This document shows, in pieces, positions 1-64,000 of a stretch of 64,000 nt of DNA. Source of the stretch: Cohaesibacter intestini (GTDB taxonomy: Bacteria > Pseudomonadota > Alphaproteobacteria > Rhizobiales > Cohaesibacteraceae); NCBI RefSeq assembly GCF_003324485.1, contig NZ_QODK01000003.1, forward strand, positions 62,001-126,000, read 5' to 3'. Position numbers and translations under genes: made by a program. How positions within the stretch are numbered: the first letter of the stretch is position 1; the number at the start of each line of letters is the position of its first letter. The notes beneath the pieces were generated by a model, which was given only the letters and a program-made list of their open reading frames with translations, was not told where the DNA came from and ran no database searches.

Positions 1-19
1 TCAAGGGAGTTTGAAGACC

Positions 20-985
20 ATGACCATTGTTGACCAGACCAATGACACCGCAGCCCTTGGGGCAACTGACCTTGCGCGCGCCGATTTCGGTGGAGCGGAA
101 GTGCGCGATTATATCGCGCTGTTGAAACCGCGCGTCATGTCTCTGGTGGTCTTCACGGCCTTTGTCGGGCTGGCCATCGCGCCGGGCCATCTCCATCCGC
201 TCGAAGCTTTCATTGCCATTGCCTGCATTGCCATTGGCGGCGGTGCCTCTGGCGCGCTTAACATGTGGTATGATGCCGATATCGACCGCATCATGAAGCG
301 CACCGCCAATCGCCCGATCCCCGCTGGCCGCATCACGCCGGGCGAAGCGCTGAGCTTTGGCCTGACCCTGTCTGTCGCCTCGACCCTGATGCTCGGTCTG
401 CTGGTCAACTGGCTGGCGGCGGGCCTGCTGGCCTTCACCATCTTTTTCTATGCCGTTGTCTATACCATGTGGCTGAAGCGCTCCACACCGCAGAATATCG
501 TGATTGGTGGTGCAGCTGGTGCTTTCCCTCCGATGATCGGCTGGGCCGCGGTCACGGGGTCAGTGACGCTGGAATCCATCACTCTGTTCCTGATCATCTT
601 CATGTGGACGCCGCCCCATTTCTGGGCCTTGGCGCTGATCAAGAATGACGATTACAAGAATGCTGGCGTGCCGATGCTGCCAGTGGTGGCAGGCGAAGCG
701 GTGACCCGCTCGCAGATCCTGCTTTATTCGCTGGTGGTGGCACCGCTTGGCATGGTGCCTGCCGCTCTAGGCTTTGCCGGCCTGACCTATGCCATCCTGT
801 CGGGCGTGCTCGGGGCCTTGTTCCTCGTGGCTGCCTTGCGGGTTTATCGCAACCGGGAAGGGGCGCTGGCGCGCAAGTCCGCTGGCCAGATGTTCGCCTT
901 CTCCATCCTGTATTTGTTTGCGCTCTACGCCACCTTGCTGGCTGAGCATTTGCTGGGACTGTCCATGCTGCCTGCGCTGCTCTAG
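20..985 (+). CDS. ctaB: Protoheme IX farnesyltransferase (heme O synthase)
   Basis: Integral membrane prenyltransferase that attaches a farnesyl group to heme B to give heme O, the precursor of heme A in aa3-type oxidases. The 321-residue protein has the UbiA-family first aspartate motif [14 protein letters not shown] with the following NRPIPAGRI, the second polar loop [14 protein letters not shown], and about eight to nine hydrophobic segments. The ATG at 20 is chosen because AAGGGAG (3-9) lies 10 bases upstream; the in-frame TTG at 11 would be only one base from it. It heads the visible part of an oxidase-assembly operon (coxF, ctaG and ctaE follow). Subunits I and II probably lie just upstream of the window, which is inference. 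Confidence 0.96.
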
Positions 986-1024
986 CGCGACAGCGAGACA
1001 TTCATCCCGATAAGGAGATCTGAC

Positions 1025-1186
1025 ATGACCGAGATCGTTGAAACAATCCATCTGACCGAAGATCAGAAGAAACGCCGCAACAAGCGTTCCCTTGCAATTG
1101 CCCTGAGTCTGGGCGCGCTTGTGGTGCTGTTCTACTCCATCACGCTGGTCAAAATGGGCGCTGAGGTGCTGAACCGCCCGATGTAG
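1025..1186 (+). CDS. coxF: CoxF-like small membrane protein of the oxidase operon
   Basis: A 53-residue protein with a charged N-terminus (TEDQKKRRNKR) followed by a single hydrophobic helix (about residues 22-42) and a short tail ending NRPM. Small one-helix proteins of this kind sit between ctaB and ctaG in many alphaproteobacterial cox operons and are annotated CoxF or oxidase-assembly related; the exact role is not established. It starts 39 bases after ctaB, with AAGGAG at 1011-1016 as a good ribosome-binding site. Size, position and topology make this a real gene rather than a chance ORF. Confidence 0.85.
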   Translation: MTEIVETIHLTEDQKKRRNKRSLAIALSLGALVVLFYSITLVKMGAEVLNRPM

Positions 1187-1259
1187 CTGGGCGCCTTGAG
1201 GTCAGGAAACATCCCATAAACAAGATCGACGGTAACAAGCAAGATCAGCGGTAACACGA

Positions 1260-1889
1260 ATGAGCGAACAGACAAAAGAGACGAAACAAGCAGATCCGGG
1301 CCAAACAAACCCGGACAAGGCCAACAAGCGTCTCGCCTATGGTCTCGTCATTTTTGTTGGCTGCATGATCGGCATGGCCTATGCCTCCGTACCGCTTTAC
1401 CGGATTTTCTGTCAGGTAACCGGATATGGCGGCACCACCCAGACCGCTGAAGTCGAGGCTGACGGGGTGATCGACCGCAAGATCACGGTTCGTTTTGACG
1501 CCAACGTGGCGGGCGGCCTGAATTGGGATTTCAAACCCCTCGATAAACCCGTGACACTGAATGTCGGCGAGACCGCGCAGATCGCCTATCAGGTGGTCAA
1601 TCATGCCAGCGTGCCAACCGCAGGCACTTCGACCTTCAATGTTACCCCCGCTGCCGCCGGCATCTATTTCAACAAACTGGAATGCTTCTGCTTCACTGAA
1701 CAGACGGTGGCAGCAGGCGGCACTGTCGACATGCCTGTGGTGTTCTTTGTCGATCCTGACATCGATAATGACCCGCAAATGAAATCAATAAAAACCATCA
1801 CCCTGTCCTACACCTTCTTTCCAGATGAGAAAGAAACGGCCGCGTTCGCCAAGGATCGCGCACGGCCCGAGGTGAAGACGGGCGGATAA
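1260..1889 (+). CDS. ctaG: Cytochrome c oxidase assembly protein CtaG (Cox11)
   Basis: Copper chaperone that delivers copper to the CuB site of cytochrome oxidase subunit I. The 209-residue protein has a charged N-terminus, one membrane anchor (about residues 24-44, GLVIFVGCMIGMAYASVPLY), then a periplasmic beta-sandwich domain. The Cox11 copper motif CFCF with following TEQ is present, as is FVDPDI further on. It lies between the CoxF-like protein and ctaE in the same orientation, consistent with one operon. Confidence 0.96.
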   Translation: MSEQTKETKQADPGQTNPDKANKRLAYGLVIFVGCMIGMAYASVPLYRIFCQVTGYGGTTQTAEVEADGVIDRKITVRFDANVAGGLNWDFKPLDKPVTLNVGETAQIAYQVVNHASVPTAGTSTFNVTPAAAGIYFNKLECFCFTEQTVAAGGTVDMPVVFFVDPDIDNDPQMKSIKTITLSYTFFPDEKETAAFAKDRARPEVKTGG

Positions 1890-1949
1890 ATATCAGACAA
1901 TGCGGCGCTGCGCGCCCAATTGACATCAGGAGCTTGGGAGGACCCAAAC

Positions 1950-2792
1950 ATGGCTGAGGCTCATACCAAAAACCACGACTATCACATTATCGATCCTAGC
2001 CCGTGGCCTTTCATCGGCTCGATTTCGGCCTTTGTGATGGCCATCGGCGCAATCACCTATATGCACGAAATTCTGCCGATTTGGCTGTTTCTCGTCGGTG
2101 TATGTGGTGTTCTCTACACCATGATTGGCTGGTGGGGCGATGTGATCAAGGAATCCCATCAGGGTCACCATACCCCGGTGGTTCAGCTGCATTTGCGCTA
2201 TGGCATGATCATGTTCATCGCCTCTGAGGTGATGTTCTTTGTTGCCTGGTTCTGGGCCTTCTTCGATGCGAGCCTGTTTGCCGGGGAAACCCAGCAATAT
2301 CTGCGTGCAGAATATACCGGTGGCGTCTGGCCTCCTGCGGGCATTGAAGTGATCGATCCATGGCACCTGCCTTTGTTCAACACCCTGCTTCTGTTGACCT
2401 CAGGCACCACGGTCACATGGGCGCATCACGCATTGCTCGAGAATGATCGTGAAGGCCTGAAATGGGGCCTGATTCTGACCGTCCTGTTGGGCGCAGTGTT
2501 CACCGCAGTGCAGGTCTACGAATATGCTGTTGCTCCATTCGCCTTCAAGGAAAGCATCTATGGCGCGACCTTCTTCATGGCCACTGGCTTTCACGGCTTC
2601 CACGTCTTTATCGGGACGATCTTCCTGATTGTGTGCTTGGTGCGGGCGCTGAAGGGTCACTTCACCACCGACAAGCATTTCGGTTTTGAAGCAGCTGCCT
2701 GGTATTGGCACTTTGTGGATGTGGTCTGGCTGTTCCTGTTCGTCTCCATCTATCTGTGGGGCAATGCAGGTGGTGTGATCGCCCACCACTGA
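1950..2792 (+). CDS. ctaE: Cytochrome c oxidase subunit III
   Basis: Subunit III of an aa3-type terminal oxidase, a seven-helix inner-membrane protein that supports proton uptake and stability of the complex. The 280 residues match the usual length. Visible family features include [48 protein letters not shown] and [12 protein letters not shown]. The ATG at 1950 is taken over an in-frame ATG at 1920 because GGGAGG (1936-1941) precedes it and the protein then starts [13 protein letters not shown] as in relatives. A hairpin terminator follows the stop. Confidence 0.97.
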
Positions 2793-2813
2793 TCCAATCG
2801 GATGGAAAAATTC

Positions 2814-2840
2814 AAGGGTGGCCGTCGGTCACCCTTTTTT
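2814..2840 (+). terminator. Rho-independent terminator after ctaE
   Basis: AAGGGTG (2814-2820) pairs with CACCCTT (2830-2836) around a 9-base loop, and the second arm runs into six T residues. It lies 22 bases after the ctaE stop and would end the oxidase-assembly transcript before the DUF983 gene. Confidence 0.75.
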
Positions 2841-2865
2841 GTTTGATAGCAGATGGTTTGATGGC

Positions 2866-2919
2866 AAAAACAAACTGGGCCGGAAAAACAAACTGGCCCG
2901 GAAAAACAAACGGGGCTGG
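2866..2919 (+). repeat. Three tandem 18-bp units in the DUF983 leader
   Basis: Three head-to-tail copies of an 18-base unit (2866-2883, 2884-2901, 2902-2919) that begins AAAAACAAAC; the third copy differs at a few positions. The unit length is a multiple of three, so an upstream in-frame start would give hexapeptide repeats of the KNKLGR type. I place the DUF983 start downstream at 2938, which makes this part of the 5' leader. Confidence 0.85.
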
Positions 2920-2937
2920 AGCGGGAAGGATCAGCAG

Positions 2938-3324
2938 ATGGCAGAGCAAACTGGCAGTCTTTGGAAAACGGCCTTGCGTGGCCGCTGCCCCCGTTGTGGC
3001 GAGGGCAGGCTCTATGATGGCTTCTTGCAGGTCGCCGATCATTGCGACCATTGTGGTCTGGACTACGGCTTCGCAGACAGTGGCGACGGGCCGGCCGTGT
3101 TCGTGATCATGATTGTCGGCTTTCTTGCCACCGGCGGCGTGCTTTATACCGAATTCACCTATGAACCACCCCTTTGGCTACTGGTCGCCATCTGGGGACC
3201 GCTCACGGTGATCCTTTGCCTCTCATTCCTTTATTGGTTGAAGGGCGCATTGATTGGCCAGCAATATCTGACCAAGGCCGAGCAGGGGCAGCGGGAAGGG
3301 CAGAGCCACAAAGATCAGGGCTGA
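2938..3324 (+). CDS. DUF983 family zinc-ribbon membrane protein
   Basis: A 128-residue protein with an N-terminal double CxxC zinc-ribbon-like motif (CPRCGEG and CDHCGLDYG), then two hydrophobic helices (about residues 60-80 and 85-108). DUF983 proteins are commonly encoded beside ctaE and SURF1 in alphaproteobacteria, so a role in oxidase biogenesis is likely but unproven. The reading frame is open back to a GTG at 2818, but that start would lie inside the ctaE terminator. The ATG at 2938 begins the conserved part and has GGGAAGG upstream (2922-2928). Its end overlaps the convergent gene at 3315 by 10 bases. Confidence 0.85.
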   Translation: MAEQTGSLWKTALRGRCPRCGEGRLYDGFLQVADHCDHCGLDYGFADSGDGPAVFVIMIVGFLATGGVLYTEFTYEPPLWLLVAIWGPLTVILCLSFLYWLKGALIGQQYLTKAEQGQREGQSHKDQG

Positions 3325-3644
3325 AACAGCAGGCTGACAAAGGCTGGCACAATATGCACCCAGCCGAACAATGAAGTCAGGAAGCTCAATGCCCCCATCG
3401 CGAACAGCGAAATGATGTTGAAGCCGACAATCACCAGCAGTCCGGTTCTCTGCCAGGCCCGGCAGTAAAAGGCATAGGTGAGATTGAGGCTGTTGATCAT
3501 CATGATCACCGGCAGAGCCACCCAGAGCTGACGCAAATCAGGCCCGAACAGTCCGATCAGCCCAACCAGCAGATGAACACCCAGAGGGAAAAAAAGGTTC
3601 AGGGCAAAAAAGCGAAAAGCATAGCTGTCGGTCTTGAGTTTCAT
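3315..3644 (-). CDS. Small integral membrane protein of unknown function
   Basis: A 109-residue protein made almost wholly of hydrophobic helices; roughly three or four spans can be drawn (about residues 15-35, 40-60, 65-85 and 90-107). I recognise no family. It is read against the oxidase genes and its 3' end overlaps the DUF983 gene by 10 bases. Support for a real gene is the consistent membrane-protein composition and the way it fills the gap between DUF983 and SURF1. It could be lineage-specific. Confidence 0.6.
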   Translation of the reverse strand: MKLKTDSYAFRFFALNLFFPLGVHLLVGLIGLFGPDLRQLWVALPVIMMINSLNLTYAFYCRAWQRTGLLVIVGFNIISLFAMGALSFLTSLFGWVHIVPAFVSLLFQP

Positions 3645-3707
3645 TGCAGGCTCTTGTCCTATGGCAGAATTTTGTGAGCTTGTTTAGCACGACCCGAGGA
3701 GAGATGC

Positions 3708-4487
3708 GTGGCCAAATCCATCAATAGACCGTCCTTTTGGATTTTTTGCCTCTGCGCCTTGGCCGCGCTGGCCATTCTTTTGTCCTTGGGCAATTGGCAG
3801 GTGCAGAGATTGGCATGGAAAGAGCAGCTGATCGCCGATGTCGACAGCCGCGTTGCCAGCCAGCCGATCCCCGCACCGGGGCCGAGCAGTTGGCCGAGCG
3901 TCGCCCGCGACAGCCATGTCTATCTGCCGGTCACTGTCACTGGCCATTATGATCACAGCCGCGAAGTCCATGTCTGGTTTGCCCTTGGCAAGCCGCAGGG
4001 CGGCCCCTATGCCGGGCCGGGCTATCTCATTCTGACGCCGTTCAAAACCAACGAAGGCTGGGACGTCATCGTCAATCGCGGCTTTGTGCCCGATGCGATG
4101 AAGGAGCCTCAGAGCCGACCGGACACGCTGGTGACCGGCGAGCAGACCTTGACCGGCCTGATGCGCTTTGATGAGCCGAAAAACTGGAACAGCCCGGATG
4201 CTGACAAGGTCAAGAATGTCTGGATCGTCCGGCAGGTCGCCGAAATGGCCGCCTATCTCAATTTGCCACCAGAAAAAACCGCGCCTTATTGGATTGATCT
4301 GACCAAGGGGCAGGGCGTCAATGGCTTGCCGCAAGGGGGCGAAACCCGGATCACCTTCACCAACTCCCATTTGCAATATGCTCTGACCTGGTTCGGACTG
4401 GCAGGCGTGCTGGTGCTGGTCTTCGGGGTCTGGTTGGTCCGCACCGTGCGCGCAACGCCCCCTCGGGCCGAACCGGAATCTGAGTAA
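3708..4487 (+). CDS. SURF1 family oxidase assembly protein
   Basis: SURF1/Shy1 homologue that helps load heme A into cytochrome oxidase. The 259-residue protein has the family topology: one N-terminal membrane helix (about 11-28), a large periplasmic domain containing GNWQVQRLAWKE, VIVNRGFVP and the late HLQYALTWFGLAG stretch, and a second helix at about 226-246. The start is GTG 3708, after the purine-rich CGAGGAGAG (3694-3702). A nearby ATG at 3704 is out of frame. It completes the oxidase-assembly block. Confidence 0.93.
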   Translation: MAKSINRPSFWIFCLCALAALAILLSLGNWQVQRLAWKEQLIADVDSRVASQPIPAPGPSSWPSVARDSHVYLPVTVTGHYDHSREVHVWFALGKPQGGPYAGPGYLILTPFKTNEGWDVIVNRGFVPDAMKEPQSRPDTLVTGEQTLTGLMRFDEPKNWNSPDADKVKNVWIVRQVAEMAAYLNLPPEKTAPYWIDLTKGQGVNGLPQGGETRITFTNSHLQYALTWFGLAGVLVLVFGVWLVRTVRATPPRAEPESE

Positions 4488-4609
4488 AAAACTGTAGGCA
4501 TAAGTGATGGGCCAGCCATTGACCTTCGCCCTCGTAAGGTCCATGTCTGTGGCGCTGCCAGACCCATTGGCCGCAGATCCCGCCTATCCGACTGCAAGGA
4601 ACTTGTTGA

Positions 4610-5281
4610 ATGCTGGTACTCTTTGATTTCGACGGAACGCTCGTCGACTCTGAATATCTCTGGGCACAGGCCACCGTTGAAGTGTTGGCCGAAGAAGAGA
4701 TGGAAATGACAATCGAGGATTTTTCCAGCAGTTATGCGGGCATGCGCCATGAGGAAATCATTCCCAAGCTTGAAGAGGAGTTCGAGCGCGGCATCCCCCA
4801 CGATATCGTTCAACGGGTCGAGGATCGGGCCATGCTCAAGATTGAGAAGGTCGAGGCACTTGCCGGTGCGCACGAGATGCTCGACCAGCTCGACTATGCC
4901 CGTTGCATCTGTTCCAACAGCTCTTCGGAAGATCTGGAAACCAACATGCGGCGCACCGATCTGTGGGATCGCTTCCGCCCCTATGTCTATTCATCCATTG
5001 AAGTGGGCACCAAGGCCCCCAAGCCTGACCCGAATGTCTTCCTTCATGCGGCAACCATTCTGGATGTCGATCCGAAGGATTGCATCGTTATTGAAGACAG
5101 TTTTCACGGCACACAGGCAGGTGTCAGTGCCGGTATGCGGGTGATCGGTTTCATTGGCGGCGGCCATACCTATCCCGGCCATGGGGAGCATCTGATGGAT
5201 GCGGGTGCGCAAACCGTTGTGCGCCGTCTGGCGGACCTGCCCGCCACGATTGAAGCCCTTAAAAACTGGCACGACGAGTAA
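4610..5281 (+). CDS. HAD-superfamily hydrolase (phosphoglycolate phosphatase-like)
   Basis: Likely cytoplasmic phosphatase or phosphomutase; the substrate cannot be told. The 223-residue protein shows all four HAD motifs: DFDGTLVDSE (I, nucleophile Asp6), ICSNSSSED (II, Ser), KAPKPDPNVF (III, Lys) and IEDSFHGTQAG (IV, acidic pair). The cap inserted after motif I is alpha-helical, as in the beta-phosphoglucomutase/phosphoglycolate phosphatase subgroup. AAGGAA lies eight bases before the ATG. It stands alone, with a terminator following. Confidence 0.88.
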   Translation: MLVLFDFDGTLVDSEYLWAQATVEVLAEEEMEMTIEDFSSSYAGMRHEEIIPKLEEEFERGIPHDIVQRVEDRAMLKIEKVEALAGAHEMLDQLDYARCICSNSSSEDLETNMRRTDLWDRFRPYVYSSIEVGTKAPKPDPNVFLHAATILDVDPKDCIVIEDSFHGTQAGVSAGMRVIGFIGGGHTYPGHGEHLMDAGAQTVVRRLADLPATIEALKNWHDE

Positions 5282-5337
5282 TCCGGGTGATCGGGTCCTG
5301 TCTTGGGCCTTTGTGCATATGACCTGTGTCCCATGCA

Positions 5338-5378
5338 TGGGCGGTTCCGCTATTCCGGCGGGAGCGCCCTTTTCTTTT
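5338..5378 (+). terminator. Probable terminator after the HAD gene
   Basis: GGGC..TCCGC (5339-5350) can pair with GCGGGAGCGCCC (5358-5369) with a few imperfect positions, followed by TTTTCTTTT. It lies about 60 bases after the HAD stop. Confidence 0.5.
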
Positions 5379-5569
5379 GCTTTGGGTGCGAGGTCTGTTG
5401 GTTTGAGGCCGTGTCGATAAGGCATCCTTAACCATACCGTATCAAATCCCATGCAGGACTGACCAAAAAGAGATTGTGCATTTCAAACTTTACGATTTGT
5501 GAATGCAAGTTTGATCATCTGGCCCGTGGACGATCTGGGGGGCAGTTCCAGTCTTATGGGGAAGCAAAT

Positions 5570-6115
5570 ATGATCAAAAGAGGGTCTTGCTGCGCGCGAC
5601 ACGGCGCACTTCTTTCTTTCTTGATGTTGATAGGCATCGCGGCAACGGCCTTGTGCGTGGACGATGCGTCTGCGCGCATGTTGCCCGAACCAAAGGGTAA
5701 GGTCATTCTGACCATTTCCGGCAAGCTTTCCCACCACAATGGCAAAGGCGAGGTGCGCCTCGATCGCGAAATGCTACAGCAGATCGGGATGCATGAACTC
5801 AATACCCGCAGCTATGCGTCGACCAAGTCGTCCATCTGGCGTGGTGTGTTGATGCGAGACCTGCTGGCCTATGTTGGTGCCAAGGGCACGGAAATCGAAG
5901 CCATTGCACTCGACAATTACCGGATGACGATCCCGCGCGACGACTTTGACAAATATGATGTGATTCTGGCGATGGAGAATGATGGCAAGCAACTGTCTGT
6001 GCGCACCCGTGGTCCAACCCGTCTCATCTATCCCTATGACCAGTACGAGGAGTTGCGGACTCATGATTCCGGCATGCGGCTTGTCTGGCAGCTTTCCAGA
6101 ATGGTGGTCCGATGA
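5570..6115 (+). CDS. pruR: Periplasmic pterin-binding-type protein PruR (SUOX-like fold)
   Basis: Secreted 181-residue protein with a signal peptide (about residues 1-33, ending ALCVDDASA) and a small domain usually annotated as oxidoreductase molybdopterin-binding, with WRGVLMRDLLAYVGAKG, NYRMTIPRDDF and the late LIYPYDQYEEL. The mature part has no cysteine, so it lacks the thiolate that binds molybdenum in true SUOX-fold enzymes. In Agrobacterium tumefaciens PruR is such a periplasmic protein, binds a pterin and controls the partner DcpA. Here the stop overlaps the start of a GGDEF-EAL gene (ATGA, 6112-6115), the same arrangement. The ATG at 5570 has GGGGAAG just upstream. The name rests on context plus fold, not alignment. 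Confidence 0.75.
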   Translation: MIKRGSCCARHGALLSFLMLIGIAATALCVDDASARMLPEPKGKVILTISGKLSHHNGKGEVRLDREMLQQIGMHELNTRSYASTKSSIWRGVLMRDLLAYVGAKGTEIEAIALDNYRMTIPRDDFDKYDVILAMENDGKQLSVRTRGPTRLIYPYDQYEELRTHDSGMRLVWQLSRMVVR

Positions 6116-8151
6116 AGACGCACCTTAAAGTTCTCGCTTTTATCTACATGGTCTCTGTCGTCATTCTGTTGGCGCTTGAATTCTCACAATTCAAGAAAGT
6201 CGACAAGTTGCGCGCGGAGATCGGAGAAAGCCACCGTTTGATTTCAGGTCAGGACGAAGGGGTTCGACTTGAACTGGACTACCGCAGATTTCGTGATCGC
6301 TTATATTCCTATGTTCGGATGTCCGGGCATGAGACGGCGTCTGGTGGCAACCGGACCAGCCATGACGACGTTCTGGTGGCGTTTGACATTTTCTGGAGCC
6401 GTGTGTTCCAAATCAACTCGGCAACCGTCGGTCTGGAAGATGAACAGGTGCGGAATCTCGAGCCAATCCTGAATGGTCTCAAGCGCACCATGCGCCAGAT
6501 CGAGCCCTATGTTCAGAATCTCGAACCGGGGGACCTCGACAAGCAGGCAATCATTAGCAAGCGACTTGATCCCTATGGGGCAATCATCAACAATGCCGCC
6601 GCGAAAATCAGCCACCTCAAAAGGCTTCGGGCCGTCGAGTTGCAAGGTCGCCTTGAAACCGTGCTGATGTCGATGGACAATCTGCTGACCACTTCCGCAC
6701 TCGGGGCCGGGCTTCTGCTTTCCCTGTTCGGTGCGGAGGCCTATCGCGCCCGGCGTGAAGAACGCAAAACCCGAACGCGAGAGGCGCGGGTGCGGTTTCT
6801 CGCAGAACATGACCCGCTCACCGGACTGGCCAATCGCGCCTTTCTCAATCAGAAAATGTGCCAATATATGCGCGATGCTGACGAGGATGGGCAAGGATTC
6901 CACCTGTTGCTGCTGGATCTCGACAAGTTCAAGAATGTCAACGATACCTACGGCCACCCGATGGGGGATCGGTTGCTGAAAAAGGCGGCGGCGCGGCTTC
7001 TGCGGATCTTTGCTTCGACAGATGACATTGTGGCGCGACTGGGTGGTGATGAGTTTGCCATTCTGACCAAGTCGAGCACCAAACAGGCCGCTGCCCTGTC
7101 GCTCAAGGTTATCGATGCGCTTTCCGCGGTCTTCACCTTCGGCGATCTGGAAGTGCGCATTTCCACCTCGATTGGGATTTCCAGCTTTCCCAGCTTGTCG
7201 GGCTCATCCGACGACTTGATGCGCGATGCGGATCTGGCGCTTTACGCTGCCAAGAATAATGGCCGGGCGACCTATCGTTTCTATGAGCGCGATATGGGTG
7301 TTGCCATTCAGCATCGCATGCAGCTCGAAGCCGATTTGCGGCGGGCGATGCTGCACGAAGATGGCGGTCTTGAAGTTTACTACCAGCCGCAGGTCAATCT
7401 GGCCGAACAATCGAGCCATGCCATCGAGCATCATGAATGGCAGATCACGGGAGCCGAAGCGTTGGTGCGTTGGTTCCATCCCGAACGCGGCCATATTCCA
7501 CCGATGGAATTTATCGAGATCGCCGAAGAAGCGGGCATCATTGATGATCTGTCCGACTGGATCATCCGTCAGGCCTGTGACGACGCGGTTCAGTGGCATC
7601 AGGCTGGTCACAGGATCGATCTGTCGGTCAATCTGTCACCGCTGCAGCTCAACAATCCCAATCTGCCAAACGAGATTCTGTCTCATCTGGATCAGTGCGG
7701 CTTTGACCCCAACTATCTGACGCTGGAAATCACCGAAAGCGCTGATGTGCAGGACACCAAGGCCGCCGCCCGGATGCTTTCAACACTGGCCGATCGGGGC
7801 ATTTCGCTGGCAATGGATGACTTCGGCACTGGATATTCCAATCTTGGCTATCTCAACAGCCTGCCGCTCAACATCCTGAAAATCGATCGCAGCTTCATTT
7901 CTGGCATCGAGCAGGGGGGTGAGAATTGCAAACTGGTGCTCGGCGTCATCAATCTTGCCCATGGCATGGGTCTCAAGGTCGTTGCAGAAGGCATCGAGAC
8001 CGAGGAACAACTGGCATTCCTGAGAGATCAGAATTGCACCATCGGGCAAGGCTATCTGTTCGGTCGGCCGGTGAACAAGCTCAAAATGTTCTCGCGGCTT
8101 AGACATCAGCGCCTCAGCGAGCCACGCGCTCAGATTCGCTGCATCGCCTGA
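6112..8151 (+). CDS. dcpA: DcpA-type dual GGDEF-EAL cyclic-di-GMP enzyme
   Basis: A 679-residue inner-membrane protein: helix 1 (about 7-26), a mainly helical periplasmic domain (about 27-190), helix 2 (about 195-213), then GGDEF and EAL domains in the cytoplasm. The GGDEF motif is intact (residues 311-315, in RLGGDEFAIL), and so is the EAL site (EALVRW from residue 449, with DDFGTGYSNLGYL later), so both synthesis and hydrolysis of cyclic-di-GMP look possible. The usual RxxD inhibitory site before GGDEF is not seen. Translationally coupled to pruR by a 4-base overlap; in Agrobacterium the periplasmic partner biases DcpA towards phosphodiesterase activity. A bidirectional terminator follows. 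Confidence 0.88.
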   Translation: MKTHLKVLAFIYMVSVVILLALEFSQFKKVDKLRAEIGESHRLISGQDEGVRLELDYRRFRDRLYSYVRMSGHETASGGNRTSHDDVLVAFDIFWSRVFQINSATVGLEDEQVRNLEPILNGLKRTMRQIEPYVQNLEPGDLDKQAIISKRLDPYGAIINNAAAKISHLKRLRAVELQGRLETVLMSMDNLLTTSALGAGLLLSLFGAEAYRARREERKTRTREARVRFLAEHDPLTGLANRAFLNQKMCQYMRDADEDGQGFHLLLLDLDKFKNVNDTYGHPMGDRLLKKAAARLLRIFASTDDIVARLGGDEFAILTKSSTKQAAALSLKVIDALSAVFTFGDLEVRISTSIGISSFPSLSGSSDDLMRDADLALYAAKNNGRATYRFYERDMGVAIQHRMQLEADLRRAMLHEDGGLEVYYQPQVNLAEQSSHAIEHHEWQITGAEALVRWFHPERGHIPPMEFIEIAEEAGIIDDLSDWIIRQACDDAVQWHQAGHRIDLSVNLSPLQLNNPNLPNEILSHLDQCGFDPNYLTLEITESADVQDTKAAARMLSTLADRGISLAMDDFGTGYSNLGYLNSLPLNILKIDRSFISGIEQGGENCKLVLGVINLAHGMGLKVVAEGIETEEQLAFLRDQNCTIGQGYLFGRPVNKLKMFSRLRHQRLSEPRAQIRCIA

Positions 8152-8179
8152 CGGCACGGCAAGTCGCATAAAGACAAAG

Positions 8180-8216
8180 AAAAAGGCCTTTCCGATCACC
8201 CGGAATGGCCTTTTTC
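8180..8216. terminator. Bidirectional terminator between dcpA and gcvH
   Basis: AAAAGGCCTTTCCG (8181-8194) pairs with CGGAATGGCCTTTTT (8201-8215) with one mismatch and a 6-base loop. A-run and T-run flank the stem, so it can serve both convergent genes. Confidence 0.85.
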
Positions 8217-8238
8217 ATGGTTTATCTGAAGTGTAAGC

Positions 8239-8613
8239 CTATTCTTGTTCGGCAACAAAGGCCTTGTAGGCGTCGGCATCCATCAGGCCTTCGAGCTGCC
8301 CGGCATCGCCCACCTTCATCTTGAGGAACCATGCGTCGCCTTCAGCGTCGCTGTTGACCTTGGAGGGGTCCTCTTCCAACCCTTCATTCACTTCGGTAAC
8401 TTCGCCATCGATCGGGGCATAGACTTCTGAGGCTGCCTTGACGCTTTCGACAACAGCGGCTTCATCGCCCTGGCTCATGCTGGCGCCCACCTCTGGCAAC
8501 TCAACAAACACCACATCACCAAGCTGGCTCTGGGCATAATCGGTGATCCCGATGGTGGCGATGTCGCCTTCAACGGAAATCCATTCATGGTCTTCGGAAT
8601 AATAGGTGCTCAT
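8239..8613 (-). CDS. gcvH: Glycine cleavage system H protein
   Basis: Lipoyl carrier of the glycine cleavage complex, shuttling the aminomethyl group between the P, T and L proteins. At 124 residues it has normal length and begins [14 protein letters not shown]. The lipoyl attachment motif [10 protein letters not shown] places the modified lysine at residue 59. It lies 79 bases downstream of gcvT on the same strand and is the last gene of the operon: the next gene is convergent dcpA behind a terminator. No gcvP is present in the window, so the decarboxylase subunit must be encoded elsewhere. Confidence 0.97.
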
Positions 8614-8692
8614 TGATCAGGTCCCTCTTGGATCTTCAAACTGTCTGGGGATGGATGCCGCATCCCCGATAAAAGGTGTTGGATGGGGTAAT

Positions 8693-9829
8693 TTATGGTT
8701 TGCGAACATAGCGCTGTGGAACAAACGGCATGGCGGCCACTTCCGCTTCAAGCAGACGCTTGCGCACCTGCAGCTGAACCTTGCAACCTGCCTGCGCAAA
8801 GGCCGGGGTGACATAGCCCATGGCGATTGGCTGCTGCAGGCTCGGGGCAAAGCCGCCGGATGTCACCACACCGATTGCATTGCCATCCATGTCGAGAATC
8901 TCTGCGCCTTCGCGAGCAGGGGCCTTGCCAAGGATCGACAAACCAACGCGAATGCGCGATGGGCCTTCAGAGAGGCCCTTGAGAATGCGTGCTTCACCGG
9001 GGAAGCCCCCTTCCTCGCGGCGGCGCTTCTGAATGGCCCAGCTAAGATCAGCTTCCGCCGGATCGGTGTTGGTATCGAGGTCATGACCATAAAGGCAAAG
9101 CCCGCTCTCCAGACGAAGGCTGTCGCGGGCACCAAGACCGGCCACTTCCACCTCTGGCTCATTGAGCAGCAGGCGAGCAAGACGCTCGGCGTCGGCTTCA
9201 TCGCAGGACAGCTCGAACCCGTCTTCACCTGTATAGCCACAGCGCGAAATCACTACCTCAATGCCATCAATGACATCGGTTGTGTGAGACATGAAGGTGA
9301 GTGCGTCAGCCTTGGTGGAATGGCGGGCCAGTGCATCAACGGCCTTTGGCCCCTGAATGGCAATCAGAGCCTTGTTCGGCAATGGCGTGAGGGTAACATC
9401 TTGCGGCAGTTTGGCTTCCAGATGGGCATAATCGCCCTCTTTGCAAGCACCATTGACCACCAACATCAAGGTGCCGTCGAGGGCGGGATCTTCAGGCCGG
9501 GTGACGATGAAATCATCTATGATGCCGCCGTCCTCATTCAGCAGTACACTATAGCGCATCCGCCCAAGGCCAAGTTTGGTGAAAGCAGACGGGGTCAGGG
9601 CTTCGAGCGCCCGAGCGGTGGTTTCATGGTCCGGGCCAATCAGCAGAGCCTGCCCCATATGGGAGACGTCGAACAGGGACGCCTGTTCGCGGCAATGCAA
9701 ATGTTCGGTCATGATGCCCGCCGGATAGCGAACGGGCAGGGCATAGCCAGCAAAATCGACAAGCGTTCCGCCCAGCTCGACATGCAAATCGTAAAGGGGT
9801 GTCTTCTTGGCAGCGGACAAGTCGGCCAT
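8693..9829 (-). CDS. gcvT: Aminomethyltransferase (glycine cleavage T protein)
   Basis: Transfers the aminomethyl carbon from the H protein to tetrahydrofolate, releasing ammonia. The 378-residue protein has the GcvT features LYDLHVELGGTLVDFAGY, FDVSHMGQ, CGYTGEDGFELSC, LGARDSLRLESGLCLYGHDL, and the C-terminal domain with VTSGGFAPSL. GAGGTGAG precedes the ATG at 9829. It is first in a gcvT-gcvH operon whose leader holds a tandem glycine riboswitch, so expression should rise with glycine. Confidence 0.97.
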   Translation of the reverse strand: MADLSAAKKTPLYDLHVELGGTLVDFAGYALPVRYPAGIMTEHLHCREQASLFDVSHMGQALLIGPDHETTARALEALTPSAFTKLGLGRMRYSVLLNEDGGIIDDFIVTRPEDPALDGTLMLVVNGACKEGDYAHLEAKLPQDVTLTPLPNKALIAIQGPKAVDALARHSTKADALTFMSHTTDVIDGIEVVISRCGYTGEDGFELSCDEADAERLARLLLNEPEVEVAGLGARDSLRLESGLCLYGHDLDTNTDPAEADLSWAIQKRRREEGGFPGEARILKGLSEGPSRIRVGLSILGKAPAREGAEILDMDGNAIGVVTSGGFAPSLQQPIAMGYVTPAFAQAGCKVQLQVRKRLLEAEVAAMPFVPQRYVRKP

Positions 9830-9925
9830 CTCTCACCTCATAGTCTGGCGCGCGCATTTGGCAGCGCTCGGGGTTGCACGGGTGCATTGGCCTTTCGCAC
9901 TATCGCGAACAGCTTTTGCATCGGT

Positions 9926-10140
9926 GCCTCCTCTGTCCCAGAACCTGAGAGATTTCCCATGGCCCGCAAGCGGGAGGCATGGTTGCTTCCTTCGGTGAGC
10001 CCAGAACCCGAACCGGGCTCATGACTGCTTTCCAGAGTGTCGCTGGTCGGGCGGTCCCTTGTGCCTGAGAGTTTCCGAGGCGGTTGCTCCTTCGGCGGCG
10101 TCTGGGCGGTGCGATATCCGCGCCAAAAGCGCTCTCCCGC
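9926..10140 (-). promoter_or_regulatory. Tandem glycine riboswitch in the gcvT leader
   Basis: Read on the minus strand, two glycine aptamers follow each other. The first (about 10140-10050) starts GCGGGAGAGCGC and has CGCCGAAGGAGCAACC and AACTCTCAGGCACAAGGGAC. The second (about 10026-9926) has CACCGAAGGAAGCAACC and TCTCTCAGGTTCTGGGACAG. These are the hallmark glycine-riboswitch segments, and the tandem architecture is the common one. The second aptamer ends about 100 bases before gcvT. It should couple gcvT-gcvH expression to glycine; I did not identify the expression platform with certainty. Confidence 0.93.
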
Positions 10141-10388
10141 TGACCTTTATTTCCCGCCCAAACCCTCACGAAAGGGGAAAGACGGAACCAGAATTGCGAC
10201 AACAATCCTGTCCCGACAAGGTGCGTGGCGAGGAGGACAAAGTCAAGCAGCAAAAGGCGATAAAGCCGCGCTTCTTGGGGGTATTGCGGCCAGCTGGGCC
10301 GGTTGCTGCGGGGGCGCAAACACACATTTCCCCAATAGCTGCCCGTTTTTCGACCGCAGCCAGCCGCGATTTCGGCTATAGAGACACT

Positions 10389-11444
10389 ATGTTGTATGAA
10401 CGCCCCACCGATGACAGCCTCTATCAGGCTCTGCTGGACCGTGATCCCGCCTTTGACGGACGCATCTTTGTTGCGGTCCGCTCGACAGGCATTTTCTGTC
10501 GCCTGACCTGCCCGGCACGCAAACCAAAGCGCGAAAATTGCAGTTTCCATGAGAGCGTTTCGACTTGCCTGCAGGAAGGCTTTCGCCCCTGCAAACGGTG
10601 CCATCCTCTTAGTGCAGGTGGGGATCCGGATCCGCTCATTGATCAATTGCTCATTGCCCTTCAGGCCGACACCAGTCGCCTCTGGCGCGAAGGCGACATT
10701 GCCCGCCTGGGGCTGGATCCTTCCACCGTTCGCCGCACATTCAAGCGCCGCTTCGGCATGACCTTTCTGGAAATGGCCCGCATCTCCCGTCTGCGCGACA
10801 GTTTTCAAGCCCTGTCCGATGGCGACCGGGTGATCGATGCACAACAGGCTGCGGGATTTGAGTCGGCCTCTGCCTTCCGACAGGCTTTTGCCCGGCTGAT
10901 TGGGCTAAAGCCGTCAGACTTCAAAGCGAACGCCATGCTGAAAGCCGACTGGATCGACACGCCGCTGGGGGCGATGATCGCCGTCAGTGACGCGTCCCAT
11001 TTGCATTTGCTGGAATTTGTCGGCCGCAAGGCTCTGCCGACCGAGCTAAGGGCGCTATTCAAGGCCACGAAGGGAAGTCTCGGCTTTGGCAGCACCGCTC
11101 CCACCGAACGCATCGCGCAGGAATTGGAGGCCTATTTCAGCGGCAAGGCGGCTCATTTCAGCACACCACTTGCCTATCACGGCACGCCTTTCACCCGTGC
11201 GGTCTGGGATGCCTTGAGACAAATCCCTGCTGGCGACACCCGAACCTATGGGGCGCTGGCGGCCTCTTTGGGAAAACCCGGCGCAGTGCGGGCCGTCGCC
11301 CGCGCCAACGGAGCCAACCAGATTGCCATCGTCGTGCCTTGCCACCGGATCCTCGGCGCCGACGGCAGCCTCACTGGCTATGGTGGTGGCCTCTGGCGTA
11401 AGCAAAAGTTGATCGAACTCGAGCAGGGCTATCGCAGCGCCTGA
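10389..11444 (+). CDS. ada: Ada: bifunctional DNA methyl-phosphotriester/O6-methylguanine methyltransferase and activator
   Basis: A 351-residue suicide DNA-repair protein and AraC-type activator of the adaptive response. The N-terminal Ada domain holds the zinc cysteines C37, C41, C68 and C71 (STGIFCRLTCPARKP and FRPCKRCHP); the lowest-numbered accepts methyl groups from phosphotriesters. A helix-turn-helix region follows (about 80-185, with DPSTVRRTFKRRFGMTFLE). The C-terminal domain has PCHRILGADGSLTGYGGG with acceptor Cys318. The frame is open upstream to 10059, but that stretch crosses the riboswitch region and is not protein-like; the ATG at 10389 gives the normal start. It stands alone, divergent from gcvT. 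Confidence 0.95.
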   Translation: MLYERPTDDSLYQALLDRDPAFDGRIFVAVRSTGIFCRLTCPARKPKRENCSFHESVSTCLQEGFRPCKRCHPLSAGGDPDPLIDQLLIALQADTSRLWREGDIARLGLDPSTVRRTFKRRFGMTFLEMARISRLRDSFQALSDGDRVIDAQQAAGFESASAFRQAFARLIGLKPSDFKANAMLKADWIDTPLGAMIAVSDASHLHLLEFVGRKALPTELRALFKATKGSLGFGSTAPTERIAQELEAYFSGKAAHFSTPLAYHGTPFTRAVWDALRQIPAGDTRTYGALAASLGKPGAVRAVARANGANQIAIVVPCHRILGADGSLTGYGGGLWRKQKLIELEQGYRSA

Positions 11445-11461
11445 TCTGTTCAACCCAATGA

Positions 11462-12298
11462 TTAGGCCCGTTTTTCCGCCAGCACCAGATGGCCATAGAT
11501 CGGCTTGCCCTCATCGGTGCGGACAATGATCATCTGGAAATGCTTCACATCCATGCCATTCGCATCAAGCAAGGCCCGGACATAGCGTTCCGAATGGGCA
11601 AAGCGCTGAAGGCGTCCTACCTTATAGGAGGCGTCACCAAACTCGTCTTCCGGCAGAGTTTCTGACGAGAAGGCAAACAGGCCCTTGGTATCGAGACAGC
11701 GCCCAACATGATGGAATTTCTCGTCCAGCTCGCCCAGATAAGGCAGCACATCAGTCGACACGATCAGGTCCCAGCCACCTTCCTCGCCGGTGCCGTCATC
11801 TTCAATGTCGCGCAAAAACTCGACCACGTCGCCTGCATAGAGATCGTCATAGACGTCCTTGTCATAGGCTTCGTCCAGCATGCCGGTTGAAATGTCGACG
11901 CCGATCATGTTGTCGACCTTCTCGGCCATCGCAATGCCGGTCAGCCCGGTGCCGCAGCCCAGATCAAGCATCCGGGTAAAACGGCGCTCCGGTTGATATT
12001 GGACGATCATCTCGCGCACCATCATCGGCACAGCATAACCCAGATCATCAACGAGGATTTTCTCAAATGCCGCCGCATGCTGATCGAACAGGGTGGCGAC
12101 ATAGGCAACCGGTGCCTTGTCGGGCTGTGGCCCCAACCCCATTGCTGCCAGTCGAACTGAGGCGCCTGCATGATCATCCGGGTCTATGGTCAGGGCTTGC
12201 CGATAGGCCTCTGCCGCTTCGGCCTTCTGCCCCGCCTTTTCCAACTCCAGCCCACGATTATAGGCTTCCGCGAGGGCGTCTGTGTCGATTTCGCTCAT
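11462..12298 (-). CDS. TPR-containing SAM-dependent methyltransferase
   Basis: A 278-residue cytoplasmic protein: an N-terminal helical hairpin of TPR type (about residues 5-45, ALAEAYNRGLELEKAGQKAE) followed by a class I methyltransferase domain with the SAM-binding motif MLDLGCGTGLTGIA and the acidic VDIST strand end. The substrate is not evident. The ATG at 12298 (MSEIDTDALAEAY) is preferred to one 15 codons earlier whose extra residues look like noise. Convergent with ada (17 bases between stops), facing away from rnhA. Confidence 0.82.
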   Translation of the reverse strand: MSEIDTDALAEAYNRGLELEKAGQKAEAAEAYRQALTIDPDDHAGASVRLAAMGLGPQPDKAPVAYVATLFDQHAAAFEKILVDDLGYAVPMMVREMIVQYQPERRFTRMLDLGCGTGLTGIAMAEKVDNMIGVDISTGMLDEAYDKDVYDDLYAGDVVEFLRDIEDDGTGEEGGWDLIVSTDVLPYLGELDEKFHHVGRCLDTKGLFAFSSETLPEDEFGDASYKVGRLQRFAHSERYVRALLDANGMDVKHFQMIIVRTDEGKPIYGHLVLAEKRA

Positions 12299-12473
12299 GA
12301 TCATTCTGCCTGCTATGAATATGGCAGAAGCTCTACACGGCAAGTGTAAAAAGGTCCAGTCAGAATGACAGGCTCCAATGGCGCGTGGCTTGAAACCTGC
12401 CCAACCTCTGGCTAGATAAACTGAACCAATTGAGATTCGCTTCTCGCGATAGGGTCGTTGAGATCAAGCCAAT

Positions 12474-12535
12474 GACGTTAAAATGAGCACAGTCACGATC
12501 TATACCGACGGAGCCTGTTCGGGAAATCCGGGGCC
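12474..12535 (+). repeat. Duplicated rnhA 5' end, upstream copy
   Basis: A 62-base segment matching 12656-12717 with a single mismatch. It covers the bases just before the rnhA start, the ATG (12483) and the first 17 codons, ending in GGGGCC. After that point the homology stops and the palindromic element begins. Translated from 12483 it would give only a 33-residue peptide that leaves the rnhA sequence after residue 18 and stops at 12584. Confidence 0.95.
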
Positions 12536-12584
12536 ATGCCCTCGACGCCCGCAGCGCCTATGGCGCGAGGACGCGAAATCCTGA
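12483..12584 (+). pseudogene. Truncated rnhA start, N-terminal remnant
   Basis: The ATG and first 18 codons are those of RNase HI (through [12 protein letters not shown]), including catalytic Asp9, but the reading then runs into palindromic repeat sequence and stops after 33 codons. It cannot make an active enzyme because it lacks the residues equivalent to E47, D69 and D133. It may still be transcribed and may be translated as a decoy leader peptide ahead of the true gene; that is speculation. Confidence 0.7.
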
Positions 12585-12623
12585 CCATGTCGCCCGCAGC
12601 GCGATTAGCGCGAGGACGCGAAA
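12546..12623. repeat. Two palindromic 33-bp repeats between the rnhA copies
   Basis: Two 33-base copies (12546-12578 and 12591-12623) share the head CGCCCGCAGCGC and the tail GCGCGAGGACGCGAAA, and differ only in the few bases between. Each holds a short inverted repeat (GCGCC/GGCGC in the first, GCGC/GCGC in the second). The spacing is 12 bases. They resemble REP-type or coding palindromic elements and fill most of the gap between the duplicated rnhA starts. The segment 12536-12634 is open in the + strand and encodes two related peptides with AARLARGRE and AAPMARGRE. Confidence 0.85.
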
Positions 12624-12655
12624 CCTTAAGATGAAGCCGCCAAGAGTGAAGCAAG

Positions 12656-12717
12656 GACGTTAAAATGAGCACAGTCACGATCTATACAGACGGAGCCTGT
12701 TCGGGAAATCCGGGGCC
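12656..12717 (+). repeat. Duplicated rnhA 5' end, downstream copy
   Basis: Second copy of the 62-base direct repeat, continuous with the functional rnhA. It differs from the 12474-12535 copy at one position, a third codon base (ACC/ACA). The near-identity suggests a recent event or ongoing gene conversion. Confidence 0.95.
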
Positions 12718-13111
12718 GGGCGGCTGGGGGGCTTTGCTGACCTTTGGTGAGCATGAAAAGGAATTGTGCGGTGGAGAGGCCGAGACCACCAACAACCGGA
12801 TGGAATTGCAGGCGGCGATCGAAGCGCTGAATGCCCTCAAGCGCGCCTGTGAGGTCGATCTTTGGACTGACAGCCAATATGTCAAAGGCGGCATCACTGG
12901 CTGGATCCACGGCTGGAAGAAAAATGGCTGGAAGACTGCCAACAAGAAACCGGTGAAGAATGCCGAGCTCTGGCAGGCCCTGGACGAAGCGTTGAAACGG
13001 CACAAGGTCAATTGGCACTGGGTGAAGGGGCATGCGGGCCATGAAGGCAATGAGCGGGCGGATGATCTGGCCCGTCGTGGCATGGCACCCTTCAAGGCTG
13101 AACGCAGCTGA
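12665..13111 (+). CDS. rnhA: Ribonuclease HI
   Basis: Endonuclease that cuts the RNA strand of RNA-DNA hybrids (R-loops, primers). The 148-residue protein has the normal length and the full catalytic set D9 ([11 protein letters not shown]), E47 (TTNNRMEL), D69 (LWTDSQYV) and D133 (GNERADDLA), plus the basic protrusion [13 protein letters not shown]. It lacks a clear strong ribosome-binding site (AAGGACG at 12653-12659 is the best). The leader carries the duplicated 5' end and palindromic repeats described separately. Confidence 0.96.
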
Positions 13112-13117
13112 CAAACG

Positions 13118-13304
13118 CTTGGGGCTAGCCCCAAAAGAAAAGGGTGGAACCCGCGAAGGGCTCCACCAGTGAGGTCGTGTGAGATCAAGCTGTTCGAAAT
13201 TTCTGAAAGGCTGACACAATTGGGTGACTGATCAGCCTTTCAGGGTCTTGTAGGGCGCACAGACCCTTGCCTGTCCGGTTCATCCTGAACCGCTCAGACA
13301 AGGG
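13118..13304. other. Hairpin-rich intergenic stretch between rnhA and the PilZ gene
   Basis: Three inverted repeats without protein-coding signal: TTGGGGC/GCCCCAA (13119-13134), GGTGGA/TCCACC (13143-13168) and an extended stem from CCCTTG (13264) to CAAGGG (13304) enclosing CGGTTCA/TGAACCG. None ends in a convincing T-run on the + strand. The first could act as a weak terminator for rnhA. Confidence 0.45.
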
Positions 13305-13396
13305 GCCGCGCGAGACCGTCTCTCCCAGATGGGGATGCCAGGAGAGGATGGTCAACTTCTTGCAATCGTCTTCAAGCCGTTGGTGTGGCCGGGCAA

Positions 13397-13723
13397 TCAG
13401 CCACGCGTTGCGATGATGGACATCCGGCGGATATCCGCTTTGGCGAATGTGCGCACATCCTGCATCTTGGAACAGAATTCGATGCCCATCTTGTCGCCGT
13501 TCTTCCAGATAACCTTGGCGTCGGCCAATGTGCCTTCCTTGCGATTGAGCAGGGAAAATTCATTGGGGAGGGCGCAGGTCGGGTCGAGCGTTATTTGCAT
13601 GCCGTGGCTGCTCTCGTTGCGAATGACGCAATCAAGGCTGATCGCGAAATTGTTATAGAAGACCTTGCCACCTTTCAGGACGCGCTGGCGATCTTCCGTG
13701 CGGCGTTCCGGTGTGTGTGTCAC
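13397..13723 (-). CDS. PilZ domain protein (cyclic-di-GMP receptor)
   Basis: A single-domain PilZ protein of 108 residues. The two cyclic-di-GMP contact motifs are present: an arginine cluster near the N-terminus (ERRTEDRQRV, RxxxR at R8-R12) and N36-E-S-S-H-G41, fitting [D/N]xSxxG. The rest is the expected beta-barrel with DAKVIWKNGDKMGIEF. Such stand-alone PilZ proteins relay cyclic-di-GMP level to motility or surface-polysaccharide targets. It lies alone, read towards rnhA. It is one of four cyclic-di-GMP proteins in the window. Confidence 0.9.
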   Translation of the reverse strand: MTHTPERRTEDRQRVLKGGKVFYNNFAISLDCVIRNESSHGMQITLDPTCALPNEFSLLNRKEGTLADAKVIWKNGDKMGIEFCSKMQDVRTFAKADIRRMSIIATRG

Positions 13724-14549
13724 TGTTTAAATCCCCCTGAATGCTCGGCTGGCCAGATCCTGCGTCGCGCGGACCGTTTCCACCGATGCGTCCATCATTA
13801 CGGATCCGGAGAGGCCGGACCGCATTTGATTTGAATTTTATCAATTTCCGATTGCGTCTGCACGGGAGAAGTGATTCGGAGGTTAATTAAAGGTTAATGA
13901 CGACAGTGTTCCGTGTGGACACTATTTTTTGCTTCAAAGTTTCAATGTCTTAAAATGGTTTATGGGTTATTTTCCATGTTTCTGAGCAGTGAAGAATAAA
14001 AATGACCACACCGCGCGCGAGGCAATTGAGCGGCAAAAAAGAATCTCCGTACTTGTCCTGAGAAATCAAAAACAGATTAGTTAAAAGAGGAACAAATAAA
14101 GTACGAATTGGGGATAAGTGAAGGGAAGCCCAAAATGCGAAATAGGTGGAAAAATTGCCCCGCGTCAATCTTGACTCGCAAGGATAGTCGAAGAGTCAGA
14201 GGCTTATCGCATCGCACATTGGGGATATGTGGAAAGCCAAAAAAAGGCTTGTCAGCTTACCGCGAAAAGAACGTTAAAGAATCGTTTCCTAATCCGCACA
14301 GCCTTGCCAGACTAGCGCCAGATGCAGACAAAGCGCGGATGTCTGATCGAGGCAACCTATTTCTGGTTTCGATTACTTCAAATTCCGATCCGTGGCGCAA
14401 GCCGCGAACAAAGAGGCTTGGCACTTTCAGGTGCCATCGCGGCTCGGTTTGTCTGTGTCAAAATCTGTCCCGGGTGGGTGCGGCACACTTTCACCCGAGA
14501 TTGGTTTTCTTGGATGGCAAGACCAAAACAAAGGAAAGGCAATACTGTC
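13724..14549. other. Gene-poor intergenic region
   Basis: About 830 bases between the PilZ gene and the ParD-like gene. The part from about 13830 to 14110 is clearly more A+T-rich than the surroundings. ORFs here (for example 14108-14563 on +) have no family-like composition and mix Cys, Arg and His in the manner of noncoding sequence. I see no RNA gene or mobile element. It probably holds promoters for both flanking genes. Confidence 0.5.
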
Positions 14550-14888
14550 GTGACACAGGATAACAAAGCGGTGGAAATCGGTTCCTACTTCGAACAGTTC
14601 ATCTCAAAACAGGTCGCTTCCGGGCGCTTTGGCAGCGATGCCGAAGTGTTGCAGGCCGGTTTGAGGCTCCTTGAAGAAAAAATGCTGCAGTTCCACTTGC
14701 AGCAGTCCGAACTCGTCTCGAAGCACGACAGGTCTGAAAAGGATCTCGAAGCCCTGACGCATGAAACATCCGAAATTTCGCACTCCATGGCAGACGCCAT
14801 GCGTGCACTGGCATCTAGCGCCGCTCCTGCTGGTCCGGTGATCCCGACCACCAAGGGGCTGCTGCGCTCCCAAATCGCAGCAGAATAA
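14550..14888 (+). CDS. ParD-like DNA-binding protein, orphan with extended C-terminus
   Basis: A 112-residue protein. Its N-terminal half matches ParD-type ribbon-helix-helix antitoxins (residues about 8-50: EIGSYFEQFISKQVASGRFG, then SDAEVLQAGLRLLEEK). The C-terminal part is not the usual toxin-binding tail but a helical stretch followed by an Ala/Ser/Pro linker ending KGLLRSQIAAE. The start is GTG 14550 after AAAGGAAAGG. The next gene is thrC, so there is no ParE toxin beside it; it may be a stand-alone transcription regulator. A hairpin terminator follows. Confidence 0.75.
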   Translation: MTQDNKAVEIGSYFEQFISKQVASGRFGSDAEVLQAGLRLLEEKMLQFHLQQSELVSKHDRSEKDLEALTHETSEISHSMADAMRALASSAAPAGPVIPTTKGLLRSQIAAE

Positions 14889-14928
14889 GCGCTTCAGAAT
14901 CCCCCTTTATCGGGGCGACAGCCTTTCC

Positions 14929-14966
14929 GGAAAAGCAGTGCAGCAATTCTGCGCTGCTTTTCCTTT
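14929..14966 (+). terminator. Terminator after the ParD-like gene
   Basis: GGAAAAGCAG (14929-14938) pairs with CTGCTTTTCC (14954-14963) with an inner TGCAG/CTGCG extension, followed by a short T-run. It lies 40 bases after the stop. Confidence 0.65.
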
Positions 14967-15137
14967 GCCTGTCTTCAGTCCGGCATGTTCGATCCCTCAT
15001 TCAGGCAAAATCCCCGCATCCGCTCCGTGCGTATGTGGGCGATCCACATCGCAATCGCTGTGGCTGGTGGCCGTGCGTCGCCTCAGGCTTGCCCTGCCTG
15101 ATCGGACCATGTAGGGTGCCGCGCGTAATGAAAGAAG

Positions 15138-15159
15138 GAGCCTGAAACAACTCAGGCTC
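15138..15159 (+). promoter_or_regulatory. Hairpin just upstream of the thrC ribosome-binding region
   Basis: Perfect 8-base arms GAGCCTGA (15138-15145) and TCAGGCTC (15152-15159) with a 6-base loop end directly before AGGAGACAAAGGG. With no T-run it is unlikely to be a simple terminator; it may influence ribosome access or RNA stability. Confidence 0.4.
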
Positions 15160-15182
15160 AGGAGACAAAGGGCGCATTCGTC

Positions 15183-16595
15183 GTGAAATATGTCAGCACC
15201 AGGGGGCAGGCCCCCGAACTAGGTTTTTGTGATGCCATTCTGGCAGGTCTTGCCAGTGATGGTGGGCTTTATGTACCCAAGACCTGGCCGACATTGACCA
15301 CCGAGGACATGGCGGCACTGGCGGGCAAAAGCTACCAAGAGATCGCCTTTGCGGTGATGAAGCCATTTGTCGAAGGTGAAATTCCAGACGACACCTTTCG
15401 CACCATGATTGACGAGGCCTATGCCACCTTCCGTCATGATGCGGTAACGCCGCTGATCCAGACCGGTGCCAATGAGTTTGTGCTTGAACTGTTCCATGGT
15501 CCGACCCTTGCCTTCAAGGACGTCGCCATGCAGTTGCTCGCCCGCCTGATGGATTTCGTGCTGGCCGAGCGCAACGCCCGTGCCACCATCATCGGTGCAA
15601 CCTCTGGCGACACTGGTGGGGCGGCGATCGAAGCCTTCCGGGGGCGCTCCAACACCGATATTTTCATCATGTTCCCCAATGGCCGTGTCTCGCCTGTTCA
15701 GCAGCGCCAGATGACCTCTGTGCTCGATGACAATGTGCATTGCATCGCGCTTGAGGGCCATTTCGATGACTGTCAGGCCATCGTCAAGGATCTGTTCGCC
15801 AACAAGAGCTTCCGTGACGAGATTGCCCTGTCAGGCGTCAACTCCATCAACTGGGGGCGGATCATGGCGCAGGTGGTCTATTACTTCACCGCTGCCCTGT
15901 CGCTGGGCGCGCCGCATCGCACTGTCTCCTTCACGGTTCCAACGGGCAATTTTGGGGACATTTTCGCCGGCTTTGTTGCCAAGCAGATGGGACTGCCAAT
16001 CGACAAATTGGTGATCGCCACCAATCAGAATGACATTCTGGCCCGGACGCTGGAAAATGGTGCCTACGAAGTGCTTGGCGTCACCCCATCAGCATCCCCG
16101 AGCATGGACATTCAGGTCTCCTCCAACTTCGAGCGGCTGTTGTTTGAGGTCCATGATCGGGACGCCGACAGCGTTGTGCGCATGATGTCCGGTCTGAAGC
16201 AGTCCGGCTCTTTCACAATTGCCGAGGGGCCTTTGTCTCGCCTGCGTGACGGTTTTGCTGCGGATCGAGCCAGTGAGCAAGACACCGCGCAAACCATTCG
16301 TCAGGTGCTGGCCGACACGGGCTATTTGCTGGATCCACATTCGGCTGTTGGTGTGCATGTGGCCCGCAAGGTGGCTGCAGCAGACAACTCAAACAGCCCG
16401 ATGGTGGTTCTCTCAACCGCCCATCCGGCCAAATTCCCGGCTGCAGTTGAAGAGGCTTCGGGCCAATATCCGGATTTGCCCCTCTGGCTGTCGAACCTGA
16501 TGGATCGTGAAGAGCGCTTCTCGATACTGGAAAACAGCGCTGACGCCGTCGAGGCCTTCATGCGAGAACGGGCCCGCGCCCTTCATGAGGCTTGA
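15183..16595 (+). CDS. thrC: Threonine synthase
   Basis: PLP enzyme converting O-phospho-homoserine to threonine and phosphate. The 470-residue protein matches the longer (class II, yeast/E. coli-like) family, beginning KYVSTRGQAP. The PLP lysine is K112 in HGPTLAFKDVAMQ; phosphate-binding ATSGDTGGAAIEAF and the later FTVPTGNFGDIFAGFVAKQM are clear. The start is GTG 15183 with AAAGGG ten bases upstream. It is followed on the same strand by the M16 peptidase, a pairing often seen in Hyphomicrobiales. Confidence 0.96.
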   Translation: MKYVSTRGQAPELGFCDAILAGLASDGGLYVPKTWPTLTTEDMAALAGKSYQEIAFAVMKPFVEGEIPDDTFRTMIDEAYATFRHDAVTPLIQTGANEFVLELFHGPTLAFKDVAMQLLARLMDFVLAERNARATIIGATSGDTGGAAIEAFRGRSNTDIFIMFPNGRVSPVQQRQMTSVLDDNVHCIALEGHFDDCQAIVKDLFANKSFRDEIALSGVNSINWGRIMAQVVYYFTAALSLGAPHRTVSFTVPTGNFGDIFAGFVAKQMGLPIDKLVIATNQNDILARTLENGAYEVLGVTPSASPSMDIQVSSNFERLLFEVHDRDADSVVRMMSGLKQSGSFTIAEGPLSRLRDGFAADRASEQDTAQTIRQVLADTGYLLDPHSAVGVHVARKVAAADNSNSPMVVLSTAHPAKFPAAVEEASGQYPDLPLWLSNLMDREERFSILENSADAVEAFMRERARALHEA

Positions 16596-16639
16596 TCCGC
16601 AACGCCACAGATCCTAAAACTACGGATCAATCAGACCGC

Positions 16640-16679
16640 CAGACGCTCCTGCTCGCTGCCATGCGGGTGGGAGCGTCTG
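16640..16679. other. Long hairpin between thrC and the M16 peptidase gene
   Basis: Ten-base perfect arms CAGACGCTCC (16640-16649) and GGAGCGTCTG (16670-16679) with a 20-base loop. No T-run follows on either strand, so it is not a classical terminator; RNA processing or stability is possible. Confidence 0.5.
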
Positions 16680-16719
16680 ACCATAAACCCTGACGCTGTC
16701 AGGAAAGGGAGGAAAGCAT

Positions 16720-17994
16720 TTGACCGTTAACATGACCCGTCTCACCAACGGCATGACCGTTCTGTCCGATGAAATGCCTCACTTGAAAAGCGCCGCTGTC
16801 GGGGTTTGGATTGCAGCGGGCTCACGGTCTGAAGGGGCCGATGAGCATGGCATTTCCCATTTGCTCGAACATATGGCCTTTAAAGGCACGGCAACGCGGT
16901 CTGCGACCGATATCGTTGAGCAGATTGAGGCCGTGGGTGGCGAGGTCAATGCGGCAACCGGGATCGAAAGCACGTCCTACTATGCGCGCATTCTTGAAGA
17001 GGATGTTCCGCTTGCCATCGACATTCTTGGCGACATCCTCAGCAACTCGACCTTCGATCCTGAAGAACTGCGCCGCGAAAAGCATGTCATCCTGCAGGAA
17101 ATCGGTGCAGCCCATGATGCGCCCGAAGATCGGGTCTTCGACCACATTCAGGAACTGGCTTTCCCGGATCAACCCTTGGGTCGCACCATTCTGGGCACCG
17201 CCGAAACGGTCCAGTCCTTCACGCCCGACGCCATTCATGACTATCTGGGGCAGCATTATCATGGACCTTCGATGATCCTGTCTGCAGCTGGTGGTGTGCG
17301 CCACGAAGAGCTGGTGGCCTTGGGGGAGCAGGCATTTGGTGGCTTTGCCGATCAGCCGGCCAAACCGCTGGTGCCAGCACACTATGTGGGCGGCGAAAGC
17401 CGGGATCTGCAAAAGGATCTGATGGAAGCGCAGGTCATTCTTGGCTTCAAGGGCCGTTCCTACAAGAGCGAGGATTTCTACAAGTCCCAAATTCTCGCCT
17501 CCATGCTCGGTGGCGGCATGTCATCGCGGCTGTTTCAGGAAGTGCGCGAGAAGCGTGGCCTGTGTTACTCCGTCTATGCCTTTCATTGGGGCTTTGCCGA
17601 CAGCGGCCTGTTCGGCATCCACGCGGCGACCAGCGCTGAAGATCTCGAAGAATTAATGCCGGTCATCACGGGAGAACTGGCCCGCGCTGCAGAGGATTTC
17701 TCCGATGCCGAGCTTAATCGCGCCCGTGCCCAGATCAAGGCAGGTTTGCTGATGGGTATGGAAAGCCCGTCGGCCCGCGCCAGCCAGTTGGCCCGCCAAC
17801 GCATGATTTTCGGGCAGCCACGTTCGCTTGAGGAAATGGTTGACGCCATCGCCGAGATTTCCATCGATGACATTCGCAATCTGGCTGCCGACATTATCAC
17901 CGGTTCCAAGCCATCCCTTGCCTCGGTCGGGCCAGTTGAAAAGCTGATGTGGGCCGATGAAGTGGCCGAACGGATGGGGTCTGCGACAAACTGA
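16720..17994 (+). CDS. M16 family zinc metallopeptidase (mitochondrial processing peptidase-like)
   Basis: A 424-residue pitrilysin-type peptidase related to the beta subunit of the mitochondrial processing peptidase. The inverted zinc motif HLLEH (H47, H51) with catalytic E50 is present, and the downstream glutamate lies in RREKHVILQEIG. The C-terminal half holds the family stretch SRLFQEVREKRGLCYSVYAF. The start is TTG 16720, because GGGAGG (16707-16712) is 7 bases upstream; an ATG at 16732 would be 19 bases away. In alphaproteobacteria this gene commonly follows thrC and precedes a GNAT gene, as here. Its natural substrate is not known. Confidence 0.93.
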   Translation: MTVNMTRLTNGMTVLSDEMPHLKSAAVGVWIAAGSRSEGADEHGISHLLEHMAFKGTATRSATDIVEQIEAVGGEVNAATGIESTSYYARILEEDVPLAIDILGDILSNSTFDPEELRREKHVILQEIGAAHDAPEDRVFDHIQELAFPDQPLGRTILGTAETVQSFTPDAIHDYLGQHYHGPSMILSAAGGVRHEELVALGEQAFGGFADQPAKPLVPAHYVGGESRDLQKDLMEAQVILGFKGRSYKSEDFYKSQILASMLGGGMSSRLFQEVREKRGLCYSVYAFHWGFADSGLFGIHAATSAEDLEELMPVITGELARAAEDFSDAELNRARAQIKAGLLMGMESPSARASQLARQRMIFGQPRSLEEMVDAIAEISIDDIRNLAADIITGSKPSLASVGPVEKLMWADEVAERMGSATN

Positions 17995-18394
17995 CATGGG
18001 GACGAGCGGTGCGTTTCCCGGATTCGCACTGACAGACGACTGGTCCACCGCCGTTAACTGACCTAAAAAGAGAAGACTTCCTTTTTGGTCAGTCCCGTAT
18101 ATGTGCCTGCCTGATGGTCTTTGTCATCATGCGCATCCGTAACGGGAGAGGGGGCGATGGCACCATCCGCGTGTCAAAGCCCGTGCAAGCACCAGAAGGG
18201 GAACTGCACCGCATTCGGTTGGCCTCAATTCGGGCTAGGGGAAATGCGGTTGTTCTATTAGTATGGATCTGCAACCTTTGTGGGTCCGCGCAGCAGATCC
18301 TGACGGTTCGCATATTTGAACACCCGCTCATGCGAACCTCTGGCGGTGAATTGACACTGTTCAGAGGCGGCAACAGCAAGGCTGGAAGAACGAT
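17995..18394. other. Intergenic region with one hairpin
   Basis: About 400 bases without a convincing gene. A hairpin at 18057-18093 (ACTGACC..AAAAAG pairing with CTTTTT..GGTCAGT, one bulge) could terminate the M16 peptidase transcript. The + strand ORF 18114-18434 has no recognisable composition and overlaps the next gene. Confidence 0.45.
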
Positions 18395-19177
18395 ATGGCT
18401 GGCGATCAGGTTGGGTCCGGTAAAGCCTGGATGACCCTTTTGCTGCATGCAGTGAAAGGCAAGCTTATGCGTCCTCGCATGCGCGCAGACTTTGAAACCC
18501 GAAAAGGTCCAGACCCGATTCGGCGTTTCTCGGCCTCACTGGGGTCTGTCTGGACCGGTATCCCTACACCGCCACCACACTCGTCCCCCCTGAGCAACGC
18601 ACTGATCTATTTGCGCCATCCTTCCAAGGCAGACTATAATCAGTGGGCCTGTTTGCGCGCTGCCAGTGCTGACTTCCTGCGCCCCTGGGAACCCTTGTGG
18701 GGGGCTGACGATCTGACGCCTCACGGTTTTCGCCGTCGTCTGGAACAATATCAGAAAGACCGCCGTTCTGGCCGCGCCCTGCCTTTTCTGATCTTCCGCC
18801 ACGAAGACAATCGCCTGATTGGCGGCATCAATGTCTCCAATATCCGGCGTGGAATTTGCCAGTCTGCGTCAATTGGCTACTGGATGGGTGAGGATTTCGC
18901 TGGCCATGGTTACATGACCCGGACAGTAGCCTTGTTATTGCCCTATTTGTTTGATCATCAAGGGCTTCACCGCGTTGAAGCGGCCTGTTTGCCAAGCAAC
19001 GGGCCTTCCATGGCGGTTCTGCAAAAGTGCGGCTTTCAGTTTGAGGGCAAGGCCCGGAGTTATCTTTGCATCAATGGCAACTGGGAAGATCATTTGCTCT
19101 ATTCGGTCCTTCGCTCGGATTTGCAGACATCAGGCAGCCATTTTTCCACCACAGGATCTTTCCCCCTGCATCCTTGA
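18395..19177 (+). CDS. GNAT family N-acetyltransferase (RimJ/RimL type)
   Basis: A 260-residue acetyltransferase. The RimJ-like domain begins at about residue 68 (LIYLRHPSKADYNQWACLR) and shows PFLIFRHEDNRLIGGINVSN, the SIGYWMGEDFAGHGYMT acetyl-CoA strand/loop, and HRVEAACLPSNGPSMAVLQK near the end. RimJ relatives acetylate N-termini of ribosomal proteins, but the substrate here is unknown. The first ~65 residues are rich in Arg, Pro and Ser and not conserved-looking, so a later start is possible; GGAAG sits 7 bases before the ATG at 18395, which favours it. Confidence 0.85.
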   Translation: MAGDQVGSGKAWMTLLLHAVKGKLMRPRMRADFETRKGPDPIRRFSASLGSVWTGIPTPPPHSSPLSNALIYLRHPSKADYNQWACLRAASADFLRPWEPLWGADDLTPHGFRRRLEQYQKDRRSGRALPFLIFRHEDNRLIGGINVSNIRRGICQSASIGYWMGEDFAGHGYMTRTVALLLPYLFDHQGLHRVEAACLPSNGPSMAVLQKCGFQFEGKARSYLCINGNWEDHLLYSVLRSDLQTSGSHFSTTGSFPLHP

Positions 19178-19449
19178 AGCAAATCAGGTCCGATGGATCG
19201 GAGCAGGATGCAGACTTTCGACTTTGGGTGGATAGTGATTCCTGACAAGCCTTTGGGGAAACTGATCGGCCTTGCTTTGCTCTTGCCTATGCTTTCGTTG
19301 TGAGCAGGGCGAAAAGATCAGCCTTTTCCTTTGAAAAAGGCTAAGTTTGCGAATTTCGCCTTGTGCGGCGAGTGGCAAAATTTTAACTATGATGCACTGT
19401 TTCTGCGCATGTCGACAAAGCGCAGATTGTTGAAATATGAGGATCTCTG

Positions 19450-22400
19450 GTGAATCGCGTATCCGTTCTGATTGTCTTGTTGCTGACCGTTATGTTCAGC
19501 TTTGCGTCCCTTGGTGGGGCTGGAGCGGTTGAGGCTGTCGATGTCAAGGCGGATAGTCTGGTTCTCGACCTCAGCGATGTTATCGAACGCTATGACGGCG
19601 ACGGCGACCGCATTCAGGTTTCCACGGCCCCCGGCCCTGACGGCATCGTGCGCCGTATCGAGGTGCGCGCACGCCAGCAGGGCGTCATCCCCGGCTGGTT
19701 TGTCTTCGCACTGGCCAACAATACCGACCGCCAGATCGACCGCTATCTCGTCATTCCCCATTTCCGCTTGCCCGGGTCCGGGCTCCTCAAGCCCGATCTC
19801 GGCGCACAGCGTGTCCATGCCATTTCCACCTCTCAGGGCTTCGCGCCTGAGCGGATTCCCGATTCCGAAGCCGATGTTTTCCGCGTCACCCTCGATCCGG
19901 GCAATGTTGTCACGTTCGTCGGTGAACAGGCCCATCGCAGTCTGACCAGTCTCAATCTCTGGCAGCCTGAAGCCTATAAGGATTATGTCAACAGCTACTC
20001 CTTCTTCCGTGGCATTGTGCTCGGCATCGCGGGGCTGTTGGCTTTGTTCCTTGTCATTCTGTTTGTCGTCAAGGGTGCAGCCATGTTTCCCGCGGCGGCT
20101 CTGCTGGCCTGGTCCGTGCTTGCCTATCTGGCGATTGATTTCGGCTTCATGGCGCAATTGTTCGATATTCCGACCAATTACGAGCCGATCTGGCGCGCTG
20201 GATCCGAGGTGGTCTTCTCCGCCTCGATCCTCGTTTTGCTCTTCACCTATCTCACGCTTCATCGCTGGCATGTGCGCTATCTGCATGCATCGGGCATTTG
20301 GTTGATCTTCCTGGTGGTGATTCTAGGGCTGGCGCTCTATGACCCGTCGCTCGGCGCTGGCATTGCCCGGCTGTCGATGGTCGTCACCGCGCTTGCCGGT
20401 TTCGCAGTGATCCTCTATCTGGCCTTCACCGGCTTTGATCGCGCCATCATGCTGATCCCGACATGGATCCTGCTGTTGCTCTGGCTGCTGGCAGCCGGTG
20501 CCGCAGTGTCCGGCGTTGTTGACAATGATCTGGTCCAGCCAGCCTTGAGCGGTGGGATGGTTCTGTTGGTGCTGCTCTTCTGCTTCACCATCATGCAGCA
20601 CGCCTTCTCTGGCGGCATTCTGGCTCAAGGCATTGTGTCCGACAGCGAACGTCGAGCTCTGGCCATCGTCGGATCCGGCGATATGGTCTGGGACTGGGAT
20701 GTGCCGCGTGACCGCATTCACACCACCCGCGAAGCCGAGAAACTGCTTGGCCTCAAATCGGGTGCGCTGGATGGTCCGGCCCGCGACTGGCTGGAAATGC
20801 TACACCCTCAGGACAAGGATCGATTCTCCGCCATGCTTGATGCGGTGATCGATCAGCGCCGTGGGCGGGTCAATCAGGATTTCCGTTTGCGTGCCGACGA
20901 TGGCCATTACCGCTGGTTCAAGCTGCGCGCGCGCCCGGTCGTTGGCACCGATGGCGAAGTGGTCCGCTGCGTTGGCACCTTGCTTGACATCACCGACCAG
21001 CGCACAGCCGAAACGCGGCTGCTGCATGATGCGGTGCATGACAATCTGACCGGCCTTGCAAACCGCGAGTTGCTGCAGGATCGTCTGTCTGCTGCCATGG
21101 TCCGCACACAGGCCGAAGGCGCTGCCAAACCGGCTGTCCTGCTGGTTGATATCGATAATTTCCGCAAGATCAATGACAGCTACGGCCTGTCGATCGGCGA
21201 TTCCCTTCTGCTGACAGTGGCCCGTCGCCTGTCGCGCCTGCTCAAGCCGCAGGATTCCATCGCTCGTTTCTATGGCGATCAGTTCGCCATTATCCTCATT
21301 TCCGAGCAACAGCCAGAACGCATTGCAGTCTTTGCCGACAATGTGCGCAAGGTGCTCAAGGTGCCGATTACGTTCGGTGAGCGGGAAATTGCCCTGTCGG
21401 TATCGCTTGGCATTGCGATCTTCGATCTTCAGTCTCACAAGGCCGCAGGTGAGATCCTCAGCGATTCCGAGCTGGCCCTCTATCATGCCAAACGCATGGG
21501 CGGCGACCGCATCGAACCGTTCCGCCCATCCCTGCGTCAGCAGGGCAGGGGCCGCAGCTCTCTTGACAAGGATTTGATTGCCGCACTTGACCGCAAGGAA
21601 ATTGATGTGGTCTTCCAGCCGATCGTCAATCTGCAAGACCGCATGATCAAGGGCTTCGAGGCGCTTGCCCGCTGGAATCATCCGCAACGCGGACCAATTC
21701 CGCCGTCCGATTTTATCCCGGCCGCTGAACGCAATGGCCTGATTGTGCCGCTTGGCCTGCATATCATGGAACAGGCTGCTCGCCAGTTGACCGAATGGCA
21801 GCAAAAGCTGGATGGCGCTGACCGTCTCTTCATGAGCGTCAATGTCTCCTCAGAACAATTGTTGCGCCATGATCTGCTCAATGATGTGAAAACCATTCTG
21901 TCGCGCTCCAACGTCAATCCGGGCACCTTTAAGCTCGAGCTGACCGAGAGCCTGGTGATGGAGAATCCGGAATATGCCTCGCAGGTGCTCGACAAGTTAC
22001 GGGGGCTGGGCGCTGGTCTGTCACTTGATGATTTCGGCACCGGCTATTCCTCGCTGGCCTACTTGCAGCATTTCCCGTTCGACACCTTGAAAATCGACAA
22101 GAGTTTCGTTGGCCATGGCAAAGGCGTGACACCGGTCATTCTGCAATCGATTGTCAAGCTGGCGCATGACCTTGGTCTCAATCTCGTGGCCGAGGGGGTA
22201 GAGAATGAGGAGGCTGTTGCCCAGCTGACCCAGATGGGCTGTCCGATGGGGCAGGGCTATCTGTTCGGCAAACCACTGGTCTCTGCGGACGCTGAAAGCT
22301 TGTTGTCTCGTCAGATTGAACATGCCAAGCAGGTGCAGGCAGAAGCGGCCGCGCGCCGTAAGCAGCAGGAAGCTGAAGCTCAGGCCCGCAAGGCAGAGGA

Positions 22401-23688
22401 AGAGCGTCGCGCCCGTGAAGAGCGCCGCCGCAAGGAAACAGAAGAGCTTGAGCGCAAACAGGCCTATGCCCGTTCCATCGCCGAGCAGAGCCTGCCAAAG
22501 CCGGATGCCTCGAAACAGCCGGTAAAAGCCGCAGGACCACACCCAACTGATGCACTGGAAGCCCGGCTTGCGGAAGGCCTCGCTTTGGACTTGACCGACA
22601 AGGGTCCGGCAAAGCCAAAGGGTGCGCCAGTTTCGGGATCGCACCCGTCCGCTCACCCTGCACCCCGGATGCAGCCAGTAAGTGGAGCCCATGGTTCCGC
22701 AATCGCCCCGGCAAATGCTCCAAGGCCACCCAGTGCGGCACAACCCAATACCGCACCGGTCAATCCGCCTGTGATCAACCCTGTTCCGCCAAAACAACCC
22801 GATATGGCCAAAAAAGCCGAACAGCAGGACAGCGCCGCTACGCCGCGCGAGAATGAAGGCGCTGATAAGGGGCAGACTGAGAAAAGCAACACAGCGTCTG
22901 GTCCGCAGCATCGGCATGGCGAGCCTCAGCAAGCATCCGGACCCGTGTTGCCTCCCCTAGACGCTGCGGCTGCAGTTTCAAAAGAGACCCAAAAGACGTC
23001 GACAACTGAGCCAGAATTGAAAGGCGCACACGAAAATACGCTGGAAGACGCCATCGGTGCCGCAGTGGCCGAGGCCATCGGCGTCGACAATCTGGGCACA
23101 CCGCCGACAGTCTCGGATGCTGAACAGGCTCCGGTCCCACCCAAGCAAGAGGAAGCTACCAGCGCCAAGGCTTCGGTCGTTGCATTGCCTCCGGTCGCAA
23201 CACTGAATATGCCTAACTTTGGCTCTGTGGCGCCACAGGGAACCAATGCTGCCTCCAAGGAATCGGCAGCAGATGGAGCGGTCGAGACTGTGGTCCAAGA
23301 CCGTTCACCCGAACAGCCCGCAGCTGAATCCACCCCGAAACCGGAGCCATCCGAGCGGGAAGAGGCAGCCCCAAGGGTGAATGAGGATCCCTCTCCTGAC
23401 ATGGATGACGCCAAACAGCAGCAGATATCATCTGCCGCAAAGGACGCGAAACAGGATAGGGAAGCTGACAAAGGCGAAGAGACCACACAGTCTGAGCAAT
23501 CTGAACAGCCTCAATCCCCACAGCCAGCCCCGGCGTCCCCGGTGGTTGGCCGTGCCGTGTCGGCGGGCCGCAAGCCCGACACAGAGCAGGATGGCGGGTT
23601 GCCCTTTGCCATGCCGGACATGTCTGGCATTGATCAGGATATCGCATCAGCCATCAGGCAGGCGATGATTGGTGGCAAGAAAGACTGA
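19450..23688 (+). CDS. Large membrane EAL-domain protein with degenerate GGDEF and long disordered tail
   Basis: A 1412-residue protein. In order: signal peptide (about 1-26), a periplasmic beta-rich domain (27-185) and seven membrane helices (about 190-390) resembling 7TMR-DISM receptors, a PAS domain (about 397-520, with DDGHYRWFKLRARPV), a GGDEF-fold domain whose motif reads YGDQF (608-612), an intact EAL domain (EALARW from residue 737; DDFGTGYSSLAYL), a charged Ala/Glu/Arg coiled coil (about 956-1015), then ~390 residues of Pro/Ala/Ser/Glu-rich low complexity. Losing GGDEF while keeping EAL predicts a phosphodiesterase. It starts at GTG 19450 and ends before a convergent terminator. What it senses is unknown. 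Confidence 0.88.
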   Translation: MNRVSVLIVLLLTVMFSFASLGGAGAVEAVDVKADSLVLDLSDVIERYDGDGDRIQVSTAPGPDGIVRRIEVRARQQGVIPGWFVFALANNTDRQIDRYLVIPHFRLPGSGLLKPDLGAQRVHAISTSQGFAPERIPDSEADVFRVTLDPGNVVTFVGEQAHRSLTSLNLWQPEAYKDYVNSYSFFRGIVLGIAGLLALFLVILFVVKGAAMFPAAALLAWSVLAYLAIDFGFMAQLFDIPTNYEPIWRAGSEVVFSASILVLLFTYLTLHRWHVRYLHASGIWLIFLVVILGLALYDPSLGAGIARLSMVVTALAGFAVILYLAFTGFDRAIMLIPTWILLLLWLLAAGAAVSGVVDNDLVQPALSGGMVLLVLLFCFTIMQHAFSGGILAQGIVSDSERRALAIVGSGDMVWDWDVPRDRIHTTREAEKLLGLKSGALDGPARDWLEMLHPQDKDRFSAMLDAVIDQRRGRVNQDFRLRADDGHYRWFKLRARPVVGTDGEVVRCVGTLLDITDQRTAETRLLHDAVHDNLTGLANRELLQDRLSAAMVRTQAEGAAKPAVLLVDIDNFRKINDSYGLSIGDSLLLTVARRLSRLLKPQDSIARFYGDQFAIILISEQQPERIAVFADNVRKVLKVPITFGEREIALSVSLGIAIFDLQSHKAAGEILSDSELALYHAKRMGGDRIEPFRPSLRQQGRGRSSLDKDLIAALDRKEIDVVFQPIVNLQDRMIKGFEALARWNHPQRGPIPPSDFIPAAERNGLIVPLGLHIMEQAARQLTEWQQKLDGADRLFMSVNVSSEQLLRHDLLNDVKTILSRSNVNPGTFKLELTESLVMENPEYASQVLDKLRGLGAGLSLDDFGTGYSSLAYLQHFPFDTLKIDKSFVGHGKGVTPVILQSIVKLAHDLGLNLVAEGVENEEAVAQLTQMGCPMGQGYLFGKPLVSADAESLLSRQIEHAKQVQAEAAARRKQQEAEAQARKAEEERRAREERRRKETEELERKQAYARSIAEQSLPKPDASKQPVKAAGPHPTDALEARLAEGLALDLTDKGPAKPKGAPVSGSHPSAHPAPRMQPVSGAHGSAIAPANAPRPPSAAQPNTAPVNPPVINPVPPKQPDMAKKAEQQDSAATPRENEGADKGQTEKSNTASGPQHRHGEPQQASGPVLPPLDAAAAVSKETQKTSTTEPELKGAHENTLEDAIGAAVAEAIGVDNLGTPPTVSDAEQAPVPPKQEEATSAKASVVALPPVATLNMPNFGSVAPQGTNAASKESAADGAVETVVQDRSPEQPAAESTPKPEPSEREEAAPRVNEDPSPDMDDAKQQQISSAAKDAKQDREADKGEETTQSEQSEQPQSPQPAPASPVVGRAVSAGRKPDTEQDGGLPFAMPDMSGIDQDIASAIRQAMIGGKKD

Positions 23689-23697
23689 CGGGAAAGA

Positions 23698-23735
23698 CAG
23701 GCATCTGATCCGTATGGGACAGATGCCTGATCTTT
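23698..23735. terminator. Hairpin terminator between the EAL gene and yqgE
   Basis: AGGCATCTG (23699-23707) pairs with CAGATGCCT (23720-23728), followed within a few bases by a short T-run. It is placed between two convergent genes. Confidence 0.6.
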
Positions 23736-23775
23736 TGATCATAAAATACGACAAGTCATTTCAGGTAAGACCGGA

Positions 23776-24408
23776 TCAGGCGTGGCCCGCTTCGCTGGAC
23801 AGCATGGTCAGATCGATACCCATCAGATCAAGGCTGCGCTGGTAGCGGTCTTCTGCCTCGCATTCGAACAACAACGACTGATCGGCCGAGCAGGTTAACC
23901 AGCTGTTGCTTTGCAGTTCTTCTTCCAACTGGCCGGGGGACCAACCCGCATAGCCCAGTGTCAGCAAGGCAGATTGCGGTCCCTTGCCTTCCGCCAGTGC
24001 CCGCAGGATCTCGATGGTCGCCGTCAAACAGATATCTTCGGACACATCCAGCGTCGAGCTTTCAAGCTTGAAATCGGCACTATGCAGCACGAAGCCGCGT
24101 CCCTGATCGACCGGACCGCCATTGAGCACCTGCATGTTGCGGGCAGGGGCGGGCAAATTGATCGACTGGTCGTCGTCGCTCAAGATATCGACTTGGCGCA
24201 ACAAGTCAGGGAAGGTGATTTGTGTTGAGATCTGATTGACCACCAGCCCCATCGCGCCATCATCGGAATGACTGCACAAATAGACGACGGAACGCTCAAA
24301 GAAGGGCCCTTTGAGCGTCGGCATGGCCACCAGAAACTTCCCTTCGAGGGAAGTGGCCAACGAGGCAGGCTGCGTGCCCGCTATATCCTGTTCATCCAAA
24401 TCAACCAT
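23776..24408 (-). CDS. YqgE/AlgH family protein
   Basis: A 210-residue cytoplasmic protein of the YqgE/AlgH family, whose molecular role is unresolved despite wide conservation. Diagnostic stretches are LEGKFLVAMPTLKGPFFERS, VVYLCSHSDDGAMGLVVN, VLNGGPVDQGRGFVLH and TLGYAGWSPGQLEEEL. Its N-terminus (about 20 residues, MVDLDEQDIAGTQPASLATS) precedes the conserved start and may be a slight over-extension. It is divergent from the DsbD-alpha-like gene. Confidence 0.93.
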   Translation of the reverse strand: MVDLDEQDIAGTQPASLATSLEGKFLVAMPTLKGPFFERSVVYLCSHSDDGAMGLVVNQISTQITFPDLLRQVDILSDDDQSINLPAPARNMQVLNGGPVDQGRGFVLHSADFKLESSTLDVSEDICLTATIEILRALAEGKGPQSALLTLGYAGWSPGQLEEELQSNSWLTCSADQSLLFECEAEDRYQRSLDLMGIDLTMLSSEAGHA

Positions 24409-24664
24409 GACCTAAGGGTACCTTTGAGAGTGCCTGAATGTAAAGACCACTCGGTGCGGCGGAGGATTGGCTGATCACAAAAAAATGAGCATCTGACCTT
24501 CGGGATTTAGTGCCCGGCCATCACCTCGCCATGATAGCAGTGTTAGCAGATAGCATGAACACCAAGCTCCGTGCTTGGCAATTGGCAAAATGGTTACAAG
24601 CCCGTATGTCAACAATGTGAATTTTGGACTGGCTGGTTCGGCGAACTTGAAAAGAGTGATATAG

Positions 24665-25522
24665 GTGAAGTATTTCAGTAATTTAGGGAAGTTGTCCATC
24701 TGCAACCTGTTGGCATTCGTCGCCCTGTCATGCAGTTTGGCTGTCCCTGCACAGGCAATGCAAACCGAATGGCAGGAGACGCTGGGAGGCAAGGTGCGCC
24801 TCATTGCCGGCGGCACCAGCGACGGCCGCTACAAGGCAGGGCTGGAAATCGTCTTGGATGAAGGGTGGAAAACCTATTGGAAGATACCCGGTGACAGCGG
24901 CATCCCGCCGGTGCTTGATGGTGCTGCGTCCGGCAATGTCGCTGACATGGACATTCTCTGGCCGGTGCCAAGCAGGATCAAGGTTGGTCAATCCGAAATT
25001 CTCGGCTTCAAGCATGCGATCATCTTTCCCATCTTGGTGACCCCTAAGGCCAAGGACCAGCCGACCCGCCTCGCCATCAATGTGCAACTGGGTCTTTGCT
25101 CTGATCTTTGCGTCCCCATGGCAGCGGATCTGTCTCTTGATATTCCGGCAGGTGGCAGCCGGGCGCCCGGGGTGGAGTTGCTAATTGACCGGGATATGGC
25201 GTTGGTGCCTGTCGCGGCTTCTGATGGCTTCAAGATCACCAATATCAGCCATGACAAAGGGCAGGATGGCAAGCCGGACCGCTTGGTCATCGCCACCCGG
25301 ATCCCCGATGGTTACGGGGAAAAGGATCTGTTTGTCGAGGGGCCAAAGGACTGGCTGCTGCCCCTGACGGTCAAGCAGCAAAGCGCCAAGGCCAGTGACC
25401 AGCAATTCGCCCTGACGCTTGACGGCCTGCCTGAAGGCGGGCAAAGCAAGGGGACAGATCTCCGCTTCACGCTGACCAATGGCGAGGAAGCAGTCGAACA
25501 AGTCATCACGTTGCAAAAATAG
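24665..25522 (+). CDS. Secreted DsbD-alpha-like (thiol-disulfide) domain protein
   Basis: A 285-residue exported protein: signal peptide (about 1-31, ending AVPAQA) and a beta-sandwich domain like the N-terminal alpha domain of DsbD (GWKTYWKIPGDSGIPP, then LGLCSDLCVPM with a CxxxC pair). No membrane translocator or thioredoxin domain follows, so this is the alpha domain alone. It may pass electrons to periplasmic partners; that is inference from the fold. The start is GTG 24665. A peroxiredoxin gene follows 68 bases downstream in the same direction. Confidence 0.82.
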   Translation: MKYFSNLGKLSICNLLAFVALSCSLAVPAQAMQTEWQETLGGKVRLIAGGTSDGRYKAGLEIVLDEGWKTYWKIPGDSGIPPVLDGAASGNVADMDILWPVPSRIKVGQSEILGFKHAIIFPILVTPKAKDQPTRLAINVQLGLCSDLCVPMAADLSLDIPAGGSRAPGVELLIDRDMALVPVAASDGFKITNISHDKGQDGKPDRLVIATRIPDGYGEKDLFVEGPKDWLLPLTVKQQSAKASDQQFALTLDGLPEGGQSKGTDLRFTLTNGEEAVEQVITLQK

Positions 25523-25590
25523 GATGGGATCACCATCTCGAAGGGAACCTGATGGTCAGGTTTCATCAATAGAGGAAAAGAGGGGCAAAT

Positions 25591-26079
25591 ATGATCAAGG
25601 TTGGCGACCGTCTGCCAGATGCAGACTTTCTCGTAATGGGCAAGGAAGGCAAGGAAACCAAAAGCGTTGCCGAGATTTTCAACGGCCGCAAAGTGGTCCT
25701 GTTCGGCGTGCCGGGTGCGTTCACCCCGACCTGCCACCGCAATCACTTGCCCGGTTTCATCAACTCGATCGATGGCATTCGCGCGCTCGGCGTTGATGAG
25801 GTCGCCGTGGTCGCTGTGAATGATGTCTTCGTTATGGATGCCTGGTCCACCGCCAGCGGCGGCAAGGGGCAGATTGCCTTTTTGGCTGATGGTAGCGCGA
25901 CCTTTGCCAAGGCCTGTGGACTTGATATCGACCTGACGGTCGCAGGCATGGGCACCCGATGCACGCGTTTCTCGATGATTGTCGAGGATGGTGTGGTAAC
26001 CCATCTCAATCTTGAAGAGAATCCGGGCGTTGCCGAAAAAACCGGTGCTGTGCAGATCATCGAACAGCTACAAGGTTGA
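25591..26079 (+). CDS. Peroxiredoxin (Prx5-type)
   Basis: A 162-residue thiol peroxidase that reduces H2O2 and organic hydroperoxides, normally with glutathione/glutaredoxin or thioredoxin. The peroxidatic cysteine C48 lies in the typical PGAFTPTCHRNHLPGF. Other cysteines are C109 and C124 (GTRCTRFSMI), the latter preceding the family FSMIVEDGVV strand. AGGGGC lies eight bases before the ATG. It probably shares a transcript with the DsbD-alpha-like gene. A strong bidirectional terminator follows. Confidence 0.94.
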   Translation: MIKVGDRLPDADFLVMGKEGKETKSVAEIFNGRKVVLFGVPGAFTPTCHRNHLPGFINSIDGIRALGVDEVAVVAVNDVFVMDAWSTASGGKGQIAFLADGSATFAKACGLDIDLTVAGMGTRCTRFSMIVEDGVVTHLNLEENPGVAEKTGAVQIIEQLQG

Positions 26080-26095
26080 TCAAACCAACCAAATG

Positions 26096-26127
26096 AAAAA
26101 GCCCGGACCATGTCCGGGCTTTTTTCT
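26096..26127. terminator. Bidirectional terminator between the peroxiredoxin gene and xseA
   Basis: Perfect stem AAAAAGCCCGGAC/GTCCGGGCTTTTT with a 3-base loop, flanked by A- and T-runs. It serves both convergent genes. Confidence 0.9.
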
Positions 26128-26145
26128 TGCAAAAAGGAAGTCCAC

Positions 26146-27948
26146 TCAGAACAGGGTGCCTTGCGCGTCGTCATCCTTGTCCTTCTTGGTCTTGCGGGTG
26201 GCTTTTTGCTGTTCCTTGATCCGCGTCAGAATTTCCTGCTCGATCGCCTCGGTCAATTTTGCCGTCGCTCGTTCAAGCCGTTCCGCAGATTCCGCTTCCA
26301 CTTCCACCAAACCGCTGTCAACGGCAGTCTCCGGTTTGACGGGGGCAGCCACAGGCTCCGTGTCCTTGGCGGGTTGCGTGGGCTTCTTCGCTGTCTCGAC
26401 CTTCGGTTTGGCGGTGCGTCGCCGCGCCCGCTTGCCTGCAATGGTCAACAGATGCGCTTCGATATCTTCCGCTGAAATGGCATCCGCCCCCATGATGCCA
26501 AAGGCCCCGACTTCGGCGTCCTTTTCCTCAGGGTGTGATGCATCGGAGGCGGACATTTCCGGATCAGGCATCGTGGCAGGTGCATCAGAATAGGGATCAA
26601 GCAGGGACGTGGTGGCATTGATGCAGCCGTCGGCAAACTCGATATTGAGGGCCTGTCCCGCATGGATCGCCTCGGCTCTGCGCATTGGCGTGCCGTCCTT
26701 GTCGCGTACCAAGGCAAAGCCGCGCGCCAGCACACCCTTATGTGACAGACTTTCGAGCAGACGGCTGGTGGAATCCAGCTGCTTACGCTTCTGCTCCATC
26801 GTGAGCAGGGCCACCCGGTTCAGGCGGTCGGTTCGGTCGCCGAGCCGTTCTTTCTGCAAGGTCAGGCGGTCCGTCACCAACGCCGGGCGTAGGCGTCCCG
26901 CGGTCGCATCCAGTCGCGAGCGGCTGCTTTGGGTCGAACTGATCAGGCTCTGGCTCAGTCGGCCGGAGGCCATGTCAAACCGTTGCCGCGCCAAGGCCAG
27001 AATGTCCCGCGGCTGAGGCAGGGCACGACTGGCAGAGCGCAAATCCGCGCGCCGCCGATCCATCATCCGGCTCACAGCCCCATATTGCCGCAAGTGCAGA
27101 TCACCAAGACCCGCCACCAGCTCGCTGCGCACCGGCAAGGCAAATTCCGCCGCCCCGGTTGGCGTTGGCGCGCGCATGTCGGCGACAAAGTCGACCAGTG
27201 TCACATCGGTCTCATGGCCAACCGCAGAAATCACCGGAATGTTGCTTTCGGCGATGGCGCGGGCCGGAGCCTCTTCGTTGAAACCCCAGAGATCTTCAAG
27301 GCTGCCGCCACCGCGCGCCACGATCAGAACATCCGGGCGCGGAATAGCGCCGCCTTCAGGCAGGGCGTTGAAGCCGCGCACCCCGTTGGCCACTTCCTCG
27401 GCGCAGCTTTCTCCCTGCACACGCACCGGCCAGACCAGCACATGGACCGGGAAGCGATCCTGCACCCGATGCAGAATGTCGCGAATGACCGCGCCGGTGG
27501 GGGAGGTGACCACGCCGATCACGGTTGGCAGGAAGGGGAGTTTTTTCTTGCGTTCCGGTGCGAACAGGCCCTCGGCTGCGAGCTTCTTCTTGCGTTCTTC
27601 CAGGAGCGCCATCAACGCCCCTTCGCCAGCCGGTTCCATCCGGTCAATGATCATCTGATATTTCGATTGACCGGGAAAGGTGGTCAACTTGCCTGTGGCA
27701 ATGACTTCAAGGCCCTGTTCCGGCTTGACCGCCAACTTGGCTGCCGCCCCGCGCCAGATGACCCCGGACAGGACCGATTTATCATCCTTCAAGTCCAGAT
27801 AGATATGACCAGATGCCGGACGAGATACCCGGCCGAGCTCTCCACGCACCCGCACATAGCCGAACTGATCCTCGATGGAAGATTTCACCGCATGGGACAG
27901 TTCAGAGACGGTAAATTCGGCTGCATTGGTGGCCGTAGACTCGGACAT
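26146..27948 (-). CDS. xseA: Exodeoxyribonuclease VII large subunit
   Basis: Large subunit of the bidirectional single-strand DNA exonuclease ExoVII. It has an N-terminal OB-fold (residues about 8-105, TVSELSHAVKSSIEDQFGYV) and a catalytic core with GVVTSPTGAVIRDILHR, DVLIVARGGGSLEDLWGFNE and ISAVGHETDVTLVDFVADMRAPTPTGAAE, then the long coiled-coil arm. At 600 residues it exceeds the E. coli protein (456) by a charged tail (about 470-600) rich in Ala, Pro, Lys and Glu and ending DDDAQGTLF. Only the tail is unusual; the catalytic part looks normal. It is divergent from rsmE. Confidence 0.95.
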   Translation of the reverse strand: MSESTATNAAEFTVSELSHAVKSSIEDQFGYVRVRGELGRVSRPASGHIYLDLKDDKSVLSGVIWRGAAAKLAVKPEQGLEVIATGKLTTFPGQSKYQMIIDRMEPAGEGALMALLEERKKKLAAEGLFAPERKKKLPFLPTVIGVVTSPTGAVIRDILHRVQDRFPVHVLVWPVRVQGESCAEEVANGVRGFNALPEGGAIPRPDVLIVARGGGSLEDLWGFNEEAPARAIAESNIPVISAVGHETDVTLVDFVADMRAPTPTGAAEFALPVRSELVAGLGDLHLRQYGAVSRMMDRRRADLRSASRALPQPRDILALARQRFDMASGRLSQSLISSTQSSRSRLDATAGRLRPALVTDRLTLQKERLGDRTDRLNRVALLTMEQKRKQLDSTSRLLESLSHKGVLARGFALVRDKDGTPMRRAEAIHAGQALNIEFADGCINATTSLLDPYSDAPATMPDPEMSASDASHPEEKDAEVGAFGIMGADAISAEDIEAHLLTIAGKRARRRTAKPKVETAKKPTQPAKDTEPVAAPVKPETAVDSGLVEVEAESAERLERATAKLTEAIEQEILTRIKEQQKATRKTKKDKDDDAQGTLF

Positions 27949-28152
27949 GGCGCTTTCCAGACAGATTCGTGCTCGTTGAGATTAATCCCCATTGGTGCCC
28001 AGCTTTTGCCACCGGGTCAATAGAACAGCCCTTTATCCCGGGGGAATTACGCCCATCCCGCTGGCGCGTTTGGTCCGGGGACTTGCAAGGCAGAGCGAAA
28101 GAGCGCAAAACTCCCCGAAAATGCAGCCGGGTTGCAGCAACAGCGAGATGTC

Positions 28153-28929
28153 ATGTCCCATTACGATTTCAAAAGCCAACGCCTGTGGGTGGAGCAGGAT
28201 ATTCAGGAACGGATCGCCATTCCCTGCGACCGGGCTCAAGCCAACTATCTATTGAATGTGCTGCGCATGGAAGAAGGCGACGCAATGCTGATCTTCAATG
28301 GCCGGGATGGGGAGTGGAAGGTCGAGGTTCAGCCGCTTGGCCGCAAGAAATGCGCCCTCATTCCCATTGAGCAGATGCGCCCACAGCCCGATCCACTGGC
28401 CAGCGACCTGCAATACCTGTTTGCGCCGTTGAAATCTGCCCGCATCGACTATATGGCCCAGAAGGCTGTCGAAATGGGTGCCTGCCGTCTGCGTCCGGTC
28501 TTCACCCAGCATACCCAGGAGCGCCGCCCCAAGCTCGAAAAAATGCGGTTGAATGTCATCGAGGCCGCCGAGCAATGCGGCATCCTGACCATTCCCCCTG
28601 TCGACGAGCCAGTAAGCCTGACCGAATTGCTAAAGACTTGGGAAGAGAAGGAAGAGGGGCGTCACATCATCTTTTGCGATGAGGGCGAACTGGGCAAGGA
28701 CCCGCTTTCGATCCTCGACACCATTCGTGGCGAAGGGGATAGCGTGCCGCCACTGGCTTTGCTGATAGGTCCGGAAGGTGGCTTTTCGGAAACAGAGCGA
28801 GACATGCTGCGTGCCGCCTCTTTCGTCACGCCGATCCCGCTCGGCCCGCGCATCCTCAGAGCCGACACCGCCGCCATTGCCGCATTGGCGATTGTCCAGT
28901 CGGTGCTCGGTGACTGGACGGACAAATAA
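28153..28929 (+). CDS. rsmE: 16S rRNA (uracil1498-N3)-methyltransferase
   Basis: SPOUT-class enzyme that methylates U1498 of 16S rRNA. The 258-residue protein has the N-terminal PUA-like domain ([20 protein letters not shown]), [22 protein letters not shown], and the knot motifs [16 protein letters not shown] and [17 protein letters not shown]. The ATG at 28153 ([12 protein letters not shown]) is preferred to one seven codons earlier. In several Hyphomicrobiales rsmE and gshA are neighbours; here they are about 4.8 kb apart, with transporter and regulator genes in between. Confidence 0.95.
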
Positions 28930-28956
28930 TCCACGGCGAACAAGGCTTAATGCAAG

Positions 28957-28992
28957 AAAGGCGTCTCGATGATGGTCGAGACGCCTTTTTTA
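28957..28992 (+). terminator. Terminator after rsmE
   Basis: Perfect 13-base arms, AAAGGCGTCTCGA (28957-28969) and TCGAGACGCCTTT (28976-28988), with a 6-base loop and a run of T. It also separates rsmE from the convergent hydrolase gene. Confidence 0.92.
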
Positions 28993-29015
28993 TGCGCGTA
29001 TGTGTGACAACGGCC

Positions 29016-29903
29016 TCAGGCCAGATGCTGCCGGAAGAATGCGACCGTGCGCTCCCACGCCAGCTTGGCGGCTTCTTCATTGAAGCGCGGGGTGGTGTCA
29101 TTGTGAAAGCCATGATTGACGCCTTCATAAATATGCGCCTCGAAGCGTTTGCCGTTGGCTTCAAGCGCGGCTTTGTAATCCGGCCAACCGGCATTGATCC
29201 GCTCATCCAGAGCCGCATAATGCAACAGCAGAGGCGCTTCTATCTTTGGCACCTCTTGAGCCCGAGGCTGGCGGCCATAAAAGGGCACCGATGCGGCCAT
29301 ATTGGGATAGGCCACCGCCAGCGCATTGCAGACCCCGCCACCATAGCAAAAGCCAACCGCCCCGACCTTGCCGGTGGACTTTTCATGGCCGACCAGATGC
29401 TCGAAGCCGGCAAAGAAATCTTCCATCAGCTTGGCGCTGTCGAGGGTCCTCTGCATGGTTCGGCCTTCGTCATCACTGCCCGGATAGCCCCCAAGCGGGG
29501 ACAGTCCATCCGGCCCCAACGCAAGAAAACCTGCTTTTGCCGCCCGGCGCACCACATCCTTGATGTAAGGATTGAGACCGCGATTTTCATGCACCACCAG
29601 AACAGCGGGCAGTTTGCCAATCGCTCCAGCAGGCATCGCCATATAGCCATTGATTGCGCCGTGACCGTCCGGGCTTTGATAGGTCACATCGCTGACTGCA
29701 ATGTCCGGATCATCCTCGGCCACTTGATTGGCCAAGGCATAATTGGGTTGAAGGCTTTCCAGAACCGCCATCGCCGTCACACCGACGGCGACATAGCGTG
29801 TGGCTCCGGTCAGGAAGTCCCGCTTCGACATTTTGCCGTGCACATAACCATCATACAATTCAAGCAACTTGGGATGAAAATCAGACGCCTGCATTCTCTT
29901 CAT
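29016..29903 (-). CDS. Dienelactone hydrolase family protein
   Basis: A 295-residue alpha/beta-hydrolase. The nucleophile is Cys in GFCYGGG, with catalytic Asp in YAALDERINAGW and His in GVNHGFHND: the Cys-Asp-His triad of dienelactone hydrolases. A ~70-residue N-terminal region contains SKRDFLTGATRYVAVGVTAM, a hydrophobic stretch resembling a degenerate export signal without the twin arginine, so secretion is uncertain. The ATG at 29903 has GGAGGG nine bases upstream, better than the earlier in-frame ATG at 29939. Substrate not predictable. Confidence 0.9.
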   Translation of the reverse strand: MKRMQASDFHPKLLELYDGYVHGKMSKRDFLTGATRYVAVGVTAMAVLESLQPNYALANQVAEDDPDIAVSDVTYQSPDGHGAINGYMAMPAGAIGKLPAVLVVHENRGLNPYIKDVVRRAAKAGFLALGPDGLSPLGGYPGSDDEGRTMQRTLDSAKLMEDFFAGFEHLVGHEKSTGKVGAVGFCYGGGVCNALAVAYPNMAASVPFYGRQPRAQEVPKIEAPLLLHYAALDERINAGWPDYKAALEANGKRFEAHIYEGVNHGFHNDTTPRFNEEAAKLAWERTVAFFRQHLA

Positions 29904-30116
29904 TGGGTTTGGCCCTCCAAGCCAGACTGAAATAAGCATTTATACCATGATTATAGGCCGCATGGACCACACGCTTTTATGCGCCAGTGGCAGACGGGCT
30001 TGACGGGGACTTTGTGATTTCTCATAAGCAGGATACCGCTCCATTCTGGAGGCCGTTCTTTGGCCCGTACCGGGAAGGGTTGGTTTTGGTGCAATCCTGC
30101 AATCGGAAAAAAGTCC

Positions 30117-30767
30117 ATGATCATGTCAGCCGAGGCCTGGGGCCTGTTTCTTATTGCCTGCTTCATGCTCAATGTGGCACCGGGGCCGGACCTGATTTTC
30201 ATCCTGTCGCGGGCCATTGGACATGGCCGAAAAATCGGCTTCGCCGCCTCCTTCGGGGTCTGCTCTGGTGCGCTGGTGCATGTGATGGCGGCCGCGCTTG
30301 GCGTTTCGGCCATTTTGGCAACATCGGCTCTGGTTTTCTCGATCGTCAAATATGTCGGCGCTGCCTATTTGGTCTGGTTGGGCTGTCAGGCGCTTTTGTC
30401 GCGCGAAAGCAGTCTGACCATGGACGCGCAGGCCAGCGACCCCAAGGTCCTGACTGTCTGGTCTGCCTATCGCCAAGGCGTTTTGATCGACATTCTCAAC
30501 CCCAAGGTCGCTTTGTTCTTCCTGGCTTTTCTGCCACAGTTTCTCAGCCACGATGGCACGCAAACCAGCATGCAGGTCTTTTTTGAAACATGCCTTCTTG
30601 GCAGCATCGTGATCGTCATCGGTTTGATTGTTGAGGCTTTTTTCGTGCTTGCCGCCGCTCCACTAGGGGCCTATTTGCGGTCCAATCACCGCTTTGCCCT
30701 CTGGCTGGATCGGATGTTTGGTGGTTTGCTGATGGGGCTCGGGGTCCGTTTGGCACTGACAGACTGA
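30117..30767 (+). CDS. LysE family amino-acid exporter
   Basis: A 216-residue membrane protein with about six helices and the family opening LFLIACFMLNVAPGPDLIFI followed by SRAIGHGRKIGFAASFGVCS. The middle has YRQGVLIDILNPKVALFFLAF, the conserved second-half motif. LysE/RhtB members export amino acids or homoserine lactones; the substrate is unknown. The ATG at 30117 has GGAAAAAAG upstream; the frame is open further back, but that part is not conserved-looking. First of a run of transporter genes. Confidence 0.9.
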   Translation: MIMSAEAWGLFLIACFMLNVAPGPDLIFILSRAIGHGRKIGFAASFGVCSGALVHVMAAALGVSAILATSALVFSIVKYVGAAYLVWLGCQALLSRESSLTMDAQASDPKVLTVWSAYRQGVLIDILNPKVALFFLAFLPQFLSHDGTQTSMQVFFETCLLGSIVIVIGLIVEAFFVLAAAPLGAYLRSNHRFALWLDRMFGGLLMGLGVRLALTD

Positions 30768-30864
30768 TCAGCCTGAAAAGGGCTGTCCATTCATCACTGA
30801 AACAGGGGGTATGGATCAGTTTCTTTCACTTGCGAAAGGGCAGGGGTTCCGATAGCGTCGCGCA

Positions 30865-31836
30865 ATGTCCACAAAACCGCTCCCACTGCCTGATCTGAAA
30901 GACAATCCGCTGCTCGGCATCGGCTTGATGTTGTCCTTCTGCGCCGTCATTCCATTTGGCGATGCGCTGGTCAAGCATCTGGGACAAACCGTGCCGGTCA
31001 TGACATTGCTGGTCATTCGATATGCCATTCAGGTTCTGATGATGGGGACAACAATGGTGTGGCAGAAGGGTGGCATTGCCCATATTCTGCGCTACAGCCG
31101 GCGGGCCTGGTGGCATCTTTTCTGGCGTACCACGATGCATATTTTTGGCATCATCGGCATGTATTACGGTCTGAAATACATGCCTCTGGCTGACACCACT
31201 GCAATTGCCTTTATCTTTCCCATTCTGATGCTGATTGTCGGTCACTTCTATCTCAAGGAACAGGTTGGGCCCCACCGGGCCATCGCCGCGCTGGTTGGAT
31301 TTGTTGGCACCTTGTTGGTGGTGCAACCGAATTTCGTCGCGGTGGGTCTCAATGCGCTCTGGCCCGTTGCCGTAGCCTTCACCTTTGTGATCTTTGTCTT
31401 GTCCACCCGTCAGATGAGCCGTGAAGTCGATCCGGTCTCGATTCAGGCCGTGTCCGGAACCATGGCGCTGATCCTCATTGCCATTCCGATTGTGCTGTTG
31501 AATGGCGAGGCCTGGCCGCTATGGGATCTGGTGGAACCTGCAGCAGCAGATTGGCCCTTTCTGGTCATGGCCGGGATAATCGGCTCGATTGGCCATTTGC
31601 TGATGTCAGCGGCCATCCGTTTTGCACCCGCTGCCACCCTTGCGCCGATGCAATATCTCGAAATCCCGTTTGCCACCCTGATCGGCTGGGTGATCTTTTC
31701 CGATCTCCCCAATCAGCTTGCCGCGTTCGGCATCGTGGTCACGGTGGCGTCCGGGCTCTATATCATCTATCGCGAACAGCAGGCCCAGCGGGCAGAACGA
31801 AAGCTCACTGCAGAGAAGAGCGCAGCCCCCCTGTAA
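30865..31836 (+). CDS. EamA/DMT family transporter
   Basis: A 323-residue, ten-helix drug/metabolite transporter with two EamA repeats (residues about 15-150 and 165-300). Visible are DALVKHLGQTVPVMTLLVIRY, MPLADTTAIAFIFPILMLIV and the second-repeat APAATLAPMQYLEIPFATLI. Its stop abuts the stop of the convergent MarR gene (31836/31837), so the two transcripts collide or overlap. Substrate unknown. Confidence 0.9.
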   Translation: MSTKPLPLPDLKDNPLLGIGLMLSFCAVIPFGDALVKHLGQTVPVMTLLVIRYAIQVLMMGTTMVWQKGGIAHILRYSRRAWWHLFWRTTMHIFGIIGMYYGLKYMPLADTTAIAFIFPILMLIVGHFYLKEQVGPHRAIAALVGFVGTLLVVQPNFVAVGLNALWPVAVAFTFVIFVLSTRQMSREVDPVSIQAVSGTMALILIAIPIVLLNGEAWPLWDLVEPAAADWPFLVMAGIIGSIGHLLMSAAIRFAPAATLAPMQYLEIPFATLIGWVIFSDLPNQLAAFGIVVTVASGLYIIYREQQAQRAERKLTAEKSAAPL

Positions 31837-32373
31837 TCACTTGCTTTCGGGCGTGCCAAGCGTTTCCACTCCCGCCAATAGTTTGCCCAGCAAGGTGGAC
31901 AATTGCGCCTGTTCATCCCGGCTGAGAGGCGAGACAATCCGCGTCTCGTTGGCCAGATGAGCAGTCAGCACCTCTTCGATCAGGGCAAGGCCTGTCTCGG
32001 TCAGTGCCACCAGCGTGCCGCGTCGATCCTCGGGATTGGGGTGGCGGGCAATCAGCCCCTTTTTCTCCAGCCTGTCGAGACGGTTGGTCATGCCCCCCGA
32101 CGACACCATCGTGCAATCATACATTTGCGATGGGGTAAGGGCATAAAGCCCCGCTTTGTTGCGTCCGGCCCGACGCAGCGTTGCCAGCACATCAAAAGCG
32201 CCTGATTGCAAGCCATAGCGGGCGAACAATGGCTCGATATGGCCGTTGCGGATCACCTGCGATGCCTCGCCAATCCGGCCGATCAGCTCCATTGGCAAGA
32301 AATCCCAATCCGGCTTCTCCTGCTTCCATTGCCCAACCGCAAAGGCTGCCCGGTCCGCTGTCTTCCTGTCCAT
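31837..32373 (-). CDS. MarR family transcriptional regulator
   Basis: A 178-residue winged-helix regulator. The recognition region reads LTPSQMYDCTMVSSGGMTNRLDR, followed by the wing LEKKGLIARHPNPEDRRGTLVALT. MarR proteins usually repress adjacent transport genes and release DNA when a small ligand binds. The ATG at 32373 (MDRKTADRAAF) is chosen over one 13 codons earlier. A near-palindrome (32480-32497) lies in the gap to the divergent EamA gene and is a good candidate operator. Confidence 0.9.
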   Translation of the reverse strand: MDRKTADRAAFAVGQWKQEKPDWDFLPMELIGRIGEASQVIRNGHIEPLFARYGLQSGAFDVLATLRRAGRNKAGLYALTPSQMYDCTMVSSGGMTNRLDRLEKKGLIARHPNPEDRRGTLVALTETGLALIEEVLTAHLANETRIVSPLSRDEQAQLSTLLGKLLAGVETLGTPESK

Positions 32374-32479
32374 TGCCCTGACCTTCTTGCGTAAATTGCT
32401 TCGGCCGCACATGGCCGCCCCTAAAACGACGGCAGTTTAACGCTGTGAGAGACCAAGATCAATTTGTCTTTTAAATAAG

Positions 32480-32497
32480 TATCTTGACATTAAGATA
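32480..32497. promoter_or_regulatory. Candidate MarR operator
   Basis: TATCTTGACATTAAGATA: arms TATCTTGA and TTAAGATA match with one mismatch around a 2-base centre. The size and form are typical of MarR-family sites. It lies between the divergent MarR and EamA genes in an A+T-rich stretch. Confidence 0.6.
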
Positions 32498-32598
32498 ATT
32501 AATTGCAAGGTAAGTGGCAACCATCTAATACCGTTCGAACTGGGCTTGGCCCCAAGTCCGTAAGGCCGAGAAACAACCCGAATGGACTCAAATCAATC

Positions 32599-33597
32599 AT
32601 GTCGGAATCTTGTGAGGTCACGATCAGCCCGTCCGAGCAGCGACAGCTGACTTCAAAGGCAGAGCCAGACACCAAAGACTCAGACATGACCGTCTCACGC
32701 TGGCGCTCATGCCTTCCCTTGCTGCTCGTTCTGCTGGTTGGTAGCCTGCTCGCCTGCTCTTTGATTGTTGGAAAGCTGGCAATCAATGCGGGCGCTGCCC
32801 CGCTGGCCTTCTTGTGTCTTGCCTTGCTGGGATCCGGTCTGGGCCTTTGGCTTTTGAGCATCATACGACGGCAGGCCGCGCGTCTGTCCTTGCGGGTCTT
32901 GGAATATGGGATGGTCGCCGGATTGTTGTTTTTGCTGCCCAACATCGTTGGCTTTCTCGCAGTCCGGTATGTGGGGGCAGGCTTCATTTCCATGACCTTT
33001 CTGTTTCCGCTCCTGATCACCTATTGCCTTGCCCTGATCGCGGGTCTGGAGCGGTTTTCTCTGTTGCTAGCCTTGGCGGTCCTCATCGGCCTCGCCGGTG
33101 GGGTACTGCTGGCAGCCTCAAAGGCCAGTCTGGGCGATGCGCCGCTGATCTGGATCATTTTGACTCTCTGCGGACCTTTCGTTATTGCGGCAGGCAATCT
33201 TTATCGCACCTTGCGATGGCCCTATGGCGTTGCACCCCTGTTTCTTGCCAGCCAGATGCTGCTGATGGCGGGGTTGATGTTGTTGCCTCTGGTTTTGGTG
33301 GTTGAAGGTGGGAATGGCTTTTTATCCGCGATCACGGACGGTGCGGTGGTGATTCTGGTCTGGCAGATGTTGACCTTCTCGTCGCTCTACTTCTTCTACT
33401 TCATCCTGCAAAAGGTTGCTGGCCCCGTCTATCTCAGTCAAATCGGCTCTGTCGCAGCTGTGGTGGGTGCGGGTGTCGCCAGCTTTGGTTTGGGTGAGCA
33501 ATTGCCCCCCAATCTTGGCCTAGCGGCTTTTCTTGTTGCCATCGGTGTCTTTTTATTCCAGCGTGCGGCCGCGCGGAAAAGGGAAGATGTTGGGTAA
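32599..33597 (+). CDS. EamA-like multi-helix transporter
   Basis: A 332-residue membrane protein with about ten helices, starting after a ~30-residue polar N-terminus. The second half (FLASQMLLMAGLMLLPLVLV, YFFYFILQKVAGPVYLSQIGSVAA, FGLGEQLPPNLGLAAFLVAI) follows the EamA repeat pattern; the first half is less typical. It is divergent from the MarR gene and shares its promoter region. The ATG at 32599 is supported weakly; an in-frame ATG at 32686 (MTVSRWRSCLPLL), nearer the first helix, is also possible. Confidence 0.82.
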   Translation: MSESCEVTISPSEQRQLTSKAEPDTKDSDMTVSRWRSCLPLLLVLLVGSLLACSLIVGKLAINAGAAPLAFLCLALLGSGLGLWLLSIIRRQAARLSLRVLEYGMVAGLLFLLPNIVGFLAVRYVGAGFISMTFLFPLLITYCLALIAGLERFSLLLALAVLIGLAGGVLLAASKASLGDAPLIWIILTLCGPFVIAAGNLYRTLRWPYGVAPLFLASQMLLMAGLMLLPLVLVVEGGNGFLSAITDGAVVILVWQMLTFSSLYFFYFILQKVAGPVYLSQIGSVAAVVGAGVASFGLGEQLPPNLGLAAFLVAIGVFLFQRAAARKREDVG

Positions 33598-33777
33598 AAC
33601 CACGCTCGCTGCGAAGGGATTTGACAAAGTCACATTTCTTTGATTGTGCTGGCGGCACATTTTGCGGATATCAAAATCAACCCATTGTAACCCGCCGGGT
33701 GAATCCCTAATTTGACAGAACGCGACATAGAGGCAAGAGCCCTGTCGCGCCCTGCCAATCTGCAAGGAGCCTGTTTC

Positions 33778-35157
33778 ATGGCCGCTTCCGACACCGACGC
33801 CGTCGCCATCACCCTTGATGATCGTGCAACCCTGATCGAAACCATTTCTCAAGGCGAAAAGCCAAAGGACAATTGGCGCATCGGCACCGAGCACGAGAAA
33901 TTCACCTTCTACAAGGACAGCTTGGAGCCGGTGCCTTATGAAGGGGATCGTGGCATCGAGCGCCTGCTGCAAGGCATGGAAGGCCTGCTTGGTTGGAAAC
34001 GGGTCGAAGACAAGGGCAAGATTATCGGTCTGGTTGATCCCGTTGACGGGGGCGCGATTTCGCTCGAACCCGGCGGCCAGTTCGAACTGTCCGGCGCACC
34101 GCTCGACAATCTGCATCAGACCTGCCGCGAAGTGCATAACCATCTGGCTCAGTTGCGCGAAGTCGCAGATCCGCTGGGCATCGGTTTTCTCGGCCTTGGC
34201 GTCTCTCCGAAATGGCACCGGGAGGACGTTCCGGTCATGCCGAAGAGCCGTTATGGCATCATGATGAATTACATGCCCAAGGTCGGTTCGCTCGGCCTCG
34301 ACATGATGTTCCGCTCCTGTACCATTCAGGTCAATCTCGATTTTTCCAGTGAAGCAGACATGGCGAAGAAAATGCGCGTCGGTGTCGCTTTGCAGCCGAT
34401 CGCCACGGCCTTGTTCGCCAATTCTCCGTTCCTGGATGGCCACAAGAATGGATATCAGTCGATGCGTGCCGCCATTTGGCAGGACACCGACCCGGACCGC
34501 ACCGGCATGCTGCCCTTCTTGTTCGAAGAGGGCTTCGGCTATGAGCAATATGTCGATTATGTGCTCGATGTTCCGATGTATTTCATCACCCGTGGCGGCG
34601 CCTATCACGATATGACCGGATTGACCTTCCGTGAGTATCTTGGCGGCAAACGCAAGGATGGCATGCCAGACACTGTACCGACCCTACAGGATTGGGAAGA
34701 TCACCTGACGACCGTCTTCCCGGAAGTCCGCCTCAAGCGCTATATCGAAATGCGTGGTGCCGATGGTGGCCCATGGCGCCGAATTTGTGCGCTGCCGGCT
34801 CTGTGGACCGGTCTGCTCTATCATCAGCCAAGTCTGGATGCCGCATGGGATCTGGTCAAGGACTGGACAGCAGAAGAGCGCGACGCCCTGCGCATTGGCG
34901 TGGCCAAGGATGGCCTTAGAACAAAGTTCCGGGACACCACGGTGCAGACCATCGCCAAGGAAGTGGTCACCATCGCCCGCAAGGGACTGGCTGCTCGGGA
35001 TCGCCTCAATGGTGCTGGCTTCGATGAAACCCAGTATCTCGCAGCGCTGGAAGAAACCGTGACGCTTGGTCTTTCTCCCGCCGATCAGCTGTTGATGCGC
35101 TTCAACAATGAATGGGGCGGCAACATCAATCGGGTGTTCGAAGATTTCGCCTACTGA
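33778..35157 (+). CDS. gshA: Glutamate-cysteine ligase (plant/alphaproteobacterial type)
   Basis: First enzyme of glutathione synthesis, joining glutamate and cysteine. The 459-residue protein belongs to the GCL group shared by plants and alphaproteobacteria: WRIGTEHEKFTFYK near the N-terminus, PGGQFELSGAPLDNLHQTCRE, then FHR-like GVSPKWHREDVPVMPK, and RGGAYHDMTGLTFREYLGGK. AAGGAG lies nine bases before the ATG at 33778. It stands alone. It could supply glutathione for the Prx5-type peroxiredoxin at 25.6 kb. Confidence 0.95.
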   Translation: MAASDTDAVAITLDDRATLIETISQGEKPKDNWRIGTEHEKFTFYKDSLEPVPYEGDRGIERLLQGMEGLLGWKRVEDKGKIIGLVDPVDGGAISLEPGGQFELSGAPLDNLHQTCREVHNHLAQLREVADPLGIGFLGLGVSPKWHREDVPVMPKSRYGIMMNYMPKVGSLGLDMMFRSCTIQVNLDFSSEADMAKKMRVGVALQPIATALFANSPFLDGHKNGYQSMRAAIWQDTDPDRTGMLPFLFEEGFGYEQYVDYVLDVPMYFITRGGAYHDMTGLTFREYLGGKRKDGMPDTVPTLQDWEDHLTTVFPEVRLKRYIEMRGADGGPWRRICALPALWTGLLYHQPSLDAAWDLVKDWTAEERDALRIGVAKDGLRTKFRDTTVQTIAKEVVTIARKGLAARDRLNGAGFDETQYLAALEETVTLGLSPADQLLMRFNNEWGGNINRVFEDFAY

Positions 35158-35398
35158 TCCATCGGGATGGGTGCGGGCAAGCAAAGACACGCCTGATTGT
35201 GACATGCTGGCAGGCTGGCAGGAGAGCCCCCACAAAGCGCTCTGATGGCATCGCGAGGTTTGCCAGACATAGGGACATAGAGACATAGAGATCTGAGCCG
35301 TTGCTGGCGGATCGGTGGTCAATTGGCTTTAAACTGGCTGCATGCCAAGTTGGGTAGACCGGTCGACACGTGATATCAGCGAGCCTCCTATTCTCCAT

Positions 35399-35427
35399 AA
35401 AAAAGGCGCCGGACAAAGCCCGGCGCC
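35399..35427 (-). terminator. Terminator of the AttH-like gene
   Basis: On the minus strand the stem GGCGCCGG/CCGGCGCC (35405-35412 and 35420-35427) is followed by a run of T (six A on the + strand, 35399-35404). It lies 37 bases past the stop of the minus-strand gene. Confidence 0.85.
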
Positions 35428-35463
35428 TGATCGTCTCGCAAAGGTAGCCGCTTGAAAAGGCGA

Positions 35464-36483
35464 CTAACGCCAGCGGCCAACCATTTCGACAAAGCCATCG
35501 CCGGTGACCCTGTCTCCGAAAATGAATCCGTCGACGACCATCCTGCCATCAAACTTGATCATGCCGCCCATCTTGGAAACGATCTCGCGTTCCTGATAAG
35601 GAAGGCTGATTTGCAGACAGGTTTCCAGCGCTGGATTGGACAGGATCACATGGCGTGGATAGCGCCGGGCCGAGCGCCGGCTGTCAACATAATCGCTCAG
35701 CTCCAGTGGCTGAATTTTCTCCACCACATGCGTGCCGTCCGGCAGCACCACGGTGCAGTTGGTATCCACGCGGCTGGTGCGGAAATCCCAGACCTGAGAG
35801 GCGCTGATGCTAACCCCGTTGCTGAGTGAGGGATACAGGCAGATCCATTGTCTTTGTTCCAGATTGCGGTCGAGTGTGAAGCGTCGTGGCAGGTCGCCCC
35901 ATTGGCGGTTGAACCACATTGCCCCGGTCACCGTTTGCCGCTTGCCCATCAGAGTGACGGCACCGGAAACCTGCATGCCCGGAAAGGCGAACTTATATTG
36001 TTGTGCGCCAAAGAAGCTGATGCTGCCTTGCCCGTTGTTAATCAGGATCGGGGTTCCGACGGTGCCGGACAGTTCGACAAAGGCGTCGGGCAGTTCCGCT
36101 GTCAGCGACATGTCGGTGCCCTTGCTGCGGATTTCCAGCGCTTGTGACGATATCTGCAGGACATCGCTGCGAATGACGATATCGCTGAGCGGAACCGTAT
36201 TCTCGATCTCCCGGATCCATCCAGTGTCCTGATCGATCAGGCACAGACCGATGGAAACTTGTGGTTCCTCCTGATCGGTCTCGACAATCACCAAATGGAC
36301 ACGGAAACTATATTGCTTGCCATCGCCGCGCAGATTGGTGGCGAAATGCCAGGATTCCATAGGATGCTTGCCCTGATGCCAGGCAAGATCATGCTCCAGA
36401 TTGGAATGGCGAACCGGTGTCGACATTGCAACATCGGGCACGAAGTTGGTTGCAACTGTCGCGGTCTTTGATCTCGGAATCAT
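35464..36483 (-). CDS. AttH/CrtC-like lipocalin-fold protein
   Basis: A 339-residue protein with no signal peptide and mostly beta structure. The first half has HPMESWHFATNLRGDGKQYS and YKFAFPGMQVSGAVTLMGKR, then VTGAMWFNRQWGDLP, which recalls the (D/N)xQWG signature of the AttH/carotenoid 1,2-hydratase (CrtC) double-lipocalin family. Members include hydroxyneurosporene synthase and proteins of unknown function. No carotenoid genes are nearby, so a hydratase role is not supported. It is isolated, with its own terminator and a long gene-poor region upstream. Confidence 0.7.
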   Translation of the reverse strand: MIPRSKTATVATNFVPDVAMSTPVRHSNLEHDLAWHQGKHPMESWHFATNLRGDGKQYSFRVHLVIVETDQEEPQVSIGLCLIDQDTGWIREIENTVPLSDIVIRSDVLQISSQALEIRSKGTDMSLTAELPDAFVELSGTVGTPILINNGQGSISFFGAQQYKFAFPGMQVSGAVTLMGKRQTVTGAMWFNRQWGDLPRRFTLDRNLEQRQWICLYPSLSNGVSISASQVWDFRTSRVDTNCTVVLPDGTHVVEKIQPLELSDYVDSRRSARRYPRHVILSNPALETCLQISLPYQEREIVSKMGGMIKFDGRMVVDGFIFGDRVTGDGFVEMVGRWR

Positions 36484-37622
36484 TGTAGGGCCTCCCTTGT
36501 GAACAGTAGGTAGACCGGCAAAAATGTGAGCTGCCGCAGTGGGGTATTTCTGATGTCAGGGTCTGGCGCGCGAGGCGGTCAGGGGCGCTGATCAGTCTTT
36601 GCAGTCTTTGCTGCCTGAAGGACGATGCGCCCTTGGGGTCATTCGAAAGGAAGATGCGGCCCTCCCGGCGGCATCTTCATTGGGAATTCTTATTGGGGGA
36701 GCTTGCATATGCAGAACGAACCCGCCCAACCCCTCGTGAATGCATCCCTGAACATTGTCGATTGTTTTTGCTATTGCCACTTCAGCCGTGGAGTCCCTGC
36801 CCGTGTTAAATGGAATGATTGGGCTAAATTCGGGATATCCTTGAGGAACATTTCCTTACTTGACCCGGCAAAAGTGTGGCCTTTTATAAGGATATGATAA
36901 GCGACAACTATGTGGGTTCGTCAAGTTGTTTTATTAATTTCGAAATGTAAAATACTTAATATTCTATTAACTCAATCTCTTCTTCAAATTGGATTCAAAA
37001 TTAAACAATGAAAACTATATAGCCCCTGCATATCTGTACTGATGTGACCACTAAAACATGTGGAAATAATTGATTCGTATCGTGTTTATTGGACAATCAA
37101 ACTTGGTTGCTGATGTGGAGCATGGACAAGCTTAATTCTCTCAAGACGTCTTTTCCTTCACCCGATAATTGCCCATTTTGGGGACACCGTGCGGCTGCAA
37201 GCTTGCCCCGTGGTTGGATTGAAATTTTTTCTGTGCCGCCGAAACGGGTCATCTCACAAAGGTGTTAGGTCCTGAAGTGGCTAACAAGACCTTGGCCTCC
37301 TCAGGGGCGAGGGAGAAATCTGCTGTCCCTTTGATGCGGCACTTTGCCAGCAAATGGTTGGATGATCCGGCGAATCTCGGCTCAATTAGACAGGTCGACT
37401 TGAGAGCAAGGCAGTCGGCATAGATGCTTCTCAAACGCAACTTCCAAGGCTCGGTTGAGGGATGAGGTTGGGATGGATCACATATAGCTCACGGTGACTT
37501 CATTTGTACCGATCGGTCTTAATTCCTAATTGAGTTGCACCTGCAATGCTCCCGACAACGAGGCGTGCGGGATCAACTGAAACCTTGTTGGTGTTGTGCC
37601 AACTGACTTGAGGAATTTGATT
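36484..37622. other. Gene-poor, partly A+T-rich region
   Basis: About 1.1 kb with no clear gene apart from the doubtful small ORF at 36709. From about 36880 to 37110 the sequence is markedly A+T-rich compared with the flanks. A hairpin (GAAGATGC/GCATCTTC, 36651-36680) precedes the small ORF. No IS end, tRNA or phage remnant was recognised. The region could be a silenced or decayed locus, or a promoter/regulatory zone for the AttH-like gene on the minus strand. Confidence 0.45.
36709..36897 (+). CDS. Possible small protein, 62 residues
   Basis: A short ORF, MQNEPAQPLVNASLN and onwards, with Cys-rich DCFCYCHF in the middle and no family resemblance. In favour: GGGGGAG seven bases before the ATG and a hairpin just upstream. 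Against: isolation, short length and lack of known relatives. It may be chance. Confidence 0.25.
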   Translation: MQNEPAQPLVNASLNIVDCFCYCHFSRGVPARVKWNDWAKFGISLRNISLLDPAKVWPFIRI

Positions 37623-38090
37623 GTGAAAATCCTGAATAAAATCGCTGCAGGCGCTCTGCTCTCCCTGACCCTTGCCACCTCCGCTCTTGCGGCTGGCCCC
37701 CAGTTCAACACCTCCAACACTGGCCTGGCCCTGCAGGGTTATGATCCGGTAGCTTACTTCACCATGGGCAAACCAACCGAAGGCAGCTACAAAATCACGG
37801 CTGTCCATCAGGATGTGACCTACCGTTTCGCCAGTGAAGAGCACAAGGCTGCGTTCGAAGCCAACCCAGACAAATACTTGCCGCAGTATGGCGGTTTCTG
37901 TGCCTTTGGTGCGTCCATGGGCTACAAGTTCGATGGCGATCCGGAAAACTGGAAAATCGTTGATGGCGAACTCTACCTGAACCTGTCCGACGAAATCCAG
38001 GCCAAATGGGAAGCCGATATTCCAGGCTACATCGTCAAGGCAGACGACAAATGGACCAAGATCGTCGACAAAAAGCCTAGCGATCTCTAA
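37623..38090 (+). CDS. Exported YHS-domain protein
   Basis: A 155-residue secreted protein: signal peptide (about 1-23, LSLTLATSALA) and a YHS domain (ALQGYDPVAYFTMGKPTEGS, TYRFASEEHKAAFEANPDKY, QYGGFCAFGASMG). YHS domains are thought to bind metals; in this stand-alone periplasmic form the role is unknown. The start is GTG 37623 with GAGG upstream. An in-frame ATG at 37596 would disrupt the signal peptide. A strong terminator follows. Confidence 0.88.
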   Translation: MKILNKIAAGALLSLTLATSALAAGPQFNTSNTGLALQGYDPVAYFTMGKPTEGSYKITAVHQDVTYRFASEEHKAAFEANPDKYLPQYGGFCAFGASMGYKFDGDPENWKIVDGELYLNLSDEIQAKWEADIPGYIVKADDKWTKIVDKKPSDL

Positions 38091-38131
38091 GAGTCTGCGA
38101 GCTCTACGAGCAAGACCCTCGATTGCCCCAT

Positions 38132-38168
38132 CGACCGACCAGAATCATCTGGTCGGTCGTTTTCTTTT
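38132..38168 (+). terminator. Terminator after the YHS gene
   Basis: Stem CGACCGACCAGA/TCTGGTCGGTCG with a 4-base loop, followed by TTTTCTTTT. Forty bases past the stop. Confidence 0.88.
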
Positions 38169-38207
38169 ATGGGATGCGAGAGCGAAGACAACGAGCGGAA
38201 GCAGGCA

Positions 38208-39155
38208 TCAGGCCGGAAAAGAAATGCCCAGCAATTTTTCGCTTTCTTGCCAAAGGCGTTTTTGTACCGACTGGTCGAGCGCGTGACTGGAAACGCGGGC
38301 ATCTGACACCGGCCCCAACAATTCCTTCCGGCGCGTTGGACCATAATAGGCCCCCCGTTTTGCCTCGGCACCAGCAGCGGCCAGCACCGTTGGCCGAGCC
38401 CCGAAATGCGCCGACTGGCTCAAACCATGCTTGATGACGCTGTAAAGCATGGCAAGCAAGCGAGAGGGCCCCGTTGTCTGCAAATTGGTGACCGAATAGC
38501 CGGGATGACAGGCAACGGCAATTGCTGGAGACCCTTTCGCTGCCAAACGGCGGTCAAGCTCGAAAGCAAACATCAGATTGGCCAACTTGCTCTGAGCGTA
38601 GGCATCAAAGCGCGAATAGCGCTTTTCCAGCATCAAATCGTCAAAGTCGATGGTCTTCTTGCCCGTCTTGTGCACCAGTGAGGAAACTGCCACCACCCGT
38701 CCCGCGGCGGCTTCGACAAGATCGAGCAACAAGGCAGTCCAGAGAAAATGCCCCAAATGATTGGTGCCGAACTGCAACTCGAACCCGTCTTTGGTTTTGA
38801 GTGCAGGGGTGTGCATGATGCCGGCATTGTTGATCAGACCATCGATCCGGTCCGTCATCCCCCGCACGCCTTCAGCTCCCGCGCGGACGGACGCCGTGTC
38901 GGCGAGATCAAGACCCACCAGCGACACGCTGCCCTTGGTTGTTGTCAGCAACTGGAGACGGGCGCTTTCTGCTTTTTCCGGTGAGCGGCAGGCCAAAATC
39001 ACATCGGCGCCAGCCTCACCAAGCATGCGCGCTGCTTCAAAGCCGATGCCGGAATTGCCGCCGGTGATCACATAGATCTTGCCTTTCAAATCTGGCAGAC
39101 GTTCCTCACGCCAGTCAGTGACGCCAAGGGTCGAAATGGTTTTCTCAGCCATCAT
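38208..39155 (-). CDS. Short-chain dehydrogenase/reductase (retinol dehydrogenase-like)
   Basis: A 315-residue NAD(P)-dependent oxidoreductase. The cofactor motif is VITGGNSGIGFEAARML, followed by NNAGIM and the catalytic YAQSK (YxxxK), with Ser in AVSSLVHKTG. Length and layout resemble the light-dependent reductase/retinol dehydrogenase branch of SDRs. Start at ATG 39155 (a second ATG follows at once); earlier in-frame starts run through the operator. The divergent TetR gene and the palindrome between them suggest TetR controls it. Confidence 0.9.
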   Translation of the reverse strand: MMAEKTISTLGVTDWREERLPDLKGKIYVITGGNSGIGFEAARMLGEAGADVILACRSPEKAESARLQLLTTTKGSVSLVGLDLADTASVRAGAEGVRGMTDRIDGLINNAGIMHTPALKTKDGFELQFGTNHLGHFLWTALLLDLVEAAAGRVVAVSSLVHKTGKKTIDFDDLMLEKRYSRFDAYAQSKLANLMFAFELDRRLAAKGSPAIAVACHPGYSVTNLQTTGPSRLLAMLYSVIKHGLSQSAHFGARPTVLAAAGAEAKRGAYYGPTRRKELLGPVSDARVSSHALDQSVQKRLWQESEKLLGISFPA

Positions 39156-39222
39156 CAAGTTCCGTATGCGGTTGCCAAGGGACCGGGAAGGGGATACCCT
39201 TGAAGGAAGATTTACAAAGTTT

Positions 39223-39251
39223 ACATAATTGATCGAAATTGTCAATTATGT
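39223..39251. promoter_or_regulatory. Operator palindrome between the SDR and TetR genes
   Basis: Perfect 10-base arms ACATAATTGA (39223-39232) and TCAATTATGT (39242-39251) separated by 9 bases. It lies 28 bases before the TetR start and 68 before the SDR start, the expected place for an autoregulating TetR repressor. Confidence 0.75.
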
Positions 39252-39278
39252 CACGATGGCAGATATGGTGGCGGCAAA

Positions 39279-39809
39279 ATGAATGTCAACGCGGTCATGA
39301 TGGTTTTTTGTCAATACGGCTTCCGCAAGGCGTCGATGGAGGACATCGCCAAGGCAGCGGGTGTCTCGCGACAGTCAATTTACAAGAAGTTCGGATCGAA
39401 AGAAAAAGTCTTTGAATGGGTGATCGAAGCGACGATGCAAGCCGCACTGACCGGGGCTTTGCAAGCCCTGTCCCACGCGGACAATCCACTGGCACAGCGC
39501 ATGGCGGATGCTTTTGATCAGTGGATCGGCTCATTCGTCTCGATCCTGCATAGCACCCAGCATGGGGGTGAAATTCTTGATCGCGCCATCGACACGGTCA
39601 GCCAATGTGGCTCCAGCCATGATGAGAGCTTCTATCGGGCCCTTGAAGATCTGATGCTTGAAGCGGATCTGGTGCGCGATCGCAAAGCGGCTGCAGACAA
39701 GGCTTTTGTGCTTGGCATGGCATCCAAGGGAGTGATGCTGAAGACCGAGACCGGTGATGCCTTCCGTCTGGATATGGAACGGATCATCAAGACCGTTCTG
39801 ATTGATTGA
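39279..39809 (+). CDS. TetR family transcriptional regulator
   Basis: A 176-residue regulator. The N-terminal helix-turn-helix is clear (FCQYGFRKASMEDIAKAAGV then SRQSIYKKFGSKEKVFEWVI). The C-terminal ligand-binding part is not recognisable. It is transcribed divergently from the SDR gene across a 29-base palindromic site, which suggests repression of both. A start at 39279 leaves a short leader after the operator. Confidence 0.9.
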   Translation: MNVNAVMMVFCQYGFRKASMEDIAKAAGVSRQSIYKKFGSKEKVFEWVIEATMQAALTGALQALSHADNPLAQRMADAFDQWIGSFVSILHSTQHGGEILDRAIDTVSQCGSSHDESFYRALEDLMLEADLVRDRKAAADKAFVLGMASKGVMLKTETGDAFRLDMERIIKTVLID

Positions 39810-40008
39810 GCAAGGCGACTGCTGACAGTTTCACTGGGTCAAAGCATGCTACGCGCTGCGCTGGTGGCATGCCAACAATCATTTTTGGTGATTAATAATC
39901 CCAAATTTGTCATTAGTCTTGATGGTTTCTCCTTGATAAACTGCCGCCCTACGCAACCGGACTATGGCCGCCGACTGCCGAGCGGTACCCGAAGAGGGAA
40001 ATCATCCG

Positions 40009-40956
40009 ATGTCTGACACCAGCTTGGGCAACAAAACGACCCCACCTTTGCCACCCACCATGATCAACGTCATGTCGCCACGCGACATGGGACTCTATGC
40101 GATGATGCTCGCTGTGTGGGGAACCAGCTGGATTGCCATGGCCAATCAGGTTGATGTGGTGCCACCGCTGATCACCGGGGTCTATCGCTTCTCGCTCGCA
40201 GCCCTTGCAACCTTCATCTGGGCGTTGGTTGCCCGCCATCCCTTGCGGTTCCCTTGGCGCATTCATTTGCGTTTCATGGTGCTGGGTATTTTCATTTTCT
40301 CCAGTAACTTCGTGCTCTTCTATTATTCAGCCACCTATATGGCTTCTGGCTTGATGGCTGTGGTCTTTTCGACGACCAGTCTTATTAATACCGCACTGGC
40401 CGCGATCCTGTTCGGTCAACGCCCGAGCCGCAACGCGATTGTCGGGGCTTTGCTGGGCTTTTGCGGGATTGGCATGATCTTCTGGCCCGAAATTGCCGCC
40501 AATGCAGGCAAGGAAGGCATATTGATCGGGCTGGGTCTTGGTCTTGCGGGAACGCTCAGCTTCTGCACCGGCAACATGCTGACCGTCGCCAACAAGAAAC
40601 TCAACCTGCCGCTGGTCAGTGCCAATGCCTGGGGCATGTTCTACGGAACCCTCTGGCTGTTGTTTCTCTCCCAGCTGCTCGACATTCCGTTCATGATGGA
40701 CTGGAGCGGCAAATACTGGATCGCCATGGCATGGCTGGTGTTGATGGCATCGGTCGTGGCCTTCTGGGGCTACATGACCCTGCTCAACAATATCGGCCCG
40801 GCGCGTGCCGGCTATCTGACGGTGTTGTTTCCGATTGTTGCGCTGGTCTTGTCGACAATCTTTGAAGAGTATCAATGGACCCTGCCGGGCATGCTCGGGT
40901 TGGCCGCGATCATTGCAGGCAACGTGCTGGTGATGCACCAGAAAAAGGTTGCCTGA
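40009..40956 (+). CDS. EamA/DMT family transporter
   Basis: A 315-residue ten-helix transporter. The first repeat begins LYAMMLAVWGTSWIAMANQV and contains VFSTTSLINTALAAILFGQR; the second ends NIGPARAGYLTVLFPIVALV and STIFEEYQWTLPGMLGLAAI, which is a typical EamA end. About 30 polar residues precede the first helix. The ATG at 40009 has AGAGGGAA upstream. Third EamA-type gene in the window; not closely similar to the other two. Confidence 0.9.
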   Translation: MSDTSLGNKTTPPLPPTMINVMSPRDMGLYAMMLAVWGTSWIAMANQVDVVPPLITGVYRFSLAALATFIWALVARHPLRFPWRIHLRFMVLGIFIFSSNFVLFYYSATYMASGLMAVVFSTTSLINTALAAILFGQRPSRNAIVGALLGFCGIGMIFWPEIAANAGKEGILIGLGLGLAGTLSFCTGNMLTVANKKLNLPLVSANAWGMFYGTLWLLFLSQLLDIPFMMDWSGKYWIAMAWLVLMASVVAFWGYMTLLNNIGPARAGYLTVLFPIVALVLSTIFEEYQWTLPGMLGLAAIIAGNVLVMHQKKVA

Positions 40957-40978
40957 GCAAGCGACAGGAACAAAGACG

Positions 40979-41016
40979 AAAACGCCACCCCTGCTGATAT
41001 GCAGAGGGTGGCGTTG
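40979..41016. terminator. Hairpin between the EamA and LysR genes
   Basis: AACGCCACCC (40981-40990) pairs with GGGTGGCGTT (41006-41015), with an inner CTGC/GCAG pair. T-runs are short on both sides, but the location between convergent genes supports a terminator. Confidence 0.6.
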
Positions 41017-41050
41017 TCATGTCTGAACCTAGGCGACGCGCTCAGCTGCT

Positions 41051-41941
41051 CTATTCGGCTGCCACTGCTCCATTGCCCGACACATTGTCGAGGGCATTGA
41101 CGATATGGGCCGCCAATGCGGTATGGATGCGGTCCTTGGCATTGTCAGAGCGAATGAGCGCAATATTGCAGTAAGGCAATTCAGGGAAGCCCTCCCGGGG
41201 TCCCAGAACCCGCATGTCTGGCATCAGCGCACTTTCAGGCAGAACCGCAACCGCCAGCCCTGCCATCACAGCCCCCGACGATCCGGCTGCCGTCGAGCTA
41301 ACATAGGCAATACGATAGGCCTTGCCCGCCCTTGACAGCACTTCGGTGGCGCTTGCTCGCCAGCAACAGTTCTTTGTGCCCAAGGCGAGCGGGATTGTCG
41401 ATTGGCAATGAACCGAGTGATGGGCTGATGACACCCAGAGCAACGGCTCAGAGCGGATAATCCGCCCGTTGCGAGCCTTTTGATAGTCGCCATGGGTGAC
41501 AATACCCAAATCCAGCCGCCCATCTTCGATCCGCCGATGAATGCAGGAGCTTTGCTCGCACACCACTTCAATTTCGATATTGGGATGGGTGGTTGCAAAA
41601 CTGGCCAGAACGGTTGGCAAAAGGCGCGGCGCATAATCATCAGGCAGCCCAAGCCGCACTTTGCCCGACATGACATCGGATGAAAAGGCCGCGACCGTCT
41701 CCGCATTCAGTGACAGCATGCGTCTTGCATAGTCGAGCAGCCGCACACCGGAATCGGTCAACCGGCTCTGGCGACCATCCCGCACAAAGATTGTTTGACC
41801 AATGCGCTCTTCCAGTCGCCGCATTTGCATCGATACGGCCGATTGGGTCTTGTTGACCTGTTCGGCAGCCCGCGTGAAGCTCCCGGTTTCGGCAATGGCA
41901 ATGAAAGTTCGCAACTGGTCAAGATCCATCAATGCATGCAT
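41051..41941 (-). CDS. LysR family transcriptional regulator
   Basis: A 296-residue LysR-type regulator: N-terminal winged helix (DLDQLRTFIAIAETGSFTRA, then VNKTQSAVSMQMRRLEE) and an effector-binding domain from about residue 90 (VRLGLPDDYAPRLLPTVLAS). The ATG at 41941 (MHALMDLDQL) is chosen; another lies four codons later. The nearest divergent gene is the DUF1127 gene at 42354, about 410 bases away; the EamA gene is convergent. The target is not clear. Confidence 0.9.
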   Translation of the reverse strand: MHALMDLDQLRTFIAIAETGSFTRAAEQVNKTQSAVSMQMRRLEERIGQTIFVRDGRQSRLTDSGVRLLDYARRMLSLNAETVAAFSSDVMSGKVRLGLPDDYAPRLLPTVLASFATTHPNIEIEVVCEQSSCIHRRIEDGRLDLGIVTHGDYQKARNGRIIRSEPLLWVSSAHHSVHCQSTIPLALGTKNCCWRASATEVLSRAGKAYRIAYVSSTAAGSSGAVMAGLAVAVLPESALMPDMRVLGPREGFPELPYCNIALIRSDNAKDRIHTALAAHIVNALDNVSGNGAVAAE

Positions 41942-42353
41942 GGCATTCCCCTTGTTTCCCAATCGAGTGCAGCATCTCCGCGAAGAGAGCAGGGTGCATA
42001 ATGCCTGTCCCGGTCATCGGATTGATTGATGCTCTTTATCTGTCTCTTTTCTATTTATCACAAAATAAGATGGATTCCATAAAAAACATTCGTTGGATTT
42101 ATTGGACCGGAGACATCATATTCAATTCAACACCGATGAGGATACAAAGCCTTCTCTCAACCGGATCTTGCAACAGCCACTGCTGTCGCTGGTTTCGGTG
42201 CGGTGGTCTGTACTCTGATGAAGCCTTAAGCAAGTCCATCAGGGTGGGGCGGTTCCGCTTTCAAAGGGATCCTCGCGGATCGGGAGGCGGTCCATAAATT
42301 TGAAAGGGTCGAAGGGTTTATGCCCGAGACCGCAACACATAACGGAGATACCC
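41942..42353. other. Divergent intergenic region, LysR to DUF1127
   Basis: About 410 bases, with an A+T-rich core (about 42030-42130). It presumably holds the promoters of both genes. I do not recognise a specific operator. Confidence 0.4.
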
Positions 42354-42701
42354 ATGCTGACTGCAGGCCTTTTTTCTGCCTTGTCATCCGCGGCACGCGG
42401 CCTCCGCCGCCTCGGATCCACTCTTACAACCATTTCGCGTAATCGTCGCGCGCTCAGCCGTCTTGACGAACTCGATGCCCACACTCTGGCTGATATTGGC
42501 TTGACCCGCGGTGACATTGTGTCTGCCCGTGTCATGCCATTCTACCAGGACCCATTCCTGATCGATCCGTTCGAAGACCGGCGTCGCATCAAGGCTGCGG
42601 AGCTTGAGGCTCTGGCGCGCTGGCCGCGCCCGATGCCTGAGCAGCCCTATTTGGCACCGCGCACCATTCGTTGTGGCAAGCCGGCAAGCGGTGCTTGCTG
42701 A
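42354..42701 (+). CDS. DUF1127 domain protein, long form
   Basis: A 115-residue protein with an Arg-rich DUF1127 motif (LSRLDELDAHTLADIGLTRG, residues about 35-54). Typical DUF1127 proteins are about 45-75 residues; this one carries an extra ~55-residue C-terminal part (PFEDRRRIKAAELEALARWP and onward). In alphaproteobacteria short DUF1127 proteins affect RNA turnover and nutrient responses. GGAG lies seven bases before the ATG at 42354. Two hairpins with a T-run follow about 160 bases downstream. Confidence 0.82.
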   Translation: MLTAGLFSALSSAARGLRRLGSTLTTISRNRRALSRLDELDAHTLADIGLTRGDIVSARVMPFYQDPFLIDPFEDRRRIKAAELEALARWPRPMPEQPYLAPRTIRCGKPASGAC

Positions 42702-42858
42702 TTTGATCCATCACTGCCTTGTCCTTTGAGGCAGACTCGCCCCGCTCCGCATATTTTCACGGCTTCGGTCGTGTTGGGGGGCCTCAAAGGACATTTTTTA
42801 TTGCGCCAAGTGCCTCGGCAACACCATTCAGAGGTCAGGCGCCCACGGCTAAGCAGCC

Positions 42859-42917
42859 GGGGATCTTAGCAAAGATCCCCAACCCCTTGACCCGCCACTG
42901 GCGGGTCTTTTTTTGTC
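42859..42917 (+). terminator. Double hairpin terminator after the DUF1127 gene
   Basis: A first hairpin GGGGATCTT/AAGATCCCC (42859-42880) is followed by GACCCGCCA/TGGCGGGTC (42889-42907) and seven T. The second is a classic terminator. The distance from the gene (about 190 bases) leaves room for a long 3' untranslated region or a small RNA. Confidence 0.85.
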
Positions 42918-42959
42918 TTGAAAAGGATGTCGGTGTCAGCGCCTCTTTGGGTCAGACCG

Positions 42960-43808
42960 TTAGGTTTGATCGTCGTTCGAGGCAGGTGGCTGGTTTCGCG
43001 CTGGAACATAATGCTCGAACAAACTGTTCAACCCTTTGAGATAATTGGCCTGCAGTTCCATCGCAGCCGCCTGCATCTCTTGCTCCCTGTCCGGTTTGGC
43101 AGCGGAAGACTGCGAAGGGGCCTTTGATTTTTGGGGGTAGAGGCCCGCCAACAATCCTTCGAACGCGGCATGGAGTGGGCTTGGCATCGCGTCATAATCT
43201 CGATTGGCCTCGCGAAAATTGCGGCGCCCCATCGCGCCCAGATATTCCATCCAGCTTGTCGGATCATTGAGCGACGGCGTCGCCATTTGCGGCATCAAGG
43301 GCATCAGACCGAAGGTGGTCAGCATCGGGAACAGGCTCTTCAGTTGGCTGGCGGAAATGCCGGTGGAGCGGGTGGCTTCTTCGAGCAGCTGCGCTTGTGC
43401 CATCTGCCCCATGAACACCGTGTTGAGCTTCTCCATTCTGTCCATCTGCTCTGCATAGAGGGAGAAGGGAAAGGCCGACGCGTTGGCGCCGGTATCCGGG
43501 GATTTGGCAAAGGATTGGGCGGCCTTGTTGGCCTCTTTTAGGAAGCCCTGCATCAGGTTGCTCATTTCTGACGGCCAGAGGCTAGACAGGTCTGAGGTCG
43601 CGGCCGAACTGCCAAATGCTGCCAGAGACTGGTCACGCATTTTGGCAAGACTATCAAGGAAGGCAGGGGCAAAAGCGTCGCTGGCTTTCTCAATCTCCTC
43701 CCTGTCGAGGCCTGATGTCTCCATCATCTGATCGATCGCAGCGCGGCCATAAAGCCCTTCGAGAAAATCTAGATATCCGCTCGCCATCTTGCCCATGCTG
43801 TTGCCCAT
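42960..43808 (-). CDS. Conserved hypothetical protein, DUF937-like
   Basis: A 282-residue soluble, Met/Ala/Gln-rich helical protein. Two stretches, QMMETSGLDREEIEKASDAF and STGISASQLKSLFPMLTTFG followed by LMPLMPQM, resemble the repeat of DUF937 proteins; the match is by eye only. The tail is polar and ends PASNDDQT. The ATG at 43808 has GGGAGG six bases upstream, better than the earlier in-frame start at 43913. It lies downstream of lutC on the same strand, beyond a perfect hairpin at 43964-43991, and is probably a separate unit. Confidence 0.6.
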   Translation of the reverse strand: MGNSMGKMASGYLDFLEGLYGRAAIDQMMETSGLDREEIEKASDAFAPAFLDSLAKMRDQSLAAFGSSAATSDLSSLWPSEMSNLMQGFLKEANKAAQSFAKSPDTGANASAFPFSLYAEQMDRMEKLNTVFMGQMAQAQLLEEATRSTGISASQLKSLFPMLTTFGLMPLMPQMATPSLNDPTSWMEYLGAMGRRNFREANRDYDAMPSPLHAAFEGLLAGLYPQKSKAPSQSSAAKPDREQEMQAAAMELQANYLKGLNSLFEHYVPARNQPPASNDDQT

Positions 43809-43963
43809 CTCGCGCCTCCCTGCTGTCTGACACCCTTCGCGTCCATTTCCAACTCTGTGCAAGATATTGAGAAAACGAACCAATTCCGATAACCAGCATG
43901 CCTGTTCCCTCACAGGGCGTCAAGCAAGCACGCAGAGTGGGGCAGGCGAGGCGCGAGGGTGGA

Positions 43964-43991
43964 CAATCAGTCGATATTTTTCGACTGATTG
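43964..43991. other. Perfect inverted repeat downstream of lutC
   Basis: CAATCAGTCGA (43964-43974) and TCGACTGATTG (43981-43991) with a 6-base loop. There is no T-run after it on the minus strand, so it may stabilise the lut transcript end or be a protein site. Confidence 0.55.
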
Positions 43992-44003
43992 CTGTTTCAG
44001 GCC

Positions 44004-44696
44004 TCAACCAACCACAATGACATGAACGGACCGCGGCCCGTGTGCCCCCAACAGGATAGTCTGCTCAATGTCGCCGGAGCGCGACGGGCCTGTTACCCGG
44101 TTGATGACCCGCGGCATTTGTGACACACCCTGCTCATCGCGCAGGCGCTCCTGCACGCTCTCATAATCCCCGGCAATATCATCTGCATGGACCACGATAA
44201 TGTGATCCTCGGGCAGGAAATTGAGCGTGGTGGGATTGTCCGGACCGGACAGGAAAATCGCGGTGCCGGTCTCAGCCACGCCACCCAAGGCATGGGTCAC
44301 GCCAACCAGATCTGTGCCGTCCGACGGGCCGACTTTGCGTTCAAGCTGTGGCTCGGATGCCCAATTGGCGGATGCCAGTCGCGGGTCAGACCCGGTGCGG
44401 ATTTGCTGAGGCAGGTTGCGACCCCGCAAATAGGCACCAATCGCAGCGGGCAGGGCGTCATAATCGGCAATGCGGTTGACCGTCGAGGCGGCTTTTTCCG
44501 CATAATCAAGGAACATCTGCACCTGAGCCTCATGCTCGATCTGACCGCGGGCAGGCAAAATGCCCCGGTCCCGCTTGGAAAGCCGCTCGGCCACCGCGGC
44601 CTTACGCTGTTCCAAACCCTCGTCATTGGCAGCCGAGCCCAAAGACCGGCGGATCTTGCCTAGGATCGCGGATTTGGCGGATGATGGCGCGCTCAT
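44004..44696 (-). CDS. lutC: Lactate utilization protein C (LUD domain)
   Basis: Third subunit of the LutABC iron-sulfur L-lactate oxidation system. The 230-residue LUD-domain protein has LVGVTHALGGVAETGTAIFL and the end RSGDIEQTILLGAHGPRSVH. The start at 44696 is set by a 4-base ATGA overlap with the lutB stop, indicating translational coupling. Order on the minus strand is lutR, lutA, lutB, lutC. Confidence 0.92.
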   Translation of the reverse strand: MSAPSSAKSAILGKIRRSLGSAANDEGLEQRKAAVAERLSKRDRGILPARGQIEHEAQVQMFLDYAEKAASTVNRIADYDALPAAIGAYLRGRNLPQQIRTGSDPRLASANWASEPQLERKVGPSDGTDLVGVTHALGGVAETGTAIFLSGPDNPTTLNFLPEDHIIVVHADDIAGDYESVQERLRDEQGVSQMPRVINRVTGPSRSGDIEQTILLGAHGPRSVHVIVVG

Positions 44697-46123
44697 GAGG
44701 CTTTCCTCTTCTTCTGTTCTGCTGCCCACATTTGCTGGAAGGTGCTGCCTTCCGGCGCTGGCAACTCGCGATGCTTTGTCCATGCCCCGGTCATCGGCAG
44801 CTTCTGCATCAGGCCGGTCATCGGCGCGAGATGTTTCATCACCCCCATGCCAAAGCCCATCAGCGCGTGATAGAGCGCCGGGCGAGTGGCAAGGAAGGCC
44901 CAGCTTTTGAGACCCCAGCGCTGGGTCGATGGGTTGAGATGGCGTTCATATTCCTTTTCCCGCCAATGACGCATCATTTTCGGCAGCGGAATTTTCATCG
45001 GGCAGACGCTTTCGCAGCGGCCACAGAAGGTTGAGGCATTGGGCAAATGGCCCGCCTTGTCAACGCCGATCAGCGATGGCGTCAGCACCGAGCCCATCGG
45101 GCCGGGATAGACCCAGCCATAGGCATGGCCGCCGACCGCATGATAGACCGGACAGTGATTCATACAGGCCCCGCAGCGGATACAGCGCAGCATTTCCTCA
45201 AATTCGGTGCCGAGCATCGACGAGCGGCCATTGTCCAAGAGGATCACATGATACTGCTCCGGACCGTCCGGGTCTTCTTCCCGTCGAGGCCCGGTGGAGA
45301 AGGTGGTATAGACGCTCTGTTCCTGCCCGGTGGCTGAGCGAGCCAACAGACGCAGCAACTGGTCCGCATCATTCATCGTCGGCACGATCTTTTCGAGCGA
45401 CGCCAACACCACATGCACCCGTGACAGGGTCTGGGTCAGATCGCCATTGCCCTCATTGGTGACGATGACCGACGAGCCCGTCTCGGCAATCAGGAAATTG
45501 GCCCCGGTGATGCCCACATCGGCGGCGAAATATTGCTCACGCAACACTTCACGCGCTTCCCCCAGCATCGAGGTGGCTTCGCTCAGATCACGATCGGCGG
45601 CCAGATGGGTATGGACCCGGCGGAAATCCTCTTCCACCTGATCCTTGGTCACATGCACCGCAGGCGCGATAATGTGACTTGGATGCTCGCCGCGCAGCTG
45701 GATGATATATTCCCCCAGATCCGTTTCGACCACATTCAGCCCGTCTTTCTCCAGAAATGCATTCAGTTGCATTTCTTCGGAAATCATCGACTTGCCCTTG
45801 GTGATGGTCTTGGCATTGACGGATTCGCAAATCTGCTTGACGATTTTGCAGGCATCCTCAGCGGTTTCCGCCCAATGGACATGACCTCCGCTGGCGGTGA
45901 CCTTCTCTTCATATTCCTCAAGATAGAGGTCCAGATGCTTTAAGGTATGGGTCTTGATATCCCGGCCCACATCGCGCAAATCCTCAAATTCCGGCAGGGC
46001 GTCGACTGCCATCTGGCGCTTGCCAATGAAGCCGGTTTCGATATTTTTCAGCGCCTTTTGCAGCGTCTGATTGGCCAGCGCGTCTCTGGCATTCTCTTTA
46101 AAGGTCGGTGAGGTGATTTTCAT
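44693..46123 (-). CDS. lutB: Lactate utilization iron-sulfur protein B
   Basis: A 476-residue LutB. The N-terminal LUD-like domain has KSMISEEMQLNAFLEKDGLN and ETGSSVIVTNEGNGDLTQTL; the C-terminal ferredoxin part has two four-cysteine [4Fe-4S] motifs, CIRCGACMNHCPVY and CGRCESVCPMKIP. It would carry electrons from lactate oxidation. It lies 30 bases after lutA and overlaps lutC. Confidence 0.95.
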   Translation of the reverse strand: MKITSPTFKENARDALANQTLQKALKNIETGFIGKRQMAVDALPEFEDLRDVGRDIKTHTLKHLDLYLEEYEEKVTASGGHVHWAETAEDACKIVKQICESVNAKTITKGKSMISEEMQLNAFLEKDGLNVVETDLGEYIIQLRGEHPSHIIAPAVHVTKDQVEEDFRRVHTHLAADRDLSEATSMLGEAREVLREQYFAADVGITGANFLIAETGSSVIVTNEGNGDLTQTLSRVHVVLASLEKIVPTMNDADQLLRLLARSATGQEQSVYTTFSTGPRREEDPDGPEQYHVILLDNGRSSMLGTEFEEMLRCIRCGACMNHCPVYHAVGGHAYGWVYPGPMGSVLTPSLIGVDKAGHLPNASTFCGRCESVCPMKIPLPKMMRHWREKEYERHLNPSTQRWGLKSWAFLATRPALYHALMGFGMGVMKHLAPMTGLMQKLPMTGAWTKHRELPAPEGSTFQQMWAAEQKKRKAS

Positions 46124-46153
46124 GTTGGTCCCCTAAGGCTGGTCCCCGAAGGG

Positions 46154-46975
46154 TCAACGGCCCGGCTTCTCGCCGATGGCCGGTTGGTCGGTCATGCCCG
46201 CAAGCACTTCGGCCACATGGCGCACTTCGATGGCCGAACCCTGCCGTTTCAGCTTGCCCGCCATATTCATCAGGCAGCCAAGGTCGCCCGCCAAAAGGGT
46301 CGTCACATCGGCTTTTTCTGCATTGCCGGTCTTCTTGGTGACGATGGCGTCGGACACATCGGGATATTTGACGCAGAAGGTGCCGCCAAAGCCGCAGCAA
46401 ACGTCGCTATCCTGCATTTCCTTTAGCGCCACCCCGTCAATCGAGGAGAGCAGCTTGCGTGGCTGCTTTTCGATCTTCAACTCGCGAAGCCCCGAGCAGC
46501 TGTCATGATAGGTAACAGTGCCCTCGAACTGTGAGGCAACGCTCTCCAGCCCTGCCACATCGACCAGAAAACTGACCAATTCATGGGTTTTGCCCGACAG
46601 GCTTTCCGCCCGTGCGGCCCAGTTTGGTTCATCGGCGAAGAGACCCGGATAATGCTTGACGATCATCGCGGTACAGGACCCCGATGGTGCGACCACATAA
46701 TCATAGTCTTCGAAGGCCTTGATCACCTGTTTGGCCACCTTTTTGGCATCCTGCTTGTCGCCCGAATTATAGGCCGGCTGGCCACAACAGGTCTGATCCC
46801 GCGGGACCTCGAGAGAGAAGCCCGCCGCTTCAATCAGCTTGACTGCTGCAAAGCCGACAGAGGGGCGGAAAAGGTCAACAAGGCAGGTGACAAACAGGCC
46901 GACCCGTTTGCCCTTGGCCTGTGTCTCTTCGCCGTTCGAAGCCTCAGCTTCCAGATTCAATTCGATTTGGTCCAT
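46154..46975 (-). CDS. lutA: Lactate utilization protein A (two CCG domains)
   Basis: A 273-residue protein with two cysteine-rich CCG domains: DQTCCGQPAYNSG in the first and DVCCGFGGTFCVKYP in the second, as in LutA and GlpC/HdrB-type subunits. The first ~22 residues (MDQIELNLEAEASNGEETQA) are acidic and precede the conserved GLFVTCLVDLFRPS. It may bind a noncubane iron-sulfur cluster. First structural gene of lutABC, 94 bases after lutR. Confidence 0.93.
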   Translation of the reverse strand: MDQIELNLEAEASNGEETQAKGKRVGLFVTCLVDLFRPSVGFAAVKLIEAAGFSLEVPRDQTCCGQPAYNSGDKQDAKKVAKQVIKAFEDYDYVVAPSGSCTAMIVKHYPGLFADEPNWAARAESLSGKTHELVSFLVDVAGLESVASQFEGTVTYHDSCSGLRELKIEKQPRKLLSSIDGVALKEMQDSDVCCGFGGTFCVKYPDVSDAIVTKKTGNAEKADVTTLLAGDLGCLMNMAGKLKRQGSAIEVRHVAEVLAGMTDQPAIGEKPGR

Positions 46976-47069
46976 CTTGTTCGGTCCGGTTCATTGGGTG
47001 ATTGCGTTTTTGATTGATAAGTCTGGGAAGGGCAGGCGCGGCCTGTTGCGCCAGAAATCCCTTCATTCA

Positions 47070-47858
47070 TCACGATCCCTGCTTGCCACCATTGCGGTCT
47101 GCCAGTTGCGACAGGCGCATGCGGGAAATCTCTTCCCAGCTGCCCGCTTGCTGGGTGCGGTTGATGGTATGTTCCACATAGTCGATATGGCGCTGGGCCG
47201 TGATCCGGGCTTCCTTGGGTTGCTTGTTCATGATGGCTTCGTGGATCTGTTCATGCTGGGCCAGCAAGGCTTCCTGCACCCCCGGCCATTCATACAGCCG
47301 GATGCGACTGTAAAAGAGGCCTTCCGACAGCAACCGATAGCAGGAGCGCATCGTATGCATCATCAGCATATTGTGCGAAGCTTCAACGATCGCCTGATGG
47401 AACTCGAAGTCAGCCTCGCTCTCCTTCTGAAGATCGCCTTCTTCGTGATAGCCGCGCATCGATTTCATGATCCGGGTCAGGATCAGCTTGTCCGCATCGG
47501 TGGCGCGCAAGGCAGCATGCTCGGCGATAATGCCCTCCATGTCGCGGCGAAATTCAAAATAGTCACTCTGGGCTTTCGGGTGGCGACGGATCAGGTCAAA
47601 AATCTCATCGGTAAAGACCGTACCCACCACATTGGCCACATAAGTGCCGCCCCCATGGCGCGACCGCAGCAAGTTGCGCTGTTCGAGATCCTTCAGAGCA
47701 TCCCTCAAAACCGGACGGGAAATATCAAGCTGGGTGGCGAGGTCGCGCTCCGGTGGCAGCTTGTCGCCCGGGCGCAGCACCCCTTCCAGAATTAGCCGCT
47801 CCAACTGATTGACCACGGCGTCTGATGTACGATTCTGACTGATGGAGCTGAAAATCAT
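47070..47858 (-). CDS. FadR-type GntR regulator of the lut cluster
   Basis: A 262-residue regulator: GntR winged helix (ILEGVLRPGDKLPPERDLAT, then QLDISRPVLRDALKDLEQRN) and an FCD ligand domain (about residues 95-240) with a helical metal/ligand pocket (FEFHQAIVEASHN). It is read in the same direction as lutABC and is likely the first gene of that transcript; LldR/LutR-type proteins repress lactate genes until lactate binds. A palindrome (48001-48021) lies about 140 bases upstream, between it and the divergent TRAP-like genes. The name lutR is descriptive. Confidence 0.9.
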   Translation of the reverse strand: MIFSSISQNRTSDAVVNQLERLILEGVLRPGDKLPPERDLATQLDISRPVLRDALKDLEQRNLLRSRHGGGTYVANVVGTVFTDEIFDLIRRHPKAQSDYFEFRRDMEGIIAEHAALRATDADKLILTRIMKSMRGYHEEGDLQKESEADFEFHQAIVEASHNMLMMHTMRSCYRLLSEGLFYSRIRLYEWPGVQEALLAQHEQIHEAIMNKQPKEARITAQRHIDYVEHTINRTQQAGSWEEISRMRLSQLADRNGGKQGS

Positions 47859-48000
47859 GAATGGTTGCTTCCAAAGGGAGAATAGGGGGCGAGACTATGG
47901 TCTGTCGCGTGTTTCAGGGAGCATGTCAGCCAAAGTAGGTCTTGTTTCAAAACCACTATTGCATTTACGATGCCGGAATTCAAAGGGCGACGTTGCTGAT

Positions 48001-48021
48001 TTGGTAAATTTATTTTACCAA
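48001..48021. promoter_or_regulatory. Candidate operator of the FadR-type regulator
   Basis: TTGGTAAA (48001-48008) and TTTACCAA (48014-48021), perfect arms with a 5-base centre. The outer TTGGT/ACCAA matches the half-sites used by many FadR-type GntR regulators, although their usual spacer is shorter. Position between lutR and the TRAP-like genes allows control of both. Confidence 0.65.
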
Positions 48022-48311
48022 TTTTTGGAAATCAATCAACCGCAGAAATTGAGTGCCTCAACTGCGTGTCCCACCGCGACCTTCCATGCCGGATGATCCT
48101 GCCGCAAGCAAGCCCTGTAGCCCGATGCTGAACCCATGGCTCAAGCCGGTGATGGGCATCAGGAGTTGCCATCGGCAAAAGCATCTGTTGAGAGGGGGCG
48201 TCGTTAACAATGTCTAAACAAAATGCTGCACAAAAGTGATTAGCATGAACCGAAATGTCGCAATCTGTGTCAAACTTGATAGGCGGCATTGTCAGGCCGA
48301 AAAAGGGACGA

Positions 48312-48443
48312 ATGATTGATCCCAAGCCATTGCAAAGTATGATGACCTTTGTGATGTGGTTGGGTGCGGTCTGCTTTTTTGTTGTGTCATGCTGCGCGAA
48401 GGAATTGCTGATGGGGCGCATCCCTATCGGACGCAACCAATGA
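48312..48443 (+). CDS. Possible small membrane protein upstream of the TRAP-like pair
   Basis: A 43-residue ORF, MIDPKPLQSMMTFVMWLGAV onwards, with one hydrophobic helix and a short basic tail. AGGGACG precedes the ATG, and it ends 25 bases before the DctQ-like start on the same strand. Membrane peptides of this size do occur in transporter operons, but no relatives are known to me. Confidence 0.35.
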   Translation: MIDPKPLQSMMTFVMWLGAVCFFVVSCCAKELLMGRIPIGRNQ

Positions 48444-48468
48444 CCAGAGCGAAAGGGGGAACGCTTAG

Positions 48469-49563
48469 ATGACCGGCTTGATTTGCGCCCTTTTGTCTGT
48501 GGTGGCTGCGTTGGCATGTTTTGTTCTGCGCCCGGATCTGGTGGCTTTTGCTTTCATTTTGGCTGCTCTGTTGGCGTTTGTCGCGGTCATCCGCAAGGCG
48601 AGACCGATCTTCCTGTTACTCGCTTTTCTGATTGGCGCGGAAGTGTTCGCGATCCATCCTCTTGGCCTTCAGGCGGTGATCAATCGCTTTGGCTCACCCC
48701 ATGGCGTCACCATGGATCTGGGCAATCTGGTTCATTTCATTGCAGCTCTGCTTGGTGCGCTATTCATCGCGGCATTGGTGTTTATGATCAGTTGCCGCAA
48801 GCATCCCGGTGGGGCCCGTTTCAGCGCCTATGAAGCAAGCGGGGATATTGAAAGTGTGATCACCGGGTTTGCTCGCTTGTCGGCCCTGTTTTATCTGCCC
48901 TTGCTGATCCTTCCCCTCTATTTTGCTTCCACCGCCACTCAGCCGGTCGATCAATTGCCGCTCAATCTGGTGTCCTGGCAGGATGCACCGATGCTGTCCG
49001 CCAGACCGGAAATCCAGATGTTTGTCTGGTTCAGTGCCATTATCATGCTTGGTGGCATGGCGGCGGCCTGTGTTGGCAATGTTCATCATCGCTATCTTCT
49101 GATACGCCAGAAGCAGTCTCCTCGCATACAGGCCTGGTTCGATATTGTCGGATCACTGCTGTTGTTGCTGCCTGCCTGTTGGGTGATGGCTGAGGCTGGT
49201 TGGGCCCATGCGACCTTGGCGCGCGACCAAAGTGCGGTCACCATGGCGCTCGACGCTCTCTTGCCCGGATTGTCGGTGCCGCAATGGGGCTTCTATATCA
49301 TGTTTCCCGCAGCGTTCCTGCTCCTCGGGCTGGCGGGCCTCAGTCTCATTCTGCGCTCGCTGATCTTCCTTTACGGCCCCCACTATCTGGTCAAGCGTTC
49401 GGCGACCCATCTGGAGCTTGTTTCAGGGTCAACCGGAAAAGGTGACCAGCCGTCGGCTGTGCCTTCAAGGTCGGAAGGGCGGGTCAACCCGGCTAGAACC
49501 AAAACAAAACTGGACGAAGATCAATCGACCAAACAACATTCGTCCGGAGAACAGTTGGCATGA
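48469..49563 (+). CDS. Divergent TRAP small-permease (DctQ)-like protein with extra N-terminal helices
   Basis: A 364-residue membrane protein. The core (about 125-320) fits DctQ: FARLSALFYLPLLILPLYFA, FVWFSAIIMLGGMAAACVGN, VHHRYLLIRQKQSPRIQAWF, DIVGSLLLLLPACWVMAE and PQWGFYIMFPAAFLLLGLAG. Typical DctQ proteins are about 160-200 residues; here about 115 residues with some four helices are added in front, and a ~45-residue polar tail behind. AAAGGGGGAACG precedes the ATG, and the stop overlaps the next gene (ATGA). No DctP binding protein is nearby. Confidence 0.72.
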   Translation: MTGLICALLSVVAALACFVLRPDLVAFAFILAALLAFVAVIRKARPIFLLLAFLIGAEVFAIHPLGLQAVINRFGSPHGVTMDLGNLVHFIAALLGALFIAALVFMISCRKHPGGARFSAYEASGDIESVITGFARLSALFYLPLLILPLYFASTATQPVDQLPLNLVSWQDAPMLSARPEIQMFVWFSAIIMLGGMAAACVGNVHHRYLLIRQKQSPRIQAWFDIVGSLLLLLPACWVMAEAGWAHATLARDQSAVTMALDALLPGLSVPQWGFYIMFPAAFLLLGLAGLSLILRSLIFLYGPHYLVKRSATHLELVSGSTGKGDQPSAVPSRSEGRVNPARTKTKLDEDQSTKQHSSGEQLA

Positions 49564-50996
49564 TCGAGGCGTCCGTTCAGACACTTCTGCCAATCTGGCA
49601 AAGCCACGCGCCGGACTTGCTGTTGATTGCCGCATTGCTGATGCTGCTGACCGGCTATCCGATCGCCTTCATTCTTGGTGGTCTGGCTTTTTTGTTTGCT
49701 CTGTTTGGTGATCTGTCCGGGCTTGTTCATCTTGCCGACTATCACAGCCTTCCAGCCCAGATTTTCAACCAGATCCTGCTCGATCCGGCGTTGCTTGCTC
49801 TGCCTTTGTTATTGTTCTTCTGCGAACTGATGATCGAAACCGGGCAGATGGCCGGCCTCTCCCACGCGCTCAAAAGCCAGTTCCAACTGCCCTGTTCAGG
49901 GGCCAATGCAGCAGCTCAACCGCACCGACTCCGGAATTCACGACCAAAATCCAGCAAGCCTCAAGCTCCGGAACGCTCGATCTTCATGACACTCTTTGTC
50001 CCCGGAGCCGTGCTCGGCATCGTCCTGGCGCGGACGTTTGAAATACCAACCGAGTTTTTAACCCTTGGCTTGTTGCCCATCGCTCTCGTTCTGGTGGGTC
50101 TTTATGTGACCAACTGGATCCTTGGTATGTGGGTTGAGTTGGGCCATCAGACTCTCAAACAGGACTGGCTCTCCGGTGCCACCGGCTATCCTGAGGGCGC
50201 GCCGCCTCCAGGCAGAAAGCCGTCCCGATTTTCCATGCTGACGCGTTTGTTGCCGCCGCTTCTGTTGGGTGGTGGTGCGCTCATCCTGCTAACGCAATAT
50301 CGGGTGTCCCTCTTTGCGACCCTTGCCATTCTCTCTCTCGGTCTCATTCTGGTTGCCATTTGTCATGGGCGTTTGGGGCCGAGCCTTCTGTTGCAGGTGA
50401 TGAACCGGGCGGCGGTGACCGCAGGGGCCGTCGCGGCCATTCTTATTGCTGCCTACAGTTTTCATATGGTCTATTTGGATCTTGGTGGCGCGCTGAGGCT
50501 GGAGCAACTGGCATCGCTTATCGTGCCGCCTGATAGCGGGCCGCAACCATGGCTGGCCCTGATTGCCCTTTTGGCAGCGTTGGCCTTGCTGGGGCTGGTT
50601 TTGGACTGGTTGATCTTGGCGGTGATGGTGGTTCCCCTGCTGATGCCCATTTTTACGCATATGGATTTCAACAGCCTTCTGACGCCCAAATGGGCCGGCA
50701 TTGGCACCCGGCTGGCCTCAATCCAACCATCTAACTTGCTGACGGCGAATGAGATAATCATTCAGGCGAAGCTCTGGTTCGCAGCCCTGTTGTGGCTCTC
50801 CCTTATCTCGGGGCTGGTCACCTACGCCAAGCAAAATGGCGAATTGGTTATAAAAACACTTGCGCCGGACCTCAGAAAGACTCAAACTGGCCCGATCAGC
50901 TTGCTATTGTTCATCATGCTTCAGTTGATTGGGTTGGCGGCCTGTCTGATCAGGCCTGAAACCGTACTGTGGCTGCCTTCGCTCTTGATACAGTGA
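49560..50996 (+). CDS. Divergent TRAP large-permease (DctM)-like protein lacking hallmark motifs
   Basis: A 478-residue membrane protein. Its start follows DctM of the mannitol/chloroaromatic type (LLMLLTGYPIAFILGGLAFL, LLDPALLALPLLLFFCELMI), and its second half keeps LLPPLLLGGGALI, LIAAYSFHMVYLDLGG and LVLDWLILAVMVVPLLMPIF. However the segment that should carry the G-x-I-x-PPS helical hairpin is replaced by a polar linker (about residues 112-140, RNSRPKSSKPQAP), ATPTEAA reads YRVSLFATLA, and the TPPFG motif near the end is absent (IQPSNLLTANEI). Such losses hit the sodium/substrate sites, so transport by the normal TRAP mechanism is doubtful. Coupled to the DctQ-like gene. Confidence 0.7.
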   Translation: MIEASVQTLLPIWQSHAPDLLLIAALLMLLTGYPIAFILGGLAFLFALFGDLSGLVHLADYHSLPAQIFNQILLDPALLALPLLLFFCELMIETGQMAGLSHALKSQFQLPCSGANAAAQPHRLRNSRPKSSKPQAPERSIFMTLFVPGAVLGIVLARTFEIPTEFLTLGLLPIALVLVGLYVTNWILGMWVELGHQTLKQDWLSGATGYPEGAPPPGRKPSRFSMLTRLLPPLLLGGGALILLTQYRVSLFATLAILSLGLILVAICHGRLGPSLLLQVMNRAAVTAGAVAAILIAAYSFHMVYLDLGGALRLEQLASLIVPPDSGPQPWLALIALLAALALLGLVLDWLILAVMVVPLLMPIFTHMDFNSLLTPKWAGIGTRLASIQPSNLLTANEIIIQAKLWFAALLWLSLISGLVTYAKQNGELVIKTLAPDLRKTQTGPISLLLFIMLQLIGLAACLIRPETVLWLPSLLIQ

Positions 50997-51284
50997 TGGC
51001 GCGCCGGACCTCTGTGTCCAATTCGAACGAGATATCATGCTGATAGTTGCGTCGCCGCCAGCGATGCACCGTCGAATTGCGAGGGGGCCGGGTCAGGCTG
51101 GGGAGTGAACAAAACCTCCCTGGCCTACCCAACTGATGCCGGAAACCGGGCCAGTGTTTCGAAATCCCATACCATATCAATCTGCGTATCTCGTGCGTGA
51201 CGCGCGTCTCGTGTTGGGCAGACCGTGGGCACGGATCCAGCTTTCTCATCCATTCCCTTAAGATTGAGAATATCGGTAGACCAG

Positions 51285-51872
51285 ATGAAAAAGACCGCCC
51301 TTGATGCCATTGCGATACGCCCTGCCACTTCGGACGATGCAATGGCCATCGCCGAGCTTAAAGTGATCACTTGGCGGGATAGTTATGCCGGATTGATGCC
51401 GGACAGTGCGCTGGCCAGTCTGGACGCCCGGGCTGAAGCTCCCCATTGGCGCGACTGGCTGGAAGACACGACCTCCGGTCTCATTGCCCTGGTACTGGAA
51501 GAGGCAGGACATCTGATCGGCTATGGTCTTGCCGGCCCCATGCGCAAAGGGGATCGGGAAGGATCGGAAATTGATGCCGACGCGGAAATCTATGCGATCT
51601 ACATCCATCCCGAACGCCAGCGTGCAGGCTTTGGCAAGCAGCTTTTCGCGGGACTGGCCGAGCGACTGATTGATGCAGGCTATGCTATGGCCGGCCTCTG
51701 GATGGTTGGCGGCAATGACAAGGCGGAGAATTTCTATCAGGCCATCGGCGGTGAGGAGCAAGGCAAGCGGGTCGAGATTGTCAATGGACGCATCGCGTTT
51801 CGAGAAAAGGGGTGGCTCTGGCGTGATCTGCGTCAGTTGCGGACGCGCCTGACCCTCAAATCCATCGCCTGA
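51285..51872 (+). CDS. GNAT family N-acetyltransferase
   Basis: A 195-residue acetyltransferase. IAIRPATSDDAMAIAELKVI opens the domain; the acetyl-CoA loop is IYIHPERQRAGFGKQLFAGL; AENFYQAIGGEEQGKR closes it. The substrate is unknown. The ATG at 51285 follows AGATTGAGAATATCGG weakly; the upstream open frame is not protein-like. It is convergent with the cytochrome c gene. Confidence 0.88.
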   Translation: MKKTALDAIAIRPATSDDAMAIAELKVITWRDSYAGLMPDSALASLDARAEAPHWRDWLEDTTSGLIALVLEEAGHLIGYGLAGPMRKGDREGSEIDADAEIYAIYIHPERQRAGFGKQLFAGLAERLIDAGYAMAGLWMVGGNDKAENFYQAIGGEEQGKRVEIVNGRIAFREKGWLWRDLRQLRTRLTLKSIA

Positions 51873-51929
51873 CCCTTCCACGAGACACTGCTCTTGCAAC
51901 AGACAATGCCAAGCGCACCATGTGAGGCC

Positions 51930-51969
51930 AAAAAGAAAACCCTCCGGCACAGCGAGGCCAGAGGGGTCT
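51930..51969 (-). terminator. Terminator of the cytochrome c gene
   Basis: On the minus strand ACCCCTC..GGC pairs with GCC..GAGGGT around a loop, followed by TTTTCTTTTT. It lies about 50 bases after the cytochrome c stop. Confidence 0.7.
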
Positions 51970-52014
51970 TGTCAGATCGAGCCTGCACCCGGTCGGGCAG
52001 GCGATCAAGGCTGC

Positions 52015-52404
52015 TTATTCAGCAAAGCCTTTGAGATACTCGATGACATTGTCGCGGTCTTTTTCTTTCTTCAGACCAGCAAATGCCATTTTGTTGCCTT
52101 TGATGAATTTCTTGGGCTTGGTCAGATAAGCGTGCAGATTGTCCGCGTTCCAAACAAAATCCGCTTCGGCTTCAGCTTTCTCGGTGAAGGCTTTGGAATA
52201 TTTGAACCCTTCGACAGATGCGATCTTGCGGCCAACAATGCCATTGAGGATCGGGCCGACCTTATTCTTGGCTTTCTCGCCAACCTGATGGCAGGCTTTG
52301 CACTTTTTGAAGACTTTTTCGCCTTTTTTGGCATCGCCTTCAGCAAGGGCTGCACCGGTCATTGCAAGTACCGCGATCGCGGCAACGGAAACGAGACGCT
52401 TCAT
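52015..52404 (-). CDS. Periplasmic class I cytochrome c (c2/c550-like)
   Basis: A 129-residue exported cytochrome: signal peptide (about 1-21, ending GAALA), heme attachment CKACH (residues 35-39), and an axial Met in GNKMAFAGLKKEKDRDNVIE. The WNADNLHAYLTKPKKFIKGN stretch is typical of cytochrome c2. It can shuttle electrons between the bc1 complex and an oxidase such as the one whose assembly genes open the window; that link is inference. Lysine-rich, as expected for an electron shuttle. Confidence 0.95.
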   Translation of the reverse strand: MKRLVSVAAIAVLAMTGAALAEGDAKKGEKVFKKCKACHQVGEKAKNKVGPILNGIVGRKIASVEGFKYSKAFTEKAEAEADFVWNADNLHAYLTKPKKFIKGNKMAFAGLKKEKDRDNVIEYLKGFAE

Positions 52405-52799
52405 GTTTTGGTCCTTTGTAAGAGTTTGTCGTTCAGGCCCCTATCCATCCTCGACCCCGAACACTTCATTTCTATATCGCATCAATTGCATGCTTGGATT
52501 AATGACAAACATCAAAAGCAACATTTTTTCTCCTTCGCGGCAAATTGTCGCTGCGTCAGCATGCCGAGATGCGACTTTGGCATGGGGAAGCTGTGGGGAA
52601 CTTCTACGTAGATACCCACAGGCGCCTATGCGCACCATATATTGTGTTTGTTGCAAGAATTTGTTCATGAAAATCGACACTTTGGGTTGCTTCTTGGTGA
52701 TTTGTCACCCCAAGCGCTGCGCAACTTTTCAGGGCATGTATGTATAATTGCCCCTGTTTAATGAGATTTTATCAATTCCCCGCGATAGTTAAGGCAAGC
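52405..52799. other. Divergent intergenic region, cytochrome c to GGDEF gene
   Basis: About 395 bases. It probably carries promoters for both genes. No repeat or RNA feature stands out. Confidence 0.4.
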
Positions 52800-54137
52800 A
52801 TGTCAAGTGGGGACGACAGAATGACGGCGACATTGCGGGTTCCTGAAATGGATCTCTATGCGATTTTCGAGAGAATGAGTGACGGGGTGATGATTGTGTC
52901 CGCTGCGGGCAGCGTCATTTATCGCAACGCGTCCATGTCCTCTTTGCCGGATTTCCTCCAGAATCATGTTCTTGACCACAATGGCAAGGTGAACGGGAGC
53001 GGCGGCCACGATCAGTGCTGGGAACCTGCTGCCGACAACTCACTGGAAGGCTGGACTGTGTCCTGCCATCCGGTCGGGTCCAACACCGCCTATATTTTCC
53101 GTCAGGATTGCCAGTTGGTTGAGCGCATCGAGCGACTGCGCGAAGAATTCAGCCGTCAGGTGGTTGATGGTGTCACACCAAGTCTGGCTGCCATGCAGGT
53201 CTTGCGCAAATTTGTTACCTCCCGATGGGTTGCTATTGGGACCAAGGATCCCGAGGTCGGAGCGGTGACCTTTGATGTGGCTTTTGACGGCGATAAAATC
53301 CGCTCGGGCATCATCCCCGATATCGCGCCGGACGATGATATGGACTTCTGCAGTTCGATCATCACCACCAGTGCCATTTCGAAATGCTTCGCCCGGCACG
53401 AGTTGGCTGAGGAACTGGGCATCAGGCATCTGGTTGGCGTGTCGCTCAAGGATATGCAGAAGGAATGCGTTGGCTTTGCGCTTCTGGCTGATGATCACGA
53501 ACCGGGCAATGTTCATGAGACCGTAACCTTGTTGCGCGAAGTGCGAGCTCTGTATGGCCCCTTCTTTCAGGCTGACAATGCCCAGTTGGAGGCGCGGGTT
53601 GCGGTCGCTGAAGCCAATACCGATGCCCTGACAGGCAAAGGCAACCGCCGGGCCTGTGAAGCCTATTTGCAGGAATGCCTTGATGACATGGCTTTCGAAA
53701 CCAAGGATTCACCGGTTCTTGCGATGTTCGATCCCAATGCCATGCGCAATGCCATCGTGATGTTGGTCGATGTTGATGGCTTCAAACGGATCAATGATAG
53801 TCTGGGGCACGAAGAAGGCGACCGTGCCCTGCGCCTTGTGGCGCAGCATTTGTCCGAAATCGACCCTGATAGCCGGGTCTTCCGTTTGGGCGGCGATGAA
53901 TTCGTGCAGATTTTCCCGCGTGCCGGGGCGCTCGAGGCCGAGGACCTGCGCACAAAGATCAACGAAGTCGAGCAATCGCTGGCCGAGAAGGGGTTCGAGT
54001 CCTTCGGCCTGAGCATGGGGGTGGTCCACTTCTTCGAAGGCGATGGCTCCATGTCTTCGCTGACGACCCTTGCCGATGCCCGCATGTATCATGACAAGCG
54101 CCTGCGTTCGGTTTCCTTCATCGAACTCGATATCTGA
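52800..54137 (+). CDS. Soluble GGDEF diguanylate cyclase with PAS-like N-terminus
   Basis: A 445-residue cytoplasmic protein if started at 52800. The N-terminal segment (about 15-75, LYAIFERMSDGVMIVSAAGS) looks like a PAS domain, a middle region (about 115-270) is of GAF-like size without a clear match, and the C-terminal GGDEF domain has the intact motif in VFRLGGDEFVQIF (residues 364-368). No transmembrane helix and no EAL domain. The RxxD inhibitory site is not seen (IDPDSRVFR instead). In-frame starts lie at 52740, 52800 and 52821; 52800 is a compromise. Confidence 0.88.
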   Translation: MSSGDDRMTATLRVPEMDLYAIFERMSDGVMIVSAAGSVIYRNASMSSLPDFLQNHVLDHNGKVNGSGGHDQCWEPAADNSLEGWTVSCHPVGSNTAYIFRQDCQLVERIERLREEFSRQVVDGVTPSLAAMQVLRKFVTSRWVAIGTKDPEVGAVTFDVAFDGDKIRSGIIPDIAPDDDMDFCSSIITTSAISKCFARHELAEELGIRHLVGVSLKDMQKECVGFALLADDHEPGNVHETVTLLREVRALYGPFFQADNAQLEARVAVAEANTDALTGKGNRRACEAYLQECLDDMAFETKDSPVLAMFDPNAMRNAIVMLVDVDGFKRINDSLGHEEGDRALRLVAQHLSEIDPDSRVFRLGGDEFVQIFPRAGALEAEDLRTKINEVEQSLAEKGFESFGLSMGVVHFFEGDGSMSSLTTLADARMYHDKRLRSVSFIELDI

Positions 54138-54244
54138 TCCCACTCAACCGGTTTGACTGTTCCATGCTGCGGCTGGACCGTAGCTTTGATGCCTATGCGT
54201 CGGTCCGTGAGATCGGATGCGGGCGTTTTTTTTGAAACCGTCGC

Positions 54245-54271
54245 AAAAAAAGGGCTTCCCGAAGGAAGCCC
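54245..54271 (-). terminator. Terminator of the L,D-transpeptidase gene
   Basis: On the minus strand GGGCTTCC-TTCG-GGAAGCCC is followed by seven T (A-run at 54245-54251 on +). The TTCG tetraloop is typical of strong terminators. Confidence 0.92.
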
Positions 54272-54341
54272 AGTTTACAGATCCAATGTGGATCTCTCTC
54301 TCAACTTTTTTGACTTTATAAATGCTATTGAAGGGGCGGTT

Positions 54342-55070
54342 TTAAATGACCACCACTTTGGTGCCGACACCGACCCGTTCATAAAGGTCCTGAACATCCT
54401 GATTGCGCATCCGGATACAGCCGGAGCTGACCGCCTGGCCGATGGACCAGGGCTCGTTGGAGCCGTGAATTCGGTACAGGGTGGACCCCAGATAGAGGGC
54501 GCGGGCACCAAGTGGATTGCGTGGACCGCCTTCCATGAATTCAGGCAGACCCGGCTGACGGGCGCGCATTTCTGCCGGTGGCCGCCAGCTTGGCCATTCG
54601 GCCTTGCGGGTGATTTTGTGGGCGCCCGCCCATTCGAAGCCGGGACGTCCGACACCAACGCCATAGCGGCGGGCTGTGCCGTCCCGTTCAATCAGATAGA
54701 GATAGCGCTCATTGGTATTGACGATCACGGTCCCCGGCTTGTGCGGGCCTTGATAATCGACCACTGTGGGCAAGAAACGTGGATCAATGGTGGGAGCGCG
54801 GCGTTTGGTCTTTTTCGCCGACAGCGCCTGTGTCCGACCTTGACGCGGTACGGAGGCATAATGCTTGCGATTGACCTTTGGCCGCACCTCTGTTGGAACG
54901 GCGCGGACCTGACCGGGACGCAACTGCATGATCCATGGATCGATCCGGTCAGCGCTCAGCATCACCGGCGGTGGCGGTGCATAGCGCAGGGAAGTGGCAT
55001 CAGCGGGCGTGGAAATCACACCGCCGCTGCTCAGTGCAACAGCACAAAGAGAATAAACAAGACGCTTCAT
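54342..55070 (-). CDS. Periplasmic L,D-transpeptidase (YkuD domain)
   Basis: A 242-residue exported enzyme that links or anchors peptidoglycan through meso-diaminopimelate. A signal peptide (about 1-20, KRLVYSLCAVALSSGG) is followed by a basic linker and the YkuD domain (GTVIVNTNERYLYLIERDGT onward), with the catalytic motif IHGSNEPWSIGQAVSSGCIR (His and Cys present). The ATG at 55070 gives a normal signal peptide; a GTG four codons earlier is possible. A strong terminator follows. Confidence 0.93.
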   Translation of the reverse strand: MKRLVYSLCAVALSSGGVISTPADATSLRYAPPPPVMLSADRIDPWIMQLRPGQVRAVPTEVRPKVNRKHYASVPRQGRTQALSAKKTKRRAPTIDPRFLPTVVDYQGPHKPGTVIVNTNERYLYLIERDGTARRYGVGVGRPGFEWAGAHKITRKAEWPSWRPPAEMRARQPGLPEFMEGGPRNPLGARALYLGSTLYRIHGSNEPWSIGQAVSSGCIRMRNQDVQDLYERVGVGTKVVVI

Positions 55071-55365
55071 CGACAGACTCACAACACATTATCGACGTCA
55101 TCCGGCGACTGAGCGGCCGGGGCGAATAGCTGACTTATGGAGCAAAATTCAAAAAATGCTCCCGAATTATGGATCTCAGTGTAGGCTTGAAACCAAACAA
55201 AAAGGTAAACAAAAGCTTGCTTGGATGCCTGAATGGAGTCAGCGTAAAGAAAGTGTAAAAAAAGGAAAAATTTACCAATATTCTTTACCAATCCGGCGCG
55301 CGTGATCCAGACTGAGCGGAGCAAAACACTCTGTCAGGATGAGGCGACTTTGCAGGTCAGAGGGC

Positions 55366-56151
55366 TTAGCGCGCGCCAACGATCCGTTTGGCTTCTTTAA
55401 GCAGGCGAGGGGTCATTGGACGCACCTGCCTCAAGGTCATGCCCGGTTTAACATCCGGATTATATAGCATATTCATGATCAGCCGGTCGTAACGGGTAAA
55501 GTGATCAAACGTGCTGGTATCATTGAAAACGGAGTGGATGAGGCTTGCATCGTCGTTCAGGGGCCCCAGTCCTTGCAGGATTTCTTCCACCATGCAGCGG
55601 CGAAACAGGGAAAGGCCCTGATCCGATACGATCACCGCGTCCGAACGCAAGATGCCCGATCTGCGGGACAGAACCCGCACAATGCACTGCCCCGGCACCT
55701 CCATGTTGGCCTGGCCAAACACCTCATACCGCACCGTTTCCTCGTAATCTTTGGCATCGACTATATAAATACGGAAATTTGCATCCTTAGGAGTCCGGGC
55801 AAAGCGAACCTTCAGTCCGGGAATTTGTCTGGGCAGATTGCGCACAAACTGCCTGACTGTCTTCAGTCGATTGAGCCGGGCGCGATTGTCGATCCAGATC
55901 TTTACCGGTGTGACATATTTCTTGACCCGGTTCGTCTGGCTTCCCCAGCTAAGGGACCGGATTTCTGCCCCGAACACCGTCTTGTAAAATCCGTCGGCGA
56001 TATCGGTGTCGGCAAAATTCGCAGCGTGCAAAACAGACCCTTGAACCGACAGGGTCAGGCAGGCAGCAGCCAGCATGATGCATGCCATCCGCTTGGCACC
56101 AATCACAAGCATGGCAAAAGGGAACGGCAATCTGTCGAACAATCGGAGCAT
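55366..56151 (-). CDS. Exported DUF2927 family protein
   Basis: A 261-residue protein of the DUF2927 family, frequent in alphaproteobacteria and of unknown function. An N-terminal hydrophobic segment (about 22-44, MACIMLAAACLTLSVQGS) is a signal or anchor. The conserved end has FRRCMVEEILQGLGPLNDDA, SVFNDTSTFDHFTRYDRLIM and MLYNPDVKPGMTLRQV. The cysteine followed by E-E in VEEILQGLG recalls a metallopeptidase-like fold, but no HExxH is seen. The start is uncertain: ATG 56151 is used, and others lie at 56199 and 56112. Confidence 0.78.
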   Translation of the reverse strand: MLRLFDRLPFPFAMLVIGAKRMACIMLAAACLTLSVQGSVLHAANFADTDIADGFYKTVFGAEIRSLSWGSQTNRVKKYVTPVKIWIDNRARLNRLKTVRQFVRNLPRQIPGLKVRFARTPKDANFRIYIVDAKDYEETVRYEVFGQANMEVPGQCIVRVLSRRSGILRSDAVIVSDQGLSLFRRCMVEEILQGLGPLNDDASLIHSVFNDTSTFDHFTRYDRLIMNMLYNPDVKPGMTLRQVRPMTPRLLKEAKRIVGAR

Positions 56152-56600
56152 CTGGGCATGTCTTACTGAATATCGGTCGCATTTGGACGGACTTTGCAAC
56201 CCATCCAGGGAGGGCTGTCTGTCTGACTGGAAAAGACACTATCCAACAGACCGAAAAAAAGCCAGTCACCAGCCCAATCAAAAATCCGACAGGGGTCGGT
56301 CCGGTTTCTTCTCTTTGCTTGTTAGTCTTGCAGAAAGCAAACAGCACATATGGCACCACAGTGACAATCTTTGCGTCGATGGCAAGGAGTGAGAAAAGCA
56401 GCAAGATTTCTACAACGAATACAGGTAGATAAAAATTTCATTTTTCAGTTTCCAAAAACCCTATCTTAACGAAAGCCAAGATAGACTTCTGCAACGCAAG
56501 GATTACCCTTGATGAAAATAGTGCGGCCGCTCACTAAGTTTTTCTACTTATTAATAGGGCGGAGCGCATCCGAAGTATGATCTGTGGGAGTAAAGTGGAA
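56152..56600. other. Divergent intergenic region, DUF2927 to CheZ
   Basis: About 450 bases, A+T-rich from about 56390 to 56560. It presumably holds the promoters for both genes. No recognised operator or RNA. Confidence 0.4.
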
Positions 56601-57326
56601 ATGGCGTTGGCTACGAAACCATTTCGAATCGAACAAATTCTGGGCGATGCCTTGCCACAAAAAACCTCAGCAGCCAATTCGGCGATGACGGGTGAGCAGC
56701 ACAACCAGATCATGGCAGAGCTGGCAGCTCTTCGCTCCCTGATCGAGCCGGCTCAGGAACTCAACACCAATCTGGTGGAGACCTACCGCACCGAGATGAA
56801 TGAAGCGCTGAAATTGAAAAAGGAGATGGACGAAATCTATGAAGCCATCGCCGAAACCAAGCGCGAAATTGCCACCCTGCATGTGAATGGCCTGCATTCC
56901 GCAGAGATGAACAGGGTCACCGACGAACTTGACGCCATTGTGCAGGGCACCGAGCAGGCGACCGAGCAGATTTTGGCCGCAGCCGAGACGATCGATGACA
57001 ATGCCAACAAATTGTCCAAGGTTCTGACCGGTGAAGAAGACCAATGGACTCATGAAATTCAGGATAGCGTTGTCTTGATGTTCGAGGCCTGTAACTTTCA
57101 GGATCTCACCGGCCAGCGCATCACCAAGGTGGTCAACGTTCTGCGCTTCATCGAAGAGCGCATCGTCAGCATGATGGAAATCTGGGGCGGCATCGACCAC
57201 TTCCAGGAAATCGAAGTGGACAATCCGTTGGCCAAGACCGGCGACGACGCACTGCTCAACGGCCCGGCTCTGGGGGGCGAAGAAGGTGTGGCCAGCCAGG
57301 ACGACATCGACGCCCTGTTCGACTAA
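56601..57326 (+). CDS. cheZ: CheZ-type CheY-P phosphatase (alphaproteobacterial)
   Basis: A 241-residue, almost wholly alpha-helical protein. The phosphatase helix motif appears in NFQDLTGQRITKVVNVLRFI (DxxxQ, D and catalytic Gln), as in CheZ. A linker rich in Gly/Asp leads to the C-terminal tail SQDDIDALFD, an acidic amphipathic peptide that in CheZ binds CheY. It would dephosphorylate CheY-P and shorten swimming responses. The ATG at 56601 is 10 bases after GGGAG; a GTG two codons earlier is possible. No other chemotaxis genes are in the window. Confidence 0.85.
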   Translation: MALATKPFRIEQILGDALPQKTSAANSAMTGEQHNQIMAELAALRSLIEPAQELNTNLVETYRTEMNEALKLKKEMDEIYEAIAETKREIATLHVNGLHSAEMNRVTDELDAIVQGTEQATEQILAAAETIDDNANKLSKVLTGEEDQWTHEIQDSVVLMFEACNFQDLTGQRITKVVNVLRFIEERIVSMMEIWGGIDHFQEIEVDNPLAKTGDDALLNGPALGGEEGVASQDDIDALFD

Positions 57327-57351
57327 GTTCACAATCTGCAAAAAATGGTCT

Positions 57352-57387
57352 AAAAGCCCTAGGGACTATACCCTTGGGCTTTTTTTG
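57352..57387 (+). terminator. Terminator after cheZ
   Basis: AAAAGCCCTAGGG pairs with CCCTTGGGCTTTT (one mismatch) over a 6-base loop, ending in seven T. It lies about 25 bases after the stop. Confidence 0.9.
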
Positions 57388-57493
57388 TTGTTTGTTCCGT
57401 CTCGGAAGAAGCAGAAAGAAACAAGCTTCCTCTTGCCCAGACAAGACCATACTGGTCGTGCCCGGACGTGCTGTTTGACCACCGGAGACTGAC

Positions 57494-58282
57494 ATGCCGC
57501 CTTTTGCCAAGCGTTTGGTATCGCTTCTTCCCCGCTTTCTTTTGTCCCTCATCCTGATCATTTATATGGCCAACATTGCCTGGCCATATCTCTATCGGGA
57601 ATCGGATCAGGACGCGTGCAGTTTTGGCCCGGTCACCAATGAACAATATCGAGCCTATCTGGCAGACGTGAAACAGCGAGCAAAAGACTATTGGCCTCCG
57701 CTTCCTGACGGGTCTCACCCATGGCCGGTCGATGATGTGATGCACAAGTCGCTGGCCTACCGCTTGAATGATGCGGTTGAGGGCCTTGATGGCTTCTATC
57801 ACCGCCTTGCCATGTCGCATGCCGTTCTGCGGGCCGTGGGCATGCGTGTGCGGGAAAAGCAGAGCGACGCCAACAACAGGGCCACCCTCGACGATGCTGG
57901 CAATGCCAACAGCCTGCGCTATGTTTACGCCTTCACCTCTCCCAACTATACGCTCATTCCGATGCGCATGTTCCGTTTTGATGGCAAGGGAACCTTGTCC
58001 TTCATTGGCGGGCAGGAAACGGGGCAATCACTCAAGAAAGCGGTGACTGCCAAGACCGATGATGGTCGGATCGCCTTCACCTTCGAGGAGATGGGCTTCC
58101 TCAAAAGCGATCCAACCGATAGATCGGATCTGACCTTCTTGCCGCGCCTGGTCGACTATGACAAGACCTATCGTCCATGTCCCAAGATGCCGGATGAAGC
58201 ATGGGTCGCTGCCTATGAGGCAATGCGATCCGTAGCCAATGAGGCGGCGCCCATCAACGTCCCGCAAGCCCCCTCGGAATAG
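57494..58282 (+). CDS. Membrane-anchored protein of unknown function
   Basis: A 262-residue protein with one N-terminal membrane helix (about 12-32, LPRFLLSLILIIYMANIAWP) and a periplasmic remainder. Features include YWPPLPDGSHPWPVDDVMHK, DDAGNANSLRYVYAFTSPNY and LIPMRMFRFDGKGTLSFIGG. I do not recognise the family. Codon use and composition look genuine, and the ORF fits the space between cheZ and tag. ACCGGAGACTGAC before the ATG gives a fair ribosome-binding site. Confidence 0.7.
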   Translation: MPPFAKRLVSLLPRFLLSLILIIYMANIAWPYLYRESDQDACSFGPVTNEQYRAYLADVKQRAKDYWPPLPDGSHPWPVDDVMHKSLAYRLNDAVEGLDGFYHRLAMSHAVLRAVGMRVREKQSDANNRATLDDAGNANSLRYVYAFTSPNYTLIPMRMFRFDGKGTLSFIGGQETGQSLKKAVTAKTDDGRIAFTFEEMGFLKSDPTDRSDLTFLPRLVDYDKTYRPCPKMPDEAWVAAYEAMRSVANEAAPINVPQAPSE

Positions 58283-58412
58283 CACCAAGTGCATCAACGG
58301 TCCGCCCTGCGTCGATCTCGTTCGGTCCGCGCGTGCGCCTGATTGACTCCATAGCGGAATCACAATAAGAACAAAGACGGAACGTGTGCGCTGATTGAGC
58401 GGGGGAAGCACA

Positions 58413-59063
58413 ATGGCAGATCAACAGGCAGACAACGGACTGATCATCGGTGAAGATGGCAAGGCGCGATGCTGGTGGCACGGTGGTAAGCCCGATTATC
58501 AGGCCTATCATGACGACGAATGGGGCCACCCGGTTGCCGATGACCGGACTCTTTTCGAGAAGATCTGCCTTGAAGGCTTTCAGTCAGGGCTGAGCTGGTA
58601 CACGATCCTCAAGAAGCGCGAGAATTTTCGCGCCGCCTTTGCCAATTTCGACATGGACAAGGTGGCAGCCTTCTCCGAGGCCGACATTGAGCGCTGTCTT
58701 GCCGATGCGGGCATCGTCCGTCACCGCAAAAAGATTGAAAGCACCATCAACAATGCCAAACGGGCGCAGGAATTGCGCCGCGAGTTCGGCTCGCTGGCAG
58801 CCTATTTCTGGGCCCATGAACCCGGTGCCTCAGATCGTCCAGACCGCCCGATCTATGAAGAACTGGTCAAGCTCAGCCAAACCGACATTTCGAAAGCCAT
58901 TTCCAAAGATCTGAAAAAGCGTGGATGGTCCTTTGTCGGCCCGACCACCATTTATGCCTTCATGCAGGCCATGGGACTGGTCAATGATCATGTTGAAGGC
59001 TGCTATTGTCGTGACGTGATCGAGGGTGAACGCGACAGCTTCACACGGCCCAATGCGGCCTGA
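58413..59063 (+). CDS. tag: DNA-3-methyladenine glycosylase I
   Basis: Base-excision enzyme that removes 3-methyladenine. The 216-residue protein has KARCWWHGGKPDYQAYHDDE and WGHPVADDRTLFEKICLEGF, then QSGLSWYTILKKRENFRAAF, the Tag helix-hairpin-helix core, and Zn-type residues near the end (GLVNDHVEGCYC). The ATG at 58413 has GGGGGAAG eight bases upstream. With ada it gives the cell two answers to alkylation damage. Confidence 0.95.
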   Translation: MADQQADNGLIIGEDGKARCWWHGGKPDYQAYHDDEWGHPVADDRTLFEKICLEGFQSGLSWYTILKKRENFRAAFANFDMDKVAAFSEADIERCLADAGIVRHRKKIESTINNAKRAQELRREFGSLAAYFWAHEPGASDRPDRPIYEELVKLSQTDISKAISKDLKKRGWSFVGPTTIYAFMQAMGLVNDHVEGCYCRDVIEGERDSFTRPNAA

Positions 59064-59231
59064 TCACCCAAAGCCGGTTTTGAGGCCTGTGGCAATGCAA
59101 CCATTTGCTTTGCTCTGTATTTGATATAAGACTGTAGGTAAATCTACTTTGCTGTTGCGATCGACAACTCCCTCTGTTCACTGATCGGATCAGCAAGGTA
59201 ACACATCGTTCAAACCAGAAGCAGTTTTAGC

Positions 59232-60059
59232 ATGAATGAGTTGATCAACGAACTGGGGGCCTATGCACCCCTTATTATCAATGTCGTCAAGGCCTTCACC
59301 TTCCTGATCATTGGCTATCTGGTGGCTGGAATGGCCGGACGGATTGTCCGCAATCGCCTTTCGCGCATACGCCGCTTTGATCAGACCCTTGTCAGTTTCG
59401 CCTCGTCTATGGTTCGTTGGCTCATTCTGGCCTTTGTCGGCATCGCGGTCCTTCAGCTTTTCGGGTTTCAGGCAACCAGCCTTGTCGCGGTCTTGGGTGC
59501 AGCGTCTCTGGCCATTGGTCTTGCCTTGCAGGGCACCTTGAGCGATGTGGCATCTGGCGTTATGCTGATCATCTTTCGCCATTACAAAATGGGCGACTAT
59601 GTCGACATTGGCGGCACGGCCGGCACGATCAAGGATATCAATCTGTTCGTGACCGAGATGGCGACGCCGGACAATGTGCAGATCATCATGCCCAATTCCA
59701 AAGCATGGGGATCGATTGTCACCAATTATTCCGCTCATCCGGTCCGCCGCTGTGATTTAGTCTTCGGCATCGATTATGACGACGATATGGACAAGGCCAT
59801 GCAAGTCCTTCTCGATCTGGCCAATGCGGATGAGCGCGTCCATCAGGAGCCTGCCCCATGGGTGCGGGTGACCAATCTGGGGGATTCCTCGGTCGATCTG
59901 ACGGTCCGCCTCTGGTGCGCGGCGGCTGATTATTGGGAACTGAAATTCGCCTTCATCAAGGCCACCAAGGAAGCCTTTGATGCCAATAATATTTCCATTC
60001 CCTATCCCCATCAGGTTGAAGTCCTTAAAGAGGCCAAAGGCGAAGCACAGCAAGGCTGA
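59232..60059 (+). CDS. MscS-type mechanosensitive channel
   Basis: A 275-residue small-conductance channel. Three N-terminal helices (about 14-35, 60-83, 90-112) include the pore helix LGAASLAIGLALQGTLSDVA, which carries the Gly/Ala packing of MscS TM3. The cytoplasmic beta domain follows (FRHYKMGDYVDIGGTAGTIK, DINLFVTEMATPDNVQIIMP). It opens when the membrane is stretched by hypo-osmotic shock. It ends before a hairpin terminator. Confidence 0.94.
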   Translation: MNELINELGAYAPLIINVVKAFTFLIIGYLVAGMAGRIVRNRLSRIRRFDQTLVSFASSMVRWLILAFVGIAVLQLFGFQATSLVAVLGAASLAIGLALQGTLSDVASGVMLIIFRHYKMGDYVDIGGTAGTIKDINLFVTEMATPDNVQIIMPNSKAWGSIVTNYSAHPVRRCDLVFGIDYDDDMDKAMQVLLDLANADERVHQEPAPWVRVTNLGDSSVDLTVRLWCAAADYWELKFAFIKATKEAFDANNISIPYPHQVEVLKEAKGEAQQG

Positions 60060-60098
60060 CCGGCCCGAGAGCCTTTCACCGACTTCTCGAATTGCGAA

Positions 60099-60124
60099 GG
60101 CAGCGCCTTGAGGCGCTGCCTTTG
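60099..60124 (+). terminator. Terminator after the mscS-type gene
   Basis: Perfect stem GGCAGCGCC/GGCGCTGCC with a TTGA loop and a short T-run. It lies 40 bases after the stop. Confidence 0.75.
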
Positions 60125-60352
60125 TCATGTCTGCGCAACCTTTTGCTGATACGGCAAAGTGATGATGCTTGTCGACAAGCGAGAGAAAAACGGGTCTTTG
60201 CGCCAATTGTTTCTGGCTAAAACCTTGTCGCGCCTTGAGTGATGGGCTAGGGAAGAGACCGAACAGGGTGCATTTGTGGATCTGGCAAGTTTTCGCCGCT
60301 CCAACAAAGGCAGCCTGAACCTCTTTCAACCCGAACGAAGTGACGTCCAATC

Positions 60353-61840
60353 ATGGCCCAGAACAAGGCAAACAAGAAAAAGCCCAACAAGCTCAAGGCC
60401 CGCCTGCCGCGCGGATTTGTGGATCGGACTGCCGAAGACATTCGCGCAACCGAAGACATGCTCGCAAAGATCAAGGCCGTCTATGAGCATCATGGCTTTG
60501 ACCCGATTGAGACGCCTACCTTCGAATATACCGATTGTCTGGGCAAATTCCTGCCCGACACCGATCGCCCCAATGCCGGTGTCTTCTCCGTGCAGGATGA
60601 TGACGAGCAATGGATGAGCCTGCGTTATGATCTGACCGCGCCAATGGCCCGTCACGTCGCGGAAAATATCAACGAAATCCAGCTGCCATACCGCACATAT
60701 CGCGTCGGTTATGTCTATCGCAACGAAAAGCCGGGGCCGGGCCGCTTCCGCCAATTCATGCAGTTCGATGCCGATACCGTCGGCGCGCCGGGCGTCCAGA
60801 CCGATGCCGAAGCCTGCATGATGATGGCCGACACGATGGAAGCCTTGGGCATAGAACGCGGCAACTATGTCATCCGCGTCAACAACCGCAAGGTGCTTGA
60901 TGGCGTGATGGACGAAATCGGCTTTGGTGGCGATGAGCATGTCGAAGCCCGCCTGATGGTGCTGCGGGCGGTTGACAAGCTCGACAAATTCGGCCCCGAA
61001 GGGGTTCGCCTTTTGCTTGGCGAAGGCCGCAAGGATGAGTCCGGCGACTTCACCAAGGGCGCAGGCCTTAGCGCCGAGAATGTCGAGAAAGTGATTGCTT
61101 TCACTGAAGGCACGCTGGAAATGGACAATGACGGCACCCGCGAACTCGAAGTCATGCAGCAAATTTTCGATGCCTGCGGCTATGGCAAGGACCGCATCCT
61201 GATTGATCCATCTGTCGTCCGTGGCCTCGAATATTATACCGGCCCGGTCTATGAGGCCGAATTGCTGTTTGATGTGACCAACGAAAAGGGCGAAGTGGTT
61301 CAGTTTGGCTCTGTCGGCGGCGGCGGTCGCTATGATGGCCTCGTCAAGCGCTTCGTTGGCCGCGATGTGCCAGCAACCGGCTTCTCCATCGGCGTTTCCC
61401 GCCTGATGACCGCGCTGAAAAATCTCGGCAAACTCGGCAATGACCCAATGGTTGCCCCGGTTCTGGTCACCGTCATGGATGGCGACGTGGAAAGCCTCGG
61501 CCATTACATGAAAATGGTGCAGGACCTGCGTGCCGCAGGCATCCGGGCAGAGCTTTATCAGGGCAACTGGAAGAAATTCGGCAATCAGCTGAAATATGCC
61601 GACAAGCGCGATTGTCCGCTGGCCATCATTCAAGGATCAGATGAGAAAGAAAAAGGCATCGTTCAGATCAAGGATCTTGAAGAGGGCAAGCGCCTGTCCG
61701 CCGAGATCGAGGACAATGCCACCTGGCGCGAAAGCCGCCCGGCACAGGTCGAAGTGGCCACTGCCGATCTGGTGGATACCGTCAGGAAGATGCTGGCCGA
61801 CCAAGCCGCCGACCGCGCTGCAGCCAACGCTGCCGGGTGA
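60353..61840 (+). CDS. hisS: Histidyl-tRNA synthetase
   Basis: Class II aminoacyl-tRNA synthetase that charges tRNA-His. The 495 residues show motif 1 ([20 protein letters not shown]), motif 2 (GKF-type [20 protein letters not shown] with QFDADTVG) and motif 3 ([13 protein letters not shown]), plus the histidine-A-type [18 protein letters not shown]. The C-terminal part is an anticodon-binding domain. It is followed 60 bases later by hisZ, a HisRS paralogue, as in many Hyphomicrobiales. Confidence 0.96.
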
Positions 61841-61900
61841 ATTCGGCTCAGCGGCTACAGGGGCCGCCAAGATCCCCGGGCAACCGGGTAAGGAGATGAC

Positions 61901-63043
61901 ATGACCTATATGACCGATGCCATGCGGGCCGAGCTGACCGAGCAATTTGCAGCCGTAGGTGCCACCGCAATCGATCTGCCGGTGCTGTTTCATGCCGATG
62001 TCTTTGTCGATCTGATCGGAGAAGACATCCGTCGCAGGCTCTATGTGGCCCCCGGTGCCAATGGCGAAGCCATGGCGCTGCGGCCCGAATTCACCATTCC
62101 GGCCTGCCTGCACCATCTCTCCTCGGCCCCGATTGATCAAGTTGCCAATTATGCCTGTGTTGGTCCGGTCTTCCGCCAGCGTGGTGACGATCTGCCCGGC
62201 GAAAGCTGGCAGGCGGGCCTTGAACAGTTCGACCCTGAAGGTGGTGTTAGCTTTGACGCCAACAGCCTCACCGGGGCCTTGAAGCTTGTCGAAAGCCTGT
62301 CGAACCGCACCCCGATTGTCACCATTGGCGACAATGCGCTCTTCTCGGCCTTGTTGACGGCGCTGGAAACGCCAACCGTCTGGCAGCGTCGCCTTGAAGG
62401 GGCGTTCGGCGACCGGGCATTGCTCGACAAGATGCTCAAGCGTCTGGCTCAGGGTGGGGCGGATGATCAGGAAGCCTCTGCCGGTCTTGCCCGTATTCTT
62501 GAAGGCAAGGATCCTGCCGCCGTGCGCGACGCGGTCGAGGAAATGCTCGACATTGCCGGTCTTGCCGCGGTTGGCGGACGCTCTGTCGGCGACATTGCAG
62601 AGCGTTACATGGAAAAGGCCGAGCTGGCAGCCAATGCAGGCTGGGACGCTGGGAAAATCGACACCATCTCTCGCTATCTCGCCATTTCCGGTTCGCTTGA
62701 TGACAGCCTGTCTCAGTTGCAAGCCTTTGATGCGGCTGAAGGCAATCCGTTGGGAGACGCCTTGAGCCAGTTTGCAGAGCGCGTTGAAGCGATCAAGGCG
62801 TCTGTTGCTTCCGACGCACCCATCTGCTTCAAGGCCGATTTCGGCCGCCGCCTCGATTACTATTCCGGCTTCAATTACGAGCTGAATTTTGAAGACGAAG
62901 CCAGCCCGGTTGCCGGTGGCGGTCGCTATGATCGCCTGCTGGGCCTGTTGGCCCCGCGCGTTGATGCAAACCTTTCGCTCGAGGCCCTGCCTGCCATCGG
63001 GTTTGTGATCTGGCTGGATCGTTTGAACAAAGCTGAGGGCTAG
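61901..63043 (+). CDS. hisZ: ATP phosphoribosyltransferase regulatory subunit
   Basis: HisRS-like, catalytically inactive partner of HisG. The 380-residue protein keeps class II synthetase folds ([48 protein letters not shown]) and the late [37 protein letters not shown], but no tRNA-binding domain. In organisms with HisZ, HisG needs it for activity and for feedback by histidine. It lies 11 bases before hisG, implying coupling. Confidence 0.95.
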
Positions 63044-63054
63044 GGAAGATTATC

Positions 63055-64000
63055 ATGAGCAAGTCACCTCTCATCATCGCCGTGCCCTCCAAAGGCCGCC
63101 TGCAAGAAAACGCCAACGCCTTCTTCGCCCGTGCTGGGCTGAAAGTCGCCCGTCCCGGCGGAGCACGCAATTATCGCGGTCACCTCAAAGGCATCGACAA
63201 TGTCGAAATCGCCTTCCTGTCAGCCTCTGAAATTGCCAAGGAACTGAAGGCCGGTTCCGTCCATCTTGGGGTGACGGGCGAGGATCTGATCCGCGAGCAT
63301 CTGACCACGCCGGAGCGCTATGTCGATCTGTTGATCAAGCTCGGTTTTGGTCATGCCAATGTGGTGATAGCCCTGCCCAAGGCCTGGATTGATGTCCGCA
63401 CCATGGAAGATTTGGGCGACGTCGCCATCGACATGCCCGCCCGCTATGGTCACCGCCTGCGGGTCGCGACCAAATATATCAACCTGACCCGCAGCTTCTT
63501 TGCCAGCCACGGGATCGTCGATTACAAGATCGTCGAGAGCCTTGGCGCGACCGAAGGGGCGCCGGCGGCAGGCTCCGCAGACGTGATTGTCGACATCACC
63601 TCGACCGGTTCTACCCTTGAAGCCAACAATCTCAAGATCTTGGATGATGGTGTCATCTTGCGCTCCGAGGCCAATCTGGTCGCCTCCCTCACAACGGACT
63701 GGTCGGAAGAGGCCCGCCTTGCCTTGAGCGAAATTCTTGATCGGATACAGGCCGAGGAAGCTGCCCGCACCCGGCGCGAAATCACCGCCGCCCATTTTGA
63801 TGCCGCCTCTGTCAGTCAGCAGATTTGTGATGAATTTGCCGACGCCAATGCCTATGCGCCGCTCGGCCATGGGGAAGGGTTCGTCACATTGCATGCGCCC
63901 GAAGGTTCGGTCTATCCGATCGCCGCACGCCTCAGGGCTTTGGGGGCGACGGAAGTGTCGGTCAAAAGCCTCGATTATATTTTCGAAGCCTCCAATCCGC
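63055..64000 (+). CDS. hisG: ATP phosphoribosyltransferase, partial at the window edge
   Basis: First enzyme of histidine synthesis; 315 codons are visible and the frame is still open at the window end. The start [35 protein letters not shown] and the PRPP loop [18 protein letters not shown] are clear. The short HisG that works with HisZ is usually about 230 residues; here a further ~85 residues continue, with [20 protein letters not shown] and [14 protein letters not shown], reminiscent of the C-terminal regulatory domain of long HisG. The ATG at 63055 follows AGGGAAG. Confidence 0.93.

Follow-up and report, generated by a model that had tools for sequence, protein, structure and literature searches.

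A DctQ/DctM-derived membrane pair without DctP and without TRAP hallmark motifs lies beside lutABC in Cohaesibacter

We identified a TRAP-derived DctQ/DctM pair without DctP in the marine bacterium Cohaesibacter, within the window, the whole 64,000-nucleotide stretch of Cohaesibacter intestini DNA analysed here. The two genes, termed Q and M, run divergently from a minus-strand lutC-lutB-lutA-lutR block (44004-47858). Beyond M lie, all assigned by eye, a putative acetyltransferase gene (gnat), a c-type cytochrome gene in the opposite orientation and a GGDEF gene. The features of the locus are as follows:

44004..44783, minus strand: lutC (LUD domain, PF02589)
44693..46123, minus strand: lutB, passing the LutB equivalog model TIGR00273 (472.1 bits, cut-off 444.8)
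46154..46975, minus strand: lutA (CCG domain, PF02754)
47070..47858, minus strand: lutR-like GntR/FCD regulator (PF00392, PF07729)
48001..48021, no strand assigned: palindrome TTGGTAAATTTATTTTACCAA, TTGGT-N11-ACCAA, possible LutR operator
48469..49563, plus strand: Q, DctQ-derived small subunit, 364 aa (ORF, PF04290, orthologues, hydropathy)
49560..49563, plus strand: ATGA, overlap of the Q stop and the M start
49560..50996, plus strand: M, DctM-derived large subunit, 478 aa, without HPin, PPS, TPTEAA and TPPFG (ORF, alignments)
49875..49979, plus strand: polar, basic linker at the HPin site, M residues 106-140 (alignment)
50820..50843, plus strand: TYAKQNGE, the codons of M 421-428, an instance of T[YF]x[RK]Q[NS]GE at the former TPPFG site
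52015-52404, strand opposite to Q and M: small c-type cytochrome gene (CxxCH, by eye)

The initial annotation had the pair begin at 48312; the true start of Q is 48469, the first ATG after the stop, and it matches the starts of the orthologues. That both frames are open and coupled by ATGA was borne out by the ORF list and the gene overlap. The two genes overlap in all ten loci that carry this type of pair, hereafter called degenerate (as ATGA in eight), whereas Q and M stand 2-43 bp apart at each of the 11 canonical loci for which the distance was measured. Family models recognise the pair only faintly: Q scored 26.5 bits against PF04290, under the cut-off of 28.3, with residues 190-297 matched, and M scored 32 bits against PF06808 in a six-frame search (cut-off 23.8). 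By hmmscan the M protein had no Pfam or NCBIfam match, and the DctM model matched one of the ten degenerate M proteins (E up to 0.1). According to hydropathy, about four N-terminal helices, which run together, precede the DctQ-like part of Q.

The pair shares common descent and synteny with DctPQM transporters. Twelve canonical relatives, chosen from the best matches, were inspected in their genomic context, and all twelve loci encode DctP, DctQ and a DctM in which none of the four motif patterns is missing. Nine occupy the same slot, with lutCBA (lutR detected or not) divergent from dctP-dctQ-dctM; no lut genes were found in the stretches fetched for the other three. The lut-linked DctPQM systems, which come from families of the same order outside that of Cohaesibacter (L049, L097-L102, L064 and L066), resemble the pair in the framework segments and the C-terminal QLIGL..P..WLP of DctM and, for the most part, in a long DctQ, but differ in having their own DctP, HPin, IPPS, TPTEAA and TPPFG-type motifs and no overlap between Q and M. 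The initial annotation had regarded a DctP beside canonical relatives as a case against its proposal; such a gene was present at 12 of 12 loci, yet these represent the ancestral form in other families or genera and provide no DctP for this pair. DctQ is long in eight of the twelve (318-356 aa, with ATG or GTG starts) and shorter in four (164-243 aa). Thus, the four or so extra N-terminal helices that had been claimed for Q fit its hydropathy but are ancestral rather than new, and it is the losses in M that are new. A c-type cytochrome gene was also seen beyond the TRAP genes in eight of the nine lut-linked canonical loci (L049, L066 and L097-L102), as it was in the window and the nine orthologue loci.

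In a tree of 23 M proteins (10 degenerate and 13 canonical), the degenerate proteins formed one clade with support of 100/100 on a stem of 4.51 changes per column, against a maximum of 0.61 for the other inner branches among canonical rows and 0.89 within the degenerate clade. This clade was tentatively placed inside a group of close canonical M proteins by a fork supported at 89/70. With so long a stem the exact placement is unsure, and synteny is the stronger evidence of orthology. The DctQ/DctM arrangement and its framework segments have been kept, as had been noted at first sight. A word search of the literature in one open-licence library found no such degenerate DctQ/DctM pair.

The TRAP transporters that have been studied rely on two hairpins and two sodium sites as well as on a binding protein. 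Loss of the TRAP hallmarks from the pair is well supported. When aligned to 13 canonical relatives, all ten degenerate M proteins have a polar linker of 35-45 residues in place of HPin, with K+R at least equal to D+E. In the TM5 motif IPPS the first proline is kept and the second is G, A or V (10/10), and in the TM11 motif TPPFG the T is kept and both prolines are gone (10/10). TPTEAA is absent, its E (E259 in L049 M) having become A or T in all ten. The losses that had been read by eye from the one locus, namely the PPS-type hairpin region with its polar replacement, ATPTEAA and TPPFG, therefore extend to every orthologue. The alignment of degenerate M contained no displaced copies of the lost motifs, and the only stray matches, PPS at 413 (L041) and TG..GS at 446 (L047), lie elsewhere in the protein. 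As a control, eight other DctM loci from the 33 six-frame PF06808 matches in the same genome showed PPS in 8/8, TPTEA-type in 6/8 and TPP.G-type motifs in 7/8, while the HPin pattern matched 0/8, an unfair test outside close relatives. Degenerate M does retain the HPout G and DW (including G345 and D349), the first TM5 proline, T421 and the C-terminal helix.

We mapped these losses on solved SiaPQM structures (7qha/8b01, 8thi/8thj, 7qe5 and 8y4w/8y4x), to which the pair is homologous via its canonical relatives. According to the passages of PMC9971032 on the Photobacterium profundum transporter, Na1 is flanked by the HPin loop (S103, S106) on one side and the TM5 break (G145, V148, P150) on the other, and Na2 likewise by HPout (G325) and the TM11 break (G366, T369, M372). 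L049 M matched 7qha_B at E 8.5e-30; in this alignment ATTGIIGAS coincides with the HPin loop, ILIPPS pairs with L147-S151, TPP with T369-P371 and the TPTEAA glutamate with E237. In contrast to SiaPQM, Cohaesibacter M has lost Na1 and Na2 residues: the Na1 features (HPin loop and TM5 twin proline) are absent from all ten, and of the Na2 features the T and the HPout G are kept and the TM11 prolines lost, again in all ten. The same passages describe a bond between SiaQ R32 and SiaM E237 (PMC9971032), and the relevant text on the H. influenzae system calls its counterpart, R30:E429, strictly conserved (PMC10942642). TPTEAA is therefore a scaffold or Q-contact element near the periplasm, so that the earlier assignment of the lost motifs to the sodium/substrate core stands for HPin and the TM5 and TM11 prolines and falls for TPTEAA. 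In Q, R158 (L049 numbering) is invariant in the canonical alignment A6 and lost in 10 of 10 degenerate proteins. We infer that it is the equivalent of SiaQ R32; the 7qha_A profile match was weak (E 0.61) and did not align R158. Both partners of the presumed Q-M salt bridge, the M glutamate and the Q arginine, have been lost jointly (10/10 each). Since HPin begins and finishes on the cytoplasmic side, as stated in that part of PMC9971032, a polar linker at this site need not disturb the other helices or the topology. The degenerate profile A1 found no solved structure in the PDB at E up to 1, and profile A3 found one unrelated weak match, a potassium channel (E 0.3). AlphaFold2 models from three-sequence alignments (mean pLDDT 43 for M and 48 for Q) were too poor to use.

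The degenerate pair was found in 10 of the 18 genus genomes searched (C. intestini included; most relatives were assigned to the genus from kinship labels), each time beside lutABC. The nine orthologue loci have lutA, lutB and lutC as neighbours and the same gnat-cytochrome-ggdef flank as the window, and their M proteins are 34-72% identical to that of the window. A scan of genome contigs with profile A1 gave two named loci, both from Cohaesibacter (C. celericrescens and C. haloalkalitolerans). Among 397 sampled genomes of the order, with the best four candidates or fewer scored per genome, degenerate M occurred in only the ten genus genomes (648-721 bits), and the next-best matches were canonical M proteins at 97 bits or less. 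Five further genus genomes (G002, G003, G009, G013 and G017) have lutB without the pair, and no lutB was found in G005 (64% complete), G008 or G010 at E up to 1e-100.

The absence of a DctP gene, noted at the outset for this locus, extends to the orthologues: none was found in the nine 19-kb orthologue stretches or, at E up to 1e-30, within the window, and the gaps of the lut loci hold no DctP remnants. It is very improbable that the pair still works as a TRAP transporter with the help of a DctP from another locus. In favour of this reading, a candidate at G000:C2:625408-626469 is the closest match in the C. intestini genome to the lut-linked DctP (43%) and has no adjoining Q-M, the nearest DctM-like gene being some 4 kb off and on the opposite strand; among the nine other pair-bearing genomes, however, only G016 has a DctP as close (51%), and that one sits with its own fused Q-M. 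In addition, neither the sodium sites nor the conserved contact glutamate (E237) survives in M. The G000:C2 DctP gene (L078 5409-6470) stands just before that of a GGDEF-EAL protein (by eye) and may perhaps encode a sensory binding protein. Separately, five genus loci (L070, L071, L072, L073 and L075) combine DctP, 51-53% identical to that of L049, with a fused Q-M protein of 694-698 aa; two of them, L070 and L071, also have a gene for a lutR-like regulator as a neighbour. These fused loci could possibly provide a replacement importer.

The question then arises whether the pair is simply decaying. The initial annotation held that the genes did not look like decaying pseudogenes and that dN/dS well below 1 would support function, and both points are upheld by the orthologues. 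Both frames are open in 10 of 10 pairs. For six chosen pairs of the 45, which share sequences, Nei-Gojobori estimates with 500 bootstraps gave dN/dS of 0.147-0.257 for M (highest 95% upper bound 0.337) and 0.129-0.250 for Q (five of the six, dS being saturated in the sixth; highest upper bound 0.342), and values were low in most membrane segments. With YN00 some pairs gave higher values, the maxima being 0.47 (M) and 0.37 (Q). The neighbouring genes in the same comparisons gave 0.098-0.135 (gnat) and 0.004-0.046 (lutB, both Nei-Gojobori), and the pair is therefore less constrained than these neighbours and more constrained than neutral sequence.

None of the ten pairs contains a stop; interrupted orthologues are limited to scraps, which occur in 4 of the 15 genomes of the genus that bear lut. 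In G002, G003, G009 and G013 the lut genes and the flank are kept and only a scrap of the M C-terminus is left, in the right place and orientation, with a stop in two of the four; E-values for the scraps refer to the set of 15 short gaps, and that of L055 is weak (0.003). The lutB tree places these four genomes within a clade of full support that also contains pair-bearing ones, so that the pair was lost there secondarily, once or several times. G017, which branches deepest in the genus on this tree, has neither the pair nor a credible scrap. Slow decay of the whole pair after loss of DctP, toward the state of these four genomes, would account for the scraps, for their absence from G017, for the very long stem, for the wide divergence of M within the genus and for the higher YN00 values. 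We nevertheless think it improbable, because the Nei-Gojobori upper bounds are all below 0.35, the open frames and the Q/M overlap persist in 10 of 10, new residues are invariant throughout the degenerate clade, and where the pair was lost the crumbling is plain to see.

The losses in M are accompanied by conserved novelty. At 12 sites all ten degenerate proteins share one residue and at least 12 of the 13 canonical proteins share another; such switches include G to Q425, A to G427, L to E428, Q to K105 and I to W186. A further 32 positions are conserved with the same residue in both groups. The motif T[YF]x[RK]Q[NS]GE, with T421, Q425, G427 and E428 invariant, occupies the old TPPFG site, and K105, R139, N185, W186, W191, E89 and W378 are other new invariant polar or tryptophan residues. 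By our reading of the published topology, K105, R139, N185, W186, W191, Q425 and E428 would lie toward the cytoplasm, and E89 and W378 would not.

The expectation that orthologues always sit beside lutR-lutABC held for lutABC in all ten and failed for lutR, which is intact in only three (the window, L039 and L041), so that a role of the pair tied to LutR is unlikely. In L040 lutR was matched over only its first 100 residues or so, in L047 it is a remnant with a stop, and it was not found in L042-L046. Of all 15 lut-bearing genus genomes, 11 keep lutABC without an intact lutR-like gene beside lutA, this gene being either truncated, or decayed and interrupted by a stop, or not found (L040 6953-7246; L047 6917-7144; L042-L046 and L054-L057). 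The palindrome at 48001..48021, at a distance of 142 bp from lutR and some 450 bp from Q, may be a LutR operator. It is kept in place in L041 (no mismatches), in L039 and L040 (one mismatch) and weakly in L053 (two), and was not found at up to one mismatch in ten other genus gaps, all without an intact lutR; among the 11 loci without intact lutR, this possible operator persists only in L040. As 1.5 such sites (one mismatch) are expected by chance in the window, only conservation in place counts. A PdhR-like operator, TGGT-N(2-4)-ACCA, was not found; the longer palindrome was found instead.

The pair combines TRAP ancestry and a place beside lutABC with lost transport motifs, purifying selection and new conserved residues, and our best explanation is that it is a transport-dead TRAP scaffold which has been retained to serve lactate oxidation as a partner in the membrane, a reading to which we give about an even chance. 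The ancestor would have been a lut-linked DctPQM transporter, presumably importing lactate. DctP and the part of DctM that forms the sodium/substrate core would then have disappeared in the ancestor of these Cohaesibacter, and the DctQ-DctM membrane pair would have been retained as a scaffold with a new job. In this scheme the rigid part (the long Q with TM1-3 and TM7-9 of M), together with remodelled TM5-6 and TM11, would form a fixed membrane platform. The basic linker, K105, R139, N185-W186, W191 and RQNGE may dock a cytoplasmic partner, most plausibly LutABC, and docking could bring lactate oxidation to the membrane and the quinone pool, or tune it. We infer the absence of elevator transport, the cytoplasmic partner and its identity from these features. 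The proposal in this specific form, of a non-transporting platform that is a fixed partner of LutABC via the new conserved cytoplasmic-side residues, is tentative and leans toward the unlikely. The neofunctionalised membrane complex suggested by the initial annotation fits what we observe as far as an open, selected pair without TRAP hallmarks beside lut is concerned; the lactate sensing that it also suggested is one possible role. In transporter-derived receptors such as yeast Ssy1 and Snf3, a transporter fold is reported to be reused for another role, as proposed for the pair; these belong to families unrelated to TRAP, and the likeness is one of fold reuse only.

Several observations weigh against the scaffold reading, the higher YN00 values for some pairs among them. 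LutABC does not need the pair in G002, G003, G009, G013 or G017, which bear lut with scraps or nothing of it, and the kept HPout residues G345 and D349 indicate that part of the transport domain survives. The main rival explanation, which we regard as unlikely, is a DctP-independent carrier or channel: the pair would still move lactate, pyruvate or some other anion, but through an altered mechanism that dispenses with both sodium sites of TRAP transporters. The adjoining lutABC, the retained HPout G and DW, TM5 proline, T421 and C-terminal helix, and the low dN/dS across most membrane segments would all suit a carrier. In addition, no LldP/LctP-type permease (PF02652) exceeded the cut-off in the 24 genomes searched. 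However, HPin and both twin-proline breaks are gone, and the relevant passages of PMC9971032 report that the PpSiaQM site mutants S106-S108A (Na1) and T369A (Na2) retain about 3% of transport. Furthermore, four sister genomes keep lutABC with mere scraps of the pair, and the 32 other DctM-matching stretches in the C. intestini genome offer alternative importers.

In conclusion, one syntenic slot provides a before-and-after series, from canonical DctPQM in sister families, through a gutted but selected pair in ten Cohaesibacter genomes, to decayed scraps in four others. This series reveals which parts of the fold are dispensable while the complex is still retained. To our knowledge, how soluble LutABC meets the membrane is unsettled, and if LutABC is indeed the partner of the scaffold, the pair would bear on this question.
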